NCBI GenBank assembly: GCA_903231505.1
Contig: CAFBRK010000133.1
Span: forward strand, 62,001 to 126,000
DNA: 64,000 nt
DNA from: Olavius algarvensis associated proteobacterium Delta 3
Lineage (GTDB): Bacteria > Desulfobacterota > Desulfobacteria > Desulfobacterales > CAFBRK01
Reading direction: 5' to 3'
In this document: positions 1-64,000 of the stretch, one piece after another
How the letters are laid out: every line of letters starts with the position of its first letter
Position numbering within the stretch: the first letter of the stretch is position 1
The notes under the pieces: generated by a model
Databases searched by the model: none
What the model was told of the DNA's origin: nothing
What the model saw: only the letters and a program-made list of their open reading frames with translations
Position numbers and translations under genes: made by a program

Positions 1-185
1 AAGGTGGGTGGTGCTTTCTCACATCACCGGAACACCTGTGATGTCCTCCATACAGTTGATCGGTGCACTCTGAAGTCGAATCGACCAGAGTCCCTGGTCG
101 TTGAAGAAGATTAAATTACGGTCCCTCCATAACCGGAAGTGCTGATGCAGGAGACAATCTTACCCACTTTATAAGGAAAGGAAAA

Positions 186-1712
186 ATGGCTATGTCAAGG
201 CAATTGCGGCTGCCGGCAATTATTCTCGCCACGGTCTTCTTCGTATTTTCCGATCCCGCGACGGCTCAAGAACATCACAATGATATATTTTCCGTTTTGA
301 CCATCGAGCGCCAGAACGAGATCCAGGGTGTGGTGGATGATCATTATTACTGGCTCGAATATGTATACAGCAATGTCTCTCAAGAAGCAGATGATTCATT
401 TCTTGGAAAAGTCAGGAGTGTGTTTGTCGACAACGACAAGAAAATTGTTTTTCAGATTCAACAGGAAATCCTGGCAGGGGATAAACCGCTGGTCAAAGCG
501 TCCAAGATATTGAGCGTGTTCGATAGAAACGAAGAACTTATCGGGAGTGATATCCGATACAGGGACACCATCATTTCCGGGAGAAGATTTCAAAATTCAG
601 ATCGAATCCGGATCAGGGCATCATTGAGTGAGGTGACAACGGAACGTGCCGCGACACTCAAACTGGTAATTGATGAGCTCAATGCCGTCCCACTGGTCAC
701 ATCGTTCACACAAGGTTATCTCACTGTCGCCTCGACGATCATCGATGCGATCACGGGGGTTACCGCGGGGCCTTCCGAGAAAAGAAAAATAGGGACCTAT
801 ACCATTCACGGTGTCGGTGAACTGGCAAAGACCGAGTTTGTCGCCATCGTGGCAAAAGGGGATGAGAGTAAATACAGGGCGTTGATAAGCAATCCCGGCA
901 GCATCCCGAAAACACCGAACGAACTCAATGCAGCGGACAGATCGCGTCTTCCGAGTATGGTGTTGATGAGAGTGCAGTTTAAAAAATCGCTCTACTCGCC
1001 AACGCAGATTCTTTCCGCCAACTCACCGGTTCGACCACTTATCGAAAACGAAATTAAAGCCATTGCCCAGGGGCAGAACAACTACGAGAAAGCTAAAGAA
1101 TGTGTTCAGCTCCGGTCAGCTCTAAGATATTTGGGACCGCTCACATCAACGGACGAAGGGTATGCCGCTATGGCAGCCCTGAAGGACGCCGGCTACGACC
1201 CTGAGCGGACCGTTCAGCATGAAAATGTGGGCTGCCTTACCTACCAGGAGATCGAAGATGCACGGGCTGCAGGCTTTGAATGGGGAAATTGTAATTCCGT
1301 TTCTTGTCGCGTGGCAAAACAGTACATCAACAATTGGGTATTCGGCAGGGACTCCGGTGTGAGCGCCGATGTTATCAACTGGGAAGCTGTGCTCGGCGGC
1401 GATGTCATTGATGGATCCGGTAATGAATCGCAATTGCGCCAGGCCCTGAAGCTTCGGAGGCGCTACGGAGACATCGAGCATCATAAAACCTACCGGAATG
1501 CCGTTTCATACAACGTCATCGGTGCCATGTTTGGTAAAAAAGAAAATGTGAATTGCGTCTATGATGTCGAGGTCTCTGTAGGACTCCGAAAATTTGCTGA
1601 TGTATGGAGAGTGGATAGTGTGATCGTTTCCGAGACGGGTAGAGTCTTCAAAGAGGACGGTTTACCGCCATCCAGCAACTACAACAACCTCCCAAAGTGT
1701 TCTGAGCCATAA
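186..1712 (+). CDS. Exported protein of unknown function
   Basis: I do not recognise this 508-residue protein. Residues 1-28 form a typical signal peptide (basic start, hydrophobic core, ending ATAQ), so it should cross the inner membrane. The mature part is soluble-looking, with no clear membrane helix. Seven cysteines lie in the C-terminal 40 percent, including a CNSVSC pair, which would suit disulfides or metal binding outside the cytoplasm. The start follows a strong AAGGAAAGG; an in-frame ATG two codons later is also possible. It stands 54 bp before the sulfolactate dehydrogenase pair on the same strand, but nothing in its sequence links it to that pathway. Confidence 0.8.
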   Translation: MAMSRQLRLPAIILATVFFVFSDPATAQEHHNDIFSVLTIERQNEIQGVVDDHYYWLEYVYSNVSQEADDSFLGKVRSVFVDNDKKIVFQIQQEILAGDKPLVKASKILSVFDRNEELIGSDIRYRDTIISGRRFQNSDRIRIRASLSEVTTERAATLKLVIDELNAVPLVTSFTQGYLTVASTIIDAITGVTAGPSEKRKIGTYTIHGVGELAKTEFVAIVAKGDESKYRALISNPGSIPKTPNELNAADRSRLPSMVLMRVQFKKSLYSPTQILSANSPVRPLIENEIKAIAQGQNNYEKAKECVQLRSALRYLGPLTSTDEGYAAMAALKDAGYDPERTVQHENVGCLTYQEIEDARAAGFEWGNCNSVSCRVAKQYINNWVFGRDSGVSADVINWEAVLGGDVIDGSGNESQLRQALKLRRRYGDIEHHKTYRNAVSYNVIGAMFGKKENVNCVYDVEVSVGLRKFADVWRVDSVIVSETGRVFKEDGLPPSSNYNNLPKCSEP

Positions 1713-1766
1713 TGGGGAGCCGAGTGGGGTGAGCAAGAAAAATCGATAAACGATGGAGCAGGCTAT

Positions 1767-2702
1767 ATGACAGACATCGTCATTAGTGAATTTATGGATG
1801 AAAAATATATAGAAGAGACTGCCAAGGGGTACGATTGCCATTACGATCCCAACCTTGTCGACAAGCCCGGCGAACTAAAGGTTCTCCTGGAAAACGCCAG
1901 GGCACTGGTGGTCCGCAATCGCACCCAGGTGAATCAGGAGTTGTTAATTGCGGCCCCGAAACTGAAGGTGGTCGGTCGATTGGGGGTGGGCCTTGACAAC
2001 ATAGATCTGACAGCCTGTGATAAACGCGGGGTTGTCGTTTGTCCGGCCACCGGCGCCAACGATGCTTCCGTAGCAGAGTGGGTGATCACCAGTCTGATGA
2101 TCCTGCTTCGGGGCGCCTTTCTTTCAACACCTCAGATGCTGGCCGGAAAATGGCCCCGCGAACAGTCCATGGGAAGTGAGACTGCCGGTAAAACTTTAGG
2201 TCTCATAGGATTCGGCCGGATTGCCCGGGAAACCGCAAGCCGGGCGAAGGCCCTGGGAATGGAAGTCATCGCCTATGATCCATATGTTTCAGCCGATGAC
2301 CCCTGCTGGCAAGATACAAGAAAAATGGATCGCCTGAACGAATTGCTGCCGTTAGCAGATGTGGTGAGTCTGCACGTTCCGCTCAGCGAGGCCACGCATC
2401 ATCTGATCGACTCTGAAGCGATTTCCCAGATGAAACCTGGATCGGTCCTGATCAACGCCGCAAGGGGGGGTACCGTTGACGAGAAAGCCTTGGTGGAAGC
2501 GCTATCGTCCAACCACCTCGGTGGGGCGGCCCTGGACGTATTTGAAACCGAGCCACTGACCGAATCCGCTGCCGCCCGTTTCGCCGGCCTCCCGAATGTA
2601 GTGCTGACCCCGCACATTGCCGGGATCACCGCTGAATCGAACCAGCGCGTCAGCCAAGTTACCATGAAAAATGTATGCCGGGTATTGGAGGGGTCCACAT
2701 GA
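1767..2702 (+). CDS. slcC: D-isomer-specific 2-hydroxyacid dehydrogenase, (S)-sulfolactate dehydrogenase-like
   Basis: NAD-dependent dehydrogenase of 311 residues, the usual length. The Rossmann motif GFGRIA is at 148-153, and the catalytic triad is in place: Arg233 in AARGG, Glu262 in FETEP and His283 in LTPHIAG. SlcC oxidises (S)-sulfolactate to sulfopyruvate. The neighbour, overlapping by an ATGA, belongs to the family of ComC, which reduces sulfopyruvate to (R)-sulfolactate; known SlcC-ComC pairs together invert sulfolactate. That pairing is the main reason for preferring SlcC over phosphoglycerate or other 2-hydroxyacid dehydrogenases. No suyAB sulfo-lyase or sulfolactate transporter is in view, so the substrate is an inference. 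Confidence 0.7.
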   Translation: MTDIVISEFMDEKYIEETAKGYDCHYDPNLVDKPGELKVLLENARALVVRNRTQVNQELLIAAPKLKVVGRLGVGLDNIDLTACDKRGVVVCPATGANDASVAEWVITSLMILLRGAFLSTPQMLAGKWPREQSMGSETAGKTLGLIGFGRIARETASRAKALGMEVIAYDPYVSADDPCWQDTRKMDRLNELLPLADVVSLHVPLSEATHHLIDSEAISQMKPGSVLINAARGGTVDEKALVEALSSNHLGGAALDVFETEPLTESAAARFAGLPNVVLTPHIAGITAESNQRVSQVTMKNVCRVLEGST

Positions 2703-3712
2703 AAGGCAAACAGCTCTCATTAGCGCAACTGCATCGATTGGCCGTAACTGCGTTGAGATTGCATGACACCAGTGAAGAAAACGCATATCGGGTCGCCAGT
2801 GCGTTGGTGGCCGCTGAGGCCGATGGTCTGGGAGGGCACGGCATATCCAGGCTGCCGTCTTATTGTGCCCAATCCGCAACTGGTAAAGTCGATGGGCATG
2901 CCGTGCCTGTGGAAACCCGTGTGGCCGATGCCGCCATTCGGATTGACGCGCAGCACGGCTTCGCTTTCGGGGCGCTGGCAGTGGCCGTGGAAAAACTTTG
3001 CGAGCTGGCACCGAAAACGGGCATCGCCGTTGCGGCGGTCACCCGATCACACCATTGCGGCGCCGCAGGCTATCATGTGGAGGCCTTGGCCCGAAACGGG
3101 TTGGTGGGATTGTTGTTCGCCAACACGCCCAGGGCAATCGCGCCCTGGGGGGGTAAAACCGGCGTATTCGGCACCAATCCCATAGCATTCGCTGCCCCAA
3201 GAAAAGACAACGATCCCTTGGTTATCGATCTATCCCTCAGTAAAGTCGCCAGAGGCAAAATCATGGTTGCCAAACAAAACAGGGAATCCATTCCCGATGG
3301 GTGGGCATTGGACTCCCATGGCCAAGCGACCACCGATCCGGATGCCGCCCTGTCCGGTACCATGGTGCCCATGGGCGAGGCCAAAGGCGCTGCGCTGGTG
3401 CTGATGGTGGAAATCTTTTCGGCAGCCCTGACGGCCGCTCATTTTGGCTTTGAAGCCGGTTCTTTCTTCACCGCTGAAGGGGAACCGCCAGGTGTGGGCC
3501 AGCTCTTGCTGGCATTCGCACCTGATCCCTTATCAAGTCATCAGTTTTATTCCAGAATCGAAGATCTCATCGAAGCGATACTGCGTCAACCGAACACGCG
3601 CTTACCGGGTGATCGCAGGTTGAAGCTGAGGAAACAGGCGCACAACGATGGCGTGTTTTTAACGCATCAACAATATGAACAATTAACGTCGCTTGGCATG
3701 CCATCCAAATAA
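2699..3712 (+). CDS. comC: Malate/L-lactate dehydrogenase family (ComC-like sulfolactate dehydrogenase)
   Basis: A 337-residue Ldh_2-family NAD(P)H oxidoreductase. I chose the ATG at 2699 because it overlaps the stop of the preceding gene as ATGA; an upstream in-frame start adds only eight residues. Family signatures seen are the GGHG stretch at 45-48 and the active-site SHHCGAAGYH at 117-126. ComC enzymes interconvert (R)-sulfolactate and sulfopyruvate; relatives act on malate, lactate or ureidoglycolate. Coupling to the slcC-like gene argues for a sulfolactate-inverting pair. A hairpin terminator follows 30 bp after the stop. Confidence 0.68.
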   Translation: MKGKQLSLAQLHRLAVTALRLHDTSEENAYRVASALVAAEADGLGGHGISRLPSYCAQSATGKVDGHAVPVETRVADAAIRIDAQHGFAFGALAVAVEKLCELAPKTGIAVAAVTRSHHCGAAGYHVEALARNGLVGLLFANTPRAIAPWGGKTGVFGTNPIAFAAPRKDNDPLVIDLSLSKVARGKIMVAKQNRESIPDGWALDSHGQATTDPDAALSGTMVPMGEAKGAALVLMVEIFSAALTAAHFGFEAGSFFTAEGEPPGVGQLLLAFAPDPLSSHQFYSRIEDLIEAILRQPNTRLPGDRRLKLRKQAHNDGVFLTHQQYEQLTSLGMPSK

Positions 3713-3742
3713 ACGAGGTATACCGCGGACCCATTTTTTTCC

Positions 3743-3768
3743 AAGGGCCGAATATCGAGCCCTTTTTT
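3743..3768 (+). terminator. Rho-independent terminator after the sulfolactate dehydrogenase pair
   Basis: Six-base-pair stem AAGGGC/GCCCTT with a ten-base loop, followed by a run of T. It ends the slcC-comC transcript. Confidence 0.75.
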
Positions 3769-3860
3769 CGTGACCGTGGCATGGGAATATTCAGTGTATT
3801 TGTAAAAATACCGTGCCGGGCACACACAGGTCCTGCCGCGACAATAGAAAATGAGCGGGT

Positions 3861-4157
3861 TTAGTTACCCTCCTTTGGATCTTTAGTTCCGGGCAATTCC
3901 TGTTGCGGCGATTTTTCTTGCTGTTGTTCCGTCTCTTTCGCCTTCATCTCCACCTTGTATTCTTGCACCTTCTTTTCAGACTTCCTGCTCCTCTCCTCAG
4001 AGATCTGGGACCCTGCCGGCACATCGCTGTCTTCTGCCGGCATCAGTGTTACTGCGCCCCCTTCGGGTTGTGCGTGCACCATGTTTTCAAAAACGACGAA
4101 CGGCACGCCAACGGTTTTCGGCATTTCCGTCTGACGCGTCATTCCTACGGCGTTCAT
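3861..4157 (-). CDS. Small charged protein of unknown function
   Basis: A 98-residue product whose ATG at 4157 overlaps the stop of the HMG-CoA lyase remnant (ATGA), which suggests former or present translational coupling. A TTG four codons upstream is less likely. The first half is ordinary sequence; the second half is almost all Glu, Lys, Gln and Ser and probably disordered. No domain is recognised. It could be a decayed tail of the neighbouring locus rather than a working gene, so confidence is low. Confidence 0.4.
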   Translation of the reverse strand: MNAVGMTRQTEMPKTVGVPFVVFENMVHAQPEGGAVTLMPAEDSDVPAGSQISEERSRKSEKKVQEYKVEMKAKETEQQQEKSPQQELPGTKDPKEGN

Positions 4158-4525
4158 CTCCGGCAGCAAACATTACTTGTGGAGAATTCGCATGCCGCCC
4201 AGGCGGGAGAACCGTCCTCGGGCAGTGAGCGCCGTTCGTCTACCAGAAAAGGGTCCAGGAGGCGCCGGGCTTGCGACAGTTTTTCAAGGTCGACACCCGA
4301 CAGCTTCCCCCTTGTTTTCAAGTGCTTTGACCCATGCCTCGGTGGCGACATTGCCCGTCGCCTCCGGTGCGAAAGGGCAGCCCCCGAGACCCCCCCACTC
4401 GCGTCGAAGATCCGAATGCCGGAAGACCACGAAGCCAGCACATTCGGCACATCCCTGCCGTATGTGTCGTAAAAATGCATGGCAATCCGATCGGATGGAA
4501 TCTTCGGCAACAGGCTATCGATCAT
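4154..4525 (-). pseudogene. C-terminal fragment of hydroxymethylglutaryl-CoA lyase with two frame changes
   Basis: The reverse strand starts with a stretch reading IPSDRIAMHFYDTYG, matching the HMG-CoA lyase segment with the metal-binding HxH region. The frame then changes at a run of seven C (4390-4396), after which GGLGGCPFAPEATGNVATE follows, the family's catalytic-cysteine and glycine-rich loop. It changes back at a run of five C (4307-4311), after which GVDLEKL follows. Only about the last third of a 300-residue lyase remains; the N-terminal TIM-barrel strands are absent because the nucleotidyltransferase gene occupies that place. The original frame stays open throughout, so a scrambled peptide could still be made. 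Either true decay or homopolymer sequencing error explains the shifts. Confidence 0.75.
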
Positions 4526-5408
4526 TTTTCCACGAATCAAACCTCTCAGAAATTATTTCCAGATCTTTTTCACTATCGATATCGACGGCAGAGGCCCCAA
4601 AATCCATGCAGTATACTCTAAAACGGATGCGCAAGGCATTCGAGATGCAGGCCTCAATTTCCCTGATATCCATCAGCGGCCGGAGTGATTTTGAAATCCG
4701 GTCGACGCCCATGTAATCCCCGATCAAGGCCAGCTGCATTAACAGGGTGAGCCGGAGAATCTTGCCTTTTCCCTTTGTTGAGGGAACAATCGATGCCACC
4801 CACTTGAGATAGTTTTGAAATTTTTTCTGATACCTCAAGTTATAGGTGGTATTCACCAATTTCACATTTTTAACACGGTTGGGCCAGACGATATGCAGAT
4901 TGTTATGTCTGCCAATGAATTGTTTAAAATAAAAATAACTCATCCGAATACCATCGTGGGTTTCTGTGGGATAGAACGCACGTAACGCTTTTTCAGTCTG
5001 AAACCCCATAACATAATCATATTTGAAATAGTCAGCACCCGTAATGAAGGCATCGATTTCAGACGGGGTCGTTAACGGAATATCGGAGGGCAAAATGAGA
5101 AGCGGATAATCCGCATCCCATGAATAAATTGTTTCATAGGACGTTAATATATTGTCGATGACACTTGTCGATTGGGGTAGAAATTCAACAGGTTTTTGAT
5201 AATCGGAAAGGTTTATGCTGGACGTTAACGTGTCCAATGGTCCCACGACAAATATATTCCTTACGTGTTGGGTACGATCCACGGCCTTGATAACATGTTC
5301 CAAGAGGCATTTTCCCTTCAGGGAAAGAAACGCCTTGTTTCTGTGGTGGACAGAAACATAGCCTTCTTTGTCGCCGGCCAAGATTAACGCATCTATAGCA
5401 GTTGTCAT
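4515..5408 (-). CDS. MobA-like nucleotidyltransferase-fold protein
   Basis: A 297-residue protein with the nucleoside-triphosphate transferase fold: N-terminal LILAGDKEG loop followed by NKAFLSLKGKCLLEHVI, and the metal-binding LLILPSDIPL near residue 105. The usual LAGGxxxRMG loop is altered (LAGDKEGYVS), so activity or substrate is uncertain. Relatives transfer NMP to sugars, molybdopterin or phospho-alcohols. The ATG at 5408 is chosen because a 67-bp duplicated leader ends there; the longer frame upstream would translate that repeat. The 3' end overlaps the HMG-CoA lyase remnant by 11 bp. Confidence 0.65.
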   Translation of the reverse strand: MTTAIDALILAGDKEGYVSVHHRNKAFLSLKGKCLLEHVIKAVDRTQHVRNIFVVGPLDTLTSSINLSDYQKPVEFLPQSTSVIDNILTSYETIYSWDADYPLLILPSDIPLTTPSEIDAFITGADYFKYDYVMGFQTEKALRAFYPTETHDGIRMSYFYFKQFIGRHNNLHIVWPNRVKNVKLVNTTYNLRYQKKFQNYLKWVASIVPSTKGKGKILRLTLLMQLALIGDYMGVDRISKSLRPLMDIREIEACISNALRIRFRVYCMDFGASAVDIDSEKDLEIISERFDSWKNDR

Positions 5409-5460
5409 GAATATGTTCCGATAGAAGGTACGGGTCCGGGGTCTGGATGTTTCACTGCAA
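5394..5460. repeat. 67-bp leader repeat, copy 1
   Basis: Matches 14125-14191 at 64 of 67 positions and in the same orientation. On the reverse strand it runs into the start codon and first codons of the nucleotidyltransferase gene (ATGANAACTGCTATA), so in this copy it is the 5' leader and start region. No tandem structure or strong hairpin is seen inside it. Confidence 0.85.
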
Positions 5461-5465
5461 ATGGA

Positions 5466-6147
5466 ACGGACACCGAAAAAGCCCAAATCAAACCATGGTT
5501 TTTTCAACCCGCTGATTTCGGTCTCAAAAAATTCAATACAAGAATTTTCCACGGGCAATTTACATTTAGCATCTTGCAGTTTCTACAAAGTTTGATATAG
5601 ATCTCATTATCCGGTTGAACCTCGCCTGCTCTGATAATCTACCTTCTGGATCTCACGAGGTTCTTATCTCTGAATTTGGTATCCTTCACTATGCCGGCCG
5701 TAGCCTTTTTTTTTAGCGTATTCTTTAGAGTTGTGAATTGAAGCTTTCCTCAAGATTTTGATCTGAATAGCATATTTGTTCCGTAATTCAAGCGCGAGTT
5801 CCAGATATTATAGATCAGTCCATCCGATATTACTTTTTCACATAAAAATCGAGCTGTTTATCTGAATATTGCACCAATTGGAGACTTTCATGGCCAAGGC
5901 ACTTCGAGGTGAATGTGCCGTCCATCCACCGCGATCCGTGAACGGGGCCGGGCAGGGGACTCTCCGTTTGGCCCGAACGGGGGAATCTTTTCAGATCGTT
6001 TAACAGCGAGAACATGCACTATATTGGCCTCCCTTCGATCGGGTTCGAATCCCCTTATCACTGAGAAATTGTTGATTTTTAGCCACTGGCTAAAGAGATA
6101 TCCTTCGATTTTAGTTTGGTTACTGTTTGCTAAAGGAGGACGTTGCG
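5466..6147. other. Intergenic region without recognisable gene
   Basis: About 680 bp between divergently oriented genes (nucleotidyltransferase on the reverse strand, FNT operon on the forward strand). Open frames here are short and do not resemble proteins. It should hold both promoters, but I cannot assign clear -35/-10 or sigma-54 elements. Confidence 0.5.
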
Positions 6148-7029
6148 ATGCCGGCCAATGTCGACGAACTCGTAGTCCGGGTTGCCGATATTTGCACCTA
6201 CAAATGGGACATGATCCGCAACCGGCCTCTGGCCTATCTGATATCCGGCTTTGCCGGGGGGGCCATGGTCGTCTTCGGCGCCACACTGGCCCTGGCAGTC
6301 AGCGCCGGAGTCCCGGAAAAACTGGCGCCGGGGCTTTCCAACCTGCTCATGGGACTCGTGTTCATGTTTTCCCTGGTGATCATTATGGTCAGCGGAATGA
6401 CCCTGGTCACCGCTGACATGTACATCGGGGTCATCGGTATTTTTCACCGCCGCATCAGCTGGGGATGGTTTGTCTGGGGGGTCACCCTCGGGTATGTGGG
6501 CAACTTCCTGGGCAGCATGTTTTTCATGTGGCTGATCAGCAAATCCGCCGCCTTTGCGTATATGCCCTGGCTGGTTCGCGCCCATGCCATCGGCGTGGCC
6601 AAGATGGGTCAGACCGCAGGCCAGATCTTTGCCATGGGAATCGTTTGTACCTGGATGCTCCAGACCGCAGCCATTCTGTATGTGAAAGCCGAAGGCGACA
6701 TTGCTAAAATCGCCATGGCGGCCTACGGGCCGCTGGCCTTTGTCGCCGGAATGACCGAACACTGTATTGCCAACATCGGTTTTCTGGCGCTGCCTCTCTT
6801 TCAGCAGGACGTCTACCTCGACGTTGTCTCCAGGATGCCGGAGGTGACCCCGGTTATTCTCCATTGGGGATTCGGTCAATTCGGCTGGGCCCACAATCAG
6901 CTTTTTACGGTACTCGGGAATCTTGTCGGGGGTATCCTTTTCATCGGCATCGTATTCCAGCTTGTCTCCCATCCCCAACGGGTCATGGAGATTTACCGGG
7001 ACAAAAAAAATCACATGCTGAGGCTCTAA
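6148..7029 (+). CDS. Formate/nitrite transporter (FNT) family channel
   Basis: A 293-residue inner-membrane protein with about six hydrophobic helices and the FNT layout. MTLVTADMYIG corresponds to the first re-entrant loop and TEHCIANIGFL to the second, where other members have TGNM and EHSVANM. FNT channels carry formate, nitrite, lactate or hydrosulfide. The start at 6148 follows AAAGGAGG. It is the first gene of an operon with a molybdopterin oxidoreductase and its iron-sulfur partner, so it probably imports that enzyme's substrate or exports its product; hydrosulfide, nitrite and formate are candidates. The fold is well supported, the ion is unknown. Confidence 0.88.
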   Translation: MPANVDELVVRVADICTYKWDMIRNRPLAYLISGFAGGAMVVFGATLALAVSAGVPEKLAPGLSNLLMGLVFMFSLVIIMVSGMTLVTADMYIGVIGIFHRRISWGWFVWGVTLGYVGNFLGSMFFMWLISKSAAFAYMPWLVRAHAIGVAKMGQTAGQIFAMGIVCTWMLQTAAILYVKAEGDIAKIAMAAYGPLAFVAGMTEHCIANIGFLALPLFQQDVYLDVVSRMPEVTPVILHWGFGQFGWAHNQLFTVLGNLVGGILFIGIVFQLVSHPQRVMEIYRDKKNHMLRL

Positions 7030-7044
7030 GGAGGATTTCATTCC

Positions 7045-7293
7045 ATGGGCTACGCGTATTCACCGTTCAATCCTCTCATCTGGCTTATCTTTATCGGCTT
7101 TTGTATTATCACCTATGTGATCGTAAAGCTGTTTCACCGCAGGTATCCCCACTATCCGGACGCACCGGAAAACGAAGAAAAGATGGAGGGAGTTCAAGAG
7201 GCACAAACCCGGGGCAAGTCCTCTGCCGCAAGGTGGGCGTGTGCCGAGACAGGACAACCTGAAAAACGTCCGCACGTCGGGCGTATAAAGTGA
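7045..7293 (+). CDS. Small single-helix membrane protein
   Basis: An 82-residue protein with one hydrophobic helix at about 9-30 (FNPLIWLIFIGFCIITYVIV), then a hydrophilic tail. Strong AAGGAGG before the ATG, 15 bp after the FNT gene and 16 bp before the molybdopterin enzyme, so it is clearly in the operon. It may anchor or regulate the enzyme or channel; no family recognised. Confidence 0.75.
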   Translation: MGYAYSPFNPLIWLIFIGFCIITYVIVKLFHRRYPHYPDAPENEEKMEGVQEAQTRGKSSAARWACAETGQPEKRPHVGRIK

Positions 7294-7309
7294 GAAAGGA
7301 GGTAACCGC

Positions 7310-9451
7310 ATGGAGAATTCGAAATGGATTCCAACGGTTTGCTACCAATGCAAAGCCGAGTGCGCCATTATTGCCCGTGTCGAAGACGGCGTGCTCAAGG
7401 AGATCAGAGGGAATCCCCACGCACGCGGAAAGGCCTGCGTCAAAAGCATGTCCGGTATCTCCCTGGAGTATTCCCCCGACCGGCTCATGCATCCGCTGAA
7501 GCGCGTGGGCGGGCGGGGCGAGGGCCGTTTCGAGCCCATCTCCTGGGAAGAGGCCATGGAGATTATGACCGACAAGCTCCAGGCGCTTCGGGACAGCGGA
7601 GAAGCCCACAAAATGACGGCCAGCTTCTTCCCCCACAGCATCACCGATCCCAAGTGGCGTTTTTTAAATGCCTATGGGGGTTTCCTGAACACGGCGCTGC
7701 CCCACTGCGATTCCGCCAAAATCGTGTCCTGGATCAAAACCACCGGAGGCGTCCCGAATCATCACATCCCCCCGGCCTGGTTTACCGTGCCCAAAGGCGG
7801 CATCATGATCCTGTCCGGGCGACACGCCTTCGGCGGGCTGGAGGATGCCGCCATACCCAGAGATATCCTCGACGCCAAAGAGAGAGGGGCCAAGCTGATC
7901 GTCATCGACCCTATGTTCACTCCCGACGCTGCCAAAGCCGACTGGTGGCTCCCCATCCGGCCGGGCGGAGATACCGCCCTGTTTGCCGGTATGATCCACT
8001 ACATCATTGCCAACGAACTCTATGACAAAGATTTCGTCGCCAACTGGATACGGGAAGGCGACTTCGACAAGCTCACCCAATGGGCTGCCGACAAGACTCC
8101 GGAACAGATGAGCCCGATCTGTGACATTCCGGCCTCCGATATCCGTAAACTGGCGGACGAATGCGCCAAGGCACCGTCTGTGGGCGTGGACAGCTTCAAG
8201 GGCATCATGCTGGGCAATGCAATGGATTTTTCCCACGCCTGGTGCATCTTTTTGGCCATCACCGGAAACATCGACAACCCGGGTGGACAGCCGTTGCCGG
8301 ACCTTGTTCCACTCTCGCCTGTGGAGCCGGTCCCGACCCCGCCGGATCTGCACGAGCTGGGGTGGCACCGCACCGGTCCGGACAGAGACAAGTTCGAGAA
8401 GTTCTCCTTCATTATGGAGCCCACCTGGTATGAGGCCCAGGCCATCCGCAATGGCGATCTCAAAATCCTCATGGTGGCGGAAGCCAACCCCGCCCTCACC
8501 GAGATGGGTGATTTCGGCTGGCAACAGGCGGTTCAGGAAAAAGACGCGGACGGCAACTACAAACTGGACTTGCTGGTCAGCTTCGAGCTCTTCATGTCCG
8601 AGACGGCCAAATACGCCGATCTCGTTCTGCCGGACAGATCCTTTTTCGAACGCTGGGAACTGTTGTATATGCCCTGGTGGTACAACTACGGGCATGGCGT
8701 GGCTCTCCGCCAGCCCGTGGTGGATGCCCCCGGCGAATGCCGGCATGCAAATGATGTGTTCATCGAGCTGGGCAAACGGATTGTCCCGGAATATTTCCAG
8801 TTCAAGGACCTGATCGAATACTACGATATCGAACTGTCCGGGCTCGACCTGTCGGTGGAAAAACTCCAGGAGGCCGGTGGGCACTGGGCGCCCGGCACCA
8901 TGGGCTTCCGTAAATATGAACAAAGGGGAGGCTTCGACACACCGAGCCAAAAGGTTCATCTCTACTGGGAGGACCTTGAGGAAGCCCCCTGGGATCAAGC
9001 CCTTCCGAGGGTGGCACCCCCAGCGGAATATGTGGCCCACGCAGAGGCATTTCCCTTCTATCTTGTCTCCTATCGCACCATATACCATGCCGGTTCCGGG
9101 CAGTGGACGTTCAATAACCCGCAGCTTCGAGACAAGGTGTCCGGATTTCACAGCAATCCGCTTCTAATGAATCCGGCAGCCGCCGGTGAGCTCGGTATTT
9201 CTGAAGGTGACAACGTCACCGTCCAGTCTCCCAGCGGCGATGTCGAGGTGGCTGTGGCGTTGACCGAGCGGATCCGGCCGGACTGCGTTGGTCTGGCCCA
9301 CGGTTTCGGATCCACCGTCGGAGCGGTCGCCACTGCGGCCGGCGGCGTCAGCGACAACCGGCTCATCGCCGACGCCGGAACCACCCTGGACTATCAGGAC
9401 CTGATCGGTGGGGAGGCCCACGTGTCCACGCGCGTGCGCATTGTCACATAA
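7310..9451 (+). CDS. Molybdopterin oxidoreductase, DMSO-reductase family, catalytic subunit
   Basis: A 713-residue enzyme. The N-terminal [4Fe-4S] motif uses Cys11, Cys14, Cys18 and Cys43. The probable molybdenum ligand is Cys133 in LPHCDSAK; the Sec/Cys-His signature of formate dehydrogenases is absent, so I favour a polysulfide/thiosulfate-reductase-like or other reductive role. The C-terminal MopB_CT domain is present (SPSGDVEV and following). No Tat signal precedes the cluster, so it should work in the cytoplasm. It lies 12 bp from an iron-sulfur/flavin subunit that could feed it electrons from NAD(P)H. The substrate cannot be read from sequence. Confidence 0.88.
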   Translation: MENSKWIPTVCYQCKAECAIIARVEDGVLKEIRGNPHARGKACVKSMSGISLEYSPDRLMHPLKRVGGRGEGRFEPISWEEAMEIMTDKLQALRDSGEAHKMTASFFPHSITDPKWRFLNAYGGFLNTALPHCDSAKIVSWIKTTGGVPNHHIPPAWFTVPKGGIMILSGRHAFGGLEDAAIPRDILDAKERGAKLIVIDPMFTPDAAKADWWLPIRPGGDTALFAGMIHYIIANELYDKDFVANWIREGDFDKLTQWAADKTPEQMSPICDIPASDIRKLADECAKAPSVGVDSFKGIMLGNAMDFSHAWCIFLAITGNIDNPGGQPLPDLVPLSPVEPVPTPPDLHELGWHRTGPDRDKFEKFSFIMEPTWYEAQAIRNGDLKILMVAEANPALTEMGDFGWQQAVQEKDADGNYKLDLLVSFELFMSETAKYADLVLPDRSFFERWELLYMPWWYNYGHGVALRQPVVDAPGECRHANDVFIELGKRIVPEYFQFKDLIEYYDIELSGLDLSVEKLQEAGGHWAPGTMGFRKYEQRGGFDTPSQKVHLYWEDLEEAPWDQALPRVAPPAEYVAHAEAFPFYLVSYRTIYHAGSGQWTFNNPQLRDKVSGFHSNPLLMNPAAAGELGISEGDNVTVQSPSGDVEVAVALTERIRPDCVGLAHGFGSTVGAVATAAGGVSDNRLIADAGTTLDYQDLIGGEAHVSTRVRIVT

Positions 9452-9463
9452 GGAGGTGAGACC

Positions 9464-11455
9464 ATGAAACAGATAGGCATGATGATTGACCTCAACAGAT
9501 GCATCGGCTGTCGAACGTGTGTCGTGGCCTGCCGAAATTACCATGAGCTCTTCGACCACCAGACCGCCGACCCGGATAATATCCCGTATTACCTTCGCGT
9601 GGAATCGCGAGTCCAGGGGGCCTTCCCCGACCTGACCATGGATACCTGGATCCGTCCCTGCCAGCACTGCCCGGAACCGGGATGTCTGGACGCTTGCCCG
9701 GAGGGCGCCATCGCCAAGGACCTGGAGACAGGTGTCGTGCAGATCGATGAGGAGAAGTGCGCCGGCTGCCAGGCCGAGACCGGGTCCTACCCCGAGGAAA
9801 AGGCAAAATCGGCGCCCTGCACGGCCACCTGCCCGGCACACCTCAACGTCCAAGGATATGTCAACATGGCCGCTTTGGGTCAATTCGACGAGGCCCTCAA
9901 GCTCATCAAAAAGGAAAATCCATTTCCCGCGGTCTGCGGCCGGGTCTGCCACCACCCTTGCGAAGAGGCCTGCTCGCGGGGCGAGAAGGATACGCCCGTT
10001 GCCATCAACGCCATCAAGCGCTTCATTGCCGATCTGGATTTGGATCCGGAGACGCGTCATGTGCCCGCGATCAAGGCGGCAAAGGATCAACGGGTGGCTG
10101 TTGTGGGTGCAGGACCGGCCGGTTTGACATGTGCCTATTTTCTGGCCCGGGAAGGCTATCCGGTGACGGTGTTCGAGCAGCTCCCGGTGGCCGGCGGCAT
10201 GATGGCCGTCGGCATTCCGGCCTACCGCCTCCCCAATGACATTCTCGAGGCCGAGATCCGGGTTATCACGGATATGGGCGTCGACATCCGAACCGATGTG
10301 GCGCTGGGTGACGACGTCACCATCGACACTCTCAGGGAAGATGGCTACGACGCCCTGTTCATCGCCTCCGGCCTACAATTGACCGGCAGGCTCGATGTTG
10401 TCGGAGAGAACCTGCCCGGCGTGCACAGCAGCTTGGATATCCTCAAAGACGCGGCCCTGGGGAACCCGGTCGAGCTGGGGGAGAAGGTCATCGTCATCGG
10501 CGGCGGCAACGCGGCCGTAGACGCCGCCCTGACGGTCAAACGACTTGGGGCAAAGAACGTCTCTCTGGTCTGCCTGGAGCAGCGTGGCGAGATGCCGGCA
10601 TGGGAGCACGAAATCAACGATGCTTTGGAAGAGAATATCGAGATCATCAACGGTCTGGGCCCGATGCGGTTTGTGGAAGAAGATGGCCGGCTCGCCGGCG
10701 TTGAATTTCAGCGCTGCACCGCGGTGTTTGACGAAGACGGCGGGTTCGCTCCCGCATACGACGACTGTGAGTTGACGAGCATGGAGGCGGATTCGGCCAT
10801 TGTTTCCATCAGTCTGGTCGGCGAGCGGGAATTCGCAGAAGATGGCGGCATTGCCCTGACTTCCGCCGGCAGACTCTGGGCCGACCCCCTGACGCTGCAG
10901 ACCCGCCTGGATTGGGTCTTTGCCGGTGGGGATTCCGTGCACGGTTCCACGTCCGTGATCGAAGCCATCGCCAGCGGGAAGCAGGCCGCAGCGTCCATCG
11001 ACCGATACGTGCGCGGCCTGGACCTGAAGGCGGCGGAGGAAAGGGATTGGACCATGGCCGGAAAGGTCTTCAGAGAGCAATACGACACATCAGAGCGGGT
11101 TGCGATACCCAGGCTCGCCCCGGAGGAACGAGAGGGTAATTTCAACGAACTGGAGCAGACCCTGACCCAAGACATGGTGATGGCCGAAGCCAAGCGGTGT
11201 CTCAACTGCGGCTGCGCCTGCATGCAGAGTTGCCCATTCGGAGTACTCCAGTTCGACGGAAAGGCAGGGATATCGCACAAGTGCAACTTCTGCTACGACC
11301 TGATCACCACCGGCCAAAAACCGGTCTGCGCAGAGGTGTGCTTGACCGATGCGCTCACCGTGGGCGAATCGGAACTTCTCAAGCAAGAGGCCGAAAGCAG
11401 GGGACTGGCCATCATCGAAGAGCTGAGCCGGGCTTCACATCTATACGTGAAATAG
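9464..11455 (+). CDS. Four-cluster ferredoxin subunit with an inserted GltD-like NAD(P)H:FAD oxidoreductase
   Basis: A 663-residue fusion. Residues 1-102 are the start of a DmsB/PhsB-type electron-transfer subunit, with clusters CIGCRTC and CQHCPEPGC and the first pair of a third (Cys99, Cys102). Instead of continuing, a full GltD-like module follows (about 110-575): its own cysteines (CTATCP, CGRVCHHPCEEAC), FAD-binding VVGAGPAG at 213-220 and a second nucleotide site VIGGGNAAVD. The ferredoxin then resumes at 579 with CLNCGCACMQSCPFGVLQF and the last cluster CNFC near 607-626. It would pass electrons from NAD(P)H through FAD and Fe-S to the molybdenum subunit. RBS GGAGGTG precedes the ATG; a terminator follows. 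Confidence 0.9.
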   Translation: MKQIGMMIDLNRCIGCRTCVVACRNYHELFDHQTADPDNIPYYLRVESRVQGAFPDLTMDTWIRPCQHCPEPGCLDACPEGAIAKDLETGVVQIDEEKCAGCQAETGSYPEEKAKSAPCTATCPAHLNVQGYVNMAALGQFDEALKLIKKENPFPAVCGRVCHHPCEEACSRGEKDTPVAINAIKRFIADLDLDPETRHVPAIKAAKDQRVAVVGAGPAGLTCAYFLAREGYPVTVFEQLPVAGGMMAVGIPAYRLPNDILEAEIRVITDMGVDIRTDVALGDDVTIDTLREDGYDALFIASGLQLTGRLDVVGENLPGVHSSLDILKDAALGNPVELGEKVIVIGGGNAAVDAALTVKRLGAKNVSLVCLEQRGEMPAWEHEINDALEENIEIINGLGPMRFVEEDGRLAGVEFQRCTAVFDEDGGFAPAYDDCELTSMEADSAIVSISLVGEREFAEDGGIALTSAGRLWADPLTLQTRLDWVFAGGDSVHGSTSVIEAIASGKQAAASIDRYVRGLDLKAAEERDWTMAGKVFREQYDTSERVAIPRLAPEEREGNFNELEQTLTQDMVMAEAKRCLNCGCACMQSCPFGVLQFDGKAGISHKCNFCYDLITTGQKPVCAEVCLTDALTVGESELLKQEAESRGLAIIEELSRASHLYVK

Positions 11456-11492
11456 CAGGATAAACATTCTTTGATGACAGAAATCGATAAGG

Positions 11493-11531
11493 GGAGAATG
11501 GAGAGAACGATTTTTCCATTCTCCTTTTTTT
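11493..11531 (+). terminator. Rho-independent terminator of the FNT/molybdopterin operon
   Basis: Perfect ten-bp stem GGAGAATGGA/TCCATTCTCC with a 12-base loop and seven T. It closes the operon that begins at 6148. Confidence 0.92.
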
Positions 11532-11580
11532 GTCTCGCCGGAGAGAATAAATGATGTTCTCAACATCTTTGAGTCAGGTT

Positions 11581-12156
11581 CTACTTGCCATGTGATACTC
11601 CGAATTCGAACCATCGATTAACATCGTGTATCAATTTTTCATGCTCGGTTTTCAGGTGGTCATAAATTCTTGCGTTTTCAATACCGATACTGCCGATCTC
11701 TGCCAGAACGGATATGAATTCATTTTCGACATCTGAAAACGTTCTGGAATCCGAAATATAAATTCTAAGTACGCCAATTATCGTTCCTTTAACGGACATC
11801 GGAACGGAAAGGATGGATGCGATTCCCTCTTCTTTTGCTTCATCTCGATATTGAATTCTATTATCGTTTTCTATATCTGAAATCATTACCCACTCTCCAC
11901 TTAACGTACTGACAATGCTCTTTTCGGAGTCCACCGGTCCTTTCTTCACATAATTTTCACTTAAACCGCATGATGAACCAACAATTAATTTCTTTCCGGC
12001 TCTATCGAGAAGAAAAATTGTACATCCTTTGACATTTAATATGTTTACCGTGTTTTCAGTTATCGCCTTTAACACGTTGCCTATATCAAGCGAAGAATTT
12101 ATTTTTTTGCACACATCCTTGAACGTTTTAATATATTGCTTTTCTTGTGCCACCAT
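11581..12156 (-). CDS. GAF-domain sensor protein
   Basis: A 191-residue protein that is essentially a single GAF domain (about 20-175), with the family features ILNVKGCTIFLLD, a central VPM turn in ILSVPMSVKG and a final helix GIENARIYDHL. There is no kinase, cyclase or DNA-binding output, so it may act with a separate partner. I prefer the ATG at 12156 (preceded by GGAAAGG) over a longer frame beginning at 12234. It converges on the FNT operon and is probably monocistronic. Ligand unknown. Confidence 0.75.
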   Translation of the reverse strand: MVAQEKQYIKTFKDVCKKINSSLDIGNVLKAITENTVNILNVKGCTIFLLDRAGKKLIVGSSCGLSENYVKKGPVDSEKSIVSTLSGEWVMISDIENDNRIQYRDEAKEEGIASILSVPMSVKGTIIGVLRIYISDSRTFSDVENEFISVLAEIGSIGIENARIYDHLKTEHEKLIHDVNRWFEFGVSHGK

Positions 12157-12750
12157 TTTGTCATCCTTTCCCTGGAAAATATGTTTAAATTTTTTTGCTA
12201 CTCCGGCCAACGTGAATCCCCGTCCACAGGGCAAAAGTACATCTGCCTGGTTGATAAGCGTCGAGAGACCATCGAGAAACGCGAACAGGAGAGATCAGAA
12301 AGGACACGTCTAACAATTTGAAGGGAGCGTTCAGTTCATTTGCATACCAACCATGAACAATTTTATTATTTTATGAATACATTTTGGGCGCTTAGTATGT
12401 CAAATTAAATTGTAGTTTTGATTGTTCTGATTTTCCGGCCTCGAATTCTATTTGTAATTAAATCAATACCTAACAATAAGCTCACGGATGTCGATGAACG
12501 AACCAGGGGATCGTGTGGACCTCCAGGAAAACACTCTTGAAACAGACTTCCCGCCTGGTTCGGATGCTGACCGAGCATGATAAACGGCATAGATGCTGCG
12601 GGGCTTTGGGGCCGCGCCAAGCTAATCAATTGACATAATGACAAACGTATAAATAAATGGGCTGCGAAATAGCTTTAGACAGCCAGTTTTACGTCGAATA
12701 GTTGATCTTCTAATCTGATCAAGCAGTGGTCTATTAGATGATTTCTATGT
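12157..12750. other. Intergenic region, no gene seen
   Basis: AT-rich stretch of about 590 bp between divergent genes. Open frames are short and not protein-like, and no tRNA or strong hairpin was found. Confidence 0.5.
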
Positions 12751-12779
12751 TATAATAATGACCTGGATTGATATGGTCA
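12751..12779 (+). promoter_or_regulatory. Predicted extended -10 promoter with short leader hairpin
   Basis: TGTTATAAT (TATAAT at 12751-12756 with TG one base upstream) is an extended -10 box. A TGACC/GGTCA stem at 12759-12779 would form in the first transcribed bases. A similar arrangement precedes the membrane protein at 20600. No good -35 box is seen. Confidence 0.4.
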
Positions 12780-12894
12780 GATCCCAAGGCGCAATGTGCG
12801 AATTTTTATTTGCTACCTGCGGATTGCCAGGCTGTCGGATCTTCAAGGGCTCCGCCGGCAAGAATGCTTCTCGACATGGACTGGAGTGGTTACG

Positions 12895-13245
12895 ATGAAC
12901 GAGACGAACGATGCCCGGCTCCCATGGCGTACTTCCGTTCTGTGGGTTGTTGCAGCGATGGTCGCGGGGTTCATCGGTCTGAAGCTGGGGCCGAAATCCC
13001 TGGTGGTGCACAGATGGTGGATAGATGCTCCTACCGACGTACCAGACGGCCTCCTGCAGGGTTTCTTTGCGATTCCCATTTGCTGCTTCCTTGCCTCCAC
13101 CCTCGTGCTTTCCGTGGGTAACCTTATCTTTCCCCGGACTGGGACACGCCCGATACCTGTGTCTCTCTTCGTTACGGCCGGTCTGTTCCTCGCGATATCG
13201 GCAATTGTCTCGCTAGCTGTATCTGACCTAATGAAGTGGATCTGA
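12895..13245 (+). CDS. Small membrane protein of unknown function
   Basis: A 116-residue protein with three predicted hydrophobic helices (about 14-30, 55-75 and 88-108). The ATG at 12895 follows GGAG; a longer frame from 12796 lacks a ribosome site. Its TGA overlaps the start of the next gene, so the two are translated together. No family recognised. Confidence 0.6.
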   Translation: MNETNDARLPWRTSVLWVVAAMVAGFIGLKLGPKSLVVHRWWIDAPTDVPDGLLQGFFAIPICCFLASTLVLSVGNLIFPRTGTRPIPVSLFVTAGLFLAISAIVSLAVSDLMKWI

Positions 13246-13955
13246 TGGCTATACTCTTTTGCATTCTCGCGGCTGCATTTATAGGGGGTGCCCTTTGCAT
13301 CGTCCGTTATCGTCCGCCGAAATCAAGCGCACGCCCGATAAATATCGCGATAGCGATTGCATCCGTCGCGTTGCTCATTTATTTGAGTACGCCGTGGGCC
13401 GAGATAGCCTTTGATCGGTTTTCAAACGCGGAAAAGGATACCCTGGCAAGGAAGCATTTCGACCCGGCCTACGGTATAGCACGGCGGTCGATTGAGAATT
13501 GCCGGCAATTCAACAACACCATCGGCGAATTACAGTCACTAGACATCTCACATCGGAGAAGTTTCGTACGACAAAAAAGCGATCGGACGCATGGGTTTTT
13601 CGACTTTGACTACGTCGGATCAGACAATGCCGGACGCCTCACGGTCGGCTTTTCGTTTAGGGAGTCTACCGAAAACGGCCCGCCCCCCAGCCTTGAGTTG
13701 GTTTCGCAATACGGCGATGAAGCTCTGCGTGCAGTCAGATTGTTGGTGTATGCCAAAGGCAAGTCACAGCACTATGAAGTGATGTGTCCATGGTTCAACA
13801 AAGGCGACTATGTATTATCTGATGGCGTATGTGATTGTGGCACGTTCTTCAGTAAATACAAAAGTATGAAGAACGCACCGGATTTCCCCTATCCAGGATG
13901 TTCCCCTCGGGTTCCTTCCCGGAACTATTTTCCCCCATTGGCTTTTGAACGGTGA
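13245..13955 (+). CDS. Membrane-anchored protein of unknown function
   Basis: A 236-residue protein with two hydrophobic helices in the first 60 residues and a soluble domain of about 170 residues, probably outside the cytoplasm. The C-terminal part has a cluster of cysteines (MCPW, CDCG, GCSP) that may form disulfides. The ATG overlaps the stop of the upstream membrane protein (TGATG); another ATG lies three codons earlier. Function not recognised. Confidence 0.6.
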   Translation: MAILFCILAAAFIGGALCIVRYRPPKSSARPINIAIAIASVALLIYLSTPWAEIAFDRFSNAEKDTLARKHFDPAYGIARRSIENCRQFNNTIGELQSLDISHRRSFVRQKSDRTHGFFDFDYVGSDNAGRLTVGFSFRESTENGPPPSLELVSQYGDEALRAVRLLVYAKGKSQHYEVMCPWFNKGDYVLSDGVCDCGTFFSKYKSMKNAPDFPYPGCSPRVPSRNYFPPLAFER

Positions 13956-14124
13956 TTTTGGTCTTATTATCAGAAATATAAAATCCAAAAATCTGCGTTT
14001 TTTTCTGGGGGTGACCGTATCACAGAACCATAGCCTGGTCCGCTCCCGCCAAGGCCGATTGGGTCAACGGCATCGATATGTTTGTTGATGGTGAACTGAC
14101 CCGGTATCCGGCATCTGAAACCGG

Positions 14125-14191
14125 TATAGCAGTTTTCATAAATATGTTCCGATTGAAGGTACGGGTCCGGGGTCTGGATGTTTCACTGCAA
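14125..14191. repeat. 67-bp leader repeat, copy 2
   Basis: Second copy of the element at 5394-5460 with three mismatches. On the reverse strand it again ends in ATGAAAACTGCTATA, here opening a 39-codon frame (MKTAIPVSD start) that stops at 14020. No full gene follows, so this copy may be an orphaned leader. Confidence 0.85.
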
Positions 14192-14220
14192 AGTGATGGA
14201 TACCGATCCGGTAACCCCAG

Positions 14221-14246
14221 CTCCTGTGTGATTCCCACCACAGGAG
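14221..14246 (+). promoter_or_regulatory. Leader hairpin upstream of the DEP-reductase gene
   Basis: Perfect eight-bp stem CTCCTGTG/CACAGGAG with a ten-base loop, 52 bp before the start codon and with no T-run. It could be a transcript-stability or regulatory structure. Confidence 0.4.
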
Positions 14247-14298
14247 GGTAAACAGATCCGGGTTTGGCACAATCAGCAAAACCGAGAAGGAGGGTTAC

Positions 14299-16284
14299 AT
14301 GACAACTGAAAACCAAATGGACGCAGAAGCGTCTTTTGATAATACCGACCTCGAAGAACTCAGCGAACGTGTGAAACGGGTCCTCGACATTGGTGATCGA
14401 AAATATGGGATTCCGCCGAAGACGTACCCCAAGTGTTTTGTCGGAAGCGAGGCGGTCGACAAACTGGTAGAGGAAGGCATCGCCAGCCACGAAGAGGACG
14501 CCGTGCGCATTGGAAACATGATGCTCAACGCGGGTGTAATTCATCACGTACTCGATGCACACGCATTCAAGAACGAGCATCTGTTTTACCGTTTCCTGTC
14601 GGACGAGGATCACGGCACGGCGGCACGCAAACCCGACGGCAGCACGGTCAGCTGGGCTGATTTCATGACACCGCTGACGTCCCCGGGTGACCGAAGCCTG
14701 TCGCTCCAGCCGAAAATTCCGGGACGCGATACGAACCTGGCCTCGTTTTCTCAGGTCGATCTCGAAGCATGCGGTGTTTCGCCGATGGATGAGCACAACA
14801 CCAAGTTTATGGATCTCCTGCACCCCAAAGGGTGGGTGGATCCTGAGCCCAAACCGTCATACAACCTGGTGGTGATCGGTGCCGGCGCCGGCGGATTGGT
14901 TTCTGCAGCGGGCGCGGCGGGTGTCGGGGCCCGTGTGGCACTTATCGAGTCCCACTTGCTGGGCGGTGACTGCCTGACGGTGGGTTGTGTGCCGTCCAAA
15001 CTGTTGTTGCGGTGCGCCAAGGCGGCGGCGGTCCGCAACGCAGCCGAGTTCGGCGTTCACATAAACGGCGAGGTTACTGTCGACTTCGGCTTTGTCATGG
15101 AGCGGATGCGCCGCTTGCGGGCGAGCATCGCACCTGTCGACTCTGCCGAACGCTACAGCGAGAAACTCGGGGTGGATGTCTTTATCGGCAAGGGCAAATT
15201 TACCGGCGAGAATACGATCGAGGTCAACGGAAAGACGCTCACGTTCGCCAAGGCGGTGGTGGCAACCGGCGGCACGGCGGCCGTCCCCGACATCCCGGGC
15301 CTCAAACAGGCGCCGTATCTCACCAATGCATCGGTATTCAACCTGACAGAATTGCCTGCGCGCCTGGGTGTCATTGGCGCAGGACCCATCGGGCTCGAAC
15401 TGGCCCAGGCATTCCAGCGCTTGGGATCACAGGTGACGGTTTTTTCCCGCAGCGACAAGATTCTGCCCAAGGAGGATCCGGATGCGGCACAGATCGTTCA
15501 ACACGCGCTGCGCCGGGACGGTGTCACCTTCGCCTATCATGTCAACTACAAGGGGGTTGAAACCCGGGGTGGAAAACCTCCGATCACCGTGTTTGTGAAA
15601 GACGGCAATGGAGAACGGTCACTGGAATTTGACGCGCTGCTGGTCGCAGCCGGTCGCAAGCCGACCGTCAGAGGCCTCGGTTTGGAAGACGCCGGCATCG
15701 AATACGATGAGCGCAGGGGGGTCAAGGTCAACGATCGCATGCAAACCACCAATCCGGATGTGTATGCTGTGGGTGATGTGGCGAGCAAATACCAGTTCAC
15801 ACACATGTCGGATTTTGGGGCGCGGCTGGTGATCCGCAACGCGCTGTTTTTTGGTCGCGACAAATTCTCGAATCTGATTATTCCCTGGGCGACCTACACA
15901 GAACCGGAAGTGGCACATGTGGGGCTTTATGAAAAAGATCTGGAAGAACAACACATCGAATTTGTGACCTTCACGCGGGTATTTGCCGATGTCGACCGCG
16001 GCATTGTCGACGGGGAGACGGAAGGGTTCGTGAAGATTCACGTTAAAAAAGGAACGGACCAAATCCTGGGGGCGACGATCGTCGGCAGCCACGCCGGCGA
16101 TATGATCAGCGAGATCACCGTGGCGATGCACGGCGGGATGGGGCTGGGAAAGCTGGCAAATGTCATTCACCCGTATCCAACGGTGGCCGAGGCGATTCGC
16201 CAATGCGGAGACGCCTACAACCGGGGGCGTCTCACACCCACCGTCAAAGGCATATTCAACCGTCTCATGGCGTTAAAACGCTGA
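14299..16284 (+). CDS. DEP-domain fusion to a mercuric-reductase-like pyridine nucleotide-disulfide oxidoreductase
   Basis: A 661-residue protein. Residues about 22-102 match a DEP domain: KTYPKCFVGSEAVDKLVE, then NAGVIHHV and a final HLFYRFL. After a linker, residues 188-660 form a complete FAD/NAD(P)-dependent disulfide reductase: FAD motif VIGAGAGGL, redox pair Cys225/Cys230 in GGDCLTVGC, NAD motif VIGAGPIGLE, YAVGDVA, and the dimer-domain HPYPTVAEA. The mercuric-reductase terminal CC pair is missing, so Hg reduction is unlikely. DEP domains usually bind membranes or signalling proteins, so the fusion may target a reductase to the membrane. Start set by GAAGGAGGG. Confidence 0.88.
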   Translation: MTTENQMDAEASFDNTDLEELSERVKRVLDIGDRKYGIPPKTYPKCFVGSEAVDKLVEEGIASHEEDAVRIGNMMLNAGVIHHVLDAHAFKNEHLFYRFLSDEDHGTAARKPDGSTVSWADFMTPLTSPGDRSLSLQPKIPGRDTNLASFSQVDLEACGVSPMDEHNTKFMDLLHPKGWVDPEPKPSYNLVVIGAGAGGLVSAAGAAGVGARVALIESHLLGGDCLTVGCVPSKLLLRCAKAAAVRNAAEFGVHINGEVTVDFGFVMERMRRLRASIAPVDSAERYSEKLGVDVFIGKGKFTGENTIEVNGKTLTFAKAVVATGGTAAVPDIPGLKQAPYLTNASVFNLTELPARLGVIGAGPIGLELAQAFQRLGSQVTVFSRSDKILPKEDPDAAQIVQHALRRDGVTFAYHVNYKGVETRGGKPPITVFVKDGNGERSLEFDALLVAAGRKPTVRGLGLEDAGIEYDERRGVKVNDRMQTTNPDVYAVGDVASKYQFTHMSDFGARLVIRNALFFGRDKFSNLIIPWATYTEPEVAHVGLYEKDLEEQHIEFVTFTRVFADVDRGIVDGETEGFVKIHVKKGTDQILGATIVGSHAGDMISEITVAMHGGMGLGKLANVIHPYPTVAEAIRQCGDAYNRGRLTPTVKGIFNRLMALKR

Positions 16285-16459
16285 CGCGGCCGATCGCCCC
16301 GGAGCAACAGCATTGCGGTATTTTCGGTACTCAGATTTCGGATGTGATGGGGAAAAAATACCGCCATGAAGGAACGATCATGATAAAGATGCATTACGAC
16401 AACTTTTAGACGGCCTCACGTGTTCTACTACAGCCGTTACACCATAAGGAGAAATAACA

Positions 16460-16920
16460 ATGCATATAAAGCTGATGTTAATTCCGCTGGTTGTCGCCAC
16501 GGCCATGTTGGTCAACGTTACGGCGCCCTCGTTGGCCGAAGCAAAGAGTGAGATAAATAAAAACTGGCGGGGACTTGCGATAAAGGGTTATGACCCGGTG
16601 GCCTTTCACACGGATGGCAAACCGGTCAAAGGGTCGAAAACGTATGAAGTCGAATGGAAGGATGCCAAATGGCGGTTTGACAGCGCAGAACACCGGGATA
16701 TGTTCAAGGCCAATCCTGAAAAGTATGCTCCGGTATACGGCGGATATTGTGCCTGGGCTATCTCCCAGGGAACCACGGCGGATGTCAATCCGGCAAAAGC
16801 CTGGTCACTCGTTGACGGCAAGCTCTTAACTACAACGTCAAGATAAAAACAAAGTGGGAGCAGGATATCCCGGGATACATCCGGAAAGCCGATGCAAATT
16901 GGCCGGGCGTGCTGAAATAG
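16460..16920 (+). pseudogene. Exported YHS-domain protein, frameshifted near its 3' end
   Basis: Signal peptide (1-28), then a YHS domain: KGYDPVAFHTDGKPVKGSK, KWRFDSAEHRDMF and YGGYCAWAISQG, with the metal-associated cysteine. These periplasmic proteins are thought to bind metal and often occur with heavy-metal or copper genes. The frame as read stops at 16846 after an odd KLLTTTSR. Restoring one base near 16829 gives LNYNVKIKTKWEQDIPGYIR and a stop at 16920, about 153 residues and typical of the family ending. A single-base deletion or a sequencing error has therefore split the last 30 residues. Strong AAGGAG before the ATG. Confidence 0.8.
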
Positions 16921-17082
16921 AAGCGTGGGGATGGATCATCGCCGTAGCCATAAATAAGTTCCGACAGGTTGCAGACCGACCCTCATGCAATAGAACAAGC
17001 TTTTGGCACGCCCTGTATTCCGCAGAATTTAAAGATATCGGATTGCGATGATCCCAACCGAACGGAATCATAAACGGCCTGA

Positions 17083-17994
17083 ATGACGGAAAAAACTTCC
17101 ACCCAGTTTAAGTCGCTGAATCTTGCCGTCATGGCGCTCCTTGTAGCCCTCTGCGCGAGCTGGGGCCTGCAGCAGGTCACCATCAAGGTTGCCATCCAGG
17201 GAATTTCTCCCGTGCTGCAGGCCGGCATCCGGTCACTGGGCGCTGCCGTTCTGGTGGGCGTCTGGATGGGGATCCGTCGAGTACCGTTATGGGAGAAAGA
17301 CGGCACCCTGTGGTGGGGCATTGCGGCAGGCCTGCTTTTCGCAGGAGAGTTTCTCCTGCTCTACTGGGGCCTTGAGTATACCCATGCGTCCCGGTCGGCC
17401 GTCCTGATGTACGTCTCACCGTTTGTCGTCGCACTGGAGGCGTACCTGTTTATTCCCGGAGAAAAAATCCGGCTGATTCAGGTCGGCGGGCTCTGCTGCG
17501 CGTTTGCCGGTATTGTCGCCGCCTTCAGTGAATCTTTCAGGTTGTTGACGGTTCGCATGCTGGTCGGAGACAGCATGGTCCTGGCCGCCGGTGTTTTCTG
17601 GGGGGCCACGACGGTGTTGATCAAAGCCAGTCCCCTGGTGCGGATTTCACCTGGCAAGACCCTCCTGTACCAGCTTGTGGTATCTGCCGTGGTACTGCCG
17701 ATCGGGTCTGTGGCCATGGGAGAGCCCGGCGTGACCCGTATGACATGGGTGATTGCGGGCTGCATCGCCTACCAGGCTTTCTGGGTCGCATCCATCACCT
17801 ATCTTGCCTGGTTCTGGCTCATTCAACATTATCCGCCGTCCCGCCTGGCCTCGTTTACTTTCCTCACGCCGCTTTTCGGCGTTCTGGGAGGCGGACTGCT
17901 GCTGAACGAACCGATGACGCCGCTGCTGCTGCTGGCCCTGGTGCTGGTGGGCAGCGGCATTTATCTGGTCAATCGGCCTGCCGCGGGCAGTTGA
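17083..17994 (+). CDS. EamA/DMT-superfamily transporter
   Basis: A 303-residue integral membrane protein with ten hydrophobic helices in two EamA repeats (about 12-140 and 155-298). The first repeat starts with the familiar CASWGLQQVTIK and the second has FWGATTVLIK. Members export amino acids, nucleosides or other metabolites; the substrate here cannot be assigned. It is monocistronic by spacing, with a hairpin of eight bp at 18066-18091 downstream that lacks a T-run. Confidence 0.87.
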   Translation: MTEKTSTQFKSLNLAVMALLVALCASWGLQQVTIKVAIQGISPVLQAGIRSLGAAVLVGVWMGIRRVPLWEKDGTLWWGIAAGLLFAGEFLLLYWGLEYTHASRSAVLMYVSPFVVALEAYLFIPGEKIRLIQVGGLCCAFAGIVAAFSESFRLLTVRMLVGDSMVLAAGVFWGATTVLIKASPLVRISPGKTLLYQLVVSAVVLPIGSVAMGEPGVTRMTWVIAGCIAYQAFWVASITYLAWFWLIQHYPPSRLASFTFLTPLFGVLGGGLLLNEPMTPLLLLALVLVGSGIYLVNRPAAGS

Positions 17995-18319
17995 AGGGGG
18001 CTTGGTACTCGGCAGAATGGTAGAATGATGGATCTGCGGTCGGACCAACCAATCCGAAAACATACGGTGATCGTCATCTAAGGCGATCACCGGCAAACCC
18101 TATTTAAGGCATGATAGGGACGTTATGGGTTAACGGATTGTGAAATGGGTTACGAAAAAGCGGCAATTGCATGTTGAACAAAACGTGTGGTGGGTTTACA
18201 TAGGAAAATAGCTCCTTTACATACTGATATCCGTTAAACGTAACTCCCTATCTATCTGGATGATGTGGCCAGGAGATTGAAGCAAGCGGTAGGTTTGGGA
18301 AGGCGTATGGGGAAGGCCT
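17995..18319. other. Intergenic region with one inverted repeat
   Basis: About 325 bp. The only structure seen is GGTGATCG/CGATCACC at 18066-18091, which may act as a weak terminator for the permease. No gene recognised. Confidence 0.45.
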
Positions 18320-18682
18320 ATGTTCACTAAACGCAGCAGGGAAGGTTACCTGTCCACCATAAAAGGTAGCAAGCAGAAAACCCTGGTTTACGGCCCAAAT
18401 ATGTTGATGGCTGAATTAAAGCTGTCGGAGGGGACCCGAATCCCAACTCACACCCACCCCCATGAACAAACAGGGTACTTGTTGACCGGCAGGACCCGAC
18501 TGTTCATTGGCGACCAGATCTACAACTGCAGACCGGGGGACAGCTGGTGCATTCCCGGTAACGCGGAACACGGTATGTATGCCATAAAAGATTCGATGTA
18601 CATCGAAGTCTTCTCGCCGGTGCGGGAAGATCTTCACCCCGACACCGAGTACGCCCCATTTATTCAATCATGGAATCGATGA
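18320..18682 (+). CDS. Single-domain cupin
   Basis: A 120-residue beta-barrel cupin. Motif 1 supplies the metal ligands in HTHPHEQTGYLLTG and motif 2 supplies PGDSWCIPGNAEHG. The length fits one cupin domain. Such proteins bind Fe, Mn or Zn and are isomerases, dioxygenases or ligand-binding regulators; there is nothing here to choose between them. The stop is followed closely by the convergent antiporter gene. Confidence 0.78.
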   Translation: MFTKRSREGYLSTIKGSKQKTLVYGPNMLMAELKLSEGTRIPTHTHPHEQTGYLLTGRTRLFIGDQIYNCRPGDSWCIPGNAEHGMYAIKDSMYIEVFSPVREDLHPDTEYAPFIQSWNR

Positions 18683-18747
18683 CCACGCCGAACCAACAGA
18701 AGTCTGGATGACGGATGTCACGTCCCCCCTCTATCCCCCCCAAAAAT

Positions 18748-19977
18748 TCACGTAAGGTTTGTCTTTTTCAGATACCATCGCATGGCGAGACTGTTGCCGA
18801 TCAGCGTAAACATAATCAGAACAAACGTGGTGCAGAGAAACAGCTCCCGGTAGACATAGTCGCTGGGCAGCAGCAAAATCAGGGCAATCGACAGGGCGCC
18901 CTTGAGGCCCCCGATATTGAGGACGTGCTGCCACGACAGGGGAATCTCGCGATGAGCGGCTCGCAGCGTCCCTGAAAGCAGATACACAACGATGCTTCTG
19001 GATGCCAGGAGAATCAAGATAAACACCGGCACCTGACGCCATTGCAATGTGAACGCATGGACTCCGATGTCATTGCCGAGCAGGAAAAACAGGGCGACGT
19101 TGGCCAACATCCCCGAGAATTCCCAGAACTGGTTGAAAAATTCATCGGCCGATCGGGCTTCACGGCGGGAATGTCCGGCCGCGTAGTGGATTTTGGTCAG
19201 CATTAACGTGCCGGCCATGACCGTGATGACACCCGAGACGTGCAGGAAATGCTCGGCGACCACAAAGGCTGCATACATGGTGATCAACGGCAGGAGTGCA
19301 CCGATGAAGCGGTCGTGCAGCTCATGCCAGTAGCGGCCCAGCATTCCGCCGGCATAGCCGAAAGCGCAGCCCAGCAGGATGCCGCCGCCGGTCGCCAGAA
19401 CGAGCCTGAACGTCAACTCTCCCACCGAGATCCCGGTGCTTTGAAACACCGCCATGCTGAGGGTGGTGAACAGAATCACGGCGGTTCCGTCGTTTAGCAG
19501 GGACTCGCCTTCGATCAATGTGTGGAGCTTTTCCGGAAATTCGAATCGGTCGAATATGGCCGCTACCGCAATCGGATCCGTTGCCGAGATGATCGCTCCG
19601 AACAGCAAGGCATCCAGCAGGGGTATGCGGGCGATCCAGCCCACCGCCAGACCGATCAGCACCATGGAAGCGATCACGCCAACAGAAGCAAACACACCGG
19701 CTTCCACCCCGACCGATTTCAATTCGGTCCATTCGAGTTTGCGGGACGAGTCGAAAATCAGAATCGGCAAGAATACGAACAAAACGATATCCGGTGCCAG
19801 GTGTAGTTTCGGCAGGTGCAGGGCAGGGGTCCGGGTCGCGGCCCCATAGGCGATCCCTGCCAGCATAATCCAACAGATGGAAGGGATGATGGACTTTCTG
19901 AAATAATGCTCGATAGCGCTGATGCCGAGCAGGAAGACGCAACCGAAAAGAACCCAACTGATCAGCGGATCACCCAT
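18748..19977 (-). CDS. CPA1-family Na+(K+)/H+ antiporter
   Basis: A 409-residue inner-membrane protein with about 12 hydrophobic helices. Diagnostic CPA1/NhaP motifs are present: FLPILIFDSS, SATDPIAVAAIF with the ion-binding Asp, and LIEGESLLNDGTAVILF. No C-terminal RCK or cyclic-nucleotide domain follows, so it is the short form. Likely role is sodium or potassium extrusion and pH control. Its start lies six bp from the end of an alpha/beta hydrolase remnant on the same strand. Confidence 0.9.
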   Translation of the reverse strand: MGDPLISWVLFGCVFLLGISAIEHYFRKSIIPSICWIMLAGIAYGAATRTPALHLPKLHLAPDIVLFVFLPILIFDSSRKLEWTELKSVGVEAGVFASVGVIASMVLIGLAVGWIARIPLLDALLFGAIISATDPIAVAAIFDRFEFPEKLHTLIEGESLLNDGTAVILFTTLSMAVFQSTGISVGELTFRLVLATGGGILLGCAFGYAGGMLGRYWHELHDRFIGALLPLITMYAAFVVAEHFLHVSGVITVMAGTLMLTKIHYAAGHSRREARSADEFFNQFWEFSGMLANVALFFLLGNDIGVHAFTLQWRQVPVFILILLASRSIVVYLLSGTLRAAHREIPLSWQHVLNIGGLKGALSIALILLLPSDYVYRELFLCTTFVLIMFTLIGNSLAMRWYLKKTNLT

Positions 19978-19982
19978 GTTCT

Positions 19983-20159
19983 TTAACCTGTGTTGATGTT
20001 CGCCAGAAAATTATGGATCAGCGCCGAGATTTCATCCGCGTGCCTCTCCAGTGCTAAGTGTTCGGATTCCAACAGGTGGATTTCCGACTTCGACAGATTG
20101 CGCCTGAAAACACGCGGGGCCCGGCGGTCGAACCAATCTAAGATTTCTCCTGCCGTCAT
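19983..20159 (-). pseudogene. C-terminal remnant of an alpha/beta hydrolase
   Basis: A 58-codon frame reading FRRNLSKSEIHLLESEHLAL followed by ERHADEISALIHNFL. This is the end of an alpha/beta hydrolase, where the catalytic His would be in the GHFALE position; here it reads SEHLALE. The rest of the enzyme, including the nucleophile elbow, is absent upstream. It ends just before the antiporter start. This is probably the leftover of a deletion. Confidence 0.65.
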
Positions 20160-20193
20160 AGGATAAATCAGGGGAAACGTCTGTCACTGCCGC

Positions 20194-20403
20194 TTGCGGA
20201 ACTTTTTCCAATCTGCGAACGTCACGCCCAGAGAAAAAAAGAATATCTGGATGCGCGCCAAGGATGATGCCGGCAATGAATTTATCTGTCCTCTCAATGC
20301 GTTAAAGGACCGTGGATCCGCAACGGATGAGGAACTCGATAATTGTGTGGATAATGCCGTCGCCGGGCGATACGCCGGCAACATGGACGTAGAGGATTCG
20401 TGA
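20194..20403 (+). CDS. Small acidic protein of unknown function
   Basis: Up to 69 residues from a TTG at 20194; an ATG at 20251 would give 50 residues (MRAKDDAGNEF onward). The sequence NEFICPLNALKDR and EELDNCVDNAVAGRYAGN looks protein-like, with two cysteines, and the opposite-strand frame is serine-rich and not convincing. Neither start has a strong ribosome site. No family assigned. Confidence 0.5.
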   Translation: MRNFFQSANVTPREKKNIWMRAKDDAGNEFICPLNALKDRGSATDEELDNCVDNAVAGRYAGNMDVEDS

Positions 20404-20528
20404 TACATAGAATCTTAGGTGGTGAGCCGAGCATTTACATATTCGGTCAGATCACCATCAGCGTTGTAATTGCTGAGAGTGTCCCTTCTTTTTTCTAACT
20501 GAGAGTGCCTTTCTATCTAATTTCAGTG

Positions 20529-20571
20529 TATAATAACGATATTGCCTGGGCCGATCCCATGGTGCCCAGGC
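20529..20571 (+). promoter_or_regulatory. Predicted -10 box with leader hairpin before a membrane-protein gene
   Basis: TGTATAAT (TATAAT at 20529-20534) followed by a perfect eight-bp stem GCCTGGGC/GCCCAGGC at 20544-20571. The order resembles 12751-12779. No convincing -35 box. Confidence 0.4.
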
Positions 20572-20599
20572 CACATGGTCCGCAAATGGAGAACGGATA

Positions 20600-21085
20600 G
20601 TGAGGACACTTTCGAACTGGCTTATCCGGGGTTTAAGCATATGCCACTTCGCATGGGGCACCATTCTTCTATTGCTGGCAGCTTGGATCATCATTTCCGC
20701 ATTTCACGTCCTTTCTTACATGTCCTCCGGAGCCTTTCCGACAAGACTGCTGACTGCCATGATTTTGGCTCTGTTGCATGCCGCTCCGTTTGGATTGCTG
20801 GGGTTGTGGATGGTGAGTCTGGGTCGCCGGACCTGGAAAGGGCATGTACGGCTCCGGAAGGCGCTGATCGTAACACATGGCCTGTTGCTGCCGCCCGGGC
20901 TTCTGGCGGTGATACTCGGTTTCTATGGCATGCGTGCCGCGGAGCGTAGTGCCAGCCAGGGCGGTGGTCTGTTGAGCCCTTACGCCGTCGTCCCTCTGCT
21001 GATCGGCGTGCCTTTGGTGCTGTTGGCTTTGCTGGCCATAGCATCGGCGCTGACGATAGTTCCGAAGCAGGGAACATCGCCCTGA
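20600..21085 (+). CDS. Small integral membrane protein of unknown function
   Basis: A 161-residue protein from a GTG start preceded by GGAG. It has four hydrophobic helices (about 14-38, 50-70, 86-108 and 122-152) joined by short loops, one with basic residues (GRRTWKGHVRLRK), which predicts cytoplasmic placement. No family recognised. It stands alone, between the small protein at 20194 and a heptamer repeat array. Confidence 0.6.
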   Translation: MRTLSNWLIRGLSICHFAWGTILLLLAAWIIISAFHVLSYMSSGAFPTRLLTAMILALLHAAPFGLLGLWMVSLGRRTWKGHVRLRKALIVTHGLLLPPGLLAVILGFYGMRAAERSASQGGGLLSPYAVVPLLIGVPLVLLALLAIASALTIVPKQGTSP

Positions 21086-21151
21086 GTGTAGCGATTTTCC
21101 GAATGGCGTTCCGATTCCTTTTTCGATCAACCTATCACCGCAACGGCGCAG

Positions 21152-21242
21152 AGGTCGGATGTCGGATGGCAGAGGACAGAAGTCAGATGTCGGAGGTCGG
21201 ATGTCCGAGGTCGGATGGCAGAGGACAGAAGGCAGAGGACAC
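21152..21242. repeat. Degenerate heptamer tandem array
   Basis: Thirteen seven-base units of the pattern AKGNCRG (AGGTCGG, ATGTCGG, ATGGCAG, AGGACAG and so on) in unbroken phase. It is intergenic, directly after the membrane protein gene. Confidence 0.85.
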
Positions 21243-21394
21243 ACGGGCCAACGGGCCCACCCCTCGATCCCGCCAGGGGGGGATTCGGGGAAAAATGCAG
21301 TTCCTTTGCGTCCTCCGCGACTCTGCGTTCATCGTTTCCATATTTCTGCAAAAAGAACACATTAAGGACAAATAGCATATAAAGGAACTGTCGG

Positions 21395-21922
21395 ATGACC
21401 AACATCGAGGAAGATAAAACCAGGGTGATAACCTCGCAGCGGGACCCAGGCCGCAAATATTCTGAAGAGACCCGCGTGGCGGACTGGTATCGTGACCTCA
21501 AGCAGCAGCTGACATCCCTGGGACCGTACCTGAAGGCCGGCCGCATCGTGACCTTTCAGAACATCGCTCCTGAAGAAAAAGCCTTTTTCGAGGAGATGGT
21601 CGGCATCATTCGTGTTCCGGAAGCGGTTTGCGCCGTTTTTATCCCCCCAAGCATTGTCCAGCAGGCGATGTGGCCGGGCGCTGGTGAGCGGCAATCTGAC
21701 GAAACGACCGGGCTGTACAGCATTTCGCCGGACGCCGGGGCTGTCGCCGCACAGCGCTGCGGTTCGTCATCGACCATCGTAAATGCTCTTTTCACTTTTC
21801 CGCCCCTGACGCCCGGGGTCGACGTCTACGAAGAGGGCCGCCTGCTGGCCGGCTATGCATTCAAAGACCATCGGGAGTGTGCAAGTGGGCTGTCCGACAT
21901 CCTGAACACCTATCTTACATGA
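21395..21922 (+). CDS. Protein of unknown function upstream of ADP-ribosylglycohydrolase
   Basis: A 175-residue cytoplasmic-type protein; AAAGGAA precedes the ATG. It lies 12 bp before an ADP-ribosylglycohydrolase-family gene and is probably co-transcribed with it. The middle contains CAVFIPPSIVQQAMWPGAGE and a cysteine in AAQRCGSSSTIVNALF. I do not recognise a domain. Its context suggests a partner or substrate of the hydrolase, which is only a guess. Confidence 0.65.
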   Translation: MTNIEEDKTRVITSQRDPGRKYSEETRVADWYRDLKQQLTSLGPYLKAGRIVTFQNIAPEEKAFFEEMVGIIRVPEAVCAVFIPPSIVQQAMWPGAGERQSDETTGLYSISPDAGAVAAQRCGSSSTIVNALFTFPPLTPGVDVYEEGRLLAGYAFKDHRECASGLSDILNTYLT

Positions 21923-21934
21923 TGGGGCTGACCG

Positions 21935-23089
21935 ATGAACGACGTCATACGTGAGAACAGGAATCGGACCACGGCGAAACGTGCCGGAGCTCTTTACGGA
22001 ATGTTTATCGGTGATGCACTGGCCATGCCGGTTCACTGGTACTACGACCGCCGGGCACTTCTCAGGGATTACGGTTACGTATCGGACTTTCTCTCTCCCC
22101 AAAACCCACATCCGGACAGCATTCTCTGGCGATCGTCCTTTTCTGCGATCAATGCGAAAGGAGAAATTCTGCACAGTCAGGCCCGGTATTGGGGCCAAAA
22201 AAATGTTCACTACCATCAGTTTCTCGAGGCCGGCGCGAATACCCTGAACGTCAAGATCAGCCAACTGCTTCTGGAATCGCTCCGTGAAAACGGCGACTAC
22301 GTTGCGGAAGATTTTCTGGAACGATATATCACCTTCATGACGACCCCCGGAAAGCACCGGGACACCTACATCGAAGAATGTCACCGTAATTTTTTTACCA
22401 ATTACGCCAAAGGTCTTCCCCCGGATGAATGTGGGGTCGATGAAAAACACATCGGGGGCCTTGTCGGGATCGTTCCCATCGTGGTTTTCTACCAGGACCT
22501 GCCGGACCGGGCCAGAGCGGCTGCCCTGGAGCATCTTGCCTTGACCCATCCGGGCCCCAAGATGACGACGGCGGCGTTGCTGTTCATCGATCTTCTACTG
22601 AACGTTCTCGCAGGAACACCGCTCCGGAAGGCCATCACAGATCACATCGGCGCCCGAAAACACCCCCTGGCGCTGTATCCCTTCATGACGTGGATGGCAG
22701 AATCGGACGAGATCGTCATCGGCCGGCGTTTGAGTACGGCCTGCTACGTGGAACACGCGGTTCCTGCCGTTGTTTACCTTGCCCTGAAATATCATGATGA
22801 CCCGGAAAAGGCGCTGATCGTCAACACCAATCTCGGAGGAGACAATGCGGGGCGCGGTGCCGTGCTTGGCGCGCTGTTAGGAGCGGCCCACGGCGTTGAA
22901 AGCTTCCCGCGGCGCTGGGTCGACGGTCTGTTGGATCCGCCTGTGGAGATACAGAGAGCTGAAAGCTCAAGGCTGAAAGTTGAAAGCCGGCTCACGGGTA
23001 ACGGACGCACGAAATCACGAACCCACCGGCCAACCGGCAAACCGGCAAACCGGCCCACGGGCAAACGGGCCCACGGGCAGACGGGCTAA
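21935..23089 (+). CDS. ADP-ribosylglycohydrolase (DraG/ARH) family protein, variant metal site
   Basis: A 384-residue protein. The N-terminal metal motif FIGDALAMPVHWYYD and the C-terminal NTNLGGDNAGRGAVLGALLG mark the ARH/DraG family, which removes ADP-ribose from proteins or small molecules. The usual GGDTDT has become GGDNAG, losing one aspartate ligand. The last 45 residues are translated from an octamer repeat (TGKPANRPTGK) and are unlikely to be functional. No nitrogenase is nearby, so control of dinitrogenase reductase is not implied. A paralogue sits at 36599. Confidence 0.8.
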   Translation: MNDVIRENRNRTTAKRAGALYGMFIGDALAMPVHWYYDRRALLRDYGYVSDFLSPQNPHPDSILWRSSFSAINAKGEILHSQARYWGQKNVHYHQFLEAGANTLNVKISQLLLESLRENGDYVAEDFLERYITFMTTPGKHRDTYIEECHRNFFTNYAKGLPPDECGVDEKHIGGLVGIVPIVVFYQDLPDRARAAALEHLALTHPGPKMTTAALLFIDLLLNVLAGTPLRKAITDHIGARKHPLALYPFMTWMAESDEIVIGRRLSTACYVEHAVPAVVYLALKYHDDPEKALIVNTNLGGDNAGRGAVLGALLGAAHGVESFPRRWVDGLLDPPVEIQRAESSRLKVESRLTGNGRTKSRTHRPTGKPANRPTGKRAHGQTG

Positions 23090-23090
23090 C
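23031..23090. repeat. Degenerate octamer tandem array inside the 3' end of a gene
   Basis: Eight-base units such as CAAACCGG, CCCACGGG, CAAACGGG and CAGACGGG. It is translated as the last residues of the ADP-ribosylglycohydrolase. A related array is at 46849-46893. Confidence 0.8.
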
Positions 23091-23101
23091 GGAACTCTTC
23101 C

Positions 23102-24355
23102 ATGAGACTCCCGAATAACGACGTTGTCATCATCGGAGGCGGTATCGCCGGATTGAGCTGCGCACGCCGTCTGAACACCGAAGGTATCCCATTCACAGTG
23201 CTGGAGGCATCCGACCGGATCGGCGGGCGTGTTAAAACGGACCGTCACGACGGTTTCCTTCTGGATCACGGGTTTCAAGTGCTGCAAACCGCCTACCCGG
23301 AGGCAAAGCGGGTGCTGGATTACCGACAGCTGGACCTGCATGCGTTTGCCCCCGGTGCCATGTTCCAGGTCGCCGGAAGACGTTTTACCGTTGCCGATCC
23401 GCTACGGCGGCCCAGGGATGTGATCGGCACCATCACCGCGCCCATCGGGACTTTCGTGGACCGGATACGGTTGGCCAGGCTGACCCATCGCGTGACCACG
23501 GAAGGATTTGAAGACCTGTTCCAGCAGCCTGAGTCCACCGCCATGCAATTTCTCCAAGCCGAGGGATTTTCCAAAACCATGATCGCGCGTTTTTTTGTGC
23601 CCTTCTTTGGAGGGGTCTGCCTCGACCCTGAGATCCGGGCTTCCAGCCGCGTGCTGCAGTATGTACTCCGCATGTTTGCTCAAGGGGATGTGGCGCTGCC
23701 GGCAATGGGCATGGAGCAGATTCCCCGTCAACTGGCCAGTGATCTTCCCGCCGAAATCCTTCGAACCAATGTTCGAGTCCGGCAGATTGCCGACAATGCG
23801 GTCACGATGGAAGATGGTTCCGTTCTTTCGCCCCGCGCTATCGTTGTGGCAACCGAGGGCCCCGAAGCGGACAGGCTGCTGGGAATACCCCGGAGTCGCG
23901 GATCCATCTCCGAAACATGTCTGTATTTTTCATGCGATCGCGCCGAATGGCATCCGCCGTTTCTGGTTCTCGATGCTGACGGCACCGGCCCGATCAACAA
24001 CGTCGCTTTTCCCAGTGCGGTGTCCCCGGCCTACGCACCTTCCGGCAAAACATTGGTTTCCGTCGTCGTACTCGGTCATCCGGACGCGGGCGAATCGCAC
24101 TTGCTCTTCCGTGTGAAAGATCAGCTCGTTGACTGGTTCGGCAGTGAGGCAGCCGCCTGGGAGCACCTGGCCACCTTCCGGATGGTCCATGCTCTGCCCG
24201 ACCAGTCCCCGCCTACGGCCGATCCAAACACCCCGATACCGATGGTGCGTCCCGGCCTCTTTGTGGCCGGCGAACACGGCAGCTTGCCGGGTATTCAGTG
24301 GGCCATGCTCTCCGGGCGAAAAGCCGCCGAGGCGGTCATTGATTGTTTGGGATAG
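23102..24355 (+). CDS. FAD-dependent amine oxidase/desaturase-like protein
   Basis: A 417-residue flavoprotein. The N-terminal dinucleotide motif VVIIGGGIAGLSCARRL is followed by EASDRIGGRVKT, the arginine-containing FAD motif of amine oxidases and phytoene desaturases, and the C-terminal LFVAGEHGSLPGIQWAMLSG closes the FAD site. Substrates in this family include amines, carotenoid precursors and protoporphyrinogen; none can be chosen here. It starts 12 bp after the ADP-ribosylglycohydrolase and may share its transcript. Confidence 0.82.
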   Translation: MRLPNNDVVIIGGGIAGLSCARRLNTEGIPFTVLEASDRIGGRVKTDRHDGFLLDHGFQVLQTAYPEAKRVLDYRQLDLHAFAPGAMFQVAGRRFTVADPLRRPRDVIGTITAPIGTFVDRIRLARLTHRVTTEGFEDLFQQPESTAMQFLQAEGFSKTMIARFFVPFFGGVCLDPEIRASSRVLQYVLRMFAQGDVALPAMGMEQIPRQLASDLPAEILRTNVRVRQIADNAVTMEDGSVLSPRAIVVATEGPEADRLLGIPRSRGSISETCLYFSCDRAEWHPPFLVLDADGTGPINNVAFPSAVSPAYAPSGKTLVSVVVLGHPDAGESHLLFRVKDQLVDWFGSEAAAWEHLATFRMVHALPDQSPPTADPNTPIPMVRPGLFVAGEHGSLPGIQWAMLSGRKAAEAVIDCLG

Positions 24356-24625
24356 ATAGACGGTATCGGACGTTCGAGAATATCCGACTCAGGAGAAACG
24401 GTGCGGCCTCGGATGACATTCTGGATGCTATGGTTCTGGCTGTGACGGCCAGGCTCGCAAACTCAACAGCATCCACCCTGCCGCAGAATCCGGCGAAAGA
24501 TGATGAAGGACTGCCCATGGAAATTGTGTACGCTCTGCCGTGATTGGGACCGAGGGTTCAGGGGCTCAGGGAGTCAACAGTTCCAGGAATTCGAAGGTTC
24601 GAGTGCTGTTACTCAGGGAGGGTCC

Positions 24626-24802
24626 GAGGGGTCAAGAGGTCAAGTGAAGAGCTTAATAACTGCCACCAAAAGATAATTGCAGAGGATACTAACTGAGTTG
24701 AAATCAGGAATACCGGGGAAGATCAAAGAATATTCTAGAATTTATATGAACCCACACAACGCTAAGAATTTCTAAATAATCTCTTGACCCCTTGACCCCT
24801 TG
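24626..24802. repeat. Inverted pair of GGTCAAG-type repeats flanking AT-rich DNA
   Basis: The left arm GAGGGGTCAAGAGGTCAAG (24626-24644) faces the right arm CTCTTGACCCCTTGACCCC at 24781, separated by about 135 bp of AT-rich sequence. The whole 520-bp gap from 24356 to 24876 holds no recognisable gene. A similar arrangement is at about 34141-34320. Confidence 0.6.
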
Positions 24803-24876
24803 AATTCTAAATTCCAACCAAGTCAAAAAACAAATCAGGACTCTCACGCTGCATCCCATTAACGGAGCATGACCCC

Positions 24877-25647
24877 ATGTCTGAACTGATGCCCGCCCTG
24901 TTTGTCGGTCACGGCAGCCCGATGAATGCCATCGAAGACAATGAGTTCAGTCGGGGTTGGACAGCCGTGGGGAAAGAACTTCCCCGCCCCCGAGCTATCC
25001 TTTGTGTCTCGGCCCACTGGGAGACGACGGGAACCCGGATTACGGCCATGGATGCACCGTCCACCATTTATGATTTCGCCGGATTTCCCCAACCGCTGTA
25101 TGAACGACGGTATCCTGCACCCGGGGCACCGGATCTGGCCCGCAGCATCAAACAGGCAATTTCAGATACGGTGGTTCACCTGGACTACGGCTGGGGACTG
25201 GACCATGGATCCTGGTCGGTATTGGGCCGGATGTACCCTGAAGCGGATATCCCGGTCCTGCAGCTGAGTCTCGATTTCGACCAGCCGCCCGCGTTTCACT
25301 ATCGGCTGGGGCGGAACCTGAAACACCTCCGCCGCCAGGGTGTCCTGATCATGGGAAGTGGCAATATGGTGCACAACCTGCGGGTTTCAAGATGGGACGA
25401 TACCGCCTTTGACTGGGCGAAGGAGTTCGATGCCAAACTGGCCGCGCTGATCCTGGAGGGTGATCATTCCGCGCTTGTCTCCTACGAAACACTGGGCAGC
25501 ACCGCCCCCAAGGCCATACCCACCAACGAACATTTCCTGCCGCTGCTGTATGTACTGGCGCAGCAGGAACAATCCGACACAATTTCCTTTTTCTGTAAAA
25601 AAGTCACCATGGGGTCCATTTCCATGCGATCCGTATTGATCGGTTGA
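24877..25647 (+). CDS. ygiD: 4,5-DOPA-type extradiol dioxygenase (LigB family)
   Basis: A 256-residue cytoplasmic protein of the YgiD/DODA family. Metal ligands are visible as FVGHGSPMNA at the N-terminus, CVSAHWE near 45-51, the DHGSWSVL segment, and the C-terminal NEHFLPLLYV. The family cleaves catechol rings using a single Zn or Fe; the physiological substrate in bacteria is generally unknown. The length matches the family. It is monocistronic. Confidence 0.85.
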   Translation: MSELMPALFVGHGSPMNAIEDNEFSRGWTAVGKELPRPRAILCVSAHWETTGTRITAMDAPSTIYDFAGFPQPLYERRYPAPGAPDLARSIKQAISDTVVHLDYGWGLDHGSWSVLGRMYPEADIPVLQLSLDFDQPPAFHYRLGRNLKHLRRQGVLIMGSGNMVHNLRVSRWDDTAFDWAKEFDAKLAALILEGDHSALVSYETLGSTAPKAIPTNEHFLPLLYVLAQQEQSDTISFFCKKVTMGSISMRSVLIG

Positions 25648-25909
25648 TGGCATCACCTGAACCGAGCATGGCGGAGCCTTTGACATTTAAAGAAACAAGG
25701 ACTAATATAAATTATTGTATAAATTATAAAAGTTTTGTAGAAAACGTTATTGGGATCGGATTTAACTCAGCCTCATATTCCTCTCGCCTGAATTAGATTT
25801 TCTTCTGATGATATCCCCATGGAACTTCAGCTGATTGGTCCATGGTTTTTTTGGAAATCAAGCACCTCGATTTAACTTCAACAGCGCTAGCCGCAGGTGG
25901 GAGCCTATC

Positions 25910-26260
25910 ATGCTACAACGATACGACATCGCCATGAATGATCAGACAGATCGACTTTCAATCGAAGAATATGCTGTTCTCGATACAAAATCACGCAAGC
26001 GTATCAGCTACCCCACCGTCGAGGGGACGTATTCCCTCATATACAAGGTTTCATTCGATGGCAAAGACATCCGCGCTGCCATAAAAACGGGGCAGAAGGC
26101 ACTGATTTCAGTTCTCCGAACGGAAGATTTCTACCCTATCGGATCCTGCGCCGCGATTATCGCCGATAGAGTGACCGGTTTGCTCAATGGCGATCCGGGG
26201 CTGGATTCTGAAGTCCGTTTTGATGATCGAAGCCTTATTGAGGGTTATGAGGAAGGGTAG
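25910..26260 (+). CDS. Small protein of unknown function
   Basis: A 116-residue protein; the ATG at 25910 follows GGGAGC, while a longer frame from 25835 lacks one. It contains alternating strands (YSLIYKVSFDGKDIRAAIK) that would suit a small beta-rich fold. No family recognised. A nine-bp hairpin lies about 45 bp downstream. Confidence 0.55.
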   Translation: MLQRYDIAMNDQTDRLSIEEYAVLDTKSRKRISYPTVEGTYSLIYKVSFDGKDIRAAIKTGQKALISVLRTEDFYPIGSCAAIIADRVTGLLNGDPGLDSEVRFDDRSLIEGYEEG

Positions 26261-26306
26261 AGCGACGGCCTGGGCGTTACACCCGTTCTGTGCCTTAGGG
26301 GTCGAT

Positions 26307-26336
26307 ATCCCTGTTGCTATTTGTCCAAACAGGGAT
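26307..26336 (+). terminator. Possible terminator hairpin
   Basis: Perfect stem ATCCCTGTT/AACAGGGAT with a 12-base loop, followed by TAATTT rather than a clean T-run. It lies between the small protein and the cold-shock gene. Confidence 0.45.
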
Positions 26337-26466
26337 TAATTTCTTGCTATCCGATAAATTGCTGATTCATGGTGTCAGTTTAGTTTCTTTCTGAAGGATC
26401 AATGTATATATCGCATGAGCATCCTCCAGTTGGAAGATGAAAATTATAAGAAAGGAGGATGTTGTT

Positions 26467-26667
26467 ATGGCTAATGGAACTGTGAAGTGGTTTGACGAAC
26501 GGAAAGGTTTCGGATTCATTGAGCAGGAAGACGGTCCGGATGTGTTTGTTCATCATTCGGCAATTAACGCCACCGGCTTTAGGAGTCTCAATGATGGCGA
26601 CCGGGTTACCTTTGACATCGAGCAGGGCCAAAAAGGTCCTTCTGCTGTAAATGTCACCGTCGTTTAG
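26467..26667 (+). CDS. Cold-shock protein, CspA family
   Basis: A 66-residue OB-fold protein with the RNA-binding motifs KGFGFI (RNP1) and VFVHHS (RNP2), full family length. The start at 26467 follows AAAGGAGG; an upstream in-frame ATG would add ten unusual residues. It binds single-stranded RNA and can melt hairpins or act as an antiterminator. It is followed by its own terminator and then by an RNA helicase gene whose leader also contains a terminator. Confidence 0.95.
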
Positions 26668-26682
26668 TGTGCCATTCCGTGT

Positions 26683-26724
26683 AACAAGGGCATCCTCTCA
26701 GATAAAGAAGATGCCCTTGTTTTA
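26683..26724 (+). terminator. Rho-independent terminator of the cold-shock gene
   Basis: Perfect 12-bp stem AACAAGGGCATC/GATGCCCTTGTT with a 15-base loop and a short T-run. Confidence 0.9.
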
Positions 26725-26881
26725 TATTCACTGCCAGGTCCATGCGTGCAATTCAGGCGCGGGATTGTGGAAAAGTCGTTCCCATTATCCAATGGTCATC
26801 AAATAAAGCTTTACAGTCGGAGTTCAGACTGATAGCTTCGCGCAGACTTAGTGTTCCTGGATGAAATCGAAAAATATCGTG

Positions 26882-26910
26882 AGCCCCGGAATGTATCCGG
26901 GGCTTTTTTT
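26882..26910 (+). terminator. Terminator or attenuator in the rhlE leader
   Basis: Perfect nine-bp stem AGCCCCGGA/TCCGGGGCT with a five-base loop and seven T, ending 24 bp before the helicase start. No gene ends just upstream, so it looks like an attenuator rather than the end of another unit. Confidence 0.8.
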
Positions 26911-26934
26911 ATGGAACACGGAAAGAAGGAATGA

Positions 26935-28206
26935 ATGAATTTCGAAGTATTTAATCTCCACCCCGCTGTTACAGCGGGCGTGCGTGCGGCGGGATTTGCC
27001 GTGCCGACCCCGATCCAATCCCGGGCCATACCGCCGATTATGGCACGTAACGACATTATGGGTCTGGCCCAGACCGGTACCGGGAAAACCGCCGCGTTTG
27101 CCCTGCCGATCCTGGATCATCTGGTGAGACAGCCGCGCAGCTGTGCGGGCGCCCTGATCGTTGCCCCGACACGTGAACTGGCTGAGCAAATAGCCCAGGC
27201 CATCGGGACCTTGGGACGAAAAACCGGGCTTAAGACAGCTACCATATATGGCGGTGTGGGTTTCAATCCACAGTTTCAGAAACTTAAACGGGGCGTGGAT
27301 ATCATCGTCGCCTGTCCCGGACGGCTCCTGGATCATTTGGGCCGTGGCACCGTGGACCTCTCCGGCGTCGAAATACTGGTTCTGGACGAGGCGGACCAGA
27401 TGTTCGACATGGGCTTTCTGCCCGACATCCGCAGGATCCTGAAACATCTGCCGAAAAAAAGGCAGAACCTGCTCTTCTCAGCGACCATGCCGCACCAGAT
27501 CAGAAAGCTGGCCAAGGACATGTTGCGTGATCCGACCATTGTCCAGGTGGGAAACACCGCGCCGGCGGAAACCGTAAGCCACGCGCTCTACCCCGTCGCA
27601 GCCCACCTGAAAACACCGCTGCTGATGAAACTCCTGGACCAAACACAGGCCGACTCGGTCCTGGTGTTTACCCGCACGAAGCATCGCGCAAAACGGCTGG
27701 GTGAGAAACTGGTCCGGAAGGGCTTTCGGTCGGCATCTATTCAAGGGAACCTCTCCCAGAGGAGGCGACAGGCCGCACTGGACGGATTCCGAAACGGCAC
27801 CTACGAAGTTTTAGTAGCCACCGACATCGCCGCCCGGGGCATCGATGTCCGCAAGGTATCCCATGTCATCAACTATGACATACCGTCCACCCCGGAAGCG
27901 TATATCCACCGCATCGGCAGAACCGGGCGGGCGGCCAATACCGGCGAGGCCTTCACCCTTATGACCAGTGAAGATAATAACATGGTAAAGGCCATTGATC
28001 GCATTATCGGTACTCCGGTCGAACGCCGGACGATCGAAGGGTTTGATTACAAGGCGCTACTGCCTGCCGGGACGCCACGGAAAACCCGGCCTCCGCGACG
28101 GCCGGCGGCTGGACGCAAGCGGGGCAGATCTCAGAAATCCTGGGCGGGAAACCGGAAACAGCGTGGGCCGAATTTCCAGCTCAAGCCAGGTTCCGTATTT
28201 GGCTAG
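26935..28206 (+). CDS. rhlE: DEAD-box ATP-dependent RNA helicase, RhlE type
   Basis: A 423-residue helicase with all core motifs: Q-motif FAVPTPIQ, motif I AQTGTGKT (45-52), PTREL, motif II DEAD (151-154), motif III SAT, and HRIGRTGR in the second RecA domain. The C-terminal 60 residues are basic (RKTRPPRRPAAGRKRGRSQ), as in RhlE proteins, and add RNA affinity. It unwinds RNA, typically in ribosome assembly or cold adaptation. An AAGGAA site precedes the ATG. A strong terminator in the leader and an adjacent cold-shock gene suggest control by antitermination. Confidence 0.93.
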   Translation: MNFEVFNLHPAVTAGVRAAGFAVPTPIQSRAIPPIMARNDIMGLAQTGTGKTAAFALPILDHLVRQPRSCAGALIVAPTRELAEQIAQAIGTLGRKTGLKTATIYGGVGFNPQFQKLKRGVDIIVACPGRLLDHLGRGTVDLSGVEILVLDEADQMFDMGFLPDIRRILKHLPKKRQNLLFSATMPHQIRKLAKDMLRDPTIVQVGNTAPAETVSHALYPVAAHLKTPLLMKLLDQTQADSVLVFTRTKHRAKRLGEKLVRKGFRSASIQGNLSQRRRQAALDGFRNGTYEVLVATDIAARGIDVRKVSHVINYDIPSTPEAYIHRIGRTGRAANTGEAFTLMTSEDNNMVKAIDRIIGTPVERRTIEGFDYKALLPAGTPRKTRPPRRPAAGRKRGRSQKSWAGNRKQRGPNFQLKPGSVFG

Positions 28207-28245
28207 GTTAGATAGAATCGGTGCTCAGGTCTGTCGCACTTGGAA

Positions 28246-28824
28246 CTAGAACCCGAACCCCATCCGCCCGACATACTCATGTTCTCCTTCTCCTTTCAGG
28301 CGCAGCACCACCCCTTCGCCGGAGGACACCGCTTCGCCCGTGATGCCGGATATGGTGACAAAATGGGTGACCAGAACAATCGGCTCCCCGTCCGTGGGCT
28401 GGTTGGCCAGAAACGCCCGCAGGGCCCTCAGGTTGGGCTCGCGGTTTTGGGGCAGCTCGAAGAAGGAATTAAGGGCCGTCAGCTCGCTGACAGGACCCAG
28501 GTCCATGAGCCGTGCCGTCTCGAGACAGCGGCACCACTGGCTGGAGTATATCCGGGCGGATGCAATTCCCCGGTCGCGCAGCCATCGGCCGATGTGGCGG
28601 GCCTGAGAGCGCCCCTCATCGTTGAGGTTCCGCTGGGTGGTGCAATCGCCGATGGTGAAATTGGCAGGGTCCCCCCCGCCCGGTGCATAGGCATGGCGAA
28701 TCATCAGCACATAACCGCCGGATTTAAGCTTCTCGACAAGTGTTCCACCATCGGCGGCGTCGACTGCGACAACCGGTAGCAGGCATCCATAAAGCATAAG
28801 TGATAGAGTTATTTTCCACAACAT
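28246..28824 (-). CDS. Exported histidine-phosphatase-family protein
   Basis: A 192-residue protein with an N-terminal signal segment (LWKITLSLMLYGCLLPVVAV; the cysteine is not in a clear lipobox). The catalytic motif is MIRHAYAPG, a variant of the usual RHG/RHA, and the second histidine is in VLVTHFVTISG. Start at 28824 has GGGAGGGAGAG before it. Targets may be periplasmic phosphate esters. It overlaps no gene but is 20 bp from the end of the YaeQ-like gene, so a two-gene operon is likely. Confidence 0.78.
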   Translation of the reverse strand: MLWKITLSLMLYGCLLPVVAVDAADGGTLVEKLKSGGYVLMIRHAYAPGGGDPANFTIGDCTTQRNLNDEGRSQARHIGRWLRDRGIASARIYSSQWCRCLETARLMDLGPVSELTALNSFFELPQNREPNLRALRAFLANQPTDGEPIVLVTHFVTISGITGEAVSSGEGVVLRLKGEGEHEYVGRMGFGF

Positions 28825-28844
28825 AGCACTCTCCCTCCCCGGCG

Positions 28845-29414
28845 TCAGACAATCCTCCGCCATTCCAGGTCGTTATGTCTGATAGTGATGTTCCCGCGGT
28901 CATCGATGAACAGCCTGTCGGCATCCGGTGAGAAACGGATGGCATCCACCGGTCCGGTCCGTTTCGCCTTTCTTGCCTGATGGCGTATCCGGGTTTCAAA
29001 TTGATTCAGATCGGCCCCCCAGATTGCAAAGGCAAAGTGGGTGTTCGGAAACCGCTTCAGTATGCGGCGCAGCTTTGATGTCCCGATGCTGCCGGCTTCC
29101 CCACAGAAGACGGGATCTCCGGATTCCATGTGCACCAGGTCGGGTTTGTACTTGTGGTCGATACCCGTTTCGACCTGCAGGTCTGGGTACTCGGGAAGAT
29201 AAAGCGCCCAGAGCAATGCTTTCATGATGACGTGCCGCGCGCTCTCCACCGGCTTTTTTATCAGGATGAGTTTCTGATCGCCGACACGGAATGTAAATTT
29301 GCGTTTGATCAACAGGTCGCTGTCCATAGAAGTATAGAAGACATTGGGCACGGGCATGTCAAGGTGGACATGGAATAACTTACCGACAAGCCGGGAGATC
29401 GGGTATTTTGGCAT
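28845..29414 (-). CDS. YaeQ-like protein (PD-(D/E)XK nuclease-like fold)
   Basis: A 189-residue protein. The middle reads KYKPDLV, then DPVFCGEAGSIGTSKLRRIL, matching the E-x-D-like core of the YaeQ family, whose fold resembles a PD-(D/E)XK nuclease. The biochemical activity of YaeQ is not settled. It is likely the first gene of the pair with the histidine phosphatase; AAGG and GGAG precede the start. Assignment is by motif pattern only and could be a related DUF. Confidence 0.55.
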   Translation of the reverse strand: MPKYPISRLVGKLFHVHLDMPVPNVFYTSMDSDLLIKRKFTFRVGDQKLILIKKPVESARHVIMKALLWALYLPEYPDLQVETGIDHKYKPDLVHMESGDPVFCGEAGSIGTSKLRRILKRFPNTHFAFAIWGADLNQFETRIRHQARKAKRTGPVDAIRFSPDADRLFIDDRGNITIRHNDLEWRRIV

Positions 29415-29706
29415 CCTTATTTCACTCCGATGGGTAGATTGCGTAACGATATCACCTTGGTAAAATCATCGGAATCGGTATCGGGTTCGGAATCGGTATC
29501 GACGATATAGCCGGCCATCCTGTTTCGATCCCGATTGCGATTCCGATCGCGATATCATGTCGTTATCTGGCTTTTTCGACGTAGATTTTCTCAACATAAT
29601 GATATCTGCTTTCAACATTTGACAGTTGCGACCGGTAGGGATACCACTATTGCGTACCGTCCGTTTCGAACTTGAACCTCTGCAACCTGTCCAGGAGGTG
29701 CATCGA

Positions 29707-30759
29707 ATGAAAAAAATAGCCCTGTCGTTGTGCATCCTGATTCTGATGGGTCTTCCCGCACTGGCGCAGGAGCCCACCAACCGCATCAGAATTGCTGTTA
29801 AAGAGTTCCCCCCCTTTGTTTTCAAAGACGGAAGGGGCTTTTGCATCGATATGGCAAAAGCGATCTGTGAGCGGAATGGATTGATACCGGAGTTCGTCTA
29901 TTATGGTTCAGTGCAGGAGGTCCTGAACGCGGTTGAAAGCGGTGAGTGCGATATCAACTTCTCGGGTCTCACTATTACCGCAGAAAGGGAAAAACGGGTT
30001 GATTTTTCGCATCCGTTTTTCGATTCGGGTCTGATCGTGGCGGTGAAAAAAGTTGCTGATACCCGAATCCACGATCTGGTCCTGAAGATTTTGAGAGTTA
30101 TTGGGTATTCCCTGGTGATATTTGCCATCGGCCTCACGGTGGTTGCCCATGCGATCTGGTTTCTTGAAAAAAGCGACAAAGACCCAAGAAGTTTTCCCAC
30201 CCGGTACAGCGAGGGCATTGTGGACGCTTATTGGTGGGCTATCGTTACCATGACCACCGTCGGATACGGCGATAAGTGCCCGAGGAAAATTATCGGCCGT
30301 TTGATCGCTTCTGTCTGGATGATTATCGGCATCGTCTGGTTCGCCGCATTCACGGCAACCCTGACCTCTTCATTGACGGTCAGTCAAATCGACCCCGGGG
30401 AGATCAAAGGACTCCAGGACCTCTCAGGGAAACAGGTGGCGGTGATCAAGGGGACGACCAGTGAAGACTTCATGCGTTACTATGATGTCACCGTCATGGG
30501 GACCGAGACCCTGGATGATTTGATTCGAAGTCTTCAATCCGGGGCCGCCGATGCCGTCGTGTATGATGCCCCGGCCTTGATGTATACGGCAAAAAGAGAC
30601 CCTTCGATCCAAGTGGTCGGTGAGATGTTCGACGAACAGAAATACGGTGTGGTGTTCCCCCAGCATATCCAGAGTCCCTACGAGGAAATTTTCGATTTGG
30701 GCATTCTCGAAATGAAAGGAAGCGGGGAATACCGGAAAATTTACAACAAGTGGTTTTGA
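29707..30759 (+). CDS. GluR0-like ligand-gated potassium channel subunit
   Basis: A 350-residue protein with the architecture of prokaryotic ionotropic glutamate receptors: signal peptide (1-21), first half of a periplasmic amino-acid-binding domain (about 25-120), helix M1 (about 130-152), a re-entrant pore with the potassium filter TTVGYGD (183-189), helix M2 (about 197-222), and the second half of the ligand domain (about 230-350). Arg94 in TAEREKR and Asp287 in VVYDAPAL are where agonist carboxylate and amino groups normally bind. AGGAGGTG sets the start. It should open a K+ path on binding an amino acid outside the membrane. Confidence 0.92.
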   Translation: MKKIALSLCILILMGLPALAQEPTNRIRIAVKEFPPFVFKDGRGFCIDMAKAICERNGLIPEFVYYGSVQEVLNAVESGECDINFSGLTITAEREKRVDFSHPFFDSGLIVAVKKVADTRIHDLVLKILRVIGYSLVIFAIGLTVVAHAIWFLEKSDKDPRSFPTRYSEGIVDAYWWAIVTMTTVGYGDKCPRKIIGRLIASVWMIIGIVWFAAFTATLTSSLTVSQIDPGEIKGLQDLSGKQVAVIKGTTSEDFMRYYDVTVMGTETLDDLIRSLQSGAADAVVYDAPALMYTAKRDPSIQVVGEMFDEQKYGVVFPQHIQSPYEEIFDLGILEMKGSGEYRKIYNKWF

Positions 30760-30924
30760 GCCGGTTGTTTTCTTTTATCTGCCGGAATTGACAGAGGTGT
30801 TACCCGGCAATATCTTTCAGCCAAATTAAACCCGCTATATTCTTAACATTCTGAAATAAAATACTAAATTAACTCAGTGAATCATCAGGACCGCTTTTAC
30901 TGTTGCGGTTAAAGGAGACATATC

Positions 30925-31662
30925 ATGAAAGCTATTGTCGCATGTTTACTCATACTGGCGTTTTCCTCCACCGCCGGCGCTGCCGGCAAGGTGGTGTCGT
31001 ACCAGGTTAGCGGAGAACCCTACGAAGGATACTATGTCAGCCCCTCGGCCGACGCCCCCCTGGTGCTGCTTATTCATGACTGGGACGGCCTGACCGATTA
31101 TGAAGTCAAACGCGCCGACATGCTGGCCGATATGGGATATGCGGTTTTCGCCGCCGACCTGTTTGGGGTCGGGGTGAGGCCGACCGAAGTCAAGGACAAA
31201 CGCCAGCACACCGGCGAGCTCTACAAGGACCGGAACAAAATGCGCGATCTGCTCCGGGGAGCACTTTATGCGGCAAAATCCAATGGCGCCAATGTCAATA
31301 ACGCGGTGGCCATGGGATACTGTTTCGGCGGGGCCGCTGTGCTCGAATTCGCCCGGTCCGGGGCGGAGCTGAAAGGCTTTGTCACGTTTCACGGCGGATT
31401 GGCCACACCCCAAGGGCAGGACTACTCCAAAACAAAAGGGAAACTGCTGATTCTGCACGGGACGGCCGACGCGAACATTACCATGGACCAGTTTGCCCGG
31501 CTTGCCGGGGAACTGGAGGCCGCCGGCGTTTCCCATGAAATGATTACCTACAGCGGCGCGCCCCATGCGTTTACCGTGTTTGGCGGCAACCGGTACCGGG
31601 AAGATGCCGACAAGAAATCGTGGAAACGATTTACGGAATATCTTTCCGAGACATTGAAATGA
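30925..31662 (+). CDS. Exported dienelactone-hydrolase-family protein
   Basis: A 245-residue alpha/beta hydrolase with a signal peptide (1-20). The catalytic triad is Cys133 in GYCFGG, Asp182 in GTADANI and His214 in GAPHAF, as in dienelactone hydrolase. The enzyme hydrolyses lactones or esters; a periplasmic location suggests a role other than chlorocatechol breakdown. AAAGGAG precedes the ATG. It is monocistronic. Confidence 0.87.
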   Translation: MKAIVACLLILAFSSTAGAAGKVVSYQVSGEPYEGYYVSPSADAPLVLLIHDWDGLTDYEVKRADMLADMGYAVFAADLFGVGVRPTEVKDKRQHTGELYKDRNKMRDLLRGALYAAKSNGANVNNAVAMGYCFGGAAVLEFARSGAELKGFVTFHGGLATPQGQDYSKTKGKLLILHGTADANITMDQFARLAGELEAAGVSHEMITYSGAPHAFTVFGGNRYREDADKKSWKRFTEYLSETLK

Positions 31663-31721
31663 CGGATCGCAGACGGGCAGCCGCTGAGATCTTACGGAGG
31701 GGTGAAGCTTTCACGAAATCC

Positions 31722-32249
31722 CTAAGGTATGGTTGTTTTATTGTTGACCAGGGTGGTATCCAGCCAGCCGTATACATCCACCTCGAGATTTTCACCGGAT
31801 AAATGCTGGTATTCGGTTTTCAGATAGGTGCCGTTCATTTTAATATAGAACCGTCTGTAGGGATTGCGTTTGAGGACCCGAACCAGCATGGAATAGATGC
31901 CGATCCGGTTTAGCTGTTCGGCCAATGCGGATACCAGCTTTCCGCCGATCCCTTGCCGCTGAAAATTTTTCAGCACATAAAGCGTGTAGATTTCACCGCC
32001 GTAGATGTTATTGCCGTTTCTTTCGAGGCCTCCGGTAGTGAAACCGATAACCCTACCGGCATCTTCGGCCACTAAACTGGTGAACTGGTTGCTGTCGAGC
32101 TGATTCACAAACGCTTGTTCATGTGTCGGAGCCGACATTTCGAATAAGTAGTCGTAGGGCAGCACACTCAGGTAAGTATCACGCCATGTCTGCACATAGA
32201 TACGCGACATGGTGTGCAGATCGGCTTTTTGAGACGGCCGAATCACCAT
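31722..32249 (-). CDS. GNAT-family N-acetyltransferase
   Basis: A 175-residue acetyltransferase with the usual order: N-terminal IRPSQKADLHTMSRIY, beta4 EIYTLYVLKNFQRQGIGGKL, where RQGIGG is the acetyl-CoA-binding loop, and a later NPYRRFYIKMNG segment. Substrate unknown. It is divergent from the methyltransferase at 32279, with only 29 bp between start codons, so the two probably share a regulatory region. Confidence 0.85.
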   Translation of the reverse strand: MVIRPSQKADLHTMSRIYVQTWRDTYLSVLPYDYLFEMSAPTHEQAFVNQLDSNQFTSLVAEDAGRVIGFTTGGLERNGNNIYGGEIYTLYVLKNFQRQGIGGKLVSALAEQLNRIGIYSMLVRVLKRNPYRRFYIKMNGTYLKTEYQHLSGENLEVDVYGWLDTTLVNNKTTIP

Positions 32250-32278
32250 GACCTGTTTCCTTCACATGAGAACACGCT

Positions 32279-32938
32279 ATGCCTTTCAAAACACTGGACG
32301 AAAAAGAGATTCAACGGCTCAATCGGATCCAGCGCGAGCGGTTCGACGAACTCGTGGAACGGTTCGAACCACCACTGCCGGAAGGTGTTCCCGAGCGGTT
32401 GAGCCGGATTGTCGCCGCTGCCGGAATCCGAAACGGGGAGGTGGTACTGGACGTGGGCACGGGAACCGGCATCCTTGTGCCCCTGCTTCAATCATACCGG
32501 CCGGGCCGCATTTACGCCTGCGATCTTGCCGGAAAGATGCTGAAGCGGTTGCGCAAGAATTATCCCGGTGTCGAGACGATTTTGTCGGACGTCCGTGACC
32601 TGACCTTGCCGGATGCACGCATTGACGTGGTGTTTATCAATGCGTGCTACCCCAATATTGTCGACAAGGCCGGTGCGTTTAAAAATGTCGCCAGGATGAT
32701 GACGCCGGCCGGTCGCCTGATTATCAGTCACCCGCTCGGCAAACGGTTTGTCGACCGCTTGAGACGAAACTCCCCCTTTCCCTTCGATGACTTCCCGGAA
32801 AAATCAGAAGCGGAACAGCTGTTCTCTCCATACAGGTTTCGAGTCGAAATGCTGGTCGACGAGCCGGAGTTGTACATTCTGACGCTTCGCCGCCCTTCGA
32901 CGGTGCTCAGGACAAGCAGACCCACCAGACAGCAATAG
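32279..32938 (+). CDS. Class I SAM-dependent methyltransferase
   Basis: A 219-residue protein. The SAM site is VVLDVGTGTGILVPLL (motif I), with an acidic residue after strand two in IYACDLAGKML and a motif around DARIDVVFINACYPNI. This resembles the UbiE/Methyltransf_11 group, but the acceptor is not known. The last 13 residues (STVLRTSRPTRQQ) seem to read into a dispersed repeat and are probably not part of the native protein. Confidence 0.82.
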   Translation: MPFKTLDEKEIQRLNRIQRERFDELVERFEPPLPEGVPERLSRIVAAAGIRNGEVVLDVGTGTGILVPLLQSYRPGRIYACDLAGKMLKRLRKNYPGVETILSDVRDLTLPDARIDVVFINACYPNIVDKAGAFKNVARMMTPAGRLIISHPLGKRFVDRLRRNSPFPFDDFPEKSEAEQLFSPYRFRVEMLVDEPELYILTLRRPSTVLRTSRPTRQQ

Positions 32939-32946
32939 CTACTATA

Positions 32947-32973
32947 CTATAGCGATTGTCAGAATTCCGTTCC
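32947..32973. repeat. 27-bp dispersed repeat, copy 1
   Basis: Differs at one base from 41205-41231. Both copies lie within 10 bp downstream of a forward-strand stop codon and begin CTATAGCGATTGTCAG. Confidence 0.75.
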
Positions 32974-33059
32974 GAAACCTGGCCCCAATCTTCAATCGCA
33001 ACCTATTTATGGCAACTGTTATAAACCAATTCGCTCAAAAATTTCATGAAATATTTGAG

Positions 33060-34067
33060 CTAAAAGTCATTCTCCAACACCAATCGATACCTGGGTTTGC
33101 CGGAGCGCAATTTTTCCATGGCGTCGTTGACTTGTGACATGGGAAAGGTCTCGGTTACCGGTTCGATGCCGTGGCGGGCGGCAAACTCGAGCATATTGGC
33201 GATCAATGCAGGACTTCCGAGAGGCGATGCGCCAACAGACCTCTGGCCGATGAGCAACGGAAAAAAAGCCGCTTCCACTGAAGGTACCGCCCCAACCAGG
33301 TGCAGTTTCTCCTTTGGACTCAGTGTGTTGACATAAGCATCCCATGGAAGCGGGACGTTGACCGTCGACAGGACCATATTGAAATGTCCGGCCAGTTTTT
33401 CCAGTGCCCCGGTGTCGCGGGAATTGACGAAATGGTGCGCGCCCAGTTGCCGGGCCTCGTCTTCTTTGTCCGGGCTTGTGGAAAATGCGGTGACTTCGCA
33501 CCCCCAGGCGCGCAAGAACCGGAGGGCCATGTGTCCAAGGCCCCCGATCCCGACTACGCCGACCCGATCGGTGGGACGGATGTTGTTTTGAACGATGGGA
33601 TTGAATACCGTGATACCGCCGCAAAACAGGGGCCCGGCCGTACCTGCATTGACGCCCTCGGGAAGCGGGATCACCCATCCCTTGTGGGCGCGCACAAGGT
33701 TCGCGAAACCACCATGTCGGCCCACGATGATGCCCTGGGCATCGGGACAGAGGTTGTGATTGCCGGACATGCACTGCGCGCATGTCATGCAGGACTGGGA
33801 GAACCATCCGATACCGACTGTTTGGCCGACGGCCAGATGGGTCACCCCCGGGCCGGCGGATTTGATTTTTCCGACGATTTCGTGTCCAGGCACAAATGGG
33901 AATTGCGTCATCTGCCATTCGTTGTCGAGCATGCTCAGGTCGCTGTGGCAGATGCCGCAATGACTCACGTCGATGTCGACCTCATCGTAACCAATGTTTC
34001 CAAGTTCATATTCAAAGGGCTGCAGAGACCCAGCGGCCTCGTTGGCTGAATAAGCTTTAACAAACAT
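33060..34067 (-). CDS. Zinc-dependent NAD(P) alcohol dehydrogenase
   Basis: A 335-residue medium-chain dehydrogenase. Catalytic zinc ligands are in SHCGICHSD and GHEIVGK, structural zinc cysteines in CMTCAQCMSGNHNLC, and the cofactor motif is VVGIGGLGHMAL. The pattern resembles YahK/cinnamyl-type alcohol or aldehyde reductases, usually NADPH-dependent. AAGGAAG precedes the ATG. It is a single-gene unit. Confidence 0.9.
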   Translation of the reverse strand: MFVKAYSANEAAGSLQPFEYELGNIGYDEVDIDVSHCGICHSDLSMLDNEWQMTQFPFVPGHEIVGKIKSAGPGVTHLAVGQTVGIGWFSQSCMTCAQCMSGNHNLCPDAQGIIVGRHGGFANLVRAHKGWVIPLPEGVNAGTAGPLFCGGITVFNPIVQNNIRPTDRVGVVGIGGLGHMALRFLRAWGCEVTAFSTSPDKEDEARQLGAHHFVNSRDTGALEKLAGHFNMVLSTVNVPLPWDAYVNTLSPKEKLHLVGAVPSVEAAFFPLLIGQRSVGASPLGSPALIANMLEFAARHGIEPVTETFPMSQVNDAMEKLRSGKPRYRLVLENDF

Positions 34068-34582
34068 GTTGTATCTTCCTTGTTCTTTTGAGGTTTTTTG
34101 AACTGAAGTACAGAAACTGCTGTTCTACAGAATAATTGAACACTAGGGTCCGAGGACCCAAGGGGTCAAGGGTTCAAGTGTTCTTTTTTTTACCCTTTTA
34201 TTTGTGTGTTTAGCTTTTTCCTCGACCACTTGAATCCCTGGTCGCCTTCGGCGCCACCATAGGTTTACCCGCCCGCCACAGGCGGATAAACCTATGGTGG
34301 GCGGGTAAACCTTGAGTCCTTGGCCCCTTTTAAAACAACCTCATTCAAATGGAATGACAGCTTTGTTACCCGAAACATAGAAGTTAATTTGATAAATTGC
34401 TGGAATTTCAATATCCGCCGGTCGAATTGCAAACAGCATCAGCTCGAAGGTTTTGGATGCGATGACATGAATCTAATATTTCTTGAACTTGGAAAGGCCT
34501 CCCTGGTTATCCGCTTGAAGCCAACTTAAGTCTTCCGCGGTCCGGGTAGTATTTGAATTCCTGCTTGGTAATGGACCTGTAC
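34068..34582. other. Intergenic region rich in repeats
   Basis: Contains GGGTCAAG-type repeats around 34141-34180 with inverted partners near 34225-34330, and the large hairpin at 34254-34300. A short TTG-initiated frame at 34320 is not convincing as a gene. Confidence 0.5.
34254..34300. repeat. Large REP-like hairpin
   Basis: Left arm CCACCATAGGTTTACCCGCC pairs with GGCGGATAAACCTATGGTGG across a short loop: 20 bp with one mismatch. The DNA just after it (GGGCGGGTAAAC) can pair instead with GTTTACCCGCCC in the left arm, so two alternative folds exist. Confidence 0.85.
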
Positions 34583-35617
34583 TCAATGTTTACTACCCTG
34601 CATGCCGACCTTTTCCAGTAAGCGGCCGGCGATTGCGGTACCGCTCAAAAACGCACCTTCAATTCTCGAATTGGCGCACCAGTCTCCGCATATGCCGATG
34701 CCTTCCTTTTCGCTCCAGAGACATTCTTCGTCCAAGGCAGGGGATGCGGCGGCAAATGGCCACAGGCGCGTTTTGACGGTTCGGGGATGGAGCCGCGGCA
34801 CATCGGTCAAATGAAAAAAAGATTCGAGCAGCGTATCGGCGATCTCGTCGGAATCTGCTTCCATGTTATCGATTGTCCAGTCATTGGCCGCATGCAACAT
34901 CCAGATTTCGGAGGTCGAGCGAGCTGGCTTACTGTTGTTTCGTGCAGCCCAGGAGAGCGGCGTGCTGTTAAAAAACAGCCCGTCATAGGGAAGGGATACC
35001 GTCTTATTAAAAACGGCCATCAACGCCCAGCAGGGAAGCATTCGAACGCCGGATGCCACAGACACAAATTCGGATCCGGATGGAAGCAAAGAGATGGCCT
35101 GTTTGGCCGGGGTCGCGATGATTACGGTATCGAAGGTCTCATCCGGGTCTTTGTTGGTGTGGACGAGTCGCCATGTTCCATCATATTTTTCAATACCACT
35201 CACCTCACATTTACGCCGGATGTTCAGACCAGTTGACAGATGTTCAGCCAAACGATTCATGCAGGGCGTGCCGACATATCTATCCAAAGATGTGGCCACT
35301 GATCGAATTTCCCCTGGAGCATCCACAGAGGCCAGTGTAGCCTCCCAACGGGAAACAATTCCCTCCTGGATCCATGATGTCACATGCCGGCGAAATCGAG
35401 CGTCTCGGGCGGTAAAGTACTGGGCGCCGGTATCGACGCATGTGCCCTTCCATTCCAATGCACCCATCCGACCACCGGGCTCACGAGATTTTTCAAATAC
35501 CGTAACTCGGTGGCCGTGGTCCGATAACACAGTGGCCGCCCTTAACCCGGAAAGACCGGCCCCAACGACAGCAACCGACAAATTGGGGATCAGGTCTTCT
35601 TTTGGTCGATCTACCAT
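34583..35617 (-). CDS. Renalase-like NAD(P)/FAD-dependent oxidoreductase
   Basis: A 344-residue flavoprotein. The FAD motif SVAVVGAGLSGLRAATVL is followed by EKSREPGGRMG and the renalase-family CVDTGAQYFTARD. The C-terminal GICGDWCANSRIEGAFLSG is the second FAD contact. Renalase-like enzymes oxidise dihydro-isomers of NAD(P)H; other family members have unknown substrates. It starts five bp from the stop region of the DCC-family gene on the same strand, so the pair is an operon. Confidence 0.82.
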   Translation of the reverse strand: MVDRPKEDLIPNLSVAVVGAGLSGLRAATVLSDHGHRVTVFEKSREPGGRMGALEWKGTCVDTGAQYFTARDARFRRHVTSWIQEGIVSRWEATLASVDAPGEIRSVATSLDRYVGTPCMNRLAEHLSTGLNIRRKCEVSGIEKYDGTWRLVHTNKDPDETFDTVIIATPAKQAISLLPSGSEFVSVASGVRMLPCWALMAVFNKTVSLPYDGLFFNSTPLSWAARNNSKPARSTSEIWMLHAANDWTIDNMEADSDEIADTLLESFFHLTDVPRLHPRTVKTRLWPFAAASPALDEECLWSEKEGIGICGDWCANSRIEGAFLSGTAIAGRLLEKVGMQGSKH

Positions 35618-35622
35618 TCTTT

Positions 35623-36015
35623 TTACAGGCGACCACTACGGCGTAATCTATTTGTTACCATCCCGTGGTACACTTTTGCCAACACGGGGCGAATCAACGG
35701 AAGGCCGATAAGCCATGCCAAAGGTTTCAACAGGGGCACTTTTTTCAAGAGGAGAATGTAGGCATCCATTTCCGAAAGTACCTGATGACGTTCATCTTGT
35801 ACATGCAGTTCCGTCAACGCTTTGTGGGGGTCGATGCCGATCTCCCGCAGGAGCGCTTCCTGGCCTGTAATATCAAACCAGCGTATATCAGCACCTTTGC
35901 TGCCCAAGAGTTTTTCATATTGCGCCCGGTCTCTGACACACGAGGGGCACGCACCGTCATAAAAGACCGTCACCCCTCCCGTATTTTCGTGGCGCTGAAT
36001 CTTCGCCCGGGCCAT
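35623..36015 (-). CDS. DCC-family (DUF393) thiol-disulfide protein
   Basis: A 130-residue thioredoxin-fold protein with the defining DGACPSC motif near the N-terminus and later FDITGQEALL and LLKPLAWLIGLP. DCC proteins are predicted thiol-disulfide oxidoreductases. The ATG at 36015 is chosen for its GGGGGTG site; two upstream in-frame starts exist. It is first in an operon with the renalase-like gene. Confidence 0.82.
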   Translation of the reverse strand: MARAKIQRHENTGGVTVFYDGACPSCVRDRAQYEKLLGSKGADIRWFDITGQEALLREIGIDPHKALTELHVQDERHQVLSEMDAYILLLKKVPLLKPLAWLIGLPLIRPVLAKVYHGMVTNRLRRSGRL

Positions 36016-36194
36016 CGTCGCACCCCCATTGCCTTGTAGATTCGGTAGCACATCAACCAATTGTAACATAGTAATTATTCGCGGGGGGTGAGGCAAACCG
36101 GAACCCATGGACAGTCGGTCCTTTGAGCTTACCTTTGGTTATCAAATCCCGTTTTTCTATAACCTGACAATGGTATTCTCACCGAGGGGGAAAC

Positions 36195-36521
36195 ATGCAA
36201 AAAACATGGTCCTACAAGAACTATGAAATCAAGGAAGGCTTGAAACCCGGGAGTGCGAAGTTCCGCTATTTTTTTTCCGTCGCAAAAGGCGATGAGAAAA
36301 AATGCCATTATTGCGTCTGGATAGCGAATGATGCCCTGTCCCGGTTTGATCCATCCAAAGATTTTAAGGCCATAATCTCTTCACAGTCGGAGACCTGGAG
36401 GGAGTGGGTCGAAGCCAAGATCGATGCCGAAGACTTCAGAAACCGGGCGTTGAAGATCGATGCCGCCGGCCAGGAGGAGATTAATCTTTCGGCGGCGAAA
36501 GAGCATGTGCCGTTGGATTGA
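36195..36521 (+). CDS. Small protein of unknown function
   Basis: A 108-residue, charged cytoplasmic protein with a CHYCVW pair and the ending AAKEHVPLD. A GGGGG stretch precedes the ATG. It is 77 bp before the second ADP-ribosylglycohydrolase and on the same strand. No domain recognised. Confidence 0.6.
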   Translation: MQKTWSYKNYEIKEGLKPGSAKFRYFFSVAKGDEKKCHYCVWIANDALSRFDPSKDFKAIISSQSETWREWVEAKIDAEDFRNRALKIDAAGQEEINLSAAKEHVPLD

Positions 36522-36598
36522 GCCGACCCGCTGATGCACCCGAGCAACGAATGCCTCTCACGGCATCCCTGCGCGAGAATGACCATAAGGAGCCTCGC

Positions 36599-37681
36599 AT
36601 GTCGAATGAGCATATACAAGACCGGGCCGCAGGCGCCATTATGGGCGCATTTATCGGCGATGCATTGGGGCTTGGTCCTCACTGGTATTACGACCTCGAC
36701 GAGCTTCGCCGGGATTACGGCGATTGGATCGACGAATATACCGATCCAAAGCCCGGTCGGTATCACAGTGGATTGAAGGCCGGCCAGCTCTCACAGGCCG
36801 GGTTTATTCTCACCCTCATGGTGCGATCTCTGGTTGATTGCGGCAAATACGACGCTGAAGACTTTTGCCGGCGCCTGGACGAAGAGCTTTTTCCGTTTCT
36901 GGACGGCAAGCCGTTCAGCGGGCCCGGCGGATATACCAGCCAATCGATACGCGATGCATGGCGTAAACGGGTGGAGCGGAAACTGCCGTGGGGCCAAATC
37001 GGCGGGCATGCGGACACCACCGAAGCCATCGAACGGACCCTTGCCATTGCCGTCCGTTACGCAATGAATCCTGCCAAGCTTGCGGTGGCTATTGCCGGCA
37101 ACACCGTTCTCACCCAGAGTGATGACACCATCGTTTCAATGACCGTGGCCTTTGGCGCGGCGCTGGGTCTCCTGGTGCAAGGGGAGCCTTTCGACAGAAA
37201 CCTGTCGGGAAAACTCATGGCGCTGGTAAAAAGCGGCGATCTCCCATTCCACGCCGTGACCCACGGAAATCTGGAGCCGCCCCGTCCCGGCGATCCCGAC
37301 CCGCCACGGGCAGGCCGATTTGCATCCCCGGACGCGTTGCTTACGCCGTCCTACATGGCTTCCGCAGCGGCTGACCCGGACATCCGGATAGAGCCGGCGT
37401 GGAAGGTATCTTTGGTCTATGGGATGCCCTGCGCCATTTACCACATGCTTCCGGCCGCTTATTACCTGGCGGCCCGCTTTCATGACAATTTCGAATCCGC
37501 CGTTCTCCATTCCGTGAACGGCGGCGGTCAAAATCAGGCGCGGACCATTATCACCGGCACGCTTGTTGGCGCTCAAACCGGATTGTCAGGGATTCCTCGC
37601 CGATTCATCGATGGGCTCGAATCGGGAGAACTCCTAAAGGCATTGGCCATGGAGCTGGCATTGCAGCTCACTGATCTGTGA
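36599..37681 (+). CDS. ADP-ribosylglycohydrolase family protein with degenerate metal site
   Basis: A 360-residue paralogue of the protein at 21935. The N-terminal motif FIGDALGLGPHWYYD is kept, but where the family has GGDTDT this protein has NGGGQNQARTI, with both aspartates gone. It may bind ADP-ribose-like ligands without the usual two-metal hydrolysis, or use a different chemistry. The start at 36599 follows AAGGAG; a TTG at 36518 overlaps the previous gene and is less likely. Confidence 0.8.
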   Translation: MSNEHIQDRAAGAIMGAFIGDALGLGPHWYYDLDELRRDYGDWIDEYTDPKPGRYHSGLKAGQLSQAGFILTLMVRSLVDCGKYDAEDFCRRLDEELFPFLDGKPFSGPGGYTSQSIRDAWRKRVERKLPWGQIGGHADTTEAIERTLAIAVRYAMNPAKLAVAIAGNTVLTQSDDTIVSMTVAFGAALGLLVQGEPFDRNLSGKLMALVKSGDLPFHAVTHGNLEPPRPGDPDPPRAGRFASPDALLTPSYMASAAADPDIRIEPAWKVSLVYGMPCAIYHMLPAAYYLAARFHDNFESAVLHSVNGGGQNQARTIITGTLVGAQTGLSGIPRRFIDGLESGELLKALAMELALQLTDL

Positions 37682-37726
37682 TCTCCCTCCGTAGCAATAC
37701 CCCAGGAAAGCGTTTGTGAGAGCGGA

Positions 37727-38266
37727 TCAGATGTGCCACAGCTCGGTGAACGGGCCGTTTTCACCGAAGACCGGATCCTGTTCCGGAAGCGGCACCCGGG
37801 CGATGTTGCGGTCGACCTGCGGCCGTTCCCCGGCTTTTCCATAATTCATATCCCAGTTCTGCCCATCCGGGTATGCACCGACCACTCGGAAATTGAGACT
37901 TGCCCCCAAATTTTTATGGGCAACCCCTGCCGGAATGACGATTACATCCCCTATTTTCACCTTGTATATCGATCCCGTCGGTCCTCCCAGCTGAACCCGT
38001 GCTTTCCCGCTGGTGACACCCAACACCTCGTGGGCGGTGGAATGGTAATGGTGGACCCCGAAAATGCCGTTTCGCCAGGATCCGCTCCAGCGGTGGGAAT
38101 CAAACAGCTCCTCAACGACCCGGGCCGGATCGCGGGCAGGTAGTTCAATCGTCCCCTTGTAGAGTAGCAGCGGCAAACGGCCATTGTTTGGGAATATACC
38201 GTCGTCGGAGATTAGAATATGGACGATCTTCTCGGTGGGAGTCTTCGAAAGCATTGGTTGATCCAT
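37727..38266 (-). CDS. YjlB-like cupin
   Basis: A 179-residue cupin. DDGIFPNNGRLPLLLY at the N-terminus is typical of the YjlB family, and the metal-binding motifs are HHYHSTAHEVLGVTSG and GDVIVIPAGVAHKNLG. Function unknown. It converges on the ADP-ribosylglycohydrolase, with 45 bp between them. Confidence 0.82.
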   Translation of the reverse strand: MDQPMLSKTPTEKIVHILISDDGIFPNNGRLPLLLYKGTIELPARDPARVVEELFDSHRWSGSWRNGIFGVHHYHSTAHEVLGVTSGKARVQLGGPTGSIYKVKIGDVIVIPAGVAHKNLGASLNFRVVGAYPDGQNWDMNYGKAGERPQVDRNIARVPLPEQDPVFGENGPFTELWHI

Positions 38267-38362
38267 TCCAACATGATATAGGAAAACAGATAAACAATAT
38301 CAAACTAAAATAAAGTCTTAAAGGCGGTTCTGGCAACCCGCGAATGGTGAAAGAAGACTCTC

Positions 38363-38491
38363 ATGGGCGGCAGGTTTGGAAAATATGGCGATGTAAAGCG
38401 AAAAGCGGTCCTGAGGAAAAGCAGGATCAGAAAAGGGCGCATGAGAAAGAGTTCTGTGCCGAGACGGAAGAAGAGATCAAGTAGAAGATAA
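38363..38491 (+). CDS. Small very basic peptide
   Basis: A 42-codon frame starting MGGRFGKYGDVKRKAV and ending RRKKRSSRR; about half the residues are Lys or Arg. GAAAGAAGA lies before the ATG. It is 32 bp upstream of the amidohydrolase gene. It might bind nucleic acid, or polyanions such as polyphosphate. Too short for confident calling. Confidence 0.4.
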   Translation: MGGRFGKYGDVKRKAVLRKSRIRKGRMRKSSVPRRKKRSSRR

Positions 38492-38523
38492 CGAGTCGGG
38501 ATTCACTCTCCCGGGTGAAGGGA

Positions 38524-39300
38524 ATGATACAAGCGACCTCGACAGTCATCGACTCCCACGCGCATTGCGGCGTCATTGACCGCAGTATGCCGCAGTCGTA
38601 CGAAGACTACATCCGGGATGCAGGCGGAACGAATATCGGCGGGGTCGCTTTTTTCTCGCCTGTTATGGAGATATATGACCGGTATGATTTTCATTTTACC
38701 GACAGCCCGGAGTGGCGTCGACGTCGACAGCAGAGCAATGCGTATCTGCTGTCATTGAAACCCAAAGAACTCACCGTATATCCTTACTTTTTCATCTGGA
38801 ACGACTTTGCGGTGGATCAGCTGAAGGCATCACACTGCGGCGTCAAGTGGCACCGTCACGACAACGAGCCGGTGTACTGCTACGACGATCCTCAGTGCCC
38901 CAGCGCCATTGGTGAGATTCGACGCAGGAATTTACCGGTGGTGCTGGAGGAGGAGTTCGGCAACACGCTGCGATTTATCCGGGAACTTGCCGTTGGCGTT
39001 AGGGTGATCATCCCGCATCTGGGCATGCTCAACGGCGGTTTTCGTGCCATCGCCGAAGCAGGGCTGTGGGAATTGGACAACGTGTGGGGAGACACCGCGC
39101 TGGCGTCCCCGACCGAAATTCGCGAGTACCTTCGACGGTACGGGCACAGGCGGCTGATGTTCGGATCCGACTTTCCGTTTGGCAGCCCAGCTTCCGAACT
39201 GAGAAAAGTCAAATCTCTGGGACTCGATCCCGAGCTTGCGTCGGCGATCCTGGGCGGCAATTTTCTGCGATTGCAGTCCAACATTAACCGGGAGCCGTAA
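38524..39300 (+). CDS. Amidohydrolase_2-family metal-dependent hydrolase
   Basis: A TIM-barrel hydrolase of 258 residues. The metal site begins with IDSHAHCG; later VIIPHLGMLNG and LMFGSDFPFG supply the second histidine and the catalytic Asp. Members include decarboxylases and lactonases; the substrate is unknown. The ATG at 38524 has GAAGGGA before it, while a GTG at 38515 would add three residues. It converges on the radical SAM gene. Confidence 0.85.
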   Translation: MIQATSTVIDSHAHCGVIDRSMPQSYEDYIRDAGGTNIGGVAFFSPVMEIYDRYDFHFTDSPEWRRRRQQSNAYLLSLKPKELTVYPYFFIWNDFAVDQLKASHCGVKWHRHDNEPVYCYDDPQCPSAIGEIRRRNLPVVLEEEFGNTLRFIRELAVGVRVIIPHLGMLNGGFRAIAEAGLWELDNVWGDTALASPTEIREYLRRYGHRRLMFGSDFPFGSPASELRKVKSLGLDPELASAILGGNFLRLQSNINREP

Positions 39301-39322
39301 TCTCGCCTCGTACTATTTCAAC

Positions 39323-40381
39323 TTACAGTGCGCCTGAACCGATGCCGGCTATCAGGGTATCCAGGTCCTCGTCGCTGCGGACAAATACTCCCAGATTTCC
39401 GAGTTTGATGTTCTTCAATCCGGTAGATTGTACGTTCCGATAAGCGTCAACCATTTCCTTGACGGTGGGACTCCTGAAATCTTCCATCCGATGTTCCGGG
39501 AAAAAGGCCAGGATGGTAAATGGGATCGCAGGGTCCACAGCAAACAGATCCCGGGCGATCGTTTCCAGTTCGTCGCCCTCAACAAGATTGGGAATATAAA
39601 GGGACAGGACTTCCAGGGTGAATCCCCGTGTGAGCATTTCCTCCGGAAGTTTGAGGATATGTGTGTTGGAACAGCCGGTCAGCCATTTATGCTTGTCGGC
39701 ATCGTGAGCTTTGATGTCCAGCCAGAAAGCATCTACACCGGAACCCTGGAGACGGTCTAGGTTTTCAGGGGTGAGCCCGTAACCATTGGTTTCAATCAAT
39801 ACCCACAGATTCGTGTGGGTTTTGATGAGACGCGCACACTCCTCGTAAAATCCGGGACAACAGGTAACGTCGCCGCCGGTAAACGCGACAATATTCCGTG
39901 CCGGACCAAAACCCTGCGGGCTTAACCGGATGGCATCCGGATCAAGAACACCCGGACAGTTGCTCGACGGCCGCCCCCGGATGACGCAACTTCCACAGCA
40001 TCGGCAGGTTTCCTGCGCATGCCAGGCGGTGGCTTTCTCCCGGGGCTCCCGAAGGGTGACCAGCGTCTCGTATTCCACGCTTCTGGTAAGGATCTGCTCC
40101 GGTGTGAACCAGGCACCGTCCGCCGCTTTGCTGAAATACCATGAGTGACATTTTCGGCAGGAAAAATTGCACCCCGACTGATAAATGGAGAGATAGTTTT
40201 CAGGCCGCGACAGGTGAACGGAGGTGATGAGGCGCAGTGGTATGTCGTTCTCGTATTTCAGGGTCGCGAGACAAGCCGGCCGCCGGCCGTCCTCTGTTTT
40301 GACCAGACAACTTCCTGGCGAAAGCCCCTGTTTTGAAAGCCGGCACTTTGCCCGCTCATTCTTTGAAATCTGTTCACCCAT
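39323..40381 (-). CDS. Radical SAM protein with extra cysteine cluster
   Basis: A 352-residue enzyme. The SAM-binding [4Fe-4S] motif is Cys71/Cys75/Cys78 (CNFSCRKC), followed by AFTGGDVTC and IETNGYGLT, as in glycyl-radical-enzyme-activating and related proteins. An additional cysteine group (ETCRCCGSC and later NCPG at about 125-142) probably binds a further cluster. No glycyl-radical enzyme is nearby, so its target is unknown. It is a single reverse-strand gene. Confidence 0.88.
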   Translation of the reverse strand: MGEQISKNERAKCRLSKQGLSPGSCLVKTEDGRRPACLATLKYENDIPLRLITSVHLSRPENYLSIYQSGCNFSCRKCHSWYFSKAADGAWFTPEQILTRSVEYETLVTLREPREKATAWHAQETCRCCGSCVIRGRPSSNCPGVLDPDAIRLSPQGFGPARNIVAFTGGDVTCCPGFYEECARLIKTHTNLWVLIETNGYGLTPENLDRLQGSGVDAFWLDIKAHDADKHKWLTGCSNTHILKLPEEMLTRGFTLEVLSLYIPNLVEGDELETIARDLFAVDPAIPFTILAFFPEHRMEDFRSPTVKEMVDAYRNVQSTGLKNIKLGNLGVFVRSDEDLDTLIAGIGSGAL

Positions 40382-40572
40382 CGGTTAAAAGAGAAAAAGC
40401 CATGTCGTTCAGTGTAGTTTGGCCACCTGTGACTCTCGATATGTCCGTGTGGGGGGAGTGGCATTCTCTTGGAAATCTAACACAGTCACCCCATTATTGG
40501 GAACTCTAAATATGCGATCTTATGAACAGAACCAAGGCTACGCTAATCATCCATTCTGTCACCCCCACCGCG

Positions 40573-40626
40573 CCTCCCCCATCAAGGGGGAGGACGATAT
40601 GTTCTCCCTCTCTTGGCGGGAGGGAG
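40573..40626. repeat. Paired intergenic hairpins (REP-like)
   Basis: Two adjacent stems: CCTCCCCC/GGGGGAGG at 40573-40593 and CTCCCTC/GAGGGAG at 40604-40626. The rest of the 334-bp gap holds no gene that I recognise. Confidence 0.65.
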
Positions 40627-40715
40627 CCAGAGGGAGGGGGTAAGATTGGCTCGTCCCTTATTTTTATTTATTGGACCGTTGATTTATAGTTTGCAGACAC
40701 TGGAAAGGAGAGGAA

Positions 40716-41198
40716 ATGAACGTTTTGGTGTTGTACTATTCCAAAGGCGGCAATACCCGGAGGTTGGCTGAGGCGATCGGCGAGGGTGTTGGGCAGATCG
40801 ATGGAGTGGAGGCCGTTCTGCGCCACGCAAAGGATGTGACAAAGGACGATTTCGTAGGGGCCGATGGACTGATCGTCGGCTCACCGGTGTACTTCGGGAC
40901 GATGGCTGCCCAGTTGAAACTGGTACTGGACGAGTTTGTCGGCGTCCGCAAAAAAATGGAAAACAAGGTGGGCGCTGCCTTCACCACATCGGGCGACCCT
41001 ACCGGCGGCAAGGAGACTACCATGATGTCGATCATCCAGGCCTTGCTGATCTACGGGATGATCATTGTGGGCGATCCTCTGTCGGCTACCGGCCATTACG
41101 GTACCGCCTGTGTGGGTGCACCGGACGACGGCACCAAGGAAAACGGCCGAAAGTTGGGGCGGCGGGTGGCGGAACTCGTACGGCGCCTGAACGGCTGA
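40716..41198 (+). CDS. Flavodoxin-like/WrbA-type FMN protein
   Basis: A 160-residue flavodoxin-fold protein. The FMN phosphate loop is YYSKGGNTRRLA near the N-terminus, and the flavin-contacting segments are GSPVYFGTMAAQLK and FTTSGDPTGGKE. The length and pattern resemble the NAD(P)H:quinone-reductase/flavodoxin group. A clear AAAGGAG precedes the ATG. Single gene. Confidence 0.87.
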   Translation: MNVLVLYYSKGGNTRRLAEAIGEGVGQIDGVEAVLRHAKDVTKDDFVGADGLIVGSPVYFGTMAAQLKLVLDEFVGVRKKMENKVGAAFTTSGDPTGGKETTMMSIIQALLIYGMIIVGDPLSATGHYGTACVGAPDDGTKENGRKLGRRVAELVRRLNG

Positions 41199-41204
41199 CG
41201 AGAA

Positions 41205-41231
41205 CTATAGCGATTGTCAGAATTCTGTTCC
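41205..41231. repeat. 27-bp dispersed repeat, copy 2
   Basis: Partner of 32947-32973 with one mismatch. The region after it, to 41567, holds inverted CGCAGAGG/CCTCTGCG motifs (about 41272 and 41472) and an 11-bp hairpin at 41413-41441, but no gene. Confidence 0.75.
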
Positions 41232-41567
41232 TTTTCGTTTTGGTACAATCATTTACCGCAAAGCCGCAAAGGACGCAGAGGTGATGCTAATGTTGCCTAT
41301 CGCTGACCTGCCGTCGTTACTGACATGACCATGGCAGGGCAGGGAGGGCGAAAAGCAAAAGGACTTCCATCAGAAAATACAGATCGTTACTGCATTTGTG
41401 AGGCAGCCATTTTCCAGAATCCCCTTCTCAGGGATTCTGGAAAAATAGATACCTTCTCTGCGGACCCTGCGCCTCTGCGTTAAGATTTTTTTTGTTAAAC
41501 GTGATTCCCAATACGCTTCAATCGAAACATAATTATGGTAATTATTTGAACAGCGGAGGGGGATATC

Positions 41568-41837
41568 ATGAAAATAGAGGTAAAACGGCCTGACGTCGAG
41601 GACGTCAAAGAGCAGGGAATTTTCGACTGGCCGATCTGGGAGAAGGAGGTGTCCCGGTTCGACTGGCATTATGACAGCGACGAGACCTGCTACCTGCTGG
41701 AGGGGCAGGTGGAGGTGACCACGCCCGATGGCCAGGTGGTCCGATTCGGTACCGGGGACCTGGTTCATTTTCCGGCTGGGCTATCCTGTACCTGGGACAT
41801 CTCGGTGCCGGTGAGAAAGCACTTTACGCTGGGCTAA
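41568..41837 (+). CDS. Small DUF861-type cupin
   Basis: An 89-residue single-domain cupin of the EutQ/DUF861 kind: DETCYLLEGQVEVTTPDG and GTGDLVHFPAGLSCTWDI. Strong GGAGG before the ATG. These small cupins bind metal or small ligands; the role is unknown. Confidence 0.83.
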   Translation: MKIEVKRPDVEDVKEQGIFDWPIWEKEVSRFDWHYDSDETCYLLEGQVEVTTPDGQVVRFGTGDLVHFPAGLSCTWDISVPVRKHFTLG

Positions 41838-41843
41838 CCCCCG

Positions 41844-42005
41844 GAAGTGGCTTCAAAACCTCATCTAACACCGAATCTCCGCGTTGCGGAACATCTTTTG
41901 GCAAGGACGCAAGGCCCCTCTGCGTACATACTCATATGTATGCTGCGCTTTTGCGCCGCCCCGCGCCTTGACCTTCGAAGCGATCTGAGGTTTTGAAGCC
42001 ACTTC
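41844..42005. mobile_element. MITE-like element with 20-bp inverted ends
   Basis: GAAGTGGCTTCAAAACCTCA at 41844-41863 is exactly inverted at 41986-42005. The 122 bp between carry no gene but include the near-palindrome CATACTCATATGTATG. It fills the space between convergent genes. No target-site duplication is evident, so a non-mobile structured repeat is the alternative. Confidence 0.6.
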
Positions 42006-42033
42006 TGTTATGAGAAAGTATAGCTTTCCCGGT

Positions 42034-42375
42034 TCAACAGGAGAGATGAAATCCGGCACAGACCTTCTTGCCCTCCCGGTGCAGCCTGTTGAAGATCTTT
42101 ACCGCCTTGGCGGTCTTTTCCTCGAGGAGGGTAATTCCTTTGTCTTCGAAAAGGTGTTTTACCTCGGAACTGGTCTTCATGAAGCCGGGGTTCCCCTTGC
42201 CGATGACAACGTAATCCGGCCGGGCAGCAACCAGGTCGGACACGTCCTTCGGGGATACCACGTGACCGCTTTTTCGCCACCATTCGGGTATTACGGTGGC
42301 ATCGATAATTTTGACGTCGTTATGGTACGCTTTTCCGTTTACAACGATGTTTCCGAAGGAATAACTTTCGATCAT
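42034..42375 (-). CDS. Mth938/AAMDC-domain protein
   Basis: A 113-residue protein of the Mth938 fold (DUF498): IDATVIPEWWRKSGHVVS, then RPDYVVIGKGNPG and a final EEKTAKAVKIFNRL. The whole protein is this single domain, as in the family. Function is unknown, although homologues occur from archaea to mammals. AGGAGG precedes the start. Confidence 0.9.
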   Translation of the reverse strand: MIESYSFGNIVVNGKAYHNDVKIIDATVIPEWWRKSGHVVSPKDVSDLVAARPDYVVIGKGNPGFMKTSSEVKHLFEDKGITLLEEKTAKAVKIFNRLHREGKKVCAGFHLSC

Positions 42376-42515
42376 AATTCCTCCTGACCTGCCTTATCCT
42401 ATTCGTATCTTTGTTTATGATTCGTAATTAAAAAATATAACGCTTTTTATGGACTGCAAAACAGTTTTGGTTTAAATATTTCAGCAGTCGGGAGTTTTGC
42501 TCACCAACGCTTGTC

Positions 42516-42536
42516 ATTCCGGACTTGATCCGGAAT
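42516..42536. repeat. Short palindromic repeat
   Basis: ATTCCGGA/TCCGGAAT with a five-base loop, inside TGTCATTCCGGACTTGATCC, a type of dispersed palindrome common in proteobacterial intergenic DNA. The rest of 42376-42685 shows no gene. Confidence 0.55.
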
Positions 42537-42685
42537 CCGGGTCTTTTAAAGTGTACACTTCTGACTGCCGAACCGGAGCCTGTCCCTGCGCAGGCAGGAA
42601 CCGGCATAACGGAAGAAACACCCAGACCCCTGAATTATCTAAATGCATCTCGAAAGGCTGGTGTAAAAGTTGTTGAGGTGACATT

Positions 42686-42781
42686 ATGACGGTTTATGCA
42701 TTTTCCGAAGCCAGACAAAATTTTTCCTCGATACTCGAAAAAGCCAAAATTGAAGGCATAGAAAAAATTACTTTCAGGTAA
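42686..42781 (+). pseudogene. Truncated Phd/YefM-type antitoxin
   Basis: A 31-codon frame starting MTVYAFSEARQNFSSILEKA, the conserved N-terminal DNA-binding part of Phd/YefM antitoxins. It stops after ITFR, so the C-terminal toxin-binding half is missing, and no toxin gene follows. It lies 23 bp before the tRNA-editing-domain gene. Confidence 0.65.
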
Positions 42782-42804
42782 GAAATGTTTGGTGACGCGA
42801 TAAG

Positions 42805-43212
42805 ATGAGAGTACTTTTCTGGTATTGCGACAGATTTGCATGGAATCCAAGCATCAAAACCTTGGACGATGTTCCGGATGCCGCCTCCGATGCCCATGAA
42901 AACTCGGTTGTGGCATTTATCCATGTGGAGCCACGTGATGTGGAAGGCCAAAGTTCAGCGGAAACCAAATTGGTGAAAAATGCCAAATGGCTGGCGAGAA
43001 AATGGGAAACGAAGCGGGTGATCCTGCACTCCTTTACCCATCTGGGTGAAGAAAAAGCAGATCCCGGTTCCGCCAAAGCGCTCTTCGATCGGGCCCAGCA
43101 TCGTCTGGAAACCGCTGGGTACAAAGCTGTTCAGACACCGTATGGCTATTTTAACGATTTAAGTCTCGACGCCCAGGGGCATCCCCTGGCACGGATTTAC
43201 AAAGAATTCTAA
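42805..43212 (+). CDS. Free-standing threonyl-tRNA synthetase editing domain
   Basis: A 135-residue protein matching the archaeal-type ThrRS editing domain: N-terminal MRVLFWYCDRFAWNP, a long strand ENSVVAFIHVEP, and the signature ILHSFTHLGEEKADPGSA, then TPYGYFNDL. In archaea this domain removes serine (and D-residues) mischarged on tRNA; here it is separate from any synthetase. It probably acts in trans on tRNA-Thr or as a deacylase. The ribosome site is weak. Confidence 0.85.
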   Translation: MRVLFWYCDRFAWNPSIKTLDDVPDAASDAHENSVVAFIHVEPRDVEGQSSAETKLVKNAKWLARKWETKRVILHSFTHLGEEKADPGSAKALFDRAQHRLETAGYKAVQTPYGYFNDLSLDAQGHPLARIYKEF

Positions 43213-43233
43213 ACGTTCCAAAGGTTTCATCGC

Positions 43234-44031
43234 GTGATTAAGAAAACAAACACCCCGGGCACAGGAACCATCCGATATCTGCTGGGAAACAGTACATTTT
43301 CATTTTCCTGCCACTGCGGCGTGGCTTGCTTTACCCGATGCTGCCATGACGCAGACATGTACCTTTATCCCTATGACATCATCCGTCTCAAGCAGTGCCT
43401 TGATCTAAGCAGTGGGGAATTCCTTGCGCAGCACATTGTTACGGCGTTTCGGGAAAACCTGTCTTTTCCCGATGTGATGCTGAATATGAGCGATCGGAAA
43501 GGGCGGCCCTGTCCGTTTTTGTCCAAGAGCGGTTGCCTCGTTTATGAAGACCGGCCATACTCCTGCAGAGCTTACCCTCTGGAACCGGCCATGTCGGGAG
43601 ATGGAAAAGACCGGATGGCCATTCAATGCTACGTGGTGCGTCACAGGTATTGTCTCGGGCACCGGGAGCAAGGGGACTGGACCGCCTCCCAATGGATGGC
43701 AGACCAGCAGATGGCTGACTACAACGCGATTAATGCGAAATGGGCTCAGGTGGCCGCACTATTCTCCAACAACCCATTCGGCCAACGTGCCTTTGAAAAC
43801 CCGGCCATGAAGATGGCCTACATGGCCTCCTACGATGTGGATACCTTCCGTCGGTTCGTTTTCGACAGCAGCTTTTTATCCCGTTTCGATGTTCCCTCGG
43901 ATCGTCTGGACGAAATCCGTGACAACGACACCGCCCTTCTGTTGCTGGGATTCGACTGGGTCCGGCGATTTGTGGCCGGGCAGGGGCCGCTGCAGGAACG
44001 CCCCGGGGCTGATCGGTCGAACCCGTCGTAG
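43234..44031 (+). CDS. YkgJ-family cysteine-cluster protein
   Basis: A 265-residue protein, GTG start. The first half carries the YkgJ cysteine pattern: FSCHCGVACFTRCCHD, then RPCPFLSKSGCLVYEDRP and YSCRAYPLE, thought to chelate Zn or Fe. The second half is helical. It begins 21 bp after the editing-domain gene and is likely co-transcribed. Activity unknown. Confidence 0.85.
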   Translation: MIKKTNTPGTGTIRYLLGNSTFSFSCHCGVACFTRCCHDADMYLYPYDIIRLKQCLDLSSGEFLAQHIVTAFRENLSFPDVMLNMSDRKGRPCPFLSKSGCLVYEDRPYSCRAYPLEPAMSGDGKDRMAIQCYVVRHRYCLGHREQGDWTASQWMADQQMADYNAINAKWAQVAALFSNNPFGQRAFENPAMKMAYMASYDVDTFRRFVFDSSFLSRFDVPSDRLDEIRDNDTALLLLGFDWVRRFVAGQGPLQERPGADRSNPS

Positions 44032-44102
44032 GGAGCGCGAGGCACGAGCTTGTGGTGAGCTTGTCGAACCCATCGAAGGGTTAGCCCGGCAGCATGTTCA
44101 GA

Positions 44103-44789
44103 TTAGATCTTGGAAAGCAGTTCGATCACCTCTGCTTCGGAAACATCCGACCAATTCTCATAGGCGCTGGCCACGGCAAACATCGAGCCGCTGCGAACAT
44201 TTGCGCAGAAGATGGCATCGACGGTGTCGCTTATAATCCGGATCGACTCCAGATGCCCGGTAGGTGTGGCAATGGTGATCGAGGCGGGTTTCATTTTCGC
44301 CACCGCTTCGACGGCGACGCTCATGGTCGTCCCGCTGGCAATCCCGTCGTCAACGAGAATCACGTGCCGGGCGGTTATATCGACGGCCCGTTTCCCGCCG
44401 CGCAGGGTATTTGCCCGCCGGGTTACCTTGGCGGTCGTGGACGTGATGCCCTCCTGGATTTCCGCTTCGCTCAACCGAACCCTGGCCAGAACGCGCTCGT
44501 TCAGGCGAACCAGCCCGGTCTGTGCCACGGCGCCGTACCCGGCTTCGGGATTCCAGGGAAACGTGATTTTACTGACCACCACCACATCCACGTCAAGACC
44601 CAGTTCTTTGGCCATGGCGCAGGCCACCGGCACCCCGCCGGCCGGAATGGCCAGGACAACGCTGTCGGGATCGATCTTGTCGACCAGCATCCGTGACAAG
44701 ACCCGACCGGCATCGCGTCGATCAGCAAAGACGCGCTCCTGCTGCCGAATTTCAGGAAGGTCGATTAGATTTCCAGGCAGTGATAACAT
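44103..44789 (-). CDS. Phosphoribosyltransferase-fold protein
   Basis: A 228-residue protein with the PRPP-binding loop VILVDDGIASGTTMSVAV and an N-terminal VVLAIPAGGVPVACAMAKEL, the pattern of predicted phosphoribosyltransferases of the ComF/Pribosyltran group (similar ones are found near erythromycin-esterase-like genes). Substrate base unknown. A small 43-residue frame lies directly upstream on the same strand. Confidence 0.83.
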   Translation of the reverse strand: MLSLPGNLIDLPEIRQQERVFADRRDAGRVLSRMLVDKIDPDSVVLAIPAGGVPVACAMAKELGLDVDVVVVSKITFPWNPEAGYGAVAQTGLVRLNERVLARVRLSEAEIQEGITSTTAKVTRRANTLRGGKRAVDITARHVILVDDGIASGTTMSVAVEAVAKMKPASITIATPTGHLESIRIISDTVDAIFCANVRSGSMFAVASAYENWSDVSEAEVIELLSKI

Positions 44790-44825
44790 TTGTGAGTTAC
44801 GAAAACAGAGAGTGGCGTTTTGTTT

Positions 44826-44957
44826 TCAAAATTCGTCATCTTCCCGAACGATTTTTTTGAGTTGGGATTTGTCCCGCACATCCAGGGCGGCGACTTCGAC
44901 CAGAAAGTTCAGATCACGATCGGAGAGTTGAAATCGCGTATATTTGTTATCGGGCAT
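44826..44957 (-). CDS. Possible small protein upstream of the phosphoribosyltransferase
   Basis: A 43-residue frame, MPDNKYTRFQLSDRDLNFLV then a charged helix ending VREDDEF. It has a normal amino-acid balance, but only a weak ribosome site, and the opposite strand is also open. It would be the first gene of the phosphoribosyltransferase unit. Confidence 0.35.
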   Translation of the reverse strand: MPDNKYTRFQLSDRDLNFLVEVAALDVRDKSQLKKIVREDDEF

Positions 44958-45108
44958 GGTCGTTCACTTATCATTGGAACTCGACTATCAGAAGGGCTTG
45001 ACTAAAAATAAAACGTTGAAGGCCAGCAGCAAGGGTTTTCACATATTTAGCCACAGGCGAGGAGATCAGCCGCAGCTCAAGAAACGGTATGTCTCGGTCA
45101 AATCTGCG

Positions 45109-45732
45109 CTACACTGTTTGATCAACCACATATTTTATCAATTCCTTTTTGAAAACAGCAAATTTGGCCTTTGTCCAGTCCATGAGGGGATCTTGATTCA
45201 CTCCAGTCTCATACAGTTCATAAGCACGCATGGAAATGTCTTCTCGATACAGGTTTTCCAGATCATCGCAGGCACCGTATAAGGCCTCCCAAGCTGGAAC
45301 GGCGTCGGGTCGACCTCGCAATATGAGCCGAATGGCCTCGTCTTTGTGAACATTTTCCATCAATATCAGGTAACCGAGAACGGTCAGCGGGGATCTCCCT
45401 AACCCGGCGGTGCAGTGCACATAGGTCCGGTGGCCGGATCGGAGGAGGTGTGCCAGTGTGGAGATGGCACGAGGTAGGTTTCGGCGCATATCCGGAACAT
45501 CGAAATCGCGAATCGGACATCGCATGGTGGCCAATTTCAATTTTTTGGCGGCATGACACATCGCTTTGGCGTCGATTTTCCAGTACGCCAAACATTCATC
45601 GTGCTGCAACGAAAACAGCGCCGATACTCCGGTCTCTTCGCGAATGCGGATAATATCGCCGGGTGTCATGGGACAGGACCCAACAACGATATACGGTGTA
45701 ATTTCGCCCCAGTTTAAAGACCATGTCCACAT
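45109..45732 (-). CDS. Dual-specificity phosphatase resembling plant glucan phosphatases (SEX4/LSF2)
   Basis: A 207-residue DSP. The active site is HCTAGLGRSP with Cys107 and Arg113, which fits the CxAGxGR signature of glucan phosphatases rather than the general CX5R. Other parts also follow the SEX4/LSF2 pattern: ITPYIVVGSCPMTPGDI, FSLQHDECLAYWKID and RDFDVPDMRRNLPRAI with the acid Asp near 76-78. Those enzymes remove phosphate from starch or glycogen. There is no carbohydrate-binding module, as in LSF2. Cytoplasmic. The first stretch, MWTWSLNWGE, sits at the start codon without a strong ribosome site. Confidence 0.82.
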   Translation of the reverse strand: MWTWSLNWGEITPYIVVGSCPMTPGDIIRIREETGVSALFSLQHDECLAYWKIDAKAMCHAAKKLKLATMRCPIRDFDVPDMRRNLPRAISTLAHLLRSGHRTYVHCTAGLGRSPLTVLGYLILMENVHKDEAIRLILRGRPDAVPAWEALYGACDDLENLYREDISMRAYELYETGVNQDPLMDWTKAKFAVFKKELIKYVVDQTV

Positions 45733-45752
45733 AATCCATGTCCGTCAATTAG

Positions 45753-45786
45753 AAATGGGGTTTTAACCATGGTCAAAACCCCATTT
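45753..45786 (-). terminator. Perfect 12-bp hairpin between two reverse-strand genes
   Basis: AAATGGGGTTTT/AAAACCCCATTT with a ten-base loop. It is downstream of the Cys-rich gene and 21 bp upstream of the phosphatase start, so it is a likely terminator or leader structure; the distal arm supplies only a short T-rich end. Confidence 0.6.
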
Positions 45787-45821
45787 TGAAAGGCCCAAGG
45801 CCCGTTATTAAACGTTGGTCA

Positions 45822-45965
45822 CTATTTCAGGACGCACCCGCAGGAACACTGGGCATGCTTCATTTTGCACACGGACTCGTGCTCCTTGCTGCTCATACAC
45901 TCGCGATAGGACGATTCGCAATCCTGATAACAGCTGCTGTCAAATTTCTTTGAAGAATCACTCAT
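45822..45965 (-). CDS. Small cysteine-rich protein
   Basis: A 47-residue product, MSDSSKKFDSSCYQDCESSY onward, with cysteines at 12, 16, 23, 33, 40, 42 and 44. The clear ribosome site CGGAGGTG supports it. The ending CSCGC and the spaced cysteines suggest metal binding or a small disulfide-rich fold. No signal peptide. Not assigned to a family. Confidence 0.72.
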   Translation of the reverse strand: MSDSSKKFDSSCYQDCESSYRECMSSKEHESVCKMKHAQCSCGCVLK

Positions 45966-46133
45966 GATACACCTCCGAGATCTATCCATCATCACACATG
46001 TGATTTACGCTCATGGACGGAAGTCCATAAAAAAAAGTTAATGACGCTCAAGGGAAAAGAAAGGAAACCTGCAAAAAAAGTTTAGAACAATTCCACGAGG
46101 GTTCCTTAACCAACAGATAAGCAGACTGAACGG

Positions 46134-46793
46134 TTATATTTTTTCGTTGTATTGACGCATCGCGATTTTGGCCAGCTGCCGCTTTTGGATCTTCGGGGGA
46201 AACCGCTTCTCGATCCGGCCGGATCCCGGGTCGAAGGTGCGGATGTACAGCCTGCGGATCGGGCTGCCGTAGACGCTGATCATCGCGTTGATCCGGTCGG
46301 TGGTGTTGCCGGTCCGGTGGATGCCGGCATCCAGGCGGTGTACGATGCCCACCTCCCCTGGAGTAAGAACCACCTGTTCGGTCTTTTTCAAACTGGCCCG
46401 CCTCGGGTCGGCGCCGTCGTCTTCCCGGCGATACCGGACGATGTCCAGGGCGCCCTGAGGAGTGCCGTTAAAACCCCATGCACTGTGATCGTGGATGGGT
46501 GTGAATTCTCCAGGCAGATGAAAGTATACCCGGACCGAGAACAGACGCTGCGGATCGAGGTAGATCAGGATTTCGTTTTCAAAGATGCCGCACCGGCCCA
46601 TATTCAGGACAGGATCCCCTTTGGCGATGTGATTTAAAATGGCGCCGACCACGGGCCGGTTCAGCAACAGCTCCGGCAACTGACCCCGCATATAATCGAT
46701 CCGAAGCGCTTCTTCTTTCAGAGCGGCCATTTGCTCAGACCAACTTCGGCACAGTCGGATGAATTCATCGAATGCGCTGTCTTTACTGCCCAT
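46134..46793 (-). CDS. Cysteine-dioxygenase-like (cupin) protein
   Basis: A 219-residue protein with the CDO-type iron site: His101 and His103 in PIHDHSAWG, a third histidine in GIVHRLDAGIHRTGN (152 or 159), then INAMISVYGSPI. The pattern matches PF05995-type thiol dioxygenases, which convert cysteine or other thiols to sulfinates with O2. In a likely anaerobe it may help detoxify oxygen or use another substrate. Single reverse-strand gene. Confidence 0.72.
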   Translation of the reverse strand: MGSKDSAFDEFIRLCRSWSEQMAALKEEALRIDYMRGQLPELLLNRPVVGAILNHIAKGDPVLNMGRCGIFENEILIYLDPQRLFSVRVYFHLPGEFTPIHDHSAWGFNGTPQGALDIVRYRREDDGADPRRASLKKTEQVVLTPGEVGIVHRLDAGIHRTGNTTDRINAMISVYGSPIRRLYIRTFDPGSGRIEKRFPPKIQKRQLAKIAMRQYNEKI

Positions 46794-46848
46794 TTCTCAA
46801 CACGCCAATCCCATAAAGCTAAACTGTAGATTCAAACCCATAAACTGG

Positions 46849-46893
46849 TCAACCGGCAAACCGGCGAACGGGCCCACGGGCCCACGGGCAAAC
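46849..46893. repeat. Degenerate octamer tandem array
   Basis: Units such as TCAACCGG, CAAACCGG, CGAACGGG and CCCACGGG, related to the array at 23031-23090. It is intergenic, just downstream of the second molybdopterin oxidoreductase. Confidence 0.8.
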
Positions 46894-46900
46894 CAATCAG

Positions 46901-48811
46901 TTAATTTTCGAGCCGCACATATTGATCATAATAAGCGGCCCCCCAGCCCATATCGGTTAACTGTTCCCGGATGAGCTGGTTGATGCCGCCACCGAGCTTC
47001 ATCCAGTCCCCCCGCCGGTAAACCACTACCTCCGGATGCAGCCCCTGCAGCACCTCAAGGCGCACCCTCAGACGCCCCTGAGGAGACACCATGAAAACGT
47101 CTTTTGCCGGATCCAGCCCGGAAATGGCGGGACAGTCCGGAGCGACCCACGCCGCCGGAGGTATTTCCTGGTCTTCGGCAAGGATCTGGGAGTGCATGGC
47201 CTCTCTTCGGATCAAGGAAAGCAAACGGAGCGGATACCCGTCGGGAGGATTCGGCTCCGGGTGAAGCGCGATGGGGAAGCGGTACTTTCCATCCGCGTGG
47301 TCAAATTGGAGCTCCTCGTAGGCCACCGGCGGCCGGTTGGTCCGAACAAACCCCCGCTCACGGAGCTCTTCGAGTGTCGTCTCCAAAAGGGGTGAGGTTA
47401 AGGATTGTGAGAAAACGGTTTCCGGATCGGGGATCTCCACCGGCGGATTCATCCGCCGGGCCAGCTCCGACATGATCCAGTAGTCCGTTCGGGCCTCTGC
47501 CGGCGGCGGTAGAACAGCCGGGACATACTGCACATATTCATGGAAATAAGACCCGACCACATCCTCCTGCTCCAGCATCAGGGCCGACGGCAGGATCAAA
47601 TTGGCGGCAGCGGCCGTATCGTTCATGAATGCGTCCACCACCACGACAAATTCAACACCCTCAAGAGCTTTTTTCGATTGCCGGGAGTTGGCTGCCTGGT
47701 TCACGATATTGATGCCGTTGAACCAGGCCATGCGGATGGGTGGGTCTGTTGCTTCCAGAATTTCTTTTCCCATGGTGGGTTTGCAAAAGGAGCGTCCAGA
47801 CCGGGGCACCCCGTCCCGGGCCCAATCCAGATTTAACGCGCCGTATGCGTGAAGATGATAATAGCTGCCGCCGCCGGACCGGCCGATGTGGCCGGCGAGC
47901 AGGGCCAGGGCGTTGATGAACCGCGCATTTTCACCGCCGTAGCGATACCGCTGAAGCGCGGTGCCCACCAGGGTGGCGGTGGGGTCTTTTTGCCGGTACC
48001 AGAAAAGCAGGGTCTCCAGTTCGGCAGGTGTGAGCCCGCAGGATTCGAGAAGCTGCGCTTCGGTCCAGGACTCGACCGCTTGCCGAAACGGGCTCCAGTG
48101 TTTGGTGTGGGAGATGATGTGAGCATCGATACCGTCGCTTTGGATCATTCGGCGAATTGCGGCGGCCGCCAAAAACCGGTCGGTTCCTGGCCGAATACGG
48201 ATGTGGTCGTCTGAAAAGGACGTGTTGCCATCCCCGCCGGGCGAAATGGTCAACACCCTGGCGCCTTTTTTTCGGGCCCTTCGGACCATGGCCGCAAGGT
48301 GAACCGAACTCCGGGAAAGATCCTTTCCCCAGTTGATGATCCGGGACGCGTTTGTAAGGTCGCGGATATCGTTGTTTCGACGGGATCCGAAATCATGGAC
48401 AAAGGCCATGTATCCGGCCGCATCGCACAGGGAGCCCCGAAACCGGCTGGCTCCGAGCCGCCCGAAAAACAGACCAGTTACAGATTTGAGCGCGCCAAGG
48501 GCACCGGACCCCTGCACGTTGAGAATCGACAACGGTTCGCCGCGATAGTGATTTATTTTCTCCGCACACAGGTCGAGGGCCTGTTCCCAGCCGATGCGGT
48601 TCCATTTTCCGTTTTTCTTTAGCAAGGGGTGGAGGATCCTGTCGGGGGATTGCAGCCGCCGGACGTGATTCCGGATCTTCTTGCAGGTAAACCCGGCTGT
48701 AATCGGATGATCCGGGTTTCCCCGAAGCCGGAATGATTTTCCCTCCTCGACGGTAACTACCAGTGAGCAAGCATCCGGGCAATCCATGGTGCAGGCAGTG
48801 ATCGTTTTCAT
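46901..48811 (-). CDS. Molybdopterin oxidoreductase with N-terminal [4Fe-4S] cluster
   Basis: A 636-residue DMSO-reductase-family enzyme. Cluster cysteines are Cys7, Cys11, Cys15 and Cys43 (CTMDCPDAC and FTCKK). A cysteine in FRGSLCDAAG is the possible metal ligand. It lacks a Tat signal, so it is cytoplasmic. The family includes formate-dehydrogenase-like, nitrate-reductase-like and unknown members; there is no electron-transfer subunit next to it. It is shorter than most and may use a separate ferredoxin. Confidence 0.85.
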   Translation of the reverse strand: MKTITACTMDCPDACSLVVTVEEGKSFRLRGNPDHPITAGFTCKKIRNHVRRLQSPDRILHPLLKKNGKWNRIGWEQALDLCAEKINHYRGEPLSILNVQGSGALGALKSVTGLFFGRLGASRFRGSLCDAAGYMAFVHDFGSRRNNDIRDLTNASRIINWGKDLSRSSVHLAAMVRRARKKGARVLTISPGGDGNTSFSDDHIRIRPGTDRFLAAAAIRRMIQSDGIDAHIISHTKHWSPFRQAVESWTEAQLLESCGLTPAELETLLFWYRQKDPTATLVGTALQRYRYGGENARFINALALLAGHIGRSGGGSYYHLHAYGALNLDWARDGVPRSGRSFCKPTMGKEILEATDPPIRMAWFNGINIVNQAANSRQSKKALEGVEFVVVVDAFMNDTAAAANLILPSALMLEQEDVVGSYFHEYVQYVPAVLPPPAEARTDYWIMSELARRMNPPVEIPDPETVFSQSLTSPLLETTLEELRERGFVRTNRPPVAYEELQFDHADGKYRFPIALHPEPNPPDGYPLRLLSLIRREAMHSQILAEDQEIPPAAWVAPDCPAISGLDPAKDVFMVSPQGRLRVRLEVLQGLHPEVVVYRRGDWMKLGGGINQLIREQLTDMGWGAAYYDQYVRLEN

Positions 48812-49447
48812 AAAAAGCTGACTTCCATCGGGTTCGGTTCTGTTCGAAGGATACGCAGGATATCAGGGTTCGTGTTCCAGGTCAAAAGCGGCGAAACCAT
48901 CTATGCTATGCATCGTTAAAAATATTTGAATTTTTTATTAATGTCATGTTATTCAATCTCACCACCCATGTCCTAGCGAATTCTAGCAAATTAACTTACA
49001 TCGGACGAATCCTGAAAGACAGCGCGGTGCTCATCGATAAACACATCATATGAATATCTGCTGACGGTATCGTTATGGTCTGAACACGTACTGTACACCG
49101 GTGCCTGCGATAATTACATTCGGTAAATACGACGTTACGGCAAATCACCGGATTATCATGGGGCCGATGCGTATTCGGCGTTGGTCGTGGATTGCGATGC
49201 GCTAAACTCACGGCTTCCGATGCGTTAAAATGGATCACAAAATCCAAACCCGATGGCGTCCGGAGGTGGCTTCAACCCCGTTCGTTTTATCGGACAGAGA
49301 TTGATAATGACGGATATAACTGAAAAACAATTCCGGAATCACGGTCGGCTGCGCCCATGTAAAGATCATAAATGTTTTTGAAATCGGCGTGCCGGATATT
49401 TTTCGACATATTACCCTCGCTGTTCATGCGCTTGAAAGGAGAAAAAA
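48812..49447. other. Intergenic region, no gene seen
   Basis: About 640 bp separating the reverse-strand molybdopterin enzyme from the forward-strand polyphosphate block. It should contain divergent promoters; none could be assigned with confidence. Confidence 0.5.
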
Positions 49448-49612
49448 ATGGCGAAAAAGGAAAAACGCTTGTGTAAGTGGAGTGAAAAATCTTTGGACAA
49501 AAAGCTCGACAAATATATAGCAATCGTCAGTAACCCGGGCTTCGTGTGTCAAAAGTGCGGCAGGGTCGCGGATAAGAAAAAATGGTTACACAAACCCGTG
49601 TCATTGAAATAA
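49448..49612 (+). CDS. Small basic zinc-ribbon-like protein
   Basis: A 54-residue protein with a FVCQKCGRVADKKKWLHKP segment, a CxxC zinc knuckle, and many lysines. GAAAGGAG precedes the ATG. It opens the block of lysine-rich and polyphosphate genes. It could bind nucleic acid or polyphosphate; no function assigned. Confidence 0.75.
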   Translation: MAKKEKRLCKWSEKSLDKKLDKYIAIVSNPGFVCQKCGRVADKKKWLHKPVSLK

Positions 49613-49788
49613 AATCGGTGTGTTCCCAAGGACAGTCGCCGTCTGGTCTGCGGATCTTTCGGCGGCTTGCCCTGGTTGTCTTGATTTTGTTTGGCGTTCC
49701 GTTTATGAATGGTGTTCAGGGAGCGAGGCTTGATTTTGCCATGTCTTGCAGACCATACTAAATTACACTCAGACAAAAAGGGGGGGAG

Positions 49789-49983
49789 ATGGCGAAAGAA
49801 CTCAAAACCGAGGATGGCGAACTTGAGAAAAAAGTCAAAAAAGATGAGAAAAGCAAGGTCTTGAAGCCAGACACGGGAAAAGACGAAAAGAAAAAGAAGA
49901 AAAAAAAGGAAAAGAAAAAAGACAAAAAGAAAAAAATAAAAGCGAAAAAGGCAAAGAAGGCGGCGAAAAAGAAGAAAAAATAG
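49789..49983 (+). CDS. Polylysine-tailed small protein
   Basis: A 64-residue product. After an acidic start (MAKELKTEDGELEKK) it becomes almost pure lysine with a few Glu, Asp and Ala, ending AKKAAKKKKK. The ribosome site is a G-rich stretch (GGGGGGAG). It is 20 bp before the first PPK2 gene and on the same strand. The positive tail should bind polyanions; in this neighbourhood polyphosphate is the obvious partner, with DNA or RNA as alternatives. Confidence 0.72.
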   Translation: MAKELKTEDGELEKKVKKDEKSKVLKPDTGKDEKKKKKKKEKKKDKKKKIKAKKAKKAAKKKKK

Positions 49984-50003
49984 TTTAATGATACGGAAGA
50001 GCC

Positions 50004-51089
50004 ATGAAAACTGAAATCGAAAATAAACAAAAAGAGCTGAAGGTAAAAACCTCCGGAAGTATGGCATCTCAAAAAAGATTGGCTAGGCAAAATGAATCGC
50101 CAAAGGTGTCTTTAAAAACAGTCAAAGATGAGAGAGGAAAAAGTAAATCGTCTGCGAATGATAAACCTTCGGTGAGGCGTGGTAAAAGGGCTCGAAAAAA
50201 AACCGATTCGAAAATCAAGCCCGATGCTTCTATCAAAAAATCGTCGAAAAAATCGAAGCATGTAAAAGTAAGTGAAAAAGAAAAAATTGTCGTGGAAGCC
50301 GTACAGAAATATTATTTTGCACAGGAATTAAAACCCTATCAAGCAGAGCTTATCAAGATGCAGCGTCATCTCGAAATGGTCGGGAAAAAGTTGGTCATCC
50401 TTTTCGATGGTCGGGATGCTTCCGGCAAAGGTGGAACGATTCGCCGGATTACCCGGTATATGAATGAAAAACGATATCGCGTCGTTGCCTTGGGTAAACC
50501 GAGTGATGACCAAAAAACGGAACTCCACATCAAAAGGTATATCGAGCAATTCCCGCATGCCGGGGAGATCGTCTTGTTTGACAGAAGCTGGTACAACCGG
50601 GCTTTGGTCGAACCGGTTATGGGGTTTTGCACCAAAGCTCAATATAAACGGTTTATGAAAAAGGTCATCACTTACGAACAAAACTTTCTTGAAGATGCCG
50701 GTAAAACGATACTCGTCAAACTCTATTTTTCGGTGACTAAAGAGGAGCAAAAACGGCGGTTTGATCGAAGGAAAAATGATCCGCTACGACAGTGGAAGCT
50801 TTCCGAAGTGGACTTGCAAGCCCAGGAACTGTGGGATGATTTTACCCAAAAAAAGTTTACGTTATTAAAAAAAACCCACACAAAAGCATCGCCATGGTGG
50901 GTGATTCGATCCGACAACAAGCATCTTGCCCGAAAAGAAACCATGAAACTGATTCTCAAATCAGTTCGCTACAAAGGTAGAAGCAGAAAACTCGATTTTA
51001 CTACGGATCCGAATATTGTTATCCCGGGAAACAAAGAGTTAAAGGAAATGAAAAAACAGCGGAAAAAATACGGCAGAATCATAACTTGA
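50004..51089 (+). CDS. ppk2: Polyphosphate kinase 2 with lysine-rich N-terminal extension
   Basis: A 361-residue protein. The catalytic PPK2 domain (about 95-350) has Walker A FDGRDASGKGGT (134-145), lid-region RYIEQFPHAGE and Walker B IVLFDRSWYNRALVEP. PPK2 enzymes move phosphate between polyphosphate and nucleotides (NDP or NMP). The first 90 residues are mainly Lys, Arg and Ser with no domain, an extension that standard PPK2s lack, and it resembles the polylysine gene upstream. A second ppk2 follows after 51 bp. Confidence 0.93.
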   Translation: MKTEIENKQKELKVKTSGSMASQKRLARQNESPKVSLKTVKDERGKSKSSANDKPSVRRGKRARKKTDSKIKPDASIKKSSKKSKHVKVSEKEKIVVEAVQKYYFAQELKPYQAELIKMQRHLEMVGKKLVILFDGRDASGKGGTIRRITRYMNEKRYRVVALGKPSDDQKTELHIKRYIEQFPHAGEIVLFDRSWYNRALVEPVMGFCTKAQYKRFMKKVITYEQNFLEDAGKTILVKLYFSVTKEEQKRRFDRRKNDPLRQWKLSEVDLQAQELWDDFTQKKFTLLKKTHTKASPWWVIRSDNKHLARKETMKLILKSVRYKGRSRKLDFTTDPNIVIPGNKELKEMKKQRKKYGRIIT

Positions 51090-51140
51090 TTTTAACACAT
51101 CACCCCAATTCAGTGTTGTTTATCGTAGAAAGGGGATAAC

Positions 51141-52142
51141 ATGGCCAAAAAAAGGAATAAAAAAAACAAAACGAAAGACAAAAAGGTCAAGTCAGGATCT
51201 GAAACCAGCGTTGCGGGAAAGATCGATGATTCTGACACGAAATTTAAAAAGAAAAACCAAAAAAAGGAAATAAAACTCAAGAAGAAATTATCCGAACACA
51301 CCAGCTTCAAAAATTTGGACAAGAAAAAATCAAAAACAAGGACAGCGGTCTGGGTCAAAAAATTTACCCTGGAATACGAGGAGGAACTCAACAAGCTGCA
51401 GATTGAGCTTTTAAAATGGCAAAAACATGTGATCGCAAAAGAAGATCGCGTCTTGCTGCTTTTTGAAGGACGGGATGCCGCCGGAAAGGGTGGCACGATC
51501 AAAAGGATTATCGAACACTTGAATCCACGGGGCGCACGGGTTGTCGCTCTCTTAAAACCCAGTGACAGGGAACGCACCCAGTGGTATTTTCAAAGGTATA
51601 TTCAACACCTTCCTTCCGGTGGTGAAATTGTTCTATTCGATCGCAGCTGGTACAACCGGGCAATGGTTGAACCAACAATGGGTTTCTGCACTGATGAAGA
51701 GAATAAGCGATTTTTAAAAGATACACCCATGCTGGAAGCGATGTTGGTCAAAAATGGCATTCTCCTATTCAAATTTTTCTTTTCTGTATCCAAAGAGGAA
51801 CAGATGAGGCGTTTTACAGCGAGAGAGACAAGCCCTTTGAAACAGTATAAAATATCTCCGGTTGACAGAGAGGCACAGGAAAGGTGGGATGACTACACAG
51901 TAAGAAAGTTTCAGATGCTCAACGAGACCAACCGAACCATTTCACCTTGGACAATCATCCGATCCGACAACAAGAAAAAGGCACGACTCAACTGTATCAA
52001 ACATATCCTTTCCAAAGTGAAGTATGAAAACAAAATTTCTGAAGAGCAACTTCGTGCCGACCCGGAAATCGTGGTATCGGGCATCGATGAAATCAGATTC
52101 ATGGAAGATCATTTAATGACGGGCGTCGAACTGCCCGGTTGA
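51141..52142 (+). CDS. ppk2: Polyphosphate kinase 2, second copy with lysine-rich N-terminus
   Basis: A 333-residue PPK2. Walker A FEGRDAAGKGGT (108-119) and Walker B IVLFDRSWYNRAMVEPTMG are intact, and the catalytic region continues to about 310. The N-terminal 68 residues are again Lys-rich (KKRNKKNKTKDKK), but are not a copy of the first tail. GAAAGGGG precedes the ATG. Two neighbouring PPK2s with different details may have different nucleotide or direction preferences. Confidence 0.93.
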   Translation: MAKKRNKKNKTKDKKVKSGSETSVAGKIDDSDTKFKKKNQKKEIKLKKKLSEHTSFKNLDKKKSKTRTAVWVKKFTLEYEEELNKLQIELLKWQKHVIAKEDRVLLLFEGRDAAGKGGTIKRIIEHLNPRGARVVALLKPSDRERTQWYFQRYIQHLPSGGEIVLFDRSWYNRAMVEPTMGFCTDEENKRFLKDTPMLEAMLVKNGILLFKFFFSVSKEEQMRRFTARETSPLKQYKISPVDREAQERWDDYTVRKFQMLNETNRTISPWTIIRSDNKKKARLNCIKHILSKVKYENKISEEQLRADPEIVVSGIDEIRFMEDHLMTGVELPG

Positions 52143-52210
52143 TTACGGTTATTCCGGGCGTTTTTTTCCCGCAACGACTCAATACGTTTTTAGTCGATAA
52201 GGAGGGACAA

Positions 52211-52504
52211 ATGAGCGTTCAGGTTATGATTAAACGCAAATGGAAAGTCGACAACCCGGAAATGCTCTTTCCACTTCTTGATCAGTTGCACTCACGCGCT
52301 AAAGAACAGCCAGGATATATTTCCGGAGAAACCCTGAGAAGCCTTGAAGATCCCGAAGATTATTTGGTGGTTAGTAAATGGGAAACGGCTGAAGATTGGA
52401 AGAAGTGGCAAACCAGCAAAGAAAGAAGAGATATTCAGGGTCAGGTGGATTCGCTGATCGGCGAAAAGACATTTTACGAAATCTACGAGAGTATCAAGCG
52501 ATAA
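52211..52504 (+). CDS. Antibiotic-biosynthesis-monooxygenase (ABM) domain protein
   Basis: A 97-residue protein with the ABM ferredoxin-like fold: QPGYISGETLRSLEDPEDYL, VVSKWETAEDWKKWQTS and FYEIYESIK. The ATG at 52211 follows AAGGAGGG; a longer frame from 52139 overlaps the ppk2 stop. The family includes small monooxygenases and haem-degrading enzymes; the role here is unknown. It is the last forward gene of the block. Confidence 0.82.
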   Translation: MSVQVMIKRKWKVDNPEMLFPLLDQLHSRAKEQPGYISGETLRSLEDPEDYLVVSKWETAEDWKKWQTSKERRDIQGQVDSLIGEKTFYEIYESIKR

Positions 52505-52589
52505 AACACGATAACCAGAACCTGTCTCAATATCGTGTGTAAGGCCCATGGCTGTATTGCGGGTCGATCCGCATTCGCCCGGGCAAAAA

Positions 52590-53165
52590 TCAGGAAATAA
52601 TCTCCTTTAGCATTTTGGAAAATGACTGAATTTCCTGAATCGCTATGTTATAGTTTTTCTTTTTCGGTTTTTTCCCCACTTTTTTTAAATTATACATAAG
52701 GACGTCCGCTTTTTTGATAATCGTTTTCTTGTCATCATCGGAGAGGTCTTCCCTAATCCGAACCAGTACACTGAGGCGCGTCTTAAGCTTGGTCAATCTC
52801 TTTTTAAAAATAACATACAATTCAAGATACTTTTTTTTCCACAACGGCTTGAAATTTTCATTCACTCGATTAAGTCTTTTCCGAAGCTTTTTTATCTTTT
52901 TCTTCAAATCCCGGTTGATCCTCTCGGGCTGTTCTTCTTTAACAGGTCTGATCGTTACCGATAATTCACCGTTTTTGACTCCATAATAGTCAGAAACAGA
53001 TTTTTTGATCCGCTTTGCATAATATTCGCCGATCGATTTAATTCCAGCCAGTTTATCCAATGGTATGTCATGAAGCTGAGTTATGGTCGTGATCCCGGAA
53101 TCGTTGAGTAATTTCATCCGGCTGGTTCCTACATGTTTCAATACAGTGAGATCATTTTGTTTCAT
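52590..53165 (-). CDS. Helix-hairpin-helix plus basic coiled-coil protein
   Basis: A 191-residue protein. Residues about 5-60 form a helix-hairpin-helix pair (HVGTSRMKLLNDSGITTITQ, KLAGIKSIGEYYAKRI), a DNA-binding motif. The rest is long, charged and predicted helical, with many lysines (KKKIKKLRKRLNRVNENFK). It could link DNA with another structure, such as a polyphosphate granule; that is inferred from position only. GAAGGAAA precedes the ATG. Confidence 0.7.
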   Translation of the reverse strand: MKQNDLTVLKHVGTSRMKLLNDSGITTITQLHDIPLDKLAGIKSIGEYYAKRIKKSVSDYYGVKNGELSVTIRPVKEEQPERINRDLKKKIKKLRKRLNRVNENFKPLWKKKYLELYVIFKKRLTKLKTRLSVLVRIREDLSDDDKKTIIKKADVLMYNLKKVGKKPKKKNYNIAIQEIQSFSKMLKEIIS

Positions 53166-53332
53166 GACGGTTTCCTTCGAAGGTTTACCTTTGTGCGGGG
53201 CAGATGTGTCAGGAAAAGATTAAACATGAGATAAGGGATGCCGGCAGGGTGTGTCAAGTGTAAATAAGATCCAGACACGATTTGTAAAAGCATACCGGGA
53301 ATTGCAAACGACGGCCCTTTCGGAGCGTCAAT

Positions 53333-53794
53333 TCACCACTTGCTGTAAGGGCGGTGAACCAGACTTGCGTTAAAATACTTGGGATCTCCAGTTACCTCAT
53401 CGCCTACCCAGTCCGGTTTGATATATACCTGGTCTTCACGTTCAAGCTCCAGCTCGGCGACGATCAATCCCCTGTTTTCGCCAAAAAACTCGTCAACTTC
53501 CCATACCAAACCCTTAAAATCGATGTTGTATCTTTTTTTTTCGATAAGCGGTTTTTCGCAGAGGTGGTTCAGCATGGCGTCAGCTTCTGCAATAGGGATT
53601 TCATACTCGTATTCAACACGGGCAGCGCCTTGGGAAATGCCTTTGACGGTTAAATAGGCTTTGTCGTGAATAACACGGACACGCACGTTTCGTTTTTCAT
53701 TGCTGTTCAGATAACCCTGACGATACAGCACTCCTTGCCCCTTGCGCCAATGATATCCCTTTACCAGGAACTTTCTTTCAATCTCCAGGGCCAT
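53333..53794 (-). CDS. CYTH-domain triphosphatase
   Basis: A 153-residue CYTH protein with the signature EIERKFLV at the start, RVRVIHDKAYLTVKG for the tunnel basic residues, and LVWEVDEFFGENRGLIVAELEL for the acidic, metal-binding side. CYTH proteins hydrolyse inorganic triphosphate or other triphosphates; a few are class IV adenylate cyclases. In this polyphosphate block, tripolyphosphatase activity is likely. Confidence 0.9.
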   Translation of the reverse strand: MALEIERKFLVKGYHWRKGQGVLYRQGYLNSNEKRNVRVRVIHDKAYLTVKGISQGAARVEYEYEIPIAEADAMLNHLCEKPLIEKKRYNIDFKGLVWEVDEFFGENRGLIVAELELEREDQVYIKPDWVGDEVTGDPKYFNASLVHRPYSKW

Positions 53795-53874
53795 CGGTGT
53801 CTCACCAAAAACGGTTTAAGAGATTAGACGAGTTGGATACCTCAAACTACTTAAAATCTTTTCCGGTTCATGGA

Positions 53875-54633
53875 TTAATGGAAAGCAGGCGAAAGTATCG
53901 TTTCACGGACTTTTGACCACAAGTTTTCATATGATTTGGAAGCCGCCGATTTAGGTGAAAACGCCACGACGGGCTGCCGCTCGATACCCATTCTTTCGAT
54001 CTGCGATAAATAAGGAATCAGGATTTGTAATGCGCCGTTAAACTCGTTTAGCACCAGTTCCATGAGGTCGCGGTGCAATGCTTTGCGCCCGTCGACCATC
54101 GAAAAAAAGGTGTAAATCTTACTTTCGTCATAGTTCATTTTTCTACAGAATGACAACAACTGCCGATGGGCATGAACTGAGAGCGTTGTGGGAACCAGCG
54201 GAACAAGGGTGTAGTCGACAGCGTTGAAAATATTTTCGGCCAGCATACTGATGGTTACCGGACAATCCAGAAGGATCACGTCGTATTCATTTTTCAACGG
54301 TTTTAATATTTTGCTCAAACGCTCCCTTGGATGTTTTAACTTATAAAAAGCGGCTTCCAGATTTCGATGAGCGAAATCGGCAGGCAGTAGATCAAGGTTC
54401 TCATAATCTGTGCCTTTGATGCTCTTTATCAGCTTTTTCCCACCTTTGATGAAACCCTTCGTCCCGGATTTCAGTTTGGGTTTCACACGATAGTAATAGG
54501 TCGCAGAACCCTGATGGTCGAGGTCGCAGATGAGAGTTTTAGCCCCGGTTTGGGCAGAGAGGTACGACAAGTTTACAGCTGCTGCGGTTTTACCCACGCC
54601 TCCTTTATTGCTGTAAAGAGCAAGCGTTGTCAT
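53875..54633 (-). CDS. ParA-family ATPase
   Basis: A 252-residue ATPase with the deviant Walker A YSNKGGVGKTAAAVNL, Walker B IIL-type VILLDCPVTISM and DLDHQGSATYYY. ParA proteins make nucleoid-bound gradients that place plasmids, chromosomes and protein cargoes. Its ATG overlaps the stop of the CHAD gene (ATGA), so the two are made together, and there is no ParB gene or parS-like array nearby. That suggests the CHAD protein or its bound granule as cargo rather than DNA. Confidence 0.9.
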   Translation of the reverse strand: MTTLALYSNKGGVGKTAAAVNLSYLSAQTGAKTLICDLDHQGSATYYYRVKPKLKSGTKGFIKGGKKLIKSIKGTDYENLDLLPADFAHRNLEAAFYKLKHPRERLSKILKPLKNEYDVILLDCPVTISMLAENIFNAVDYTLVPLVPTTLSVHAHRQLLSFCRKMNYDESKIYTFFSMVDGRKALHRDLMELVLNEFNGALQILIPYLSQIERMGIERQPVVAFSPKSAASKSYENLWSKVRETILSPAFH

Positions 54634-56192
54634 GAAACTTCCTTCGAATATTTTGGTGAGAATAGTTCTCCAAAGATACGCGTGGTGTCGGGTGATGCAA
54701 AGTTTTCGAAGGCTTGAGGCAGCGTATTCTTGAGCATCCGCTTTTCTGTATCGAGTGAGCCGATGAGAGCCCCGATTGCAACAACGGCTTTTTTATTTTT
54801 TTGATTGGTCGCGGGTAGTTTTTCGGATATGTGAAGCAGATATTGTTGCTGGACGCGAAGATCATTTATATTACCCAATTTATTCTGTAACTTTTTCAAC
54901 TGCTTTATCAAAACGTTAATTTTTTTACGCGGAAACAGACTGGAGAAAAACTCCATCAAGTATCGCAATTTCTTGCATTCGATTCTCAGCGCATGGAGTT
55001 TTTCATCATCGAGTGTCTCGAGTGCCCGGCTGCTGGCTTCGACGATGGAACCGTATTTCTTGTAGATTCTTTTCTGCGCCAGGGTCAATATGCGCAGATC
55101 GGCATTTGATGTCGTCGGGGCATCTTTCTGTGGCTCATTTAAAAATGATTCCCAATCATGTAGTATTTGCCTGTATTTTTCGGACTTAAAACTGCTGACA
55201 ACCTGTTTCAGCGCATTTAATCGCTTTTTGCGTAAATAGTTAAACAGAGGATCGATGTCATCCCGCAAAACAACGGGGAGGATCCCTTTATAAACCTCCT
55301 TTTTGAGGAGATAGACATCCAAATCACGCAACTGGTTGGAGAGTTTCCCCAAAAAGGAAAAATCTTTCTTGAATCGCGCTGTCGTCTCGTGGGGAAATAC
55401 CTTTTTGATCTGACCCAACGCCGAGCGGGTGCGGCGGATCGCGACACGGTAATCGTGCAAGAATTCCGTATCCACATCCTTTGCGATGTAGGCTCCGTTG
55501 ATCTTTATGACTTGCAGCAACGAACCTAGAATGATTCTGGCGGCGTCATCGGAGCGCATGTCCGGGATGAGCGTTAAATTTAATTTTGAGGAATAATCCC
55601 CCGGATTTTTATCCACGGACGCAAGTGCTTTAAAATAAATATCATCATTTTCACTTGCGAATAATCCGGCCTCTTTGAAACGTTTGGACAGGTTGCGAAA
55701 ATACTTCGGGTATCCCTTCACGGGTTGCAACAACACATAGGCGTCCAAGACCGGTGATTCTTTTTCGCGGGTCGAACGAATCTCATTGAACACAAATCTG
55801 GCCACTGTTTTCTCGTCCTGATTCAAGATACGGTGAGCCCTTGACCGGGAATGTACATCCACAAGCCTGAAGAGTGCCCGCATTTTCAGAATCGGTGCCA
55901 AAAACTCCTGTATCTCACCTTTCGGGAAATCCTGAAGGAGGACCGGTGGACGCTTGATTTCAAAACCGTGCATAATTTCGTTTGAAAATAGCTTTCGCAC
56001 AAAAAATCTGTTTCCACAGGCGTATAAAACAAGAGATTTGTTAAACAGGCGCCAGTCAAACGTATCGTATATGGCCATACGATTCAGTTCGGGCCGATCT
56101 GATTCAATTGCATAGGTTTTCATCAATTCGGAAATAAACTGACGTTGATCAAACCCGGCAGGAAGATTGTGTTTTATCTGAACGTGCATCAT
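54630..56192 (-). CDS. CYTH-like plus CHAD-domain polyphosphate-associated protein
   Basis: A protein of about 520 residues. The N-terminal part (about 1-200) is a divergent CYTH domain (YDTFDWRLFNKSLVLYACGN, FEIKRPP), probably without the full set of catalytic residues. The C-terminal part (about 215-505) is a CHAD domain with the helices FLHDYRVAIRRTRSALGQ, LHALRIECKKLRYLMEFF and KLQNKLGNINDL. CHAD domains bind polyphosphate and localise to its granules. I chose the ATG at 56192 (GAGG site); the frame runs upstream to 56219. It is coupled to the ParA gene by ATGA. Confidence 0.9.
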   Translation of the reverse strand: MMHVQIKHNLPAGFDQRQFISELMKTYAIESDRPELNRMAIYDTFDWRLFNKSLVLYACGNRFFVRKLFSNEIMHGFEIKRPPVLLQDFPKGEIQEFLAPILKMRALFRLVDVHSRSRAHRILNQDEKTVARFVFNEIRSTREKESPVLDAYVLLQPVKGYPKYFRNLSKRFKEAGLFASENDDIYFKALASVDKNPGDYSSKLNLTLIPDMRSDDAARIILGSLLQVIKINGAYIAKDVDTEFLHDYRVAIRRTRSALGQIKKVFPHETTARFKKDFSFLGKLSNQLRDLDVYLLKKEVYKGILPVVLRDDIDPLFNYLRKKRLNALKQVVSSFKSEKYRQILHDWESFLNEPQKDAPTTSNADLRILTLAQKRIYKKYGSIVEASSRALETLDDEKLHALRIECKKLRYLMEFFSSLFPRKKINVLIKQLKKLQNKLGNINDLRVQQQYLLHISEKLPATNQKNKKAVVAIGALIGSLDTEKRMLKNTLPQAFENFASPDTTRIFGELFSPKYSKEVS

Positions 56193-56413
56193 CGTGGCCT
56201 CGAGGAGCGCAGCAGGCATTCAAAGGTTGGGCGGTTAACCGGACAAATTTCCCAAATGGATTTTTTCAAAACGGGGCAGGTTTTATGATTGACTGTTTTG
56301 CTGGCCTTAACAGATTGCGAACTTTTGTACCCTGAACCTGTGCATTGCTGGTCGATTATAAAACGGCACCTCCACCTGTTTTGTGGCGTTAAAGACGTGT
56401 CCAGTGAGTGATG

Positions 56414-56923
56414 TTAGGCTGACGTATCCGTGTATCGCTTCGGATAATCAAAAAAAACGATTTTTCCCTGACCGTCTCTGACGTTTCGCCACCGGTTGCA
56501 ATCGAACCGGATGCAGCAGACGCCGGTAGTCGGGATGTTATCTATCCGATACTTTTTAAGCAACATATTAGCAAAATCATTGAAGCTGGGGTTATGGCCA
56601 AACAGCATGACGGTTTCAATCTGATCATCCAGGTTCTTTACAACTTCGACCAGATAGCGTTCACTGGCATGATACATTTTGCCCTTAAATTTAATCTTCT
56701 TTTTCGGATAGTCGAGTGCCTTGGCAATGACTATGGCCGTTTTTCGTGCCCGTTTTGCAGGGCTTGACAGGATAAGGTCAGGCATAATGTGTCGTTCTTT
56801 TAGTTTTTGCCCCATAAATGGCGCATTGCGTTTACCCCTTTTGTTCAACGGTCTGACAAAGTCGCTCAGGCTGGAATCTTTCCAGCTTGATTTGGCGTGT
56901 CTCACCAGAATTATCGTTTTCAT
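56414..56923 (-). CDS. sixA: SixA-type phosphohistidine phosphatase
   Basis: A 169-residue histidine phosphatase: TIILVRHAKSSWKDSS at the N-terminus is diagnostic of SixA, the second catalytic arginine is in LILSSPAKRARKTA, and the later histidine in VMLFGHNPSFNDFA. SixA removes phosphate from phosphohistidine, for instance in phosphotransfer proteins. It is upstream of CHAD and ParA in the same direction. The start at 56923 has AAAGGAG 11 bases before it. Confidence 0.87.
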   Translation of the reverse strand: MKTIILVRHAKSSWKDSSLSDFVRPLNKRGKRNAPFMGQKLKERHIMPDLILSSPAKRARKTAIVIAKALDYPKKKIKFKGKMYHASERYLVEVVKNLDDQIETVMLFGHNPSFNDFANMLLKKYRIDNIPTTGVCCIRFDCNRWRNVRDGQGKIVFFDYPKRYTDTSA

Positions 56924-57340
56924 CTCGAACACACTCCTTTCACCCCCCAAGCAGCCCTCCAATTCTTTTATCACCGTTCACGGGTTCCTGGCGGCATCGG
57001 TTCCATGCATGATTGTCAATCCGCTGGACGGGATTCACCCGCGTGCTCCTGTTGCCCAGGCGGTTTGACAAATATTCGCGGAGCACGCTAACCCATCGAA
57101 AACTCATGGCAAATTTGAATGATTCTTTTTTTGAATATAAATGATCTGTGAATCTTTGTCCAAAGTATTTCTTGCGCGTTGCGAAAAAGTGTTCACATCA
57201 CCGTCTATAACGCGTCGGAACGACAGAGAGACATTCGGCACATTGTCCGATTGCTATCTGAAGCCAAAGCTGTTAACAATGTGACACCCGTCACCAATCT
57301 TGACGTCGCTCCGACCCGGTGGCGATCCTACCAGTGCATG

Positions 57341-57361
57341 GCCCTTGGCCGAGGGCTTTTT
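57341..57361 (+). terminator. Weak hairpin before the TyrR-like gene
   Basis: Five-bp stem GCCCT/AGGGC followed by five T, 14 bp upstream of the regulator start. It may be an attenuator or a chance structure. The gap 56924-57340 otherwise holds nothing recognised. Confidence 0.35.
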
Positions 57362-57374
57362 GGGTGCGCCAATG

Positions 57375-58996
57375 CGATTGAAAAGCGAGCTTGTATTCAG
57401 AGACCGTGTCGGGATCGTCGCTGATATCTCAGCGCTGCTGGCCGGTTTTGAAATGAGCATCTACTCCATGGAGGTCGTTCAGGCAGGAGACCGTGCCATG
57501 GTCTACGTGGAGTTCGAAACATCCAGGCGCAACGACACCGACAAGCTGATATTCGAGCGCCTGAGCCGAATCGAAGGACTGGAACAGATCCAGCTTGTCG
57601 ATAGCCTGCCGTATGAGGAACGTGAAAACCGCTTCAAGGTCCTGTTTGACAACATGAGTGACGGGGTGTTTCCATTGACAGCGATTATCGCCTGAAAACC
57701 ATCAATCGCATCGCCCTGAAAGCACTGGGCCTGGATGCCGCCCGGGACCTCGGCCGGGATATCCGGGAATTAGACCTGCCGGATCTCGATATCATCGGCT
57801 GCCTGAACGGGCAGAAATATACCAACATCAAAAAGAGCCTGATCACGAAGGGCCGTCGGTTCCGCTACCTTGCCACAGGTCGCCCTATTCGCGATGCGGC
57901 CGGCCGCATCATCGGCGCCATGGAAATCGACAAAGGTCTCGGTGAGATCGAGCGAATGGCGCGTTCCATCACCGGATCAAAGGACATCAGTTTCAGCGAT
58001 ATCATCGGCCAATCCCGGGCGATGATTGGCGCCATCGACTTCGCACAAAAAATCGCACCCACCGATGCGGTGGTCGCCCTGAGGGGTGACAGCGGAACCG
58101 GCAAAGAGCTGTTTGCCCGCGCCATTCATGAAGCCAGCGGCCGAAGCGGATCTTTTGTGGCGATCAATTGCGCTGCCTTGCCGGAGCAGCTCCTGGAAAG
58201 CGAGCTGTTTGGCTATGTGGACGGCGCCTTTACCGGGGGGTGCAAAGGGGGAAAGCCGGGGTTGTTCGAACGGACCGAACAGGGAACGCTGTTTCTGGAC
58301 GAAATCGCCGAGATGCCGATGCCCTCCCAGGCGAAAATTCTGCGTGCGCTGCAGGGCCGGCGTGTACGAAGAATCGGCGGGGCACGTGAAATACCTTATG
58401 ATGCCCGATTGATCACGGCCACCAATCGGGATCTGGAAGCACTTGTGAAGAAAAAGGCCTTTCGAAGCGATCTGTACTATCGCATCAATGTACTGCCCAT
58501 CCACATTCCACCACTGACTCAGCGGCGCGACGATATCCCGCTGCTGGTGGAGCATTTTTTGTTTCACCTTTCCAGCAGGCTCGGTCGAAGCGCCCGTTGC
58601 CTGTCCCCCCAGGCTATGGAAAAGATGATCCATTACCCCTGGCCCGGCAATATCCGCGAGTTGAAGCATGTCGTGGAACGGGCTCATATTCTCTGCGAAA
58701 CGGAGGAAATCGGGGAACAGGCGATCCTTTTCGGATCCCAGACCGAAGAATGGATTACCGGTTGTCGTGTACCCCAATCCGGCTCCGGGAACACCCCCCT
58801 GCGTGTGCAAATGGATATTCATGAACGGCGGATTCTGGTCCATGCCCTGAAAGATGCGGCCAGTATTCGAGAGGCCGCTCGCCGCCTTGGGATTTCACAT
58901 CCAACCGTGCTGGCCAAAATGAAAAAACACGACATTCGAATGGTAAGAAATATTACCGATGGTAGAACTTCTGATAAAGCTAAAATTAATATTTAA
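57375..58996 (+). pseudogene. TyrR-like sigma-54 activator (ACT-PAS-AAA+-HTH), frameshifted in this sequence
   Basis: The first frame gives an ACT domain (RLKSELVFRDRVGIVADISA) and the beginning of a PAS domain (FKVLFDNMSDGVF), then breaks. Adding one T near 57671 joins it to SIDSDYRLKTINRIAL and an open frame to 58996: the rest of PAS, an AAA+ domain with GDSGTGKE, GAFTGG (GAFTGA variant), and a C-terminal HTH (REAARRLGISHPTVLAKMKK). The repaired protein is about 540 residues, the normal TyrR-like size. It should activate the sigma-54 promoter at 59248 in response to an amino acid. If the deletion is real, the gene is dead; if a read error, it is normal. Confidence 0.85.
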
Positions 58997-59247
58997 TATC
59001 AAATTGTTATACAATTCATGGCTCCCTAAGCGGTAAGATTCTCTACCATCTCCAGTTCTTCCGACGCTCCATCGGATTTGCGTTATTTATAATAGTCAAT
59101 CGCTCCCACGCTTTCTCTTTCAAAATCGGGTAAGATTTAACACTCTGTTAACACTGATTTTCTATTCTATTTCGGCATTTTTCAAGAGTCACTGAAAGCG
59201 GTTCATTTCCTGAGTATCCGCTATAATTTTGATAAGGATCAGCATTC

Positions 59248-59263
59248 TGGCAGGCATCTTGCT
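59248..59263 (+). promoter_or_regulatory. Sigma-54 promoter for the alanine dehydrogenase/TRAP operon
   Basis: TGGCAGGCATCTTGCT matches the -24 GG and -12 TTGC[AT] boxes with exact spacing. It lies 60 bp before the alanine dehydrogenase ATG and directly after a sigma-54 activator gene. The motif GGTAAGATT occurs twice upstream (59031 and 59125 region) and could be the activator site. Confidence 0.85.
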
Positions 59264-59323
59264 CTTATGAAGAGCGTGTGTCGGCGATTTTAACATCAAT
59301 CACTAAACAGAGGAGGGGAACTC

Positions 59324-60436
59324 ATGATTGTAGGCATTCTAAAAGAGATCAAATCAGAGGAGAATCGGGTGTGCATGACACCGGCCGGTGCAGAAGTCAT
59401 GATCGCCAACGGCCACACGGTTATAGTGGAAAAAAATGCCGGCAACGGCAGCGGCTTTGAAGACGCCGCCTATACCAGTGTCGGCGCAGAGATCGCAGCG
59501 ACACCCAGCGACATATTCGGACGCTCGGACATGGTCATGCACGTCAAGGAACCGCAGCCATCCGAGTACGATCTGATCCGGGAAGGCCAGATCGTATTCA
59601 CCTATCTCCACCTGGCCGCAGACGAAAAGCAGACCCGGGGGCTGATTGAAAGCAAAGGGGTCTGCATCGCCTATGAAACCATTCAAAAGCCCGACGGTTC
59701 GCTGCCGCTGCTCACGCCAATGAGCGAGGTGGCCGGCAGAATGGCCATCCAGCAGGGGGCCAAATACCTGGAAATGGCCCAGGGCGGCCACGGTGTGCTG
59801 CTGGGCGGCGTCCCGGGGGTGGACCCGGGCAACGTGGTGGTCATCGGTGGGGGCATCGTGGGTATCAATGCCGCCAAGATGGCCTGTGGTTTAGGTGCCA
59901 AGGTGTACATTCTGGACATGAACCTGGACCGGTTGAGGTATTTGAGCGATGTCATGCCCGCCAACTGCTTTAATTTGTTTTCCAGCCCGGCCACGCTTCG
60001 GGAACTCATCAAAACCGCTGATGTGGTGGTGGGCGCCGTGCTGATTCCAGGGGCCAAGGCACCCAAGCTGATCACCCGGGAGATGCTCAGAACCATGAAA
60101 CCGGGTTCGGTTTTGGTAGACGTGGCCATTGACCAGGGCGGCTGCTTCGAGACATCGAAGGCGACCACCCACGGCGATCCCATTTACGAAGTTGAAGGTG
60201 TGGTGCACTACTGTGTGGCCAATATGCCGGGTGCCGTACCGCGCACATCCACCCTGGCGTTGACCAATGCCACGCTGCCCTATGCCGTGGAGATTGCCAA
60301 TAAGGGCTGGAAAGCGGCCATGCAGGAGAGCGAGGAAATGAAGCTCGGCGCCAATGTCATCGATGGCAAGGTCACCTACGAAGCCGTAGCCGACGCGTTC
60401 GGTCTCGATTACACCCCCGTCGATGAGGTGCTGTAA
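59324..60436 (+). CDS. ald: Alanine dehydrogenase
   Basis: A 370-residue NAD-dependent L-alanine dehydrogenase. MIVGILKEIKSEENRV at the start, HVKEPQPSEY with the substrate-binding Lys, YLHLAADEKQT with the catalytic His, and the NAD site VVIGGGIVGINAAK are all in place. It makes pyruvate and ammonia from alanine, or the reverse. It is the first gene after the sigma-54 promoter, and a TRAP transporter and a second alanine dehydrogenase follow. RBS GGAGGGG. Confidence 0.95.
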   Translation: MIVGILKEIKSEENRVCMTPAGAEVMIANGHTVIVEKNAGNGSGFEDAAYTSVGAEIAATPSDIFGRSDMVMHVKEPQPSEYDLIREGQIVFTYLHLAADEKQTRGLIESKGVCIAYETIQKPDGSLPLLTPMSEVAGRMAIQQGAKYLEMAQGGHGVLLGGVPGVDPGNVVVIGGGIVGINAAKMACGLGAKVYILDMNLDRLRYLSDVMPANCFNLFSSPATLRELIKTADVVVGAVLIPGAKAPKLITREMLRTMKPGSVLVDVAIDQGGCFETSKATTHGDPIYEVEGVVHYCVANMPGAVPRTSTLALTNATLPYAVEIANKGWKAAMQESEEMKLGANVIDGKVTYEAVADAFGLDYTPVDEVL

Positions 60437-60468
60437 ACCGGCGGCCCGGAACTGGAAAGGAGAATCCA

Positions 60469-61488
60469 ATGAAACGACATCAGGTCACTGTTATTATTCT
60501 CATTTTGGTTGCGTTCATGATGACCATAACGGCCACTCCGGCCATCGCGGCGGGAAAACACAAACTTCGTATTGCGCAAACCCTTTACCCGTCGCCCTCT
60601 GCTCACATGGATGCTGTCGAGTCGATTGCCGCCGAAGTGAAAAAGAAGAGTAACGGCCGGATCAAGTTCAGAATCTACGGTCCCGAACTTGGCGACTGGG
60701 CGGAATTGAACGAGATGGTCAACCGCGGCGATATCGACATGATGCTGTCGCCCATGTCCGCAAGCTACGATGCGCGATGGAACGTCACGTTCGCCCCGTA
60801 CATTGTCACAAATTATAATGAGGCGAAGGAAGTATTCGGTCCCGGCGGCTTTATGGATAAGATCTTCGAAACCTGGGCGAAAGATGTGAACATGAAATGG
60901 CTGGGCACCTGGATTCAGGGGTTTGCCGGCGTCTCACTGAGCGCTAAGCCTGCCACCACAGCTGCGGAGGCCAAAGGCATCAAAATCAGGACACCTCCCA
61001 TTGCCGCGTTCGAGTGCTACTGGAAGAAACTCGGATTCACCCCGAGCCTCATCCCCTACAGCGAAGTTCCAACCGCCATCAGCACCGGTGTCGTGGACGG
61101 CCAGGCCGGCGGCGGTCCGTTTCAGACCTATAGCTGCTGCCGTGATCTGAATAAATATTTTGTGTATTACCGGGACTATGTCGAAGTCTGGGGATTCACC
61201 ATCAACCTGGACCGCTGGAATGACCTGGATGCCGATGATCAGAAGTTGATTCAGGATGCCGTGAGCCGGCAAGTGCTGAAACGGGTTGAGGGTGCAGAGG
61301 CAGAAGACCAGGAGTATCTGAAGAAACTGGCAGATCATGGTCTGACGGTGGTCGACCTGGCGGATACTCCCAAAAGACTCATGGAAGCCCGCGATGATTC
61401 CCGCGAGTGCTGGACGGAGCTGGATAAACTCATCGGCAAGGAATGGATGGACCAGATCCGAAAGGAAGTCGGCCTCACCGTCAAGTAA
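60469..61488 (+). CDS. dctP: TRAP transporter substrate-binding protein, DctP family
   Basis: A 339-residue periplasmic protein with signal peptide (1-27, ATPAIAA). The family features are KLRIAQTLYPSPSAHMDAVE, IKFRIYGPEL, an arginine in AKGIKIRTPPIAAF contacting the carboxylate of the ligand, and VDGQAGGGPFQTYSCC. It delivers an acid to the DctQM permease encoded directly downstream. The context suggests alanine, a related amino acid or a 2-oxo acid as ligand. Confidence 0.93.
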   Translation: MKRHQVTVIILILVAFMMTITATPAIAAGKHKLRIAQTLYPSPSAHMDAVESIAAEVKKKSNGRIKFRIYGPELGDWAELNEMVNRGDIDMMLSPMSASYDARWNVTFAPYIVTNYNEAKEVFGPGGFMDKIFETWAKDVNMKWLGTWIQGFAGVSLSAKPATTAAEAKGIKIRTPPIAAFECYWKKLGFTPSLIPYSEVPTAISTGVVDGQAGGGPFQTYSCCRDLNKYFVYYRDYVEVWGFTINLDRWNDLDADDQKLIQDAVSRQVLKRVEGAEAEDQEYLKKLADHGLTVVDLADTPKRLMEARDDSRECWTELDKLIGKEWMDQIRKEVGLTVK

Positions 61489-61521
61489 TCCGCAGACATC
61501 AACCGCAAGGGAGTGGTTCTC

Positions 61522-62037
61522 ATGAGTATACAATCCATCGTCAAACAAGGAGACAAAATACTCGATTATTCGATGAGAACGATCATCATCGCCATCACCA
61601 TCATGGCATCCTGCACGATGCTCCTGCAGGTGATCGCCCGCTATGTGTTTGAAATTGCCATATCCGGCCTTGACGAGATTACAGGACATACCGCCGTCTG
61701 GCTGTACATGATGGGCGCCGCCTACGGGGCGTTCGACCGCAGCCAGATCAAGGCGGAAATGGCGCACTTGGTGGTCAAAAACGAGAGGATCCTCTATCTG
61801 ATCCGGGCGTTTGCCACCCTTGTCGCCGTGGTGGTGGCGGGCTACATGGTGTCGTGGAGTTACGAATACATTCAATGGAGCTTGAAAAAACACGAGATGA
61901 CCCCGACCCTGCGACTGCCCACCGTGATGTTTCAGGTGTCGATCCTCATCGGGGCCGTCCTGATGGTCTATTTCTTTATCAGGGAAATGATCGATTACCT
62001 TCTTCTGGCATTCGGTTCTGAACCCGCTTCAGAGTAA
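61522..62037 (+). CDS. dctQ: TRAP transporter small permease, DctQ family
   Basis: A 171-residue membrane protein with four hydrophobic helices and the DctQ core GLDEITGHTAVWLYMMGAAY. The ATG at 61522 follows GGGAG; a GTG nine bases earlier would add three residues. It is the scaffold for the large permease, whose gene begins nine bp later. Confidence 0.9.
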   Translation: MSIQSIVKQGDKILDYSMRTIIIAITIMASCTMLLQVIARYVFEIAISGLDEITGHTAVWLYMMGAAYGAFDRSQIKAEMAHLVVKNERILYLIRAFATLVAVVVAGYMVSWSYEYIQWSLKKHEMTPTLRLPTVMFQVSILIGAVLMVYFFIREMIDYLLLAFGSEPASE

Positions 62038-62046
62038 GGAGAAAAA

Positions 62047-63348
62047 ATGGTAACGCTCGCTATAGGAATACTCATTCTGGTTATATTGATTATCCTGGGC
62101 GTGCCGGTGGCCATGGCCTTCGGCGCCATGGCGATCTTTCTGGCCAGTGCGTTTGACGTTCCGACCCGGATGCTGATCCCGACGGCCTTCTATCAGATTA
62201 AATCCGTGGTTCTTCTGAGCATCCCGTTCTTCATACTGGTCGGGAGTTTAATGAGTTCCGGCGGTCTGGCGACACGGCTCATCGATTTCGTCAACTCGAT
62301 AACGGGCCGTATCCGCGGCGGTCTTGGCGCTGTGACAGTGATCGCCTGCGCCATGTTCGGCTCCATCGGCGGTTCCTGCTCTTCCGCCGTCGCCGCCATC
62401 GGCACCATCATGATCCCGCGCATGGAGGAAAACGGCTATACCCGGGGGTACTCCACTGCCCTGGTCGCCGTCTCCTCCATTCTCGGGCAGTTAATTCCCC
62501 CCAGCGTCCCGATGATCCTGTTCGCTCTGGTCACCTACCAGTCGATTCCGGGATGCTGGCTGGCCACCATCGGTCCGGGAATTATCACCATCATCATATT
62601 TTGTATCTTTAACTTCTTCATGGCCCGAAAAATGCCGGTCAAGGTATTGCCGCCGGCGGGTTTTAACCAACAACTGCGCGAGATGGGCATTGCCACAAAA
62701 CGGGCCAGCCTCGCCCTGCTGCTGCCGGTTCTGCTGCTCGGCGCGATTTACGGCGGCATTGCCACCCCCACGGAGGCCGCCTGCGTGTCCGTTTTCTACG
62801 TGATTCCGGTGAGCATGTTTGTTTTCAAGACCCTGGACCTGCGGGGGCTGGGACAGTCGATCGTAAGTGGGGCCACGACCACCGGCGTGCTGGTCATCAT
62901 GTTCTTCTTCGTGATGATCAATACGCGTATCATGACCATGGAGCAGCTGCCCCAGGAGATGGCTGAATGGATCATGACGGTCTCTCCCAACAAGTATGTC
63001 ACGCTGCTCATGGTCAATATCTTCCTGCTGGGGATCGGCATGATCATGGATGATATCAGCGGCACGATCATCGCCGCCTCTCTGCTCTTCCCGGTCATGG
63101 TAAAGATCGGAATCCACCCGCTGCATTTTGCGGCGATCATGGGGACCAACCTCGGGCTGGGCAACGTGACCCCGCCCACGGCCCCGATCCTATATCTTGC
63201 CGGAAGAATCGGAAATTGCAAGATAGAGAGCTACCTGAAACCGGCCATGATCCTGACCTACTTGGGCATGTTGCCCGTGGTGTTGCTCACCACCTACTGG
63301 CCGGGACTGTCATTGTTCCTGCCCCGGCTGTTCGGGTTCATCAAATAA
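62047..63348 (+). CDS. dctM: TRAP transporter large permease, DctM family
   Basis: A 433-residue permease with about 12 helices. ILGVPVAMAFGAMAI, FGSIGGSCSSAVAAIGTIMI, and the later ATPTEAACVSVFYVI and GNVTPPTAPILYLAG are conserved DctM segments that form the sodium and substrate sites. With DctPQ it imports an organic acid using the sodium gradient. AAGGAG before the ATG. Confidence 0.93.
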   Translation: MVTLAIGILILVILIILGVPVAMAFGAMAIFLASAFDVPTRMLIPTAFYQIKSVVLLSIPFFILVGSLMSSGGLATRLIDFVNSITGRIRGGLGAVTVIACAMFGSIGGSCSSAVAAIGTIMIPRMEENGYTRGYSTALVAVSSILGQLIPPSVPMILFALVTYQSIPGCWLATIGPGIITIIIFCIFNFFMARKMPVKVLPPAGFNQQLREMGIATKRASLALLLPVLLLGAIYGGIATPTEAACVSVFYVIPVSMFVFKTLDLRGLGQSIVSGATTTGVLVIMFFFVMINTRIMTMEQLPQEMAEWIMTVSPNKYVTLLMVNIFLLGIGMIMDDISGTIIAASLLFPVMVKIGIHPLHFAAIMGTNLGLGNVTPPTAPILYLAGRIGNCKIESYLKPAMILTYLGMLPVVLLTTYWPGLSLFLPRLFGFIK

Positions 63349-63360
63349 ATTGGAGGCATC

Positions 63361-64000
63361 ATGATTGTAGGGATTCTAAAAGAAATAAAAATTGACGAGA
63401 ACCGCGTCGCTATCACTCCGGCCGGCGTGGAAGTCATGACAAACGGCGGGCACACGGTCCTTGTGGAGAAGGATGCCGGTACGGTCAGCGGTTTCGAAGA
63501 CTCCCAGTACGCCGAAGCCGGCGCGGAAATTCTCGATAAGGCCAAGGACATCTTCTCCCGTTCCGAAATGATCCTGCGCGTCAAGGAGCCCCAACTCAGC
63601 GAACACGCCTTCCTCCAACCAGGCCAGATCTATTTCTCCTATCTCCACCTGGCGTCGTCCCCTAAGGTTGCCCAGACCCTGCTCAGGGCGGGATCGGTCG
63701 CCATTGCCTACGAGACGATCCAGAGGGATGACGGCTCTCTTCCGCTGCTCAAACCGATGGGAGAAGTGGCGGGGCCCATGGCCATCCAGGAGGGGGCCAA
63801 GTACCTGGAAATGGCACAGAATGGACATGGCGTCCTGTTGGGTGGGGTTCCCGGTGTCGATCCGGCCACGGTCGTCATCCTCGGCGGCGGCACGGTCGGC
63901 ACCCACGCAGCCAAGGTGGCCTGCCGGTTGGGCGCCAAGGTGCACTTGCTCGACGTGAATCTGGAACGGCTCCGATATCTAAGCGATATCATGCCCGAAA
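63361..64000 (+). CDS. ald: Second alanine dehydrogenase, cut by the window end
   Basis: The first 213 residues of a protein closely similar to the alanine dehydrogenase at 59324 (MIVGILKEIKIDENRVAITP, HLASSPKVAQ, VVILGGGTVGTHAAK). The gene continues beyond the window. It is 12 bp after dctM and clearly in the same operon. Its cofactor motif differs slightly from the first copy, so the pair may have different substrates or directions. Confidence 0.93.
   Translation, partial: MIVGILKEIKIDENRVAITPAGVEVMTNGGHTVLVEKDAGTVSGFEDSQYAEAGAEILDKAKDIFSRSEMILRVKEPQLSEHAFLQPGQIYFSYLHLASSPKVAQTLLRAGSVAIAYETIQRDDGSLPLLKPMGEVAGPMAIQEGAKYLEMAQNGHGVLLGGVPGVDPATVVILGGGTVGTHAAKVACRLGAKVHLLDVNLERLRYLSDIMPE

Follow-up and report, generated by a model that had tools for sequence, protein, structure and literature searches.

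A predicted circularly permuted GltD/NfnB cassette nested inside a cluster motif of a four-cluster ferredoxin encoded beside a molybdoenzyme gene in Olavius algarvensis associated proteobacterium Delta 3

GltD/NfnB-type flavoprotein modules have been described within several larger proteins. Their insertion into the ferredoxin domain of HdrA is already published (PMC9012536, PMC12054007), and StnC, from the Stn complex of Sporomusa ovata, carries GltD between NuoG-like parts, with a FAD described as non-bifurcating and a lysine (Lys170) at the proximal cluster (PMC10482914). AegA of E. coli is a ferredoxin-then-GltD fusion in one chain, tied to formate dehydrogenase biology (PMC8097209), and DsrL is an NAD(P)H flavoprotein of the GltD type that has additional clusters at its C terminus; the latter account also supplies the NfnB cluster ligands (Cys39, 42, 47 and 100 for the distal cluster; Cys51, 90, 96 and Glu117 for the proximal cluster) and the rule that links a YRR motif to NADP (PMC7596348). 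In the literature searched, mostly open access and exclusive of preprints, we found no description of a GltD insertion in the ferredoxin subunit of a molybdoenzyme, and none of a GltD unit that was called circularly permuted. Here we analyse a stretch of 64,000 nucleotides (the window) in which one open frame (9464..11455, + strand) encodes a 663-residue protein combining a four-cluster ferredoxin with such an insert. We consider it quite probable that this gene specifies the beta (ferredoxin) subunit of a molybdenum enzyme that is soluble and cytoplasmic, with a permuted GltD/NfnB cassette placed in frame between ligands 2 and 3 of cluster motif III.

The nested gene is the last in a tight run of four on the + strand. 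The presumed operon opens with a formate/nitrite transporter family (FNT) channel (6127..7029), followed 15 nt later by a gene for a small protein of 82 residues with no family match (7045..7293), 16 nt later by a 713-residue molybdopterin oxidoreductase (7310..9451; PF00384, PF01568 and PF04879, an N-terminal [4Fe-4S] motif, and Cys-Asp at the Mo-ligand position) and, 12 nt further on, by the nested gene; a ribosome-binding site of the AAGGAGG type stands ahead of each of the last three. No twin-arginine signal was seen in the sequence of the 713-residue subunit. The wider surroundings include a MobA-like NTP transferase (PF12804) near the operon on the opposite strand (4515-5558, −), and a PRK06370-type FAD oxidoreductase (14299-16284, +; 739 bits, cut-off 620) that is longer by about 155 residues at its N terminus. 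A phosphoglycerate-dehydrogenase-like protein and an Ldh_2-family dehydrogenase are encoded by overlapping genes (1767-2702 and 2675-3712, +), a pair that resembles the (S)- and (R)-sulfolactate dehydrogenases.

The ferredoxin shares with DmsB, PsrB and FdnH-type beta subunits its sixteen cluster cysteines in four motifs and its operon with a molybdopterin subunit. The N-terminal part (residues 1–103, 9464..9772, +) holds motif I (C13, C16, C19 and C23), motif II (C66, C69, C74 and C78) and, as CAGC (99–102, 9758..9769, +) directly ahead of the insert, the first half of motif III (C99 and C102). The second half (C586 and C590) and motif IV (C607, C610, C622 and C626) lie in the C-terminal part (585–663, 11216..11452, +), whose C-terminal tail is common to uninterrupted orthologs. 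Unlike those beta subunits, the chain is interrupted inside motif III, between the second and third cysteines (CAGC, then ACMQSCP; in context, EEKCAGCQ and then ACMQSCPFGVLQF), so that it is not a single uninterrupted ferredoxin (residues 103 and 585 are separated by 481 residues), and no membrane anchor gene was recognised beside it. An earlier sequence-only reading had placed the break after CAGC and the restart, with CNFC, after the inserted module. Both placements are borne out: EEKCAGC gives way to a short linker and the GltD module, and DmsB-type sequence restarts at residue 585 (ACMQSCPFGVLQF), with Pfam Fer4_11 at 570–635 and CNFC at 607–610. Against TIGR02951 the nested protein scores 99, with a cut-off of 214. 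An alignment of 11 nested proteins keeps 24 cysteines throughout, C626 of L038 falling at a contig end where it cannot be assessed; the first half of motif III reads CRGEKPC in the nested protein of L119.

Between the two ferredoxin parts stand a linker of 13 residues (104–116) and the cassette itself (117–584; together 9773..11215, +). That reading's complete FAD/NAD(P) module of about 470 residues is indeed present, as a GltD/NfnB-type flavoprotein with Fer4_20 (115–192) and Pyr_redox_2 (210–505), a FAD motif at 215–220, an NAD(P) Rossmann motif (GGGNAA) at 346–351 and a fold match to NfnA/StnC over 111–594. Its order is not the canonical one. In NfnB the stretch R..NFxE...EAxRCLxC stands ahead of PCxxxCP, whereas in the insert it comes last; phmmer aligns residues 117–518 with NfnB 45–461 and, separately, 548–583 with NfnB 8–43. 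The C-terminal stretch scores 65 against the N terminus of a canonical homolog from the same genome (L128), a value reached by none of 2000 shuffles. Judged by these alignments, the insert is a circularly permuted NfnB with its RCLxC helix at the C terminus.

The cluster ligands can be followed through this rearrangement. RCLNC (578–582, 11195..11209, +) aligns with Cys39 and Cys42, which are N-terminal in NfnB, and is predicted to close the GltD distal cluster: C579, C582, C119 and C170 map onto NfnB Cys39, 42, 47 and 100, and C123, C162, C166 and K185 onto Cys51, 90, 96 and Glu117 (NfnB numbering from PMC7596348). Seven cysteines and K185, all within 9773..11215 (+), thus occupy places homologous to the ligands of two [4Fe-4S] clusters. 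K185 (10016..10018, +) takes the fourth ligand position of the FAD-proximal cluster, where NfnB has Glu117 and StnC has Lys170 (PMC10482914). This position varies more widely, being Lys in the window, Glu in L038 and the L017-clan rows shown, and His in many HdrA-type inserts. C370, L371 and E372 (10571..10579, +) replace the NADP-binding YRR of NfnB (rule from PMC7596348). In two HdrC-like GltD proteins (L130 and L131) the chain ends soon after RCLQC, with no downstream ferredoxin, which argues that RCLxC serves the GltD part. Because all GltD cluster ligands lie inside the insert, the sixteen ferredoxin cysteines are left intact. The counter-case named in the sequence-only reading, that the C-terminal cysteines are solely GltD's, holds for the CLNC pair (579 and 582) and fails for C586, C590, C607, C610, C622 and C626, which are the ferredoxin's.

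Relatives with an empty site provide the most direct comparison. The ferredoxin halves, joined at 103/585, were searched against 294 genomes of the window's phylum, and three (L168, L169 and L170) encode an uninterrupted ferredoxin of 182–186 residues that aligns without a gap over 182 of 182 residues (55, 53 and 52% identity). These matches have E values of 1e-68 or better, the next best, the window itself aside, lying near 1e-35. Their ferredoxin genes neighbour orthologs of the 713-residue Mo subunit (72, 60 and 61% over 711 residues), so the site is empty in relatives and filled in the window. The position of C102 is Ser, Ser and Ala in the three, hence orthology does not establish that CAGC fully ligates cluster III. 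Several uninterrupted ferredoxins from the window's own genome (for example, a 181-residue frame on C216) match both halves in adjacent stretches of one frame, with the break near 102–104 and 584–586. Together with the ligand bookkeeping (which uses PMC7596348), these comparisons support a nested insertion and not an end-to-end fusion, as had been proposed.

We obtained two AlphaFold models of the 663-residue chain. The first (45 alignment rows) has a pLDDT of 78 and a pTM of 0.75, with much of the ferredoxin part below pLDDT 50; the second, from an alignment with more ferredoxin rows (A4), reaches 82 and 0.77, with ferredoxin block means of about 41–90. In A4, uninterrupted ferredoxins were added as separate half rows, 3 of 21 remaining unsplit because the motif pattern missed them, and one split row (L095) being unused; alignments A2 and A3, with parts of the ferredoxin C half misplaced, were left out of folding. 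The models agree on the GltD part. Superimposing them on the permuted NfnA of NfnABC (9bov_A) gives 470 residues at 1.7 Å (Z 45.9) for model 1 and 467 residues at 1.8 Å (Z 51.0) for model 2; including StnC (8oh5_C), the matches span 467–470 residues at 1.7–2.1 Å and run through residue 584–595, whereas canonical Pyrococcus furiosus NfnB chains match only over 112/113–518. Structure prediction, which the earlier reading had proposed as a check, therefore backs the GltD part and leaves the junction at low confidence in both models: residues 103–114 have pLDDT below 50 in each, and 584–609 are below 50 in model 1 with block means of 50–60 in model 2. The fold comparisons list GltD-like and other flavoprotein chains only, and the missing ferredoxin chains carry no information.

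Among described proteins, StnC and NfnA of NfnABC (PDB codes 8oh5, 9bov and 9n5u) are the best structural matches, sharing a permuted GltD, a C-terminal RCLECGC (RCMSCGC in 9n5u) and Lys at the proximal cluster position. Their cassette, however, sits in a NuoG/FdhF-like chain, which in Stn is partnered by the bifurcating StnAB, whereas the window host is a four-cluster ferredoxin with a separate molybdoenzyme; the window chain ends at residue 663 with ferredoxin in place of the NuoG/FdhF-like C-terminal domain of the Stn/NfnABC large subunit, and its Mo subunit is a separate gene. HdrA type III has the same cassette inserted into a ferredoxin domain, and the top identities of the window insert (52–55%) are to cassettes in such long frames. 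HdrA-type frames show a complete CxxCxxCxxxC motif after the insert, which places theirs between motifs and the window's inside one, and the window protein differs further in having neither the HdrA thioredoxin-reductase-like FAD domain nor the HdrA ferredoxin, and in having a molybdoenzyme as partner. Cassette matches with E 1e-100 or better occur in 141 of 297 genomes, many in HdrA-type frames of about 1400–1500 residues; an archaeal survey reported nine type III HdrA only (PMC12054007).

NfnB, GltD and the N-terminal domain of DPD share the fold, the FAD and NAD(P) sites and two clusters with homologous ligands, but there the RCLxC helix is N-terminal, and the YRR for NADP is missing from the window protein. 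In DsrL the extra ferredoxin is at the C terminus, the partner is a sulfite reductase and nothing is nested in a ferredoxin. AegA and YgfT have their ferredoxin ahead of GltD, end to end, in contrast to the nested window protein, which scores 269 and 225 bits against their NCBIfam models (cut-offs 1003 and 1154). End-to-end fusions of another kind occur in L007:907-3003 (C87 of the window's own genome), L097:5557-7677 and L100:5545-7677, where the GltD cassette follows an N-terminal domain with GANCGGCG..GC. We take this domain to be RnfB-like, and such fusions might provide an NAD(P)H link to an Rnf-type complex.

The nested architecture recurs beyond the window, as the search proposed by the earlier reading confirmed. 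Full-length nested proteins were found in 10 of 297 genomes by cassette search, and frames of 638–679 residues crossing the N-terminal junction in at least 14 of 395 by a junction probe; the probe represents a single clan and no more than 11 candidates were scored per genome, so this count is a lower bound, as are all counts from scans covering the window's own phylum and one single pattern scan. A named example is JAHECH010000146.1, from Deltaproteobacteria bacterium isolate Ww165 (L038). Separate trees were built for the ferredoxin part (with an uninterrupted set of 30 distinct ORFs at E 1e-12, at least 130 aligned residues and at most 360 residues in length) and for the insert, sub-sampled to 60 rows, to 35 with long branches left out and to 27 with L119 also left out; the 60-row tree carried a warning that long branches meet at the window row. 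The ferredoxin tree places the window protein with its three uninterrupted orthologs (support 98/95, and 100/98 in a later tree), L119 among other uninterrupted ferredoxins, and L038 and L203 with the uninterrupted L124, L163 and L166. In the tree of the insert, one HdrA-type clade, carrying YRR, contains the L017 clan and L203, the window (with CLE) and L038 lie in another clade, and L119 pairs with a solo protein. L203 combines an L038-type ferredoxin and molybdoenzyme with an L017-type cassette (support 100/100).

Both trees reject one common origin for the nested form. Forcing all nested forms into one clade gave AU p 1.8e-6 for the ferredoxin (about 1.3e-68 with L203 added) and 5.3e-80 for the insert (2.9e-87 without L119 but with L203); at the ferredoxin level, grouping L038, L203 and the L017 clan under one origin was not rejected (p 0.26–0.31). 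Since the ferredoxin and insert trees disagree and the nested forms make no single clade, the module, as judged from these trees, either arrived at this same site on at least three occasions or moved between hosts. Linker length is equal in the window, L038, L203 and the L017 clan, which could mean common descent of cassette with linker or a constraint on length. One contig of L124 encodes both an uninterrupted (5632-6174) and a nested (8414-10345) ferredoxin, and each has a molybdoenzyme of its own next to it. In L122, L125 and L126, the neighbours of the L017-clan nested genes include AMP-binding (phenylacetate-CoA ligase-like), class-III aminotransferase and IclR-like genes, neighbourhoods that suggest an aromatic-acid pathway and a substrate other than that of the window enzyme.

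The same residues can be parsed differently. A two-cluster N-terminal ferredoxin might be followed in tandem by a GltD flavoprotein that carries a C-terminal ferredoxin of its own, as in PRK12771-like proteins, and indeed NCBIfam PRK12771 matches 107–634 in one stretch, at 452 bits, below its cut-off of 516. CLNC and CACMQSCP would then form the third motif, CLNCGCACMQSCP having nearly ferredoxin-like spacing, and CAGC would belong to the GltD entrance cluster, which would sit well with the lack of conservation of C102 in the empty-site orthologs and with the low-confidence junction of both models. We regard this arrangement as unlikely, and its detailed assignment of the cysteines as equally so, given that the empty-site orthologs align gap-free across the junction and that RCLxC, mapping to NfnB Cys39/42, is retained in proteins where no ferredoxin follows. 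RCxxC also occurs at the expected C-terminal distance in 102 of 107 cassette candidates and just before PCxxxCP in none of those 102, a count conditioned on a filter that dropped five: L079 (no start motif), L116 (too long) and one frame each of L042, L045 and L066, which end in RCLRLC, RCLRIC and RCLRIC. An assembly or frame artefact fusing two genes is far less probable still; the genome is a draft of 350 contigs, but the gene sits on one of 348,870 bases, G+C is similar in its three parts (0.60, 0.62 and 0.57), and the same architecture is found in the 14 or more genomes noted above.

As to function, similarity of the cassette to NfnB is high (35–38% over about 400 residues), and a bifurcating site of the NfnB kind would share the electrons of NAD(P)H out between the molybdoenzyme and another acceptor. 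We think this improbable: we recognised no gene for an NfnA-like partner within the operon, and K185 corresponds to Lys170 of StnC, for which a non-bifurcating FAD is described (PMC10482914), a correspondence that favours plain electron transfer over bifurcation. For the nested insertion with plain transfer, the proposed path would run from NADH to FAD, to the proximal cluster (C123, C162, C166 and K185), to the distal cluster (C579, C582, C119 and C170), through the four ferredoxin clusters to the [4Fe-4S] cluster of the 713-residue subunit and on to Mo, so that the six clusters of the nested protein would carry electrons from FAD to a cytoplasmic molybdoenzyme. With the RCLxC helix at its C terminus, the cassette would have both ends on the loop that carries ligands of its exit cluster, which would explain its insertion into a ferredoxin cluster loop and make the exit cluster a neighbour of ferredoxin cluster III (C99, C102 and C586 plus C78); C582 and C586 are four residues apart. 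Direct access of the molybdoenzyme to NAD(P)H can be soundly inferred from this anatomy and the operon. Replacement of YRR by C370-L371-E372 predicts NAD(H) rather than NADP(H) as cofactor of the window protein, and the L017 clan, which keeps YRR, should use NADP(H).

The nearest relatives of the 713-residue subunit in the PDB are thiosulfate/polysulfide reductases. Formate dehydrogenases have Sec or Cys followed by His at the metal site. The FNT neighbour had suggested a formate dehydrogenase as partner, an assignment set aside because Asp comes directly after the Cys presumed to ligate the metal in all four window-type Mo subunits. The FNT channel here, and HPP-family proteins in the operons of two empty-site relatives, suggest that the substrate is perhaps a small anion.

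As far as the literature searched extends, we found in print neither the molybdoenzyme four-cluster ferredoxin as host, the split inside one motif and the empty-site orthologs, nor the repeated use of the same site and permutation as its reason. Since both of its ends would lie on the exit-cluster loop, the cassette would be insertable into the cluster loop of an unrelated ferredoxin. We lean towards viewing the permuted GltD as an evolutionary plug-in redox cassette, which could be dropped into such a loop to give a continuous wire, entered the gap between ligands 2 and 3 of motif III in at least three molybdoenzyme lineages, and was swapped between hosts in NAD-type (CLE) and NADP-type (YRR) versions. 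The locus and its relatives show a metal-cluster motif before and after a domain was inserted into it, and because orthologs of both kinds, filled and empty, are available, the gain of NAD(P)H coupling can be tested directly. Permutation at a cluster loop would offer a simple structural reason why one flavoprotein module recurs in many anaerobic electron-transfer enzymes, and may serve as a design rule, taken from nature, for coupling ferredoxin-dependent enzymes to NAD(P)H; the window protein and its nested relatives are predicted to form a family of soluble molybdoenzymes linked to NAD(P)H.

Follow-up and report, generated by a model that had tools for sequence, protein, structure and literature searches.

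The 64-kb window (the whole stretch of DNA analysed here) contains a block of polyphosphate (polyP) genes in which the gene for a ParA-family ATPase directly follows that for a CHAD protein. Gene names in the block (AAA_31, CHAD, CYTH, SixA-like histidine phosphatase, two PPK2 and ABM) were assigned with Pfam and NCBIfam, the ParA frame matching AAA_31/ParA at 5e-33 and the CHAD frame matching CHAD at 1.5e-50 (Pfam).

50004-51089, + strand: PPK2 polyphosphate kinase with a Lys-rich N-terminal tail
51141-52142, + strand: second PPK2, of the P. aeruginosa PPK2 type, with a Lys-rich N-terminal tail
52139-52504, + strand: antibiotic biosynthesis monooxygenase (ABM) domain protein, adjoining PPK2 in relatives too
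52590-53165, - strand: helix-hairpin-helix (HhH)-like Lys/Arg-rich protein (49 K/R of 191 residues), kept in some relatives; HhH assigned by eye
53333-53794, - strand: stand-alone CYTH (triphosphate tunnel) protein with an EIERK motif, conserved in the cluster
53875-54633, - strand: ParA-family ATPase, 252 aa, with deviant Walker A KGGVGKT and a Lys-rich loop (residues 48-76); belongs to the CHAD-linked ParA family
54630-54633, - strand: ATGA stop/start overlap of CHAD and ParA, the same in 45 of 92 homologous pairs
54630-56192, - strand: CHAD protein of the phosin type, with an N-terminal TTM/CYTH-like fold lacking ExExK and a C-terminal CHAD carrying six mapped polyP-binding residues
56414-56974, - strand: SixA-like histidine phosphatase, conserved in the cluster

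GC content is 0.41-0.46 across ~49-57 kb of the window and mostly 0.5-0.6 outside, and this AT-richness relative to the flanks suggests that the polyP block was acquired as one unit. Genome-wide, PPK1 is absent and three PPK2 are present; because the genome lacks PPK1, even the presence of polyP granules in this organism is an assumption. Elsewhere in the window lie an ion channel with a split solute-binding domain (29626-30756), a glutamate-receptor-like architecture in a bacterium, and an ADP-ribosylglycohydrolase family protein (36518-37678).

A CHAD-ParA gene pair conserved across phyla

The overlap between the two genes, pointed out in an earlier sequence-only reading of this DNA, is confirmed at bases 54630-54633, where ATGA on the - strand is common to the CHAD stop and the ParA start. 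The longest CHAD frame spans 54630-56219 (- strand, 529 aa), but a start at 56192 (or 56189) is more likely than one at 56219, because most homologues begin there, the model shows no structure for residues 1-12 and GAGG lies just upstream; the start chosen in that reading, 56192, is thus the better fit. Since ParA has its own Shine-Dalgarno-like AAGGAAG inside the CHAD 3' end, translational coupling from CHAD to ParA is predicted as likely. Among 92 CHAD-ParA pairs, 45 share the exact ATGA overlap, including family members only 46-50% identical to the window ParA, and 87 have a spacing within -20 to 60 nt. The overlap behind the coupling that the sequence-only reading proposed to look for in other genomes recurs in those 45 pairs; natural ParA-CHAD fusions, which it also proposed to look for, were not seen among the loci examined. 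Long open frames at three loci (L050, L054 and L166) were rejected as fusions, being overlapping frames.

When family members are graded by match score (E<=1e-90, 1e-70 to 1e-90, and weaker), CHAD immediately precedes ParA in 90 of the 93 closest members with upstream DNA; this top grade comprises 90 loci with CHAD, 3 without and 2 at contig edges. The intermediate grade has 2 with CHAD versus 13 without, and the weaker grade none with CHAD. CHAD linkage thus fades in more distant members of the ParA family. A contig scan with the ParA query returned 34 loci, 32 of them true family, with CHAD directly upstream in all but one at a contig edge (L028). Within the window's phylum, 22 of 395 genomes carry the family (23 copies), and CHAD immediately precedes 19 of the 22 copies whose upstream DNA is available; the three others are among those with weaker scores. 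In the class Gammaproteobacteria (369 genomes, centred on a Chromatiales genome), 57 genomes carry the family and 43 of the 58 loci fetched are CHAD-linked. Carriers of the pair span Thermodesulfobacteriota, Alpha- and Gammaproteobacteria, and records that carry the labels Chloroflexota, Poribacteria, KSB1 and SAR324. The taxonomy given for metagenome-assembled genomes can be mistaken, but the Paracoccus plasmids are from strains in culture.

An IQ-TREE phylogeny of 122 ParAs separates 116 from the rest by a long branch (length 2.06, support 100/98) and sets the CHAD-linked family apart from the other ParAs of the window's genome. On this tree the CHAD label changes 7 times versus 27 in shuffles, and 0 of 500 shuffles reach so low a number. 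The CHAD-ParA adjacency is not due to chance, and the pairing is an ancient unit conserved across phyla.

The setting of the pair varies around this core. Paracoccus plasmids of three species carry a CHAD-ParA-CYTH-NUDIX cassette, and the P. marcusii copy adjoins pstB-phoU-phoB. A small hypothetical gene (62-67 aa) lies directly before CHAD in the plasmid cassettes L099, L101 and L105. ParA-linked CHADs at five loci (L170, L175, L177, L180 and L186) are short and have no TTM domain. ParA can be dispensable in some CHAD clusters, because otherwise similar clusters (L079, L080 and L083) hold a CHAD with no neighbouring ParA. In a divergent family branch (L188, L189 and L190), ParA stands directly behind an NtrC-like sigma-54 activator; in divergent branches beside other genes, the cargo or partner may have changed. 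A CHAD-less member on the Marinobacter nauticus VT8 plasmid pMAQU02 (L102) adjoins a pyruvate kinase-like gene and lies near the acetoacetyl-CoA reductase gene phbB; a PHB-related cargo is conceivable for this ParA.

PolyP genes recur around the pair. PPK1 comes just before CHAD in L004, L008, L022, L024 and L026 and is separated from it by CYTH in L086, and the order PPK1-CHAD-ParA is found in several lineages; other loci have SixA, CYTH or PPK2 near the pair. In L182, which has no CHAD, ParA starts 11 nt after PPK1. Thirty-six CHAD-linked loci have no PPK1, PPK2, SixA or CYTH in the flanks examined, which are partly short stretches. Among the phylum genomes with a CHAD-linked copy, PPK1 or PPK2 is present in 17 of 18 (in the exception, G176, neither kinase was found), and a relative with a divergent ParA and no CHAD (G036) has neither PPK1 nor PPK2.

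ParA and CHAD proteins and the absence of a nearby ParB

The Walker residues K10, K15, D37, D39 and D123 are invariant in 116 of 116 family members; with the deviant Walker A motif, its signature lysine and the Walker A'/B aspartates present, the full set of ATPase-cycle residues is intact as judged from the alignment. The ParA model (pLDDT 83, pTM 0.85) has a ParA fold, matching Soj/ParA best (TM ~0.8); McdA (6non/6nop) and FleN are also matched, the latter more weakly than Soj/ParA. In Caulobacter ParA, DNA is contacted by R195, R221 and R224 (PMC7229837). Mapped onto the family through 8ray and HpSoj, the R195 counterpart is kept in 104 of 116 members, while those of R221 and R224 are lost (Tyr and mostly acidic or neutral residues) and basic residues are gained at R/K214 and R219. 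CHAD-linked ParAs are basic, with a mean net charge of about +9, compared with -6 for the ParA of the genome's own ParAB. They also carry the Lys-rich loop 48-76, of which residues 54-65 are poorly ordered in the model.

Within this loop, R49 and K73 are basic in 97-98% of CHAD-linked members versus 14-43% of others, with too few independent pairs for a statistical test; their use as an independent mark of CHAD linkage was dropped for that reason. As a pointer to polyP binding the signature is only suggestive. We consider it quite doubtful that the basic loop binds polyP, that polyP competes with DNA for binding to ParA and that the granule is thereby part of its own ATPase-activating partner; if so, an inorganic polymer would drive the partitioning.

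In CtCHAD, mutation of H253, R256, R260, R296, R418 or Y419 weakens polyP binding (PMC6537752). All six counterparts in the window protein (H255, R258, R262, R298, R419 and Y420) are invariant in 30 aligned CHAD proteins, and its C-terminal CHAD part superimposes on CtCHAD 6qv7 with a TM of 0.94. The N-terminal part folds as a triphosphate tunnel and matches ygiF and several TTM structures. ExExK is absent from this TTM domain and present in the separate CYTH gene; the domain likewise lacks the motif in 26 of 29 proteins, the remaining three motif matches not being N-terminal. Because it has no ExExK motif, the TTM domain is probably not an enzyme. The window protein therefore shares with the CHAD phosins (PF05235; CtCHAD 6qv7/6qva, ygiF) the CHAD fold and polyP-binding residues and, with ygiF, the TTM-CHAD architecture, but differs in that window-type TTM domains mostly lack ExExK and ParA is a fixed partner. 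A ParB-like basic N-terminal peptide is not evident in the CHAD proteins, and a C-terminal F..LF motif was dropped as a candidate ParA-binding tail, since CtCHAD and CHADs that lack a ParA have it too and the tails are variable.

With Soj/ParA proteins as its best solved relatives, the window ParA could be an ordinary plasmid or chromosome partition protein that lies next to CHAD by accident. We consider this very improbable, given that the CHAD linkage and overlap are conserved across phyla, that no ParB is found near family members in the flanking DNA examined (ParB occurs only beside the canonical ParAs L037 and L034) and that the genome has its own ParAB. The 64-kb window contains no ParB_N domain, the genome's two matches lying on other contigs, no parS at <=3 mismatches and, in a repeat search, only repeats of chance size, which bears out the earlier observation that neither parB nor a parS-like repeat is nearby. 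That reading had allowed for a partner ParB encoded elsewhere; the genome's ParB pairs with a different ParA, which it adjoins on contig C308. A plasmid-partition reading was also rejected: none of the best plasmid-borne family matches reaches 50% identity to the window ParA, and those from Paracoccus belong to the same CHAD cassette. The proposed non-DNA cargo is supported by the lack of ParB and parS together with the separate ParAB elsewhere in the genome. Chromosomal Soj/ParA of ParABS systems are the nearest solved relatives by sequence and fold and share the Walker motifs, but the window family lacks ParB/parS, has its R221/R224-type contacts replaced and is basic rather than acidic.

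A candidate partition module for polyP granules

ParA-type motor ATPases spread chromosomes and plasmids evenly in cells. With a conserved and overlapping gene pair, intact ATPase and polyP-binding residues, polyP genes as neighbours and neither ParB nor parS, we think it probable that CHAD and ParA form a two-protein module that spaces and partitions polyP granules, much as McdA/McdB does for carboxysomes. The mechanism is modelled on the ParA/McdA cycle (PMC13052382), and for it we infer contact between ParA and CHAD, DNA binding, ATPase stimulation and granule motion. CHAD, a domain already known to bind polyP, would coat the granule, and ParA-ATP would dimerise and coat the nucleoid by non-specific binding. 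Granule-borne CHAD, encoded as a dedicated partner beside ParA (by gene adjacency, in the 90 of 93 closest members), would then contact ParA, probably docking through its presumably inactive TTM domain, and trigger the hydrolysis of ATP. Hydrolysis would clear ParA locally, letting granules drift up the ParA gradient until they are evenly spaced and can be shared at division. Several observations weigh against the module: the counterparts of two Caulobacter DNA-contact arginines are gone, CHAD shows no evident ParB-like basic peptide, some similar clusters keep CHAD but not ParA, a few ParA-linked CHADs have no TTM domain, PPK1 is absent from this genome, and G176 yielded neither kinase.

The likeness to McdA/McdB lies in a ParA-type ATPase beside a cargo-binding partner, the lack of ParB/parS, a cytoplasmic body as cargo and the fold match to 6non/6nop; it differs in that the partner is a CHAD polyP-binding protein, unlike McdB, and the cargo would be polyP. 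Carboxysome genes are not among the neighbours examined, which are polyP genes. The analogy to McdA drawn from the sequence alone thus stands at the level of mechanism but not of kinship, the window ParA being no closer to McdA than to Soj/ParA in sequence or fold. The accompanying step from CHAD to polyP granules as cargo is strengthened in so far as the two genes form a functional pair across phyla in a polyP setting (PPK1/PPK2, SixA, CYTH).

FleN/MinD-like ATPases act as switches with regulators. The same gene neighbourhood would also suit a ParA that serves as a nucleotide switch on polyP metabolism, binding CHAD, PPK or a regulator to set kinase/phosphatase activity or transcription and moving nothing, and both the fold match to FleN and the sigma-54 activator upstream in the divergent branch (L188-L190) are consistent with this. 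We regard such a switch as unlikely, though worth weighing, because the steadiest partner is a granule-binding scaffold and not a regulator, and Soj/ParA fit the fold better than FleN.

A further alternative is that ParA helps to build, tether or fuse polyP condensates, and so sets how large and how many they are but transports nothing actively; the HhH protein and the Lys-rich PPK2 tails would join it as nucleoid tethers, in the manner of AlgP. In Pseudomonas aeruginosa, AlgP helps the even spacing of polyP granules on the nucleoid, with no ATPase involved so far; it is a histone H1-like DNA-binding protein and, unlike ParA, no ATPase, and neither ParA nor McdA is mentioned in the paper that describes it (PMC9239181). 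Lys/Arg make up 33 of 104 and 29 of 77 residues in the N-terminal tails of the two PPK2 (50004-52142, + strand), ahead of the kinase domain, and these tails possibly bind polyP or the nucleoid. The HhH-like Lys-rich protein is a possible passive tether, since Caulobacter PhaH tethers PHB granules via an HhH domain (PMC13052382), and the basic loop in ParA would also agree with tethering. This alternative is nonetheless quite improbable in our view, as the HhH protein is found only among close relatives of the window and the ATPase-cycle residues are complete in all 116 members.

In Acidithiobacillus, a folD-ppk-parA-CHAD cluster has been reported in which parA, ppk and CHAD form a conserved group, resembling the present loci by gene content, but its ParA was read as a plasmid/chromosome partitioning protein with no link to granules (PMC10892726, PMC6416229). 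A 2025 review gives only AlgP as a polyP granule spacing protein, names no ATPase for these granules and states that the need for energy remains to be seen (PMC13052382), and a survey of ParA/MinD cargoes, in which members are tied to cargoes by gene neighbourhood, lists many without a known partner (PMC10241942). In the literature searched, with subscription papers and preprints largely outside its scope, no ParA is described as acting on polyP granules. Because the Acidithiobacillus parA is called partitioning, AlgP is the sole reviewed polyP spacer and many ParA/MinD proteins have no known partner, we regard the pair as a candidate for cargo positioning by a ParA in which the type of partner, CHAD, is new and the cargo is probably new as well.

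With a widespread ParA-CHAD pair, the placement of polyP granules has a specific candidate ATPase and a specific candidate partner, which makes the question testable. If the proposed module is correct, polyP would join the cargoes of the ParA/MinD family, and one group of ParB-less ParAs would gain a function.
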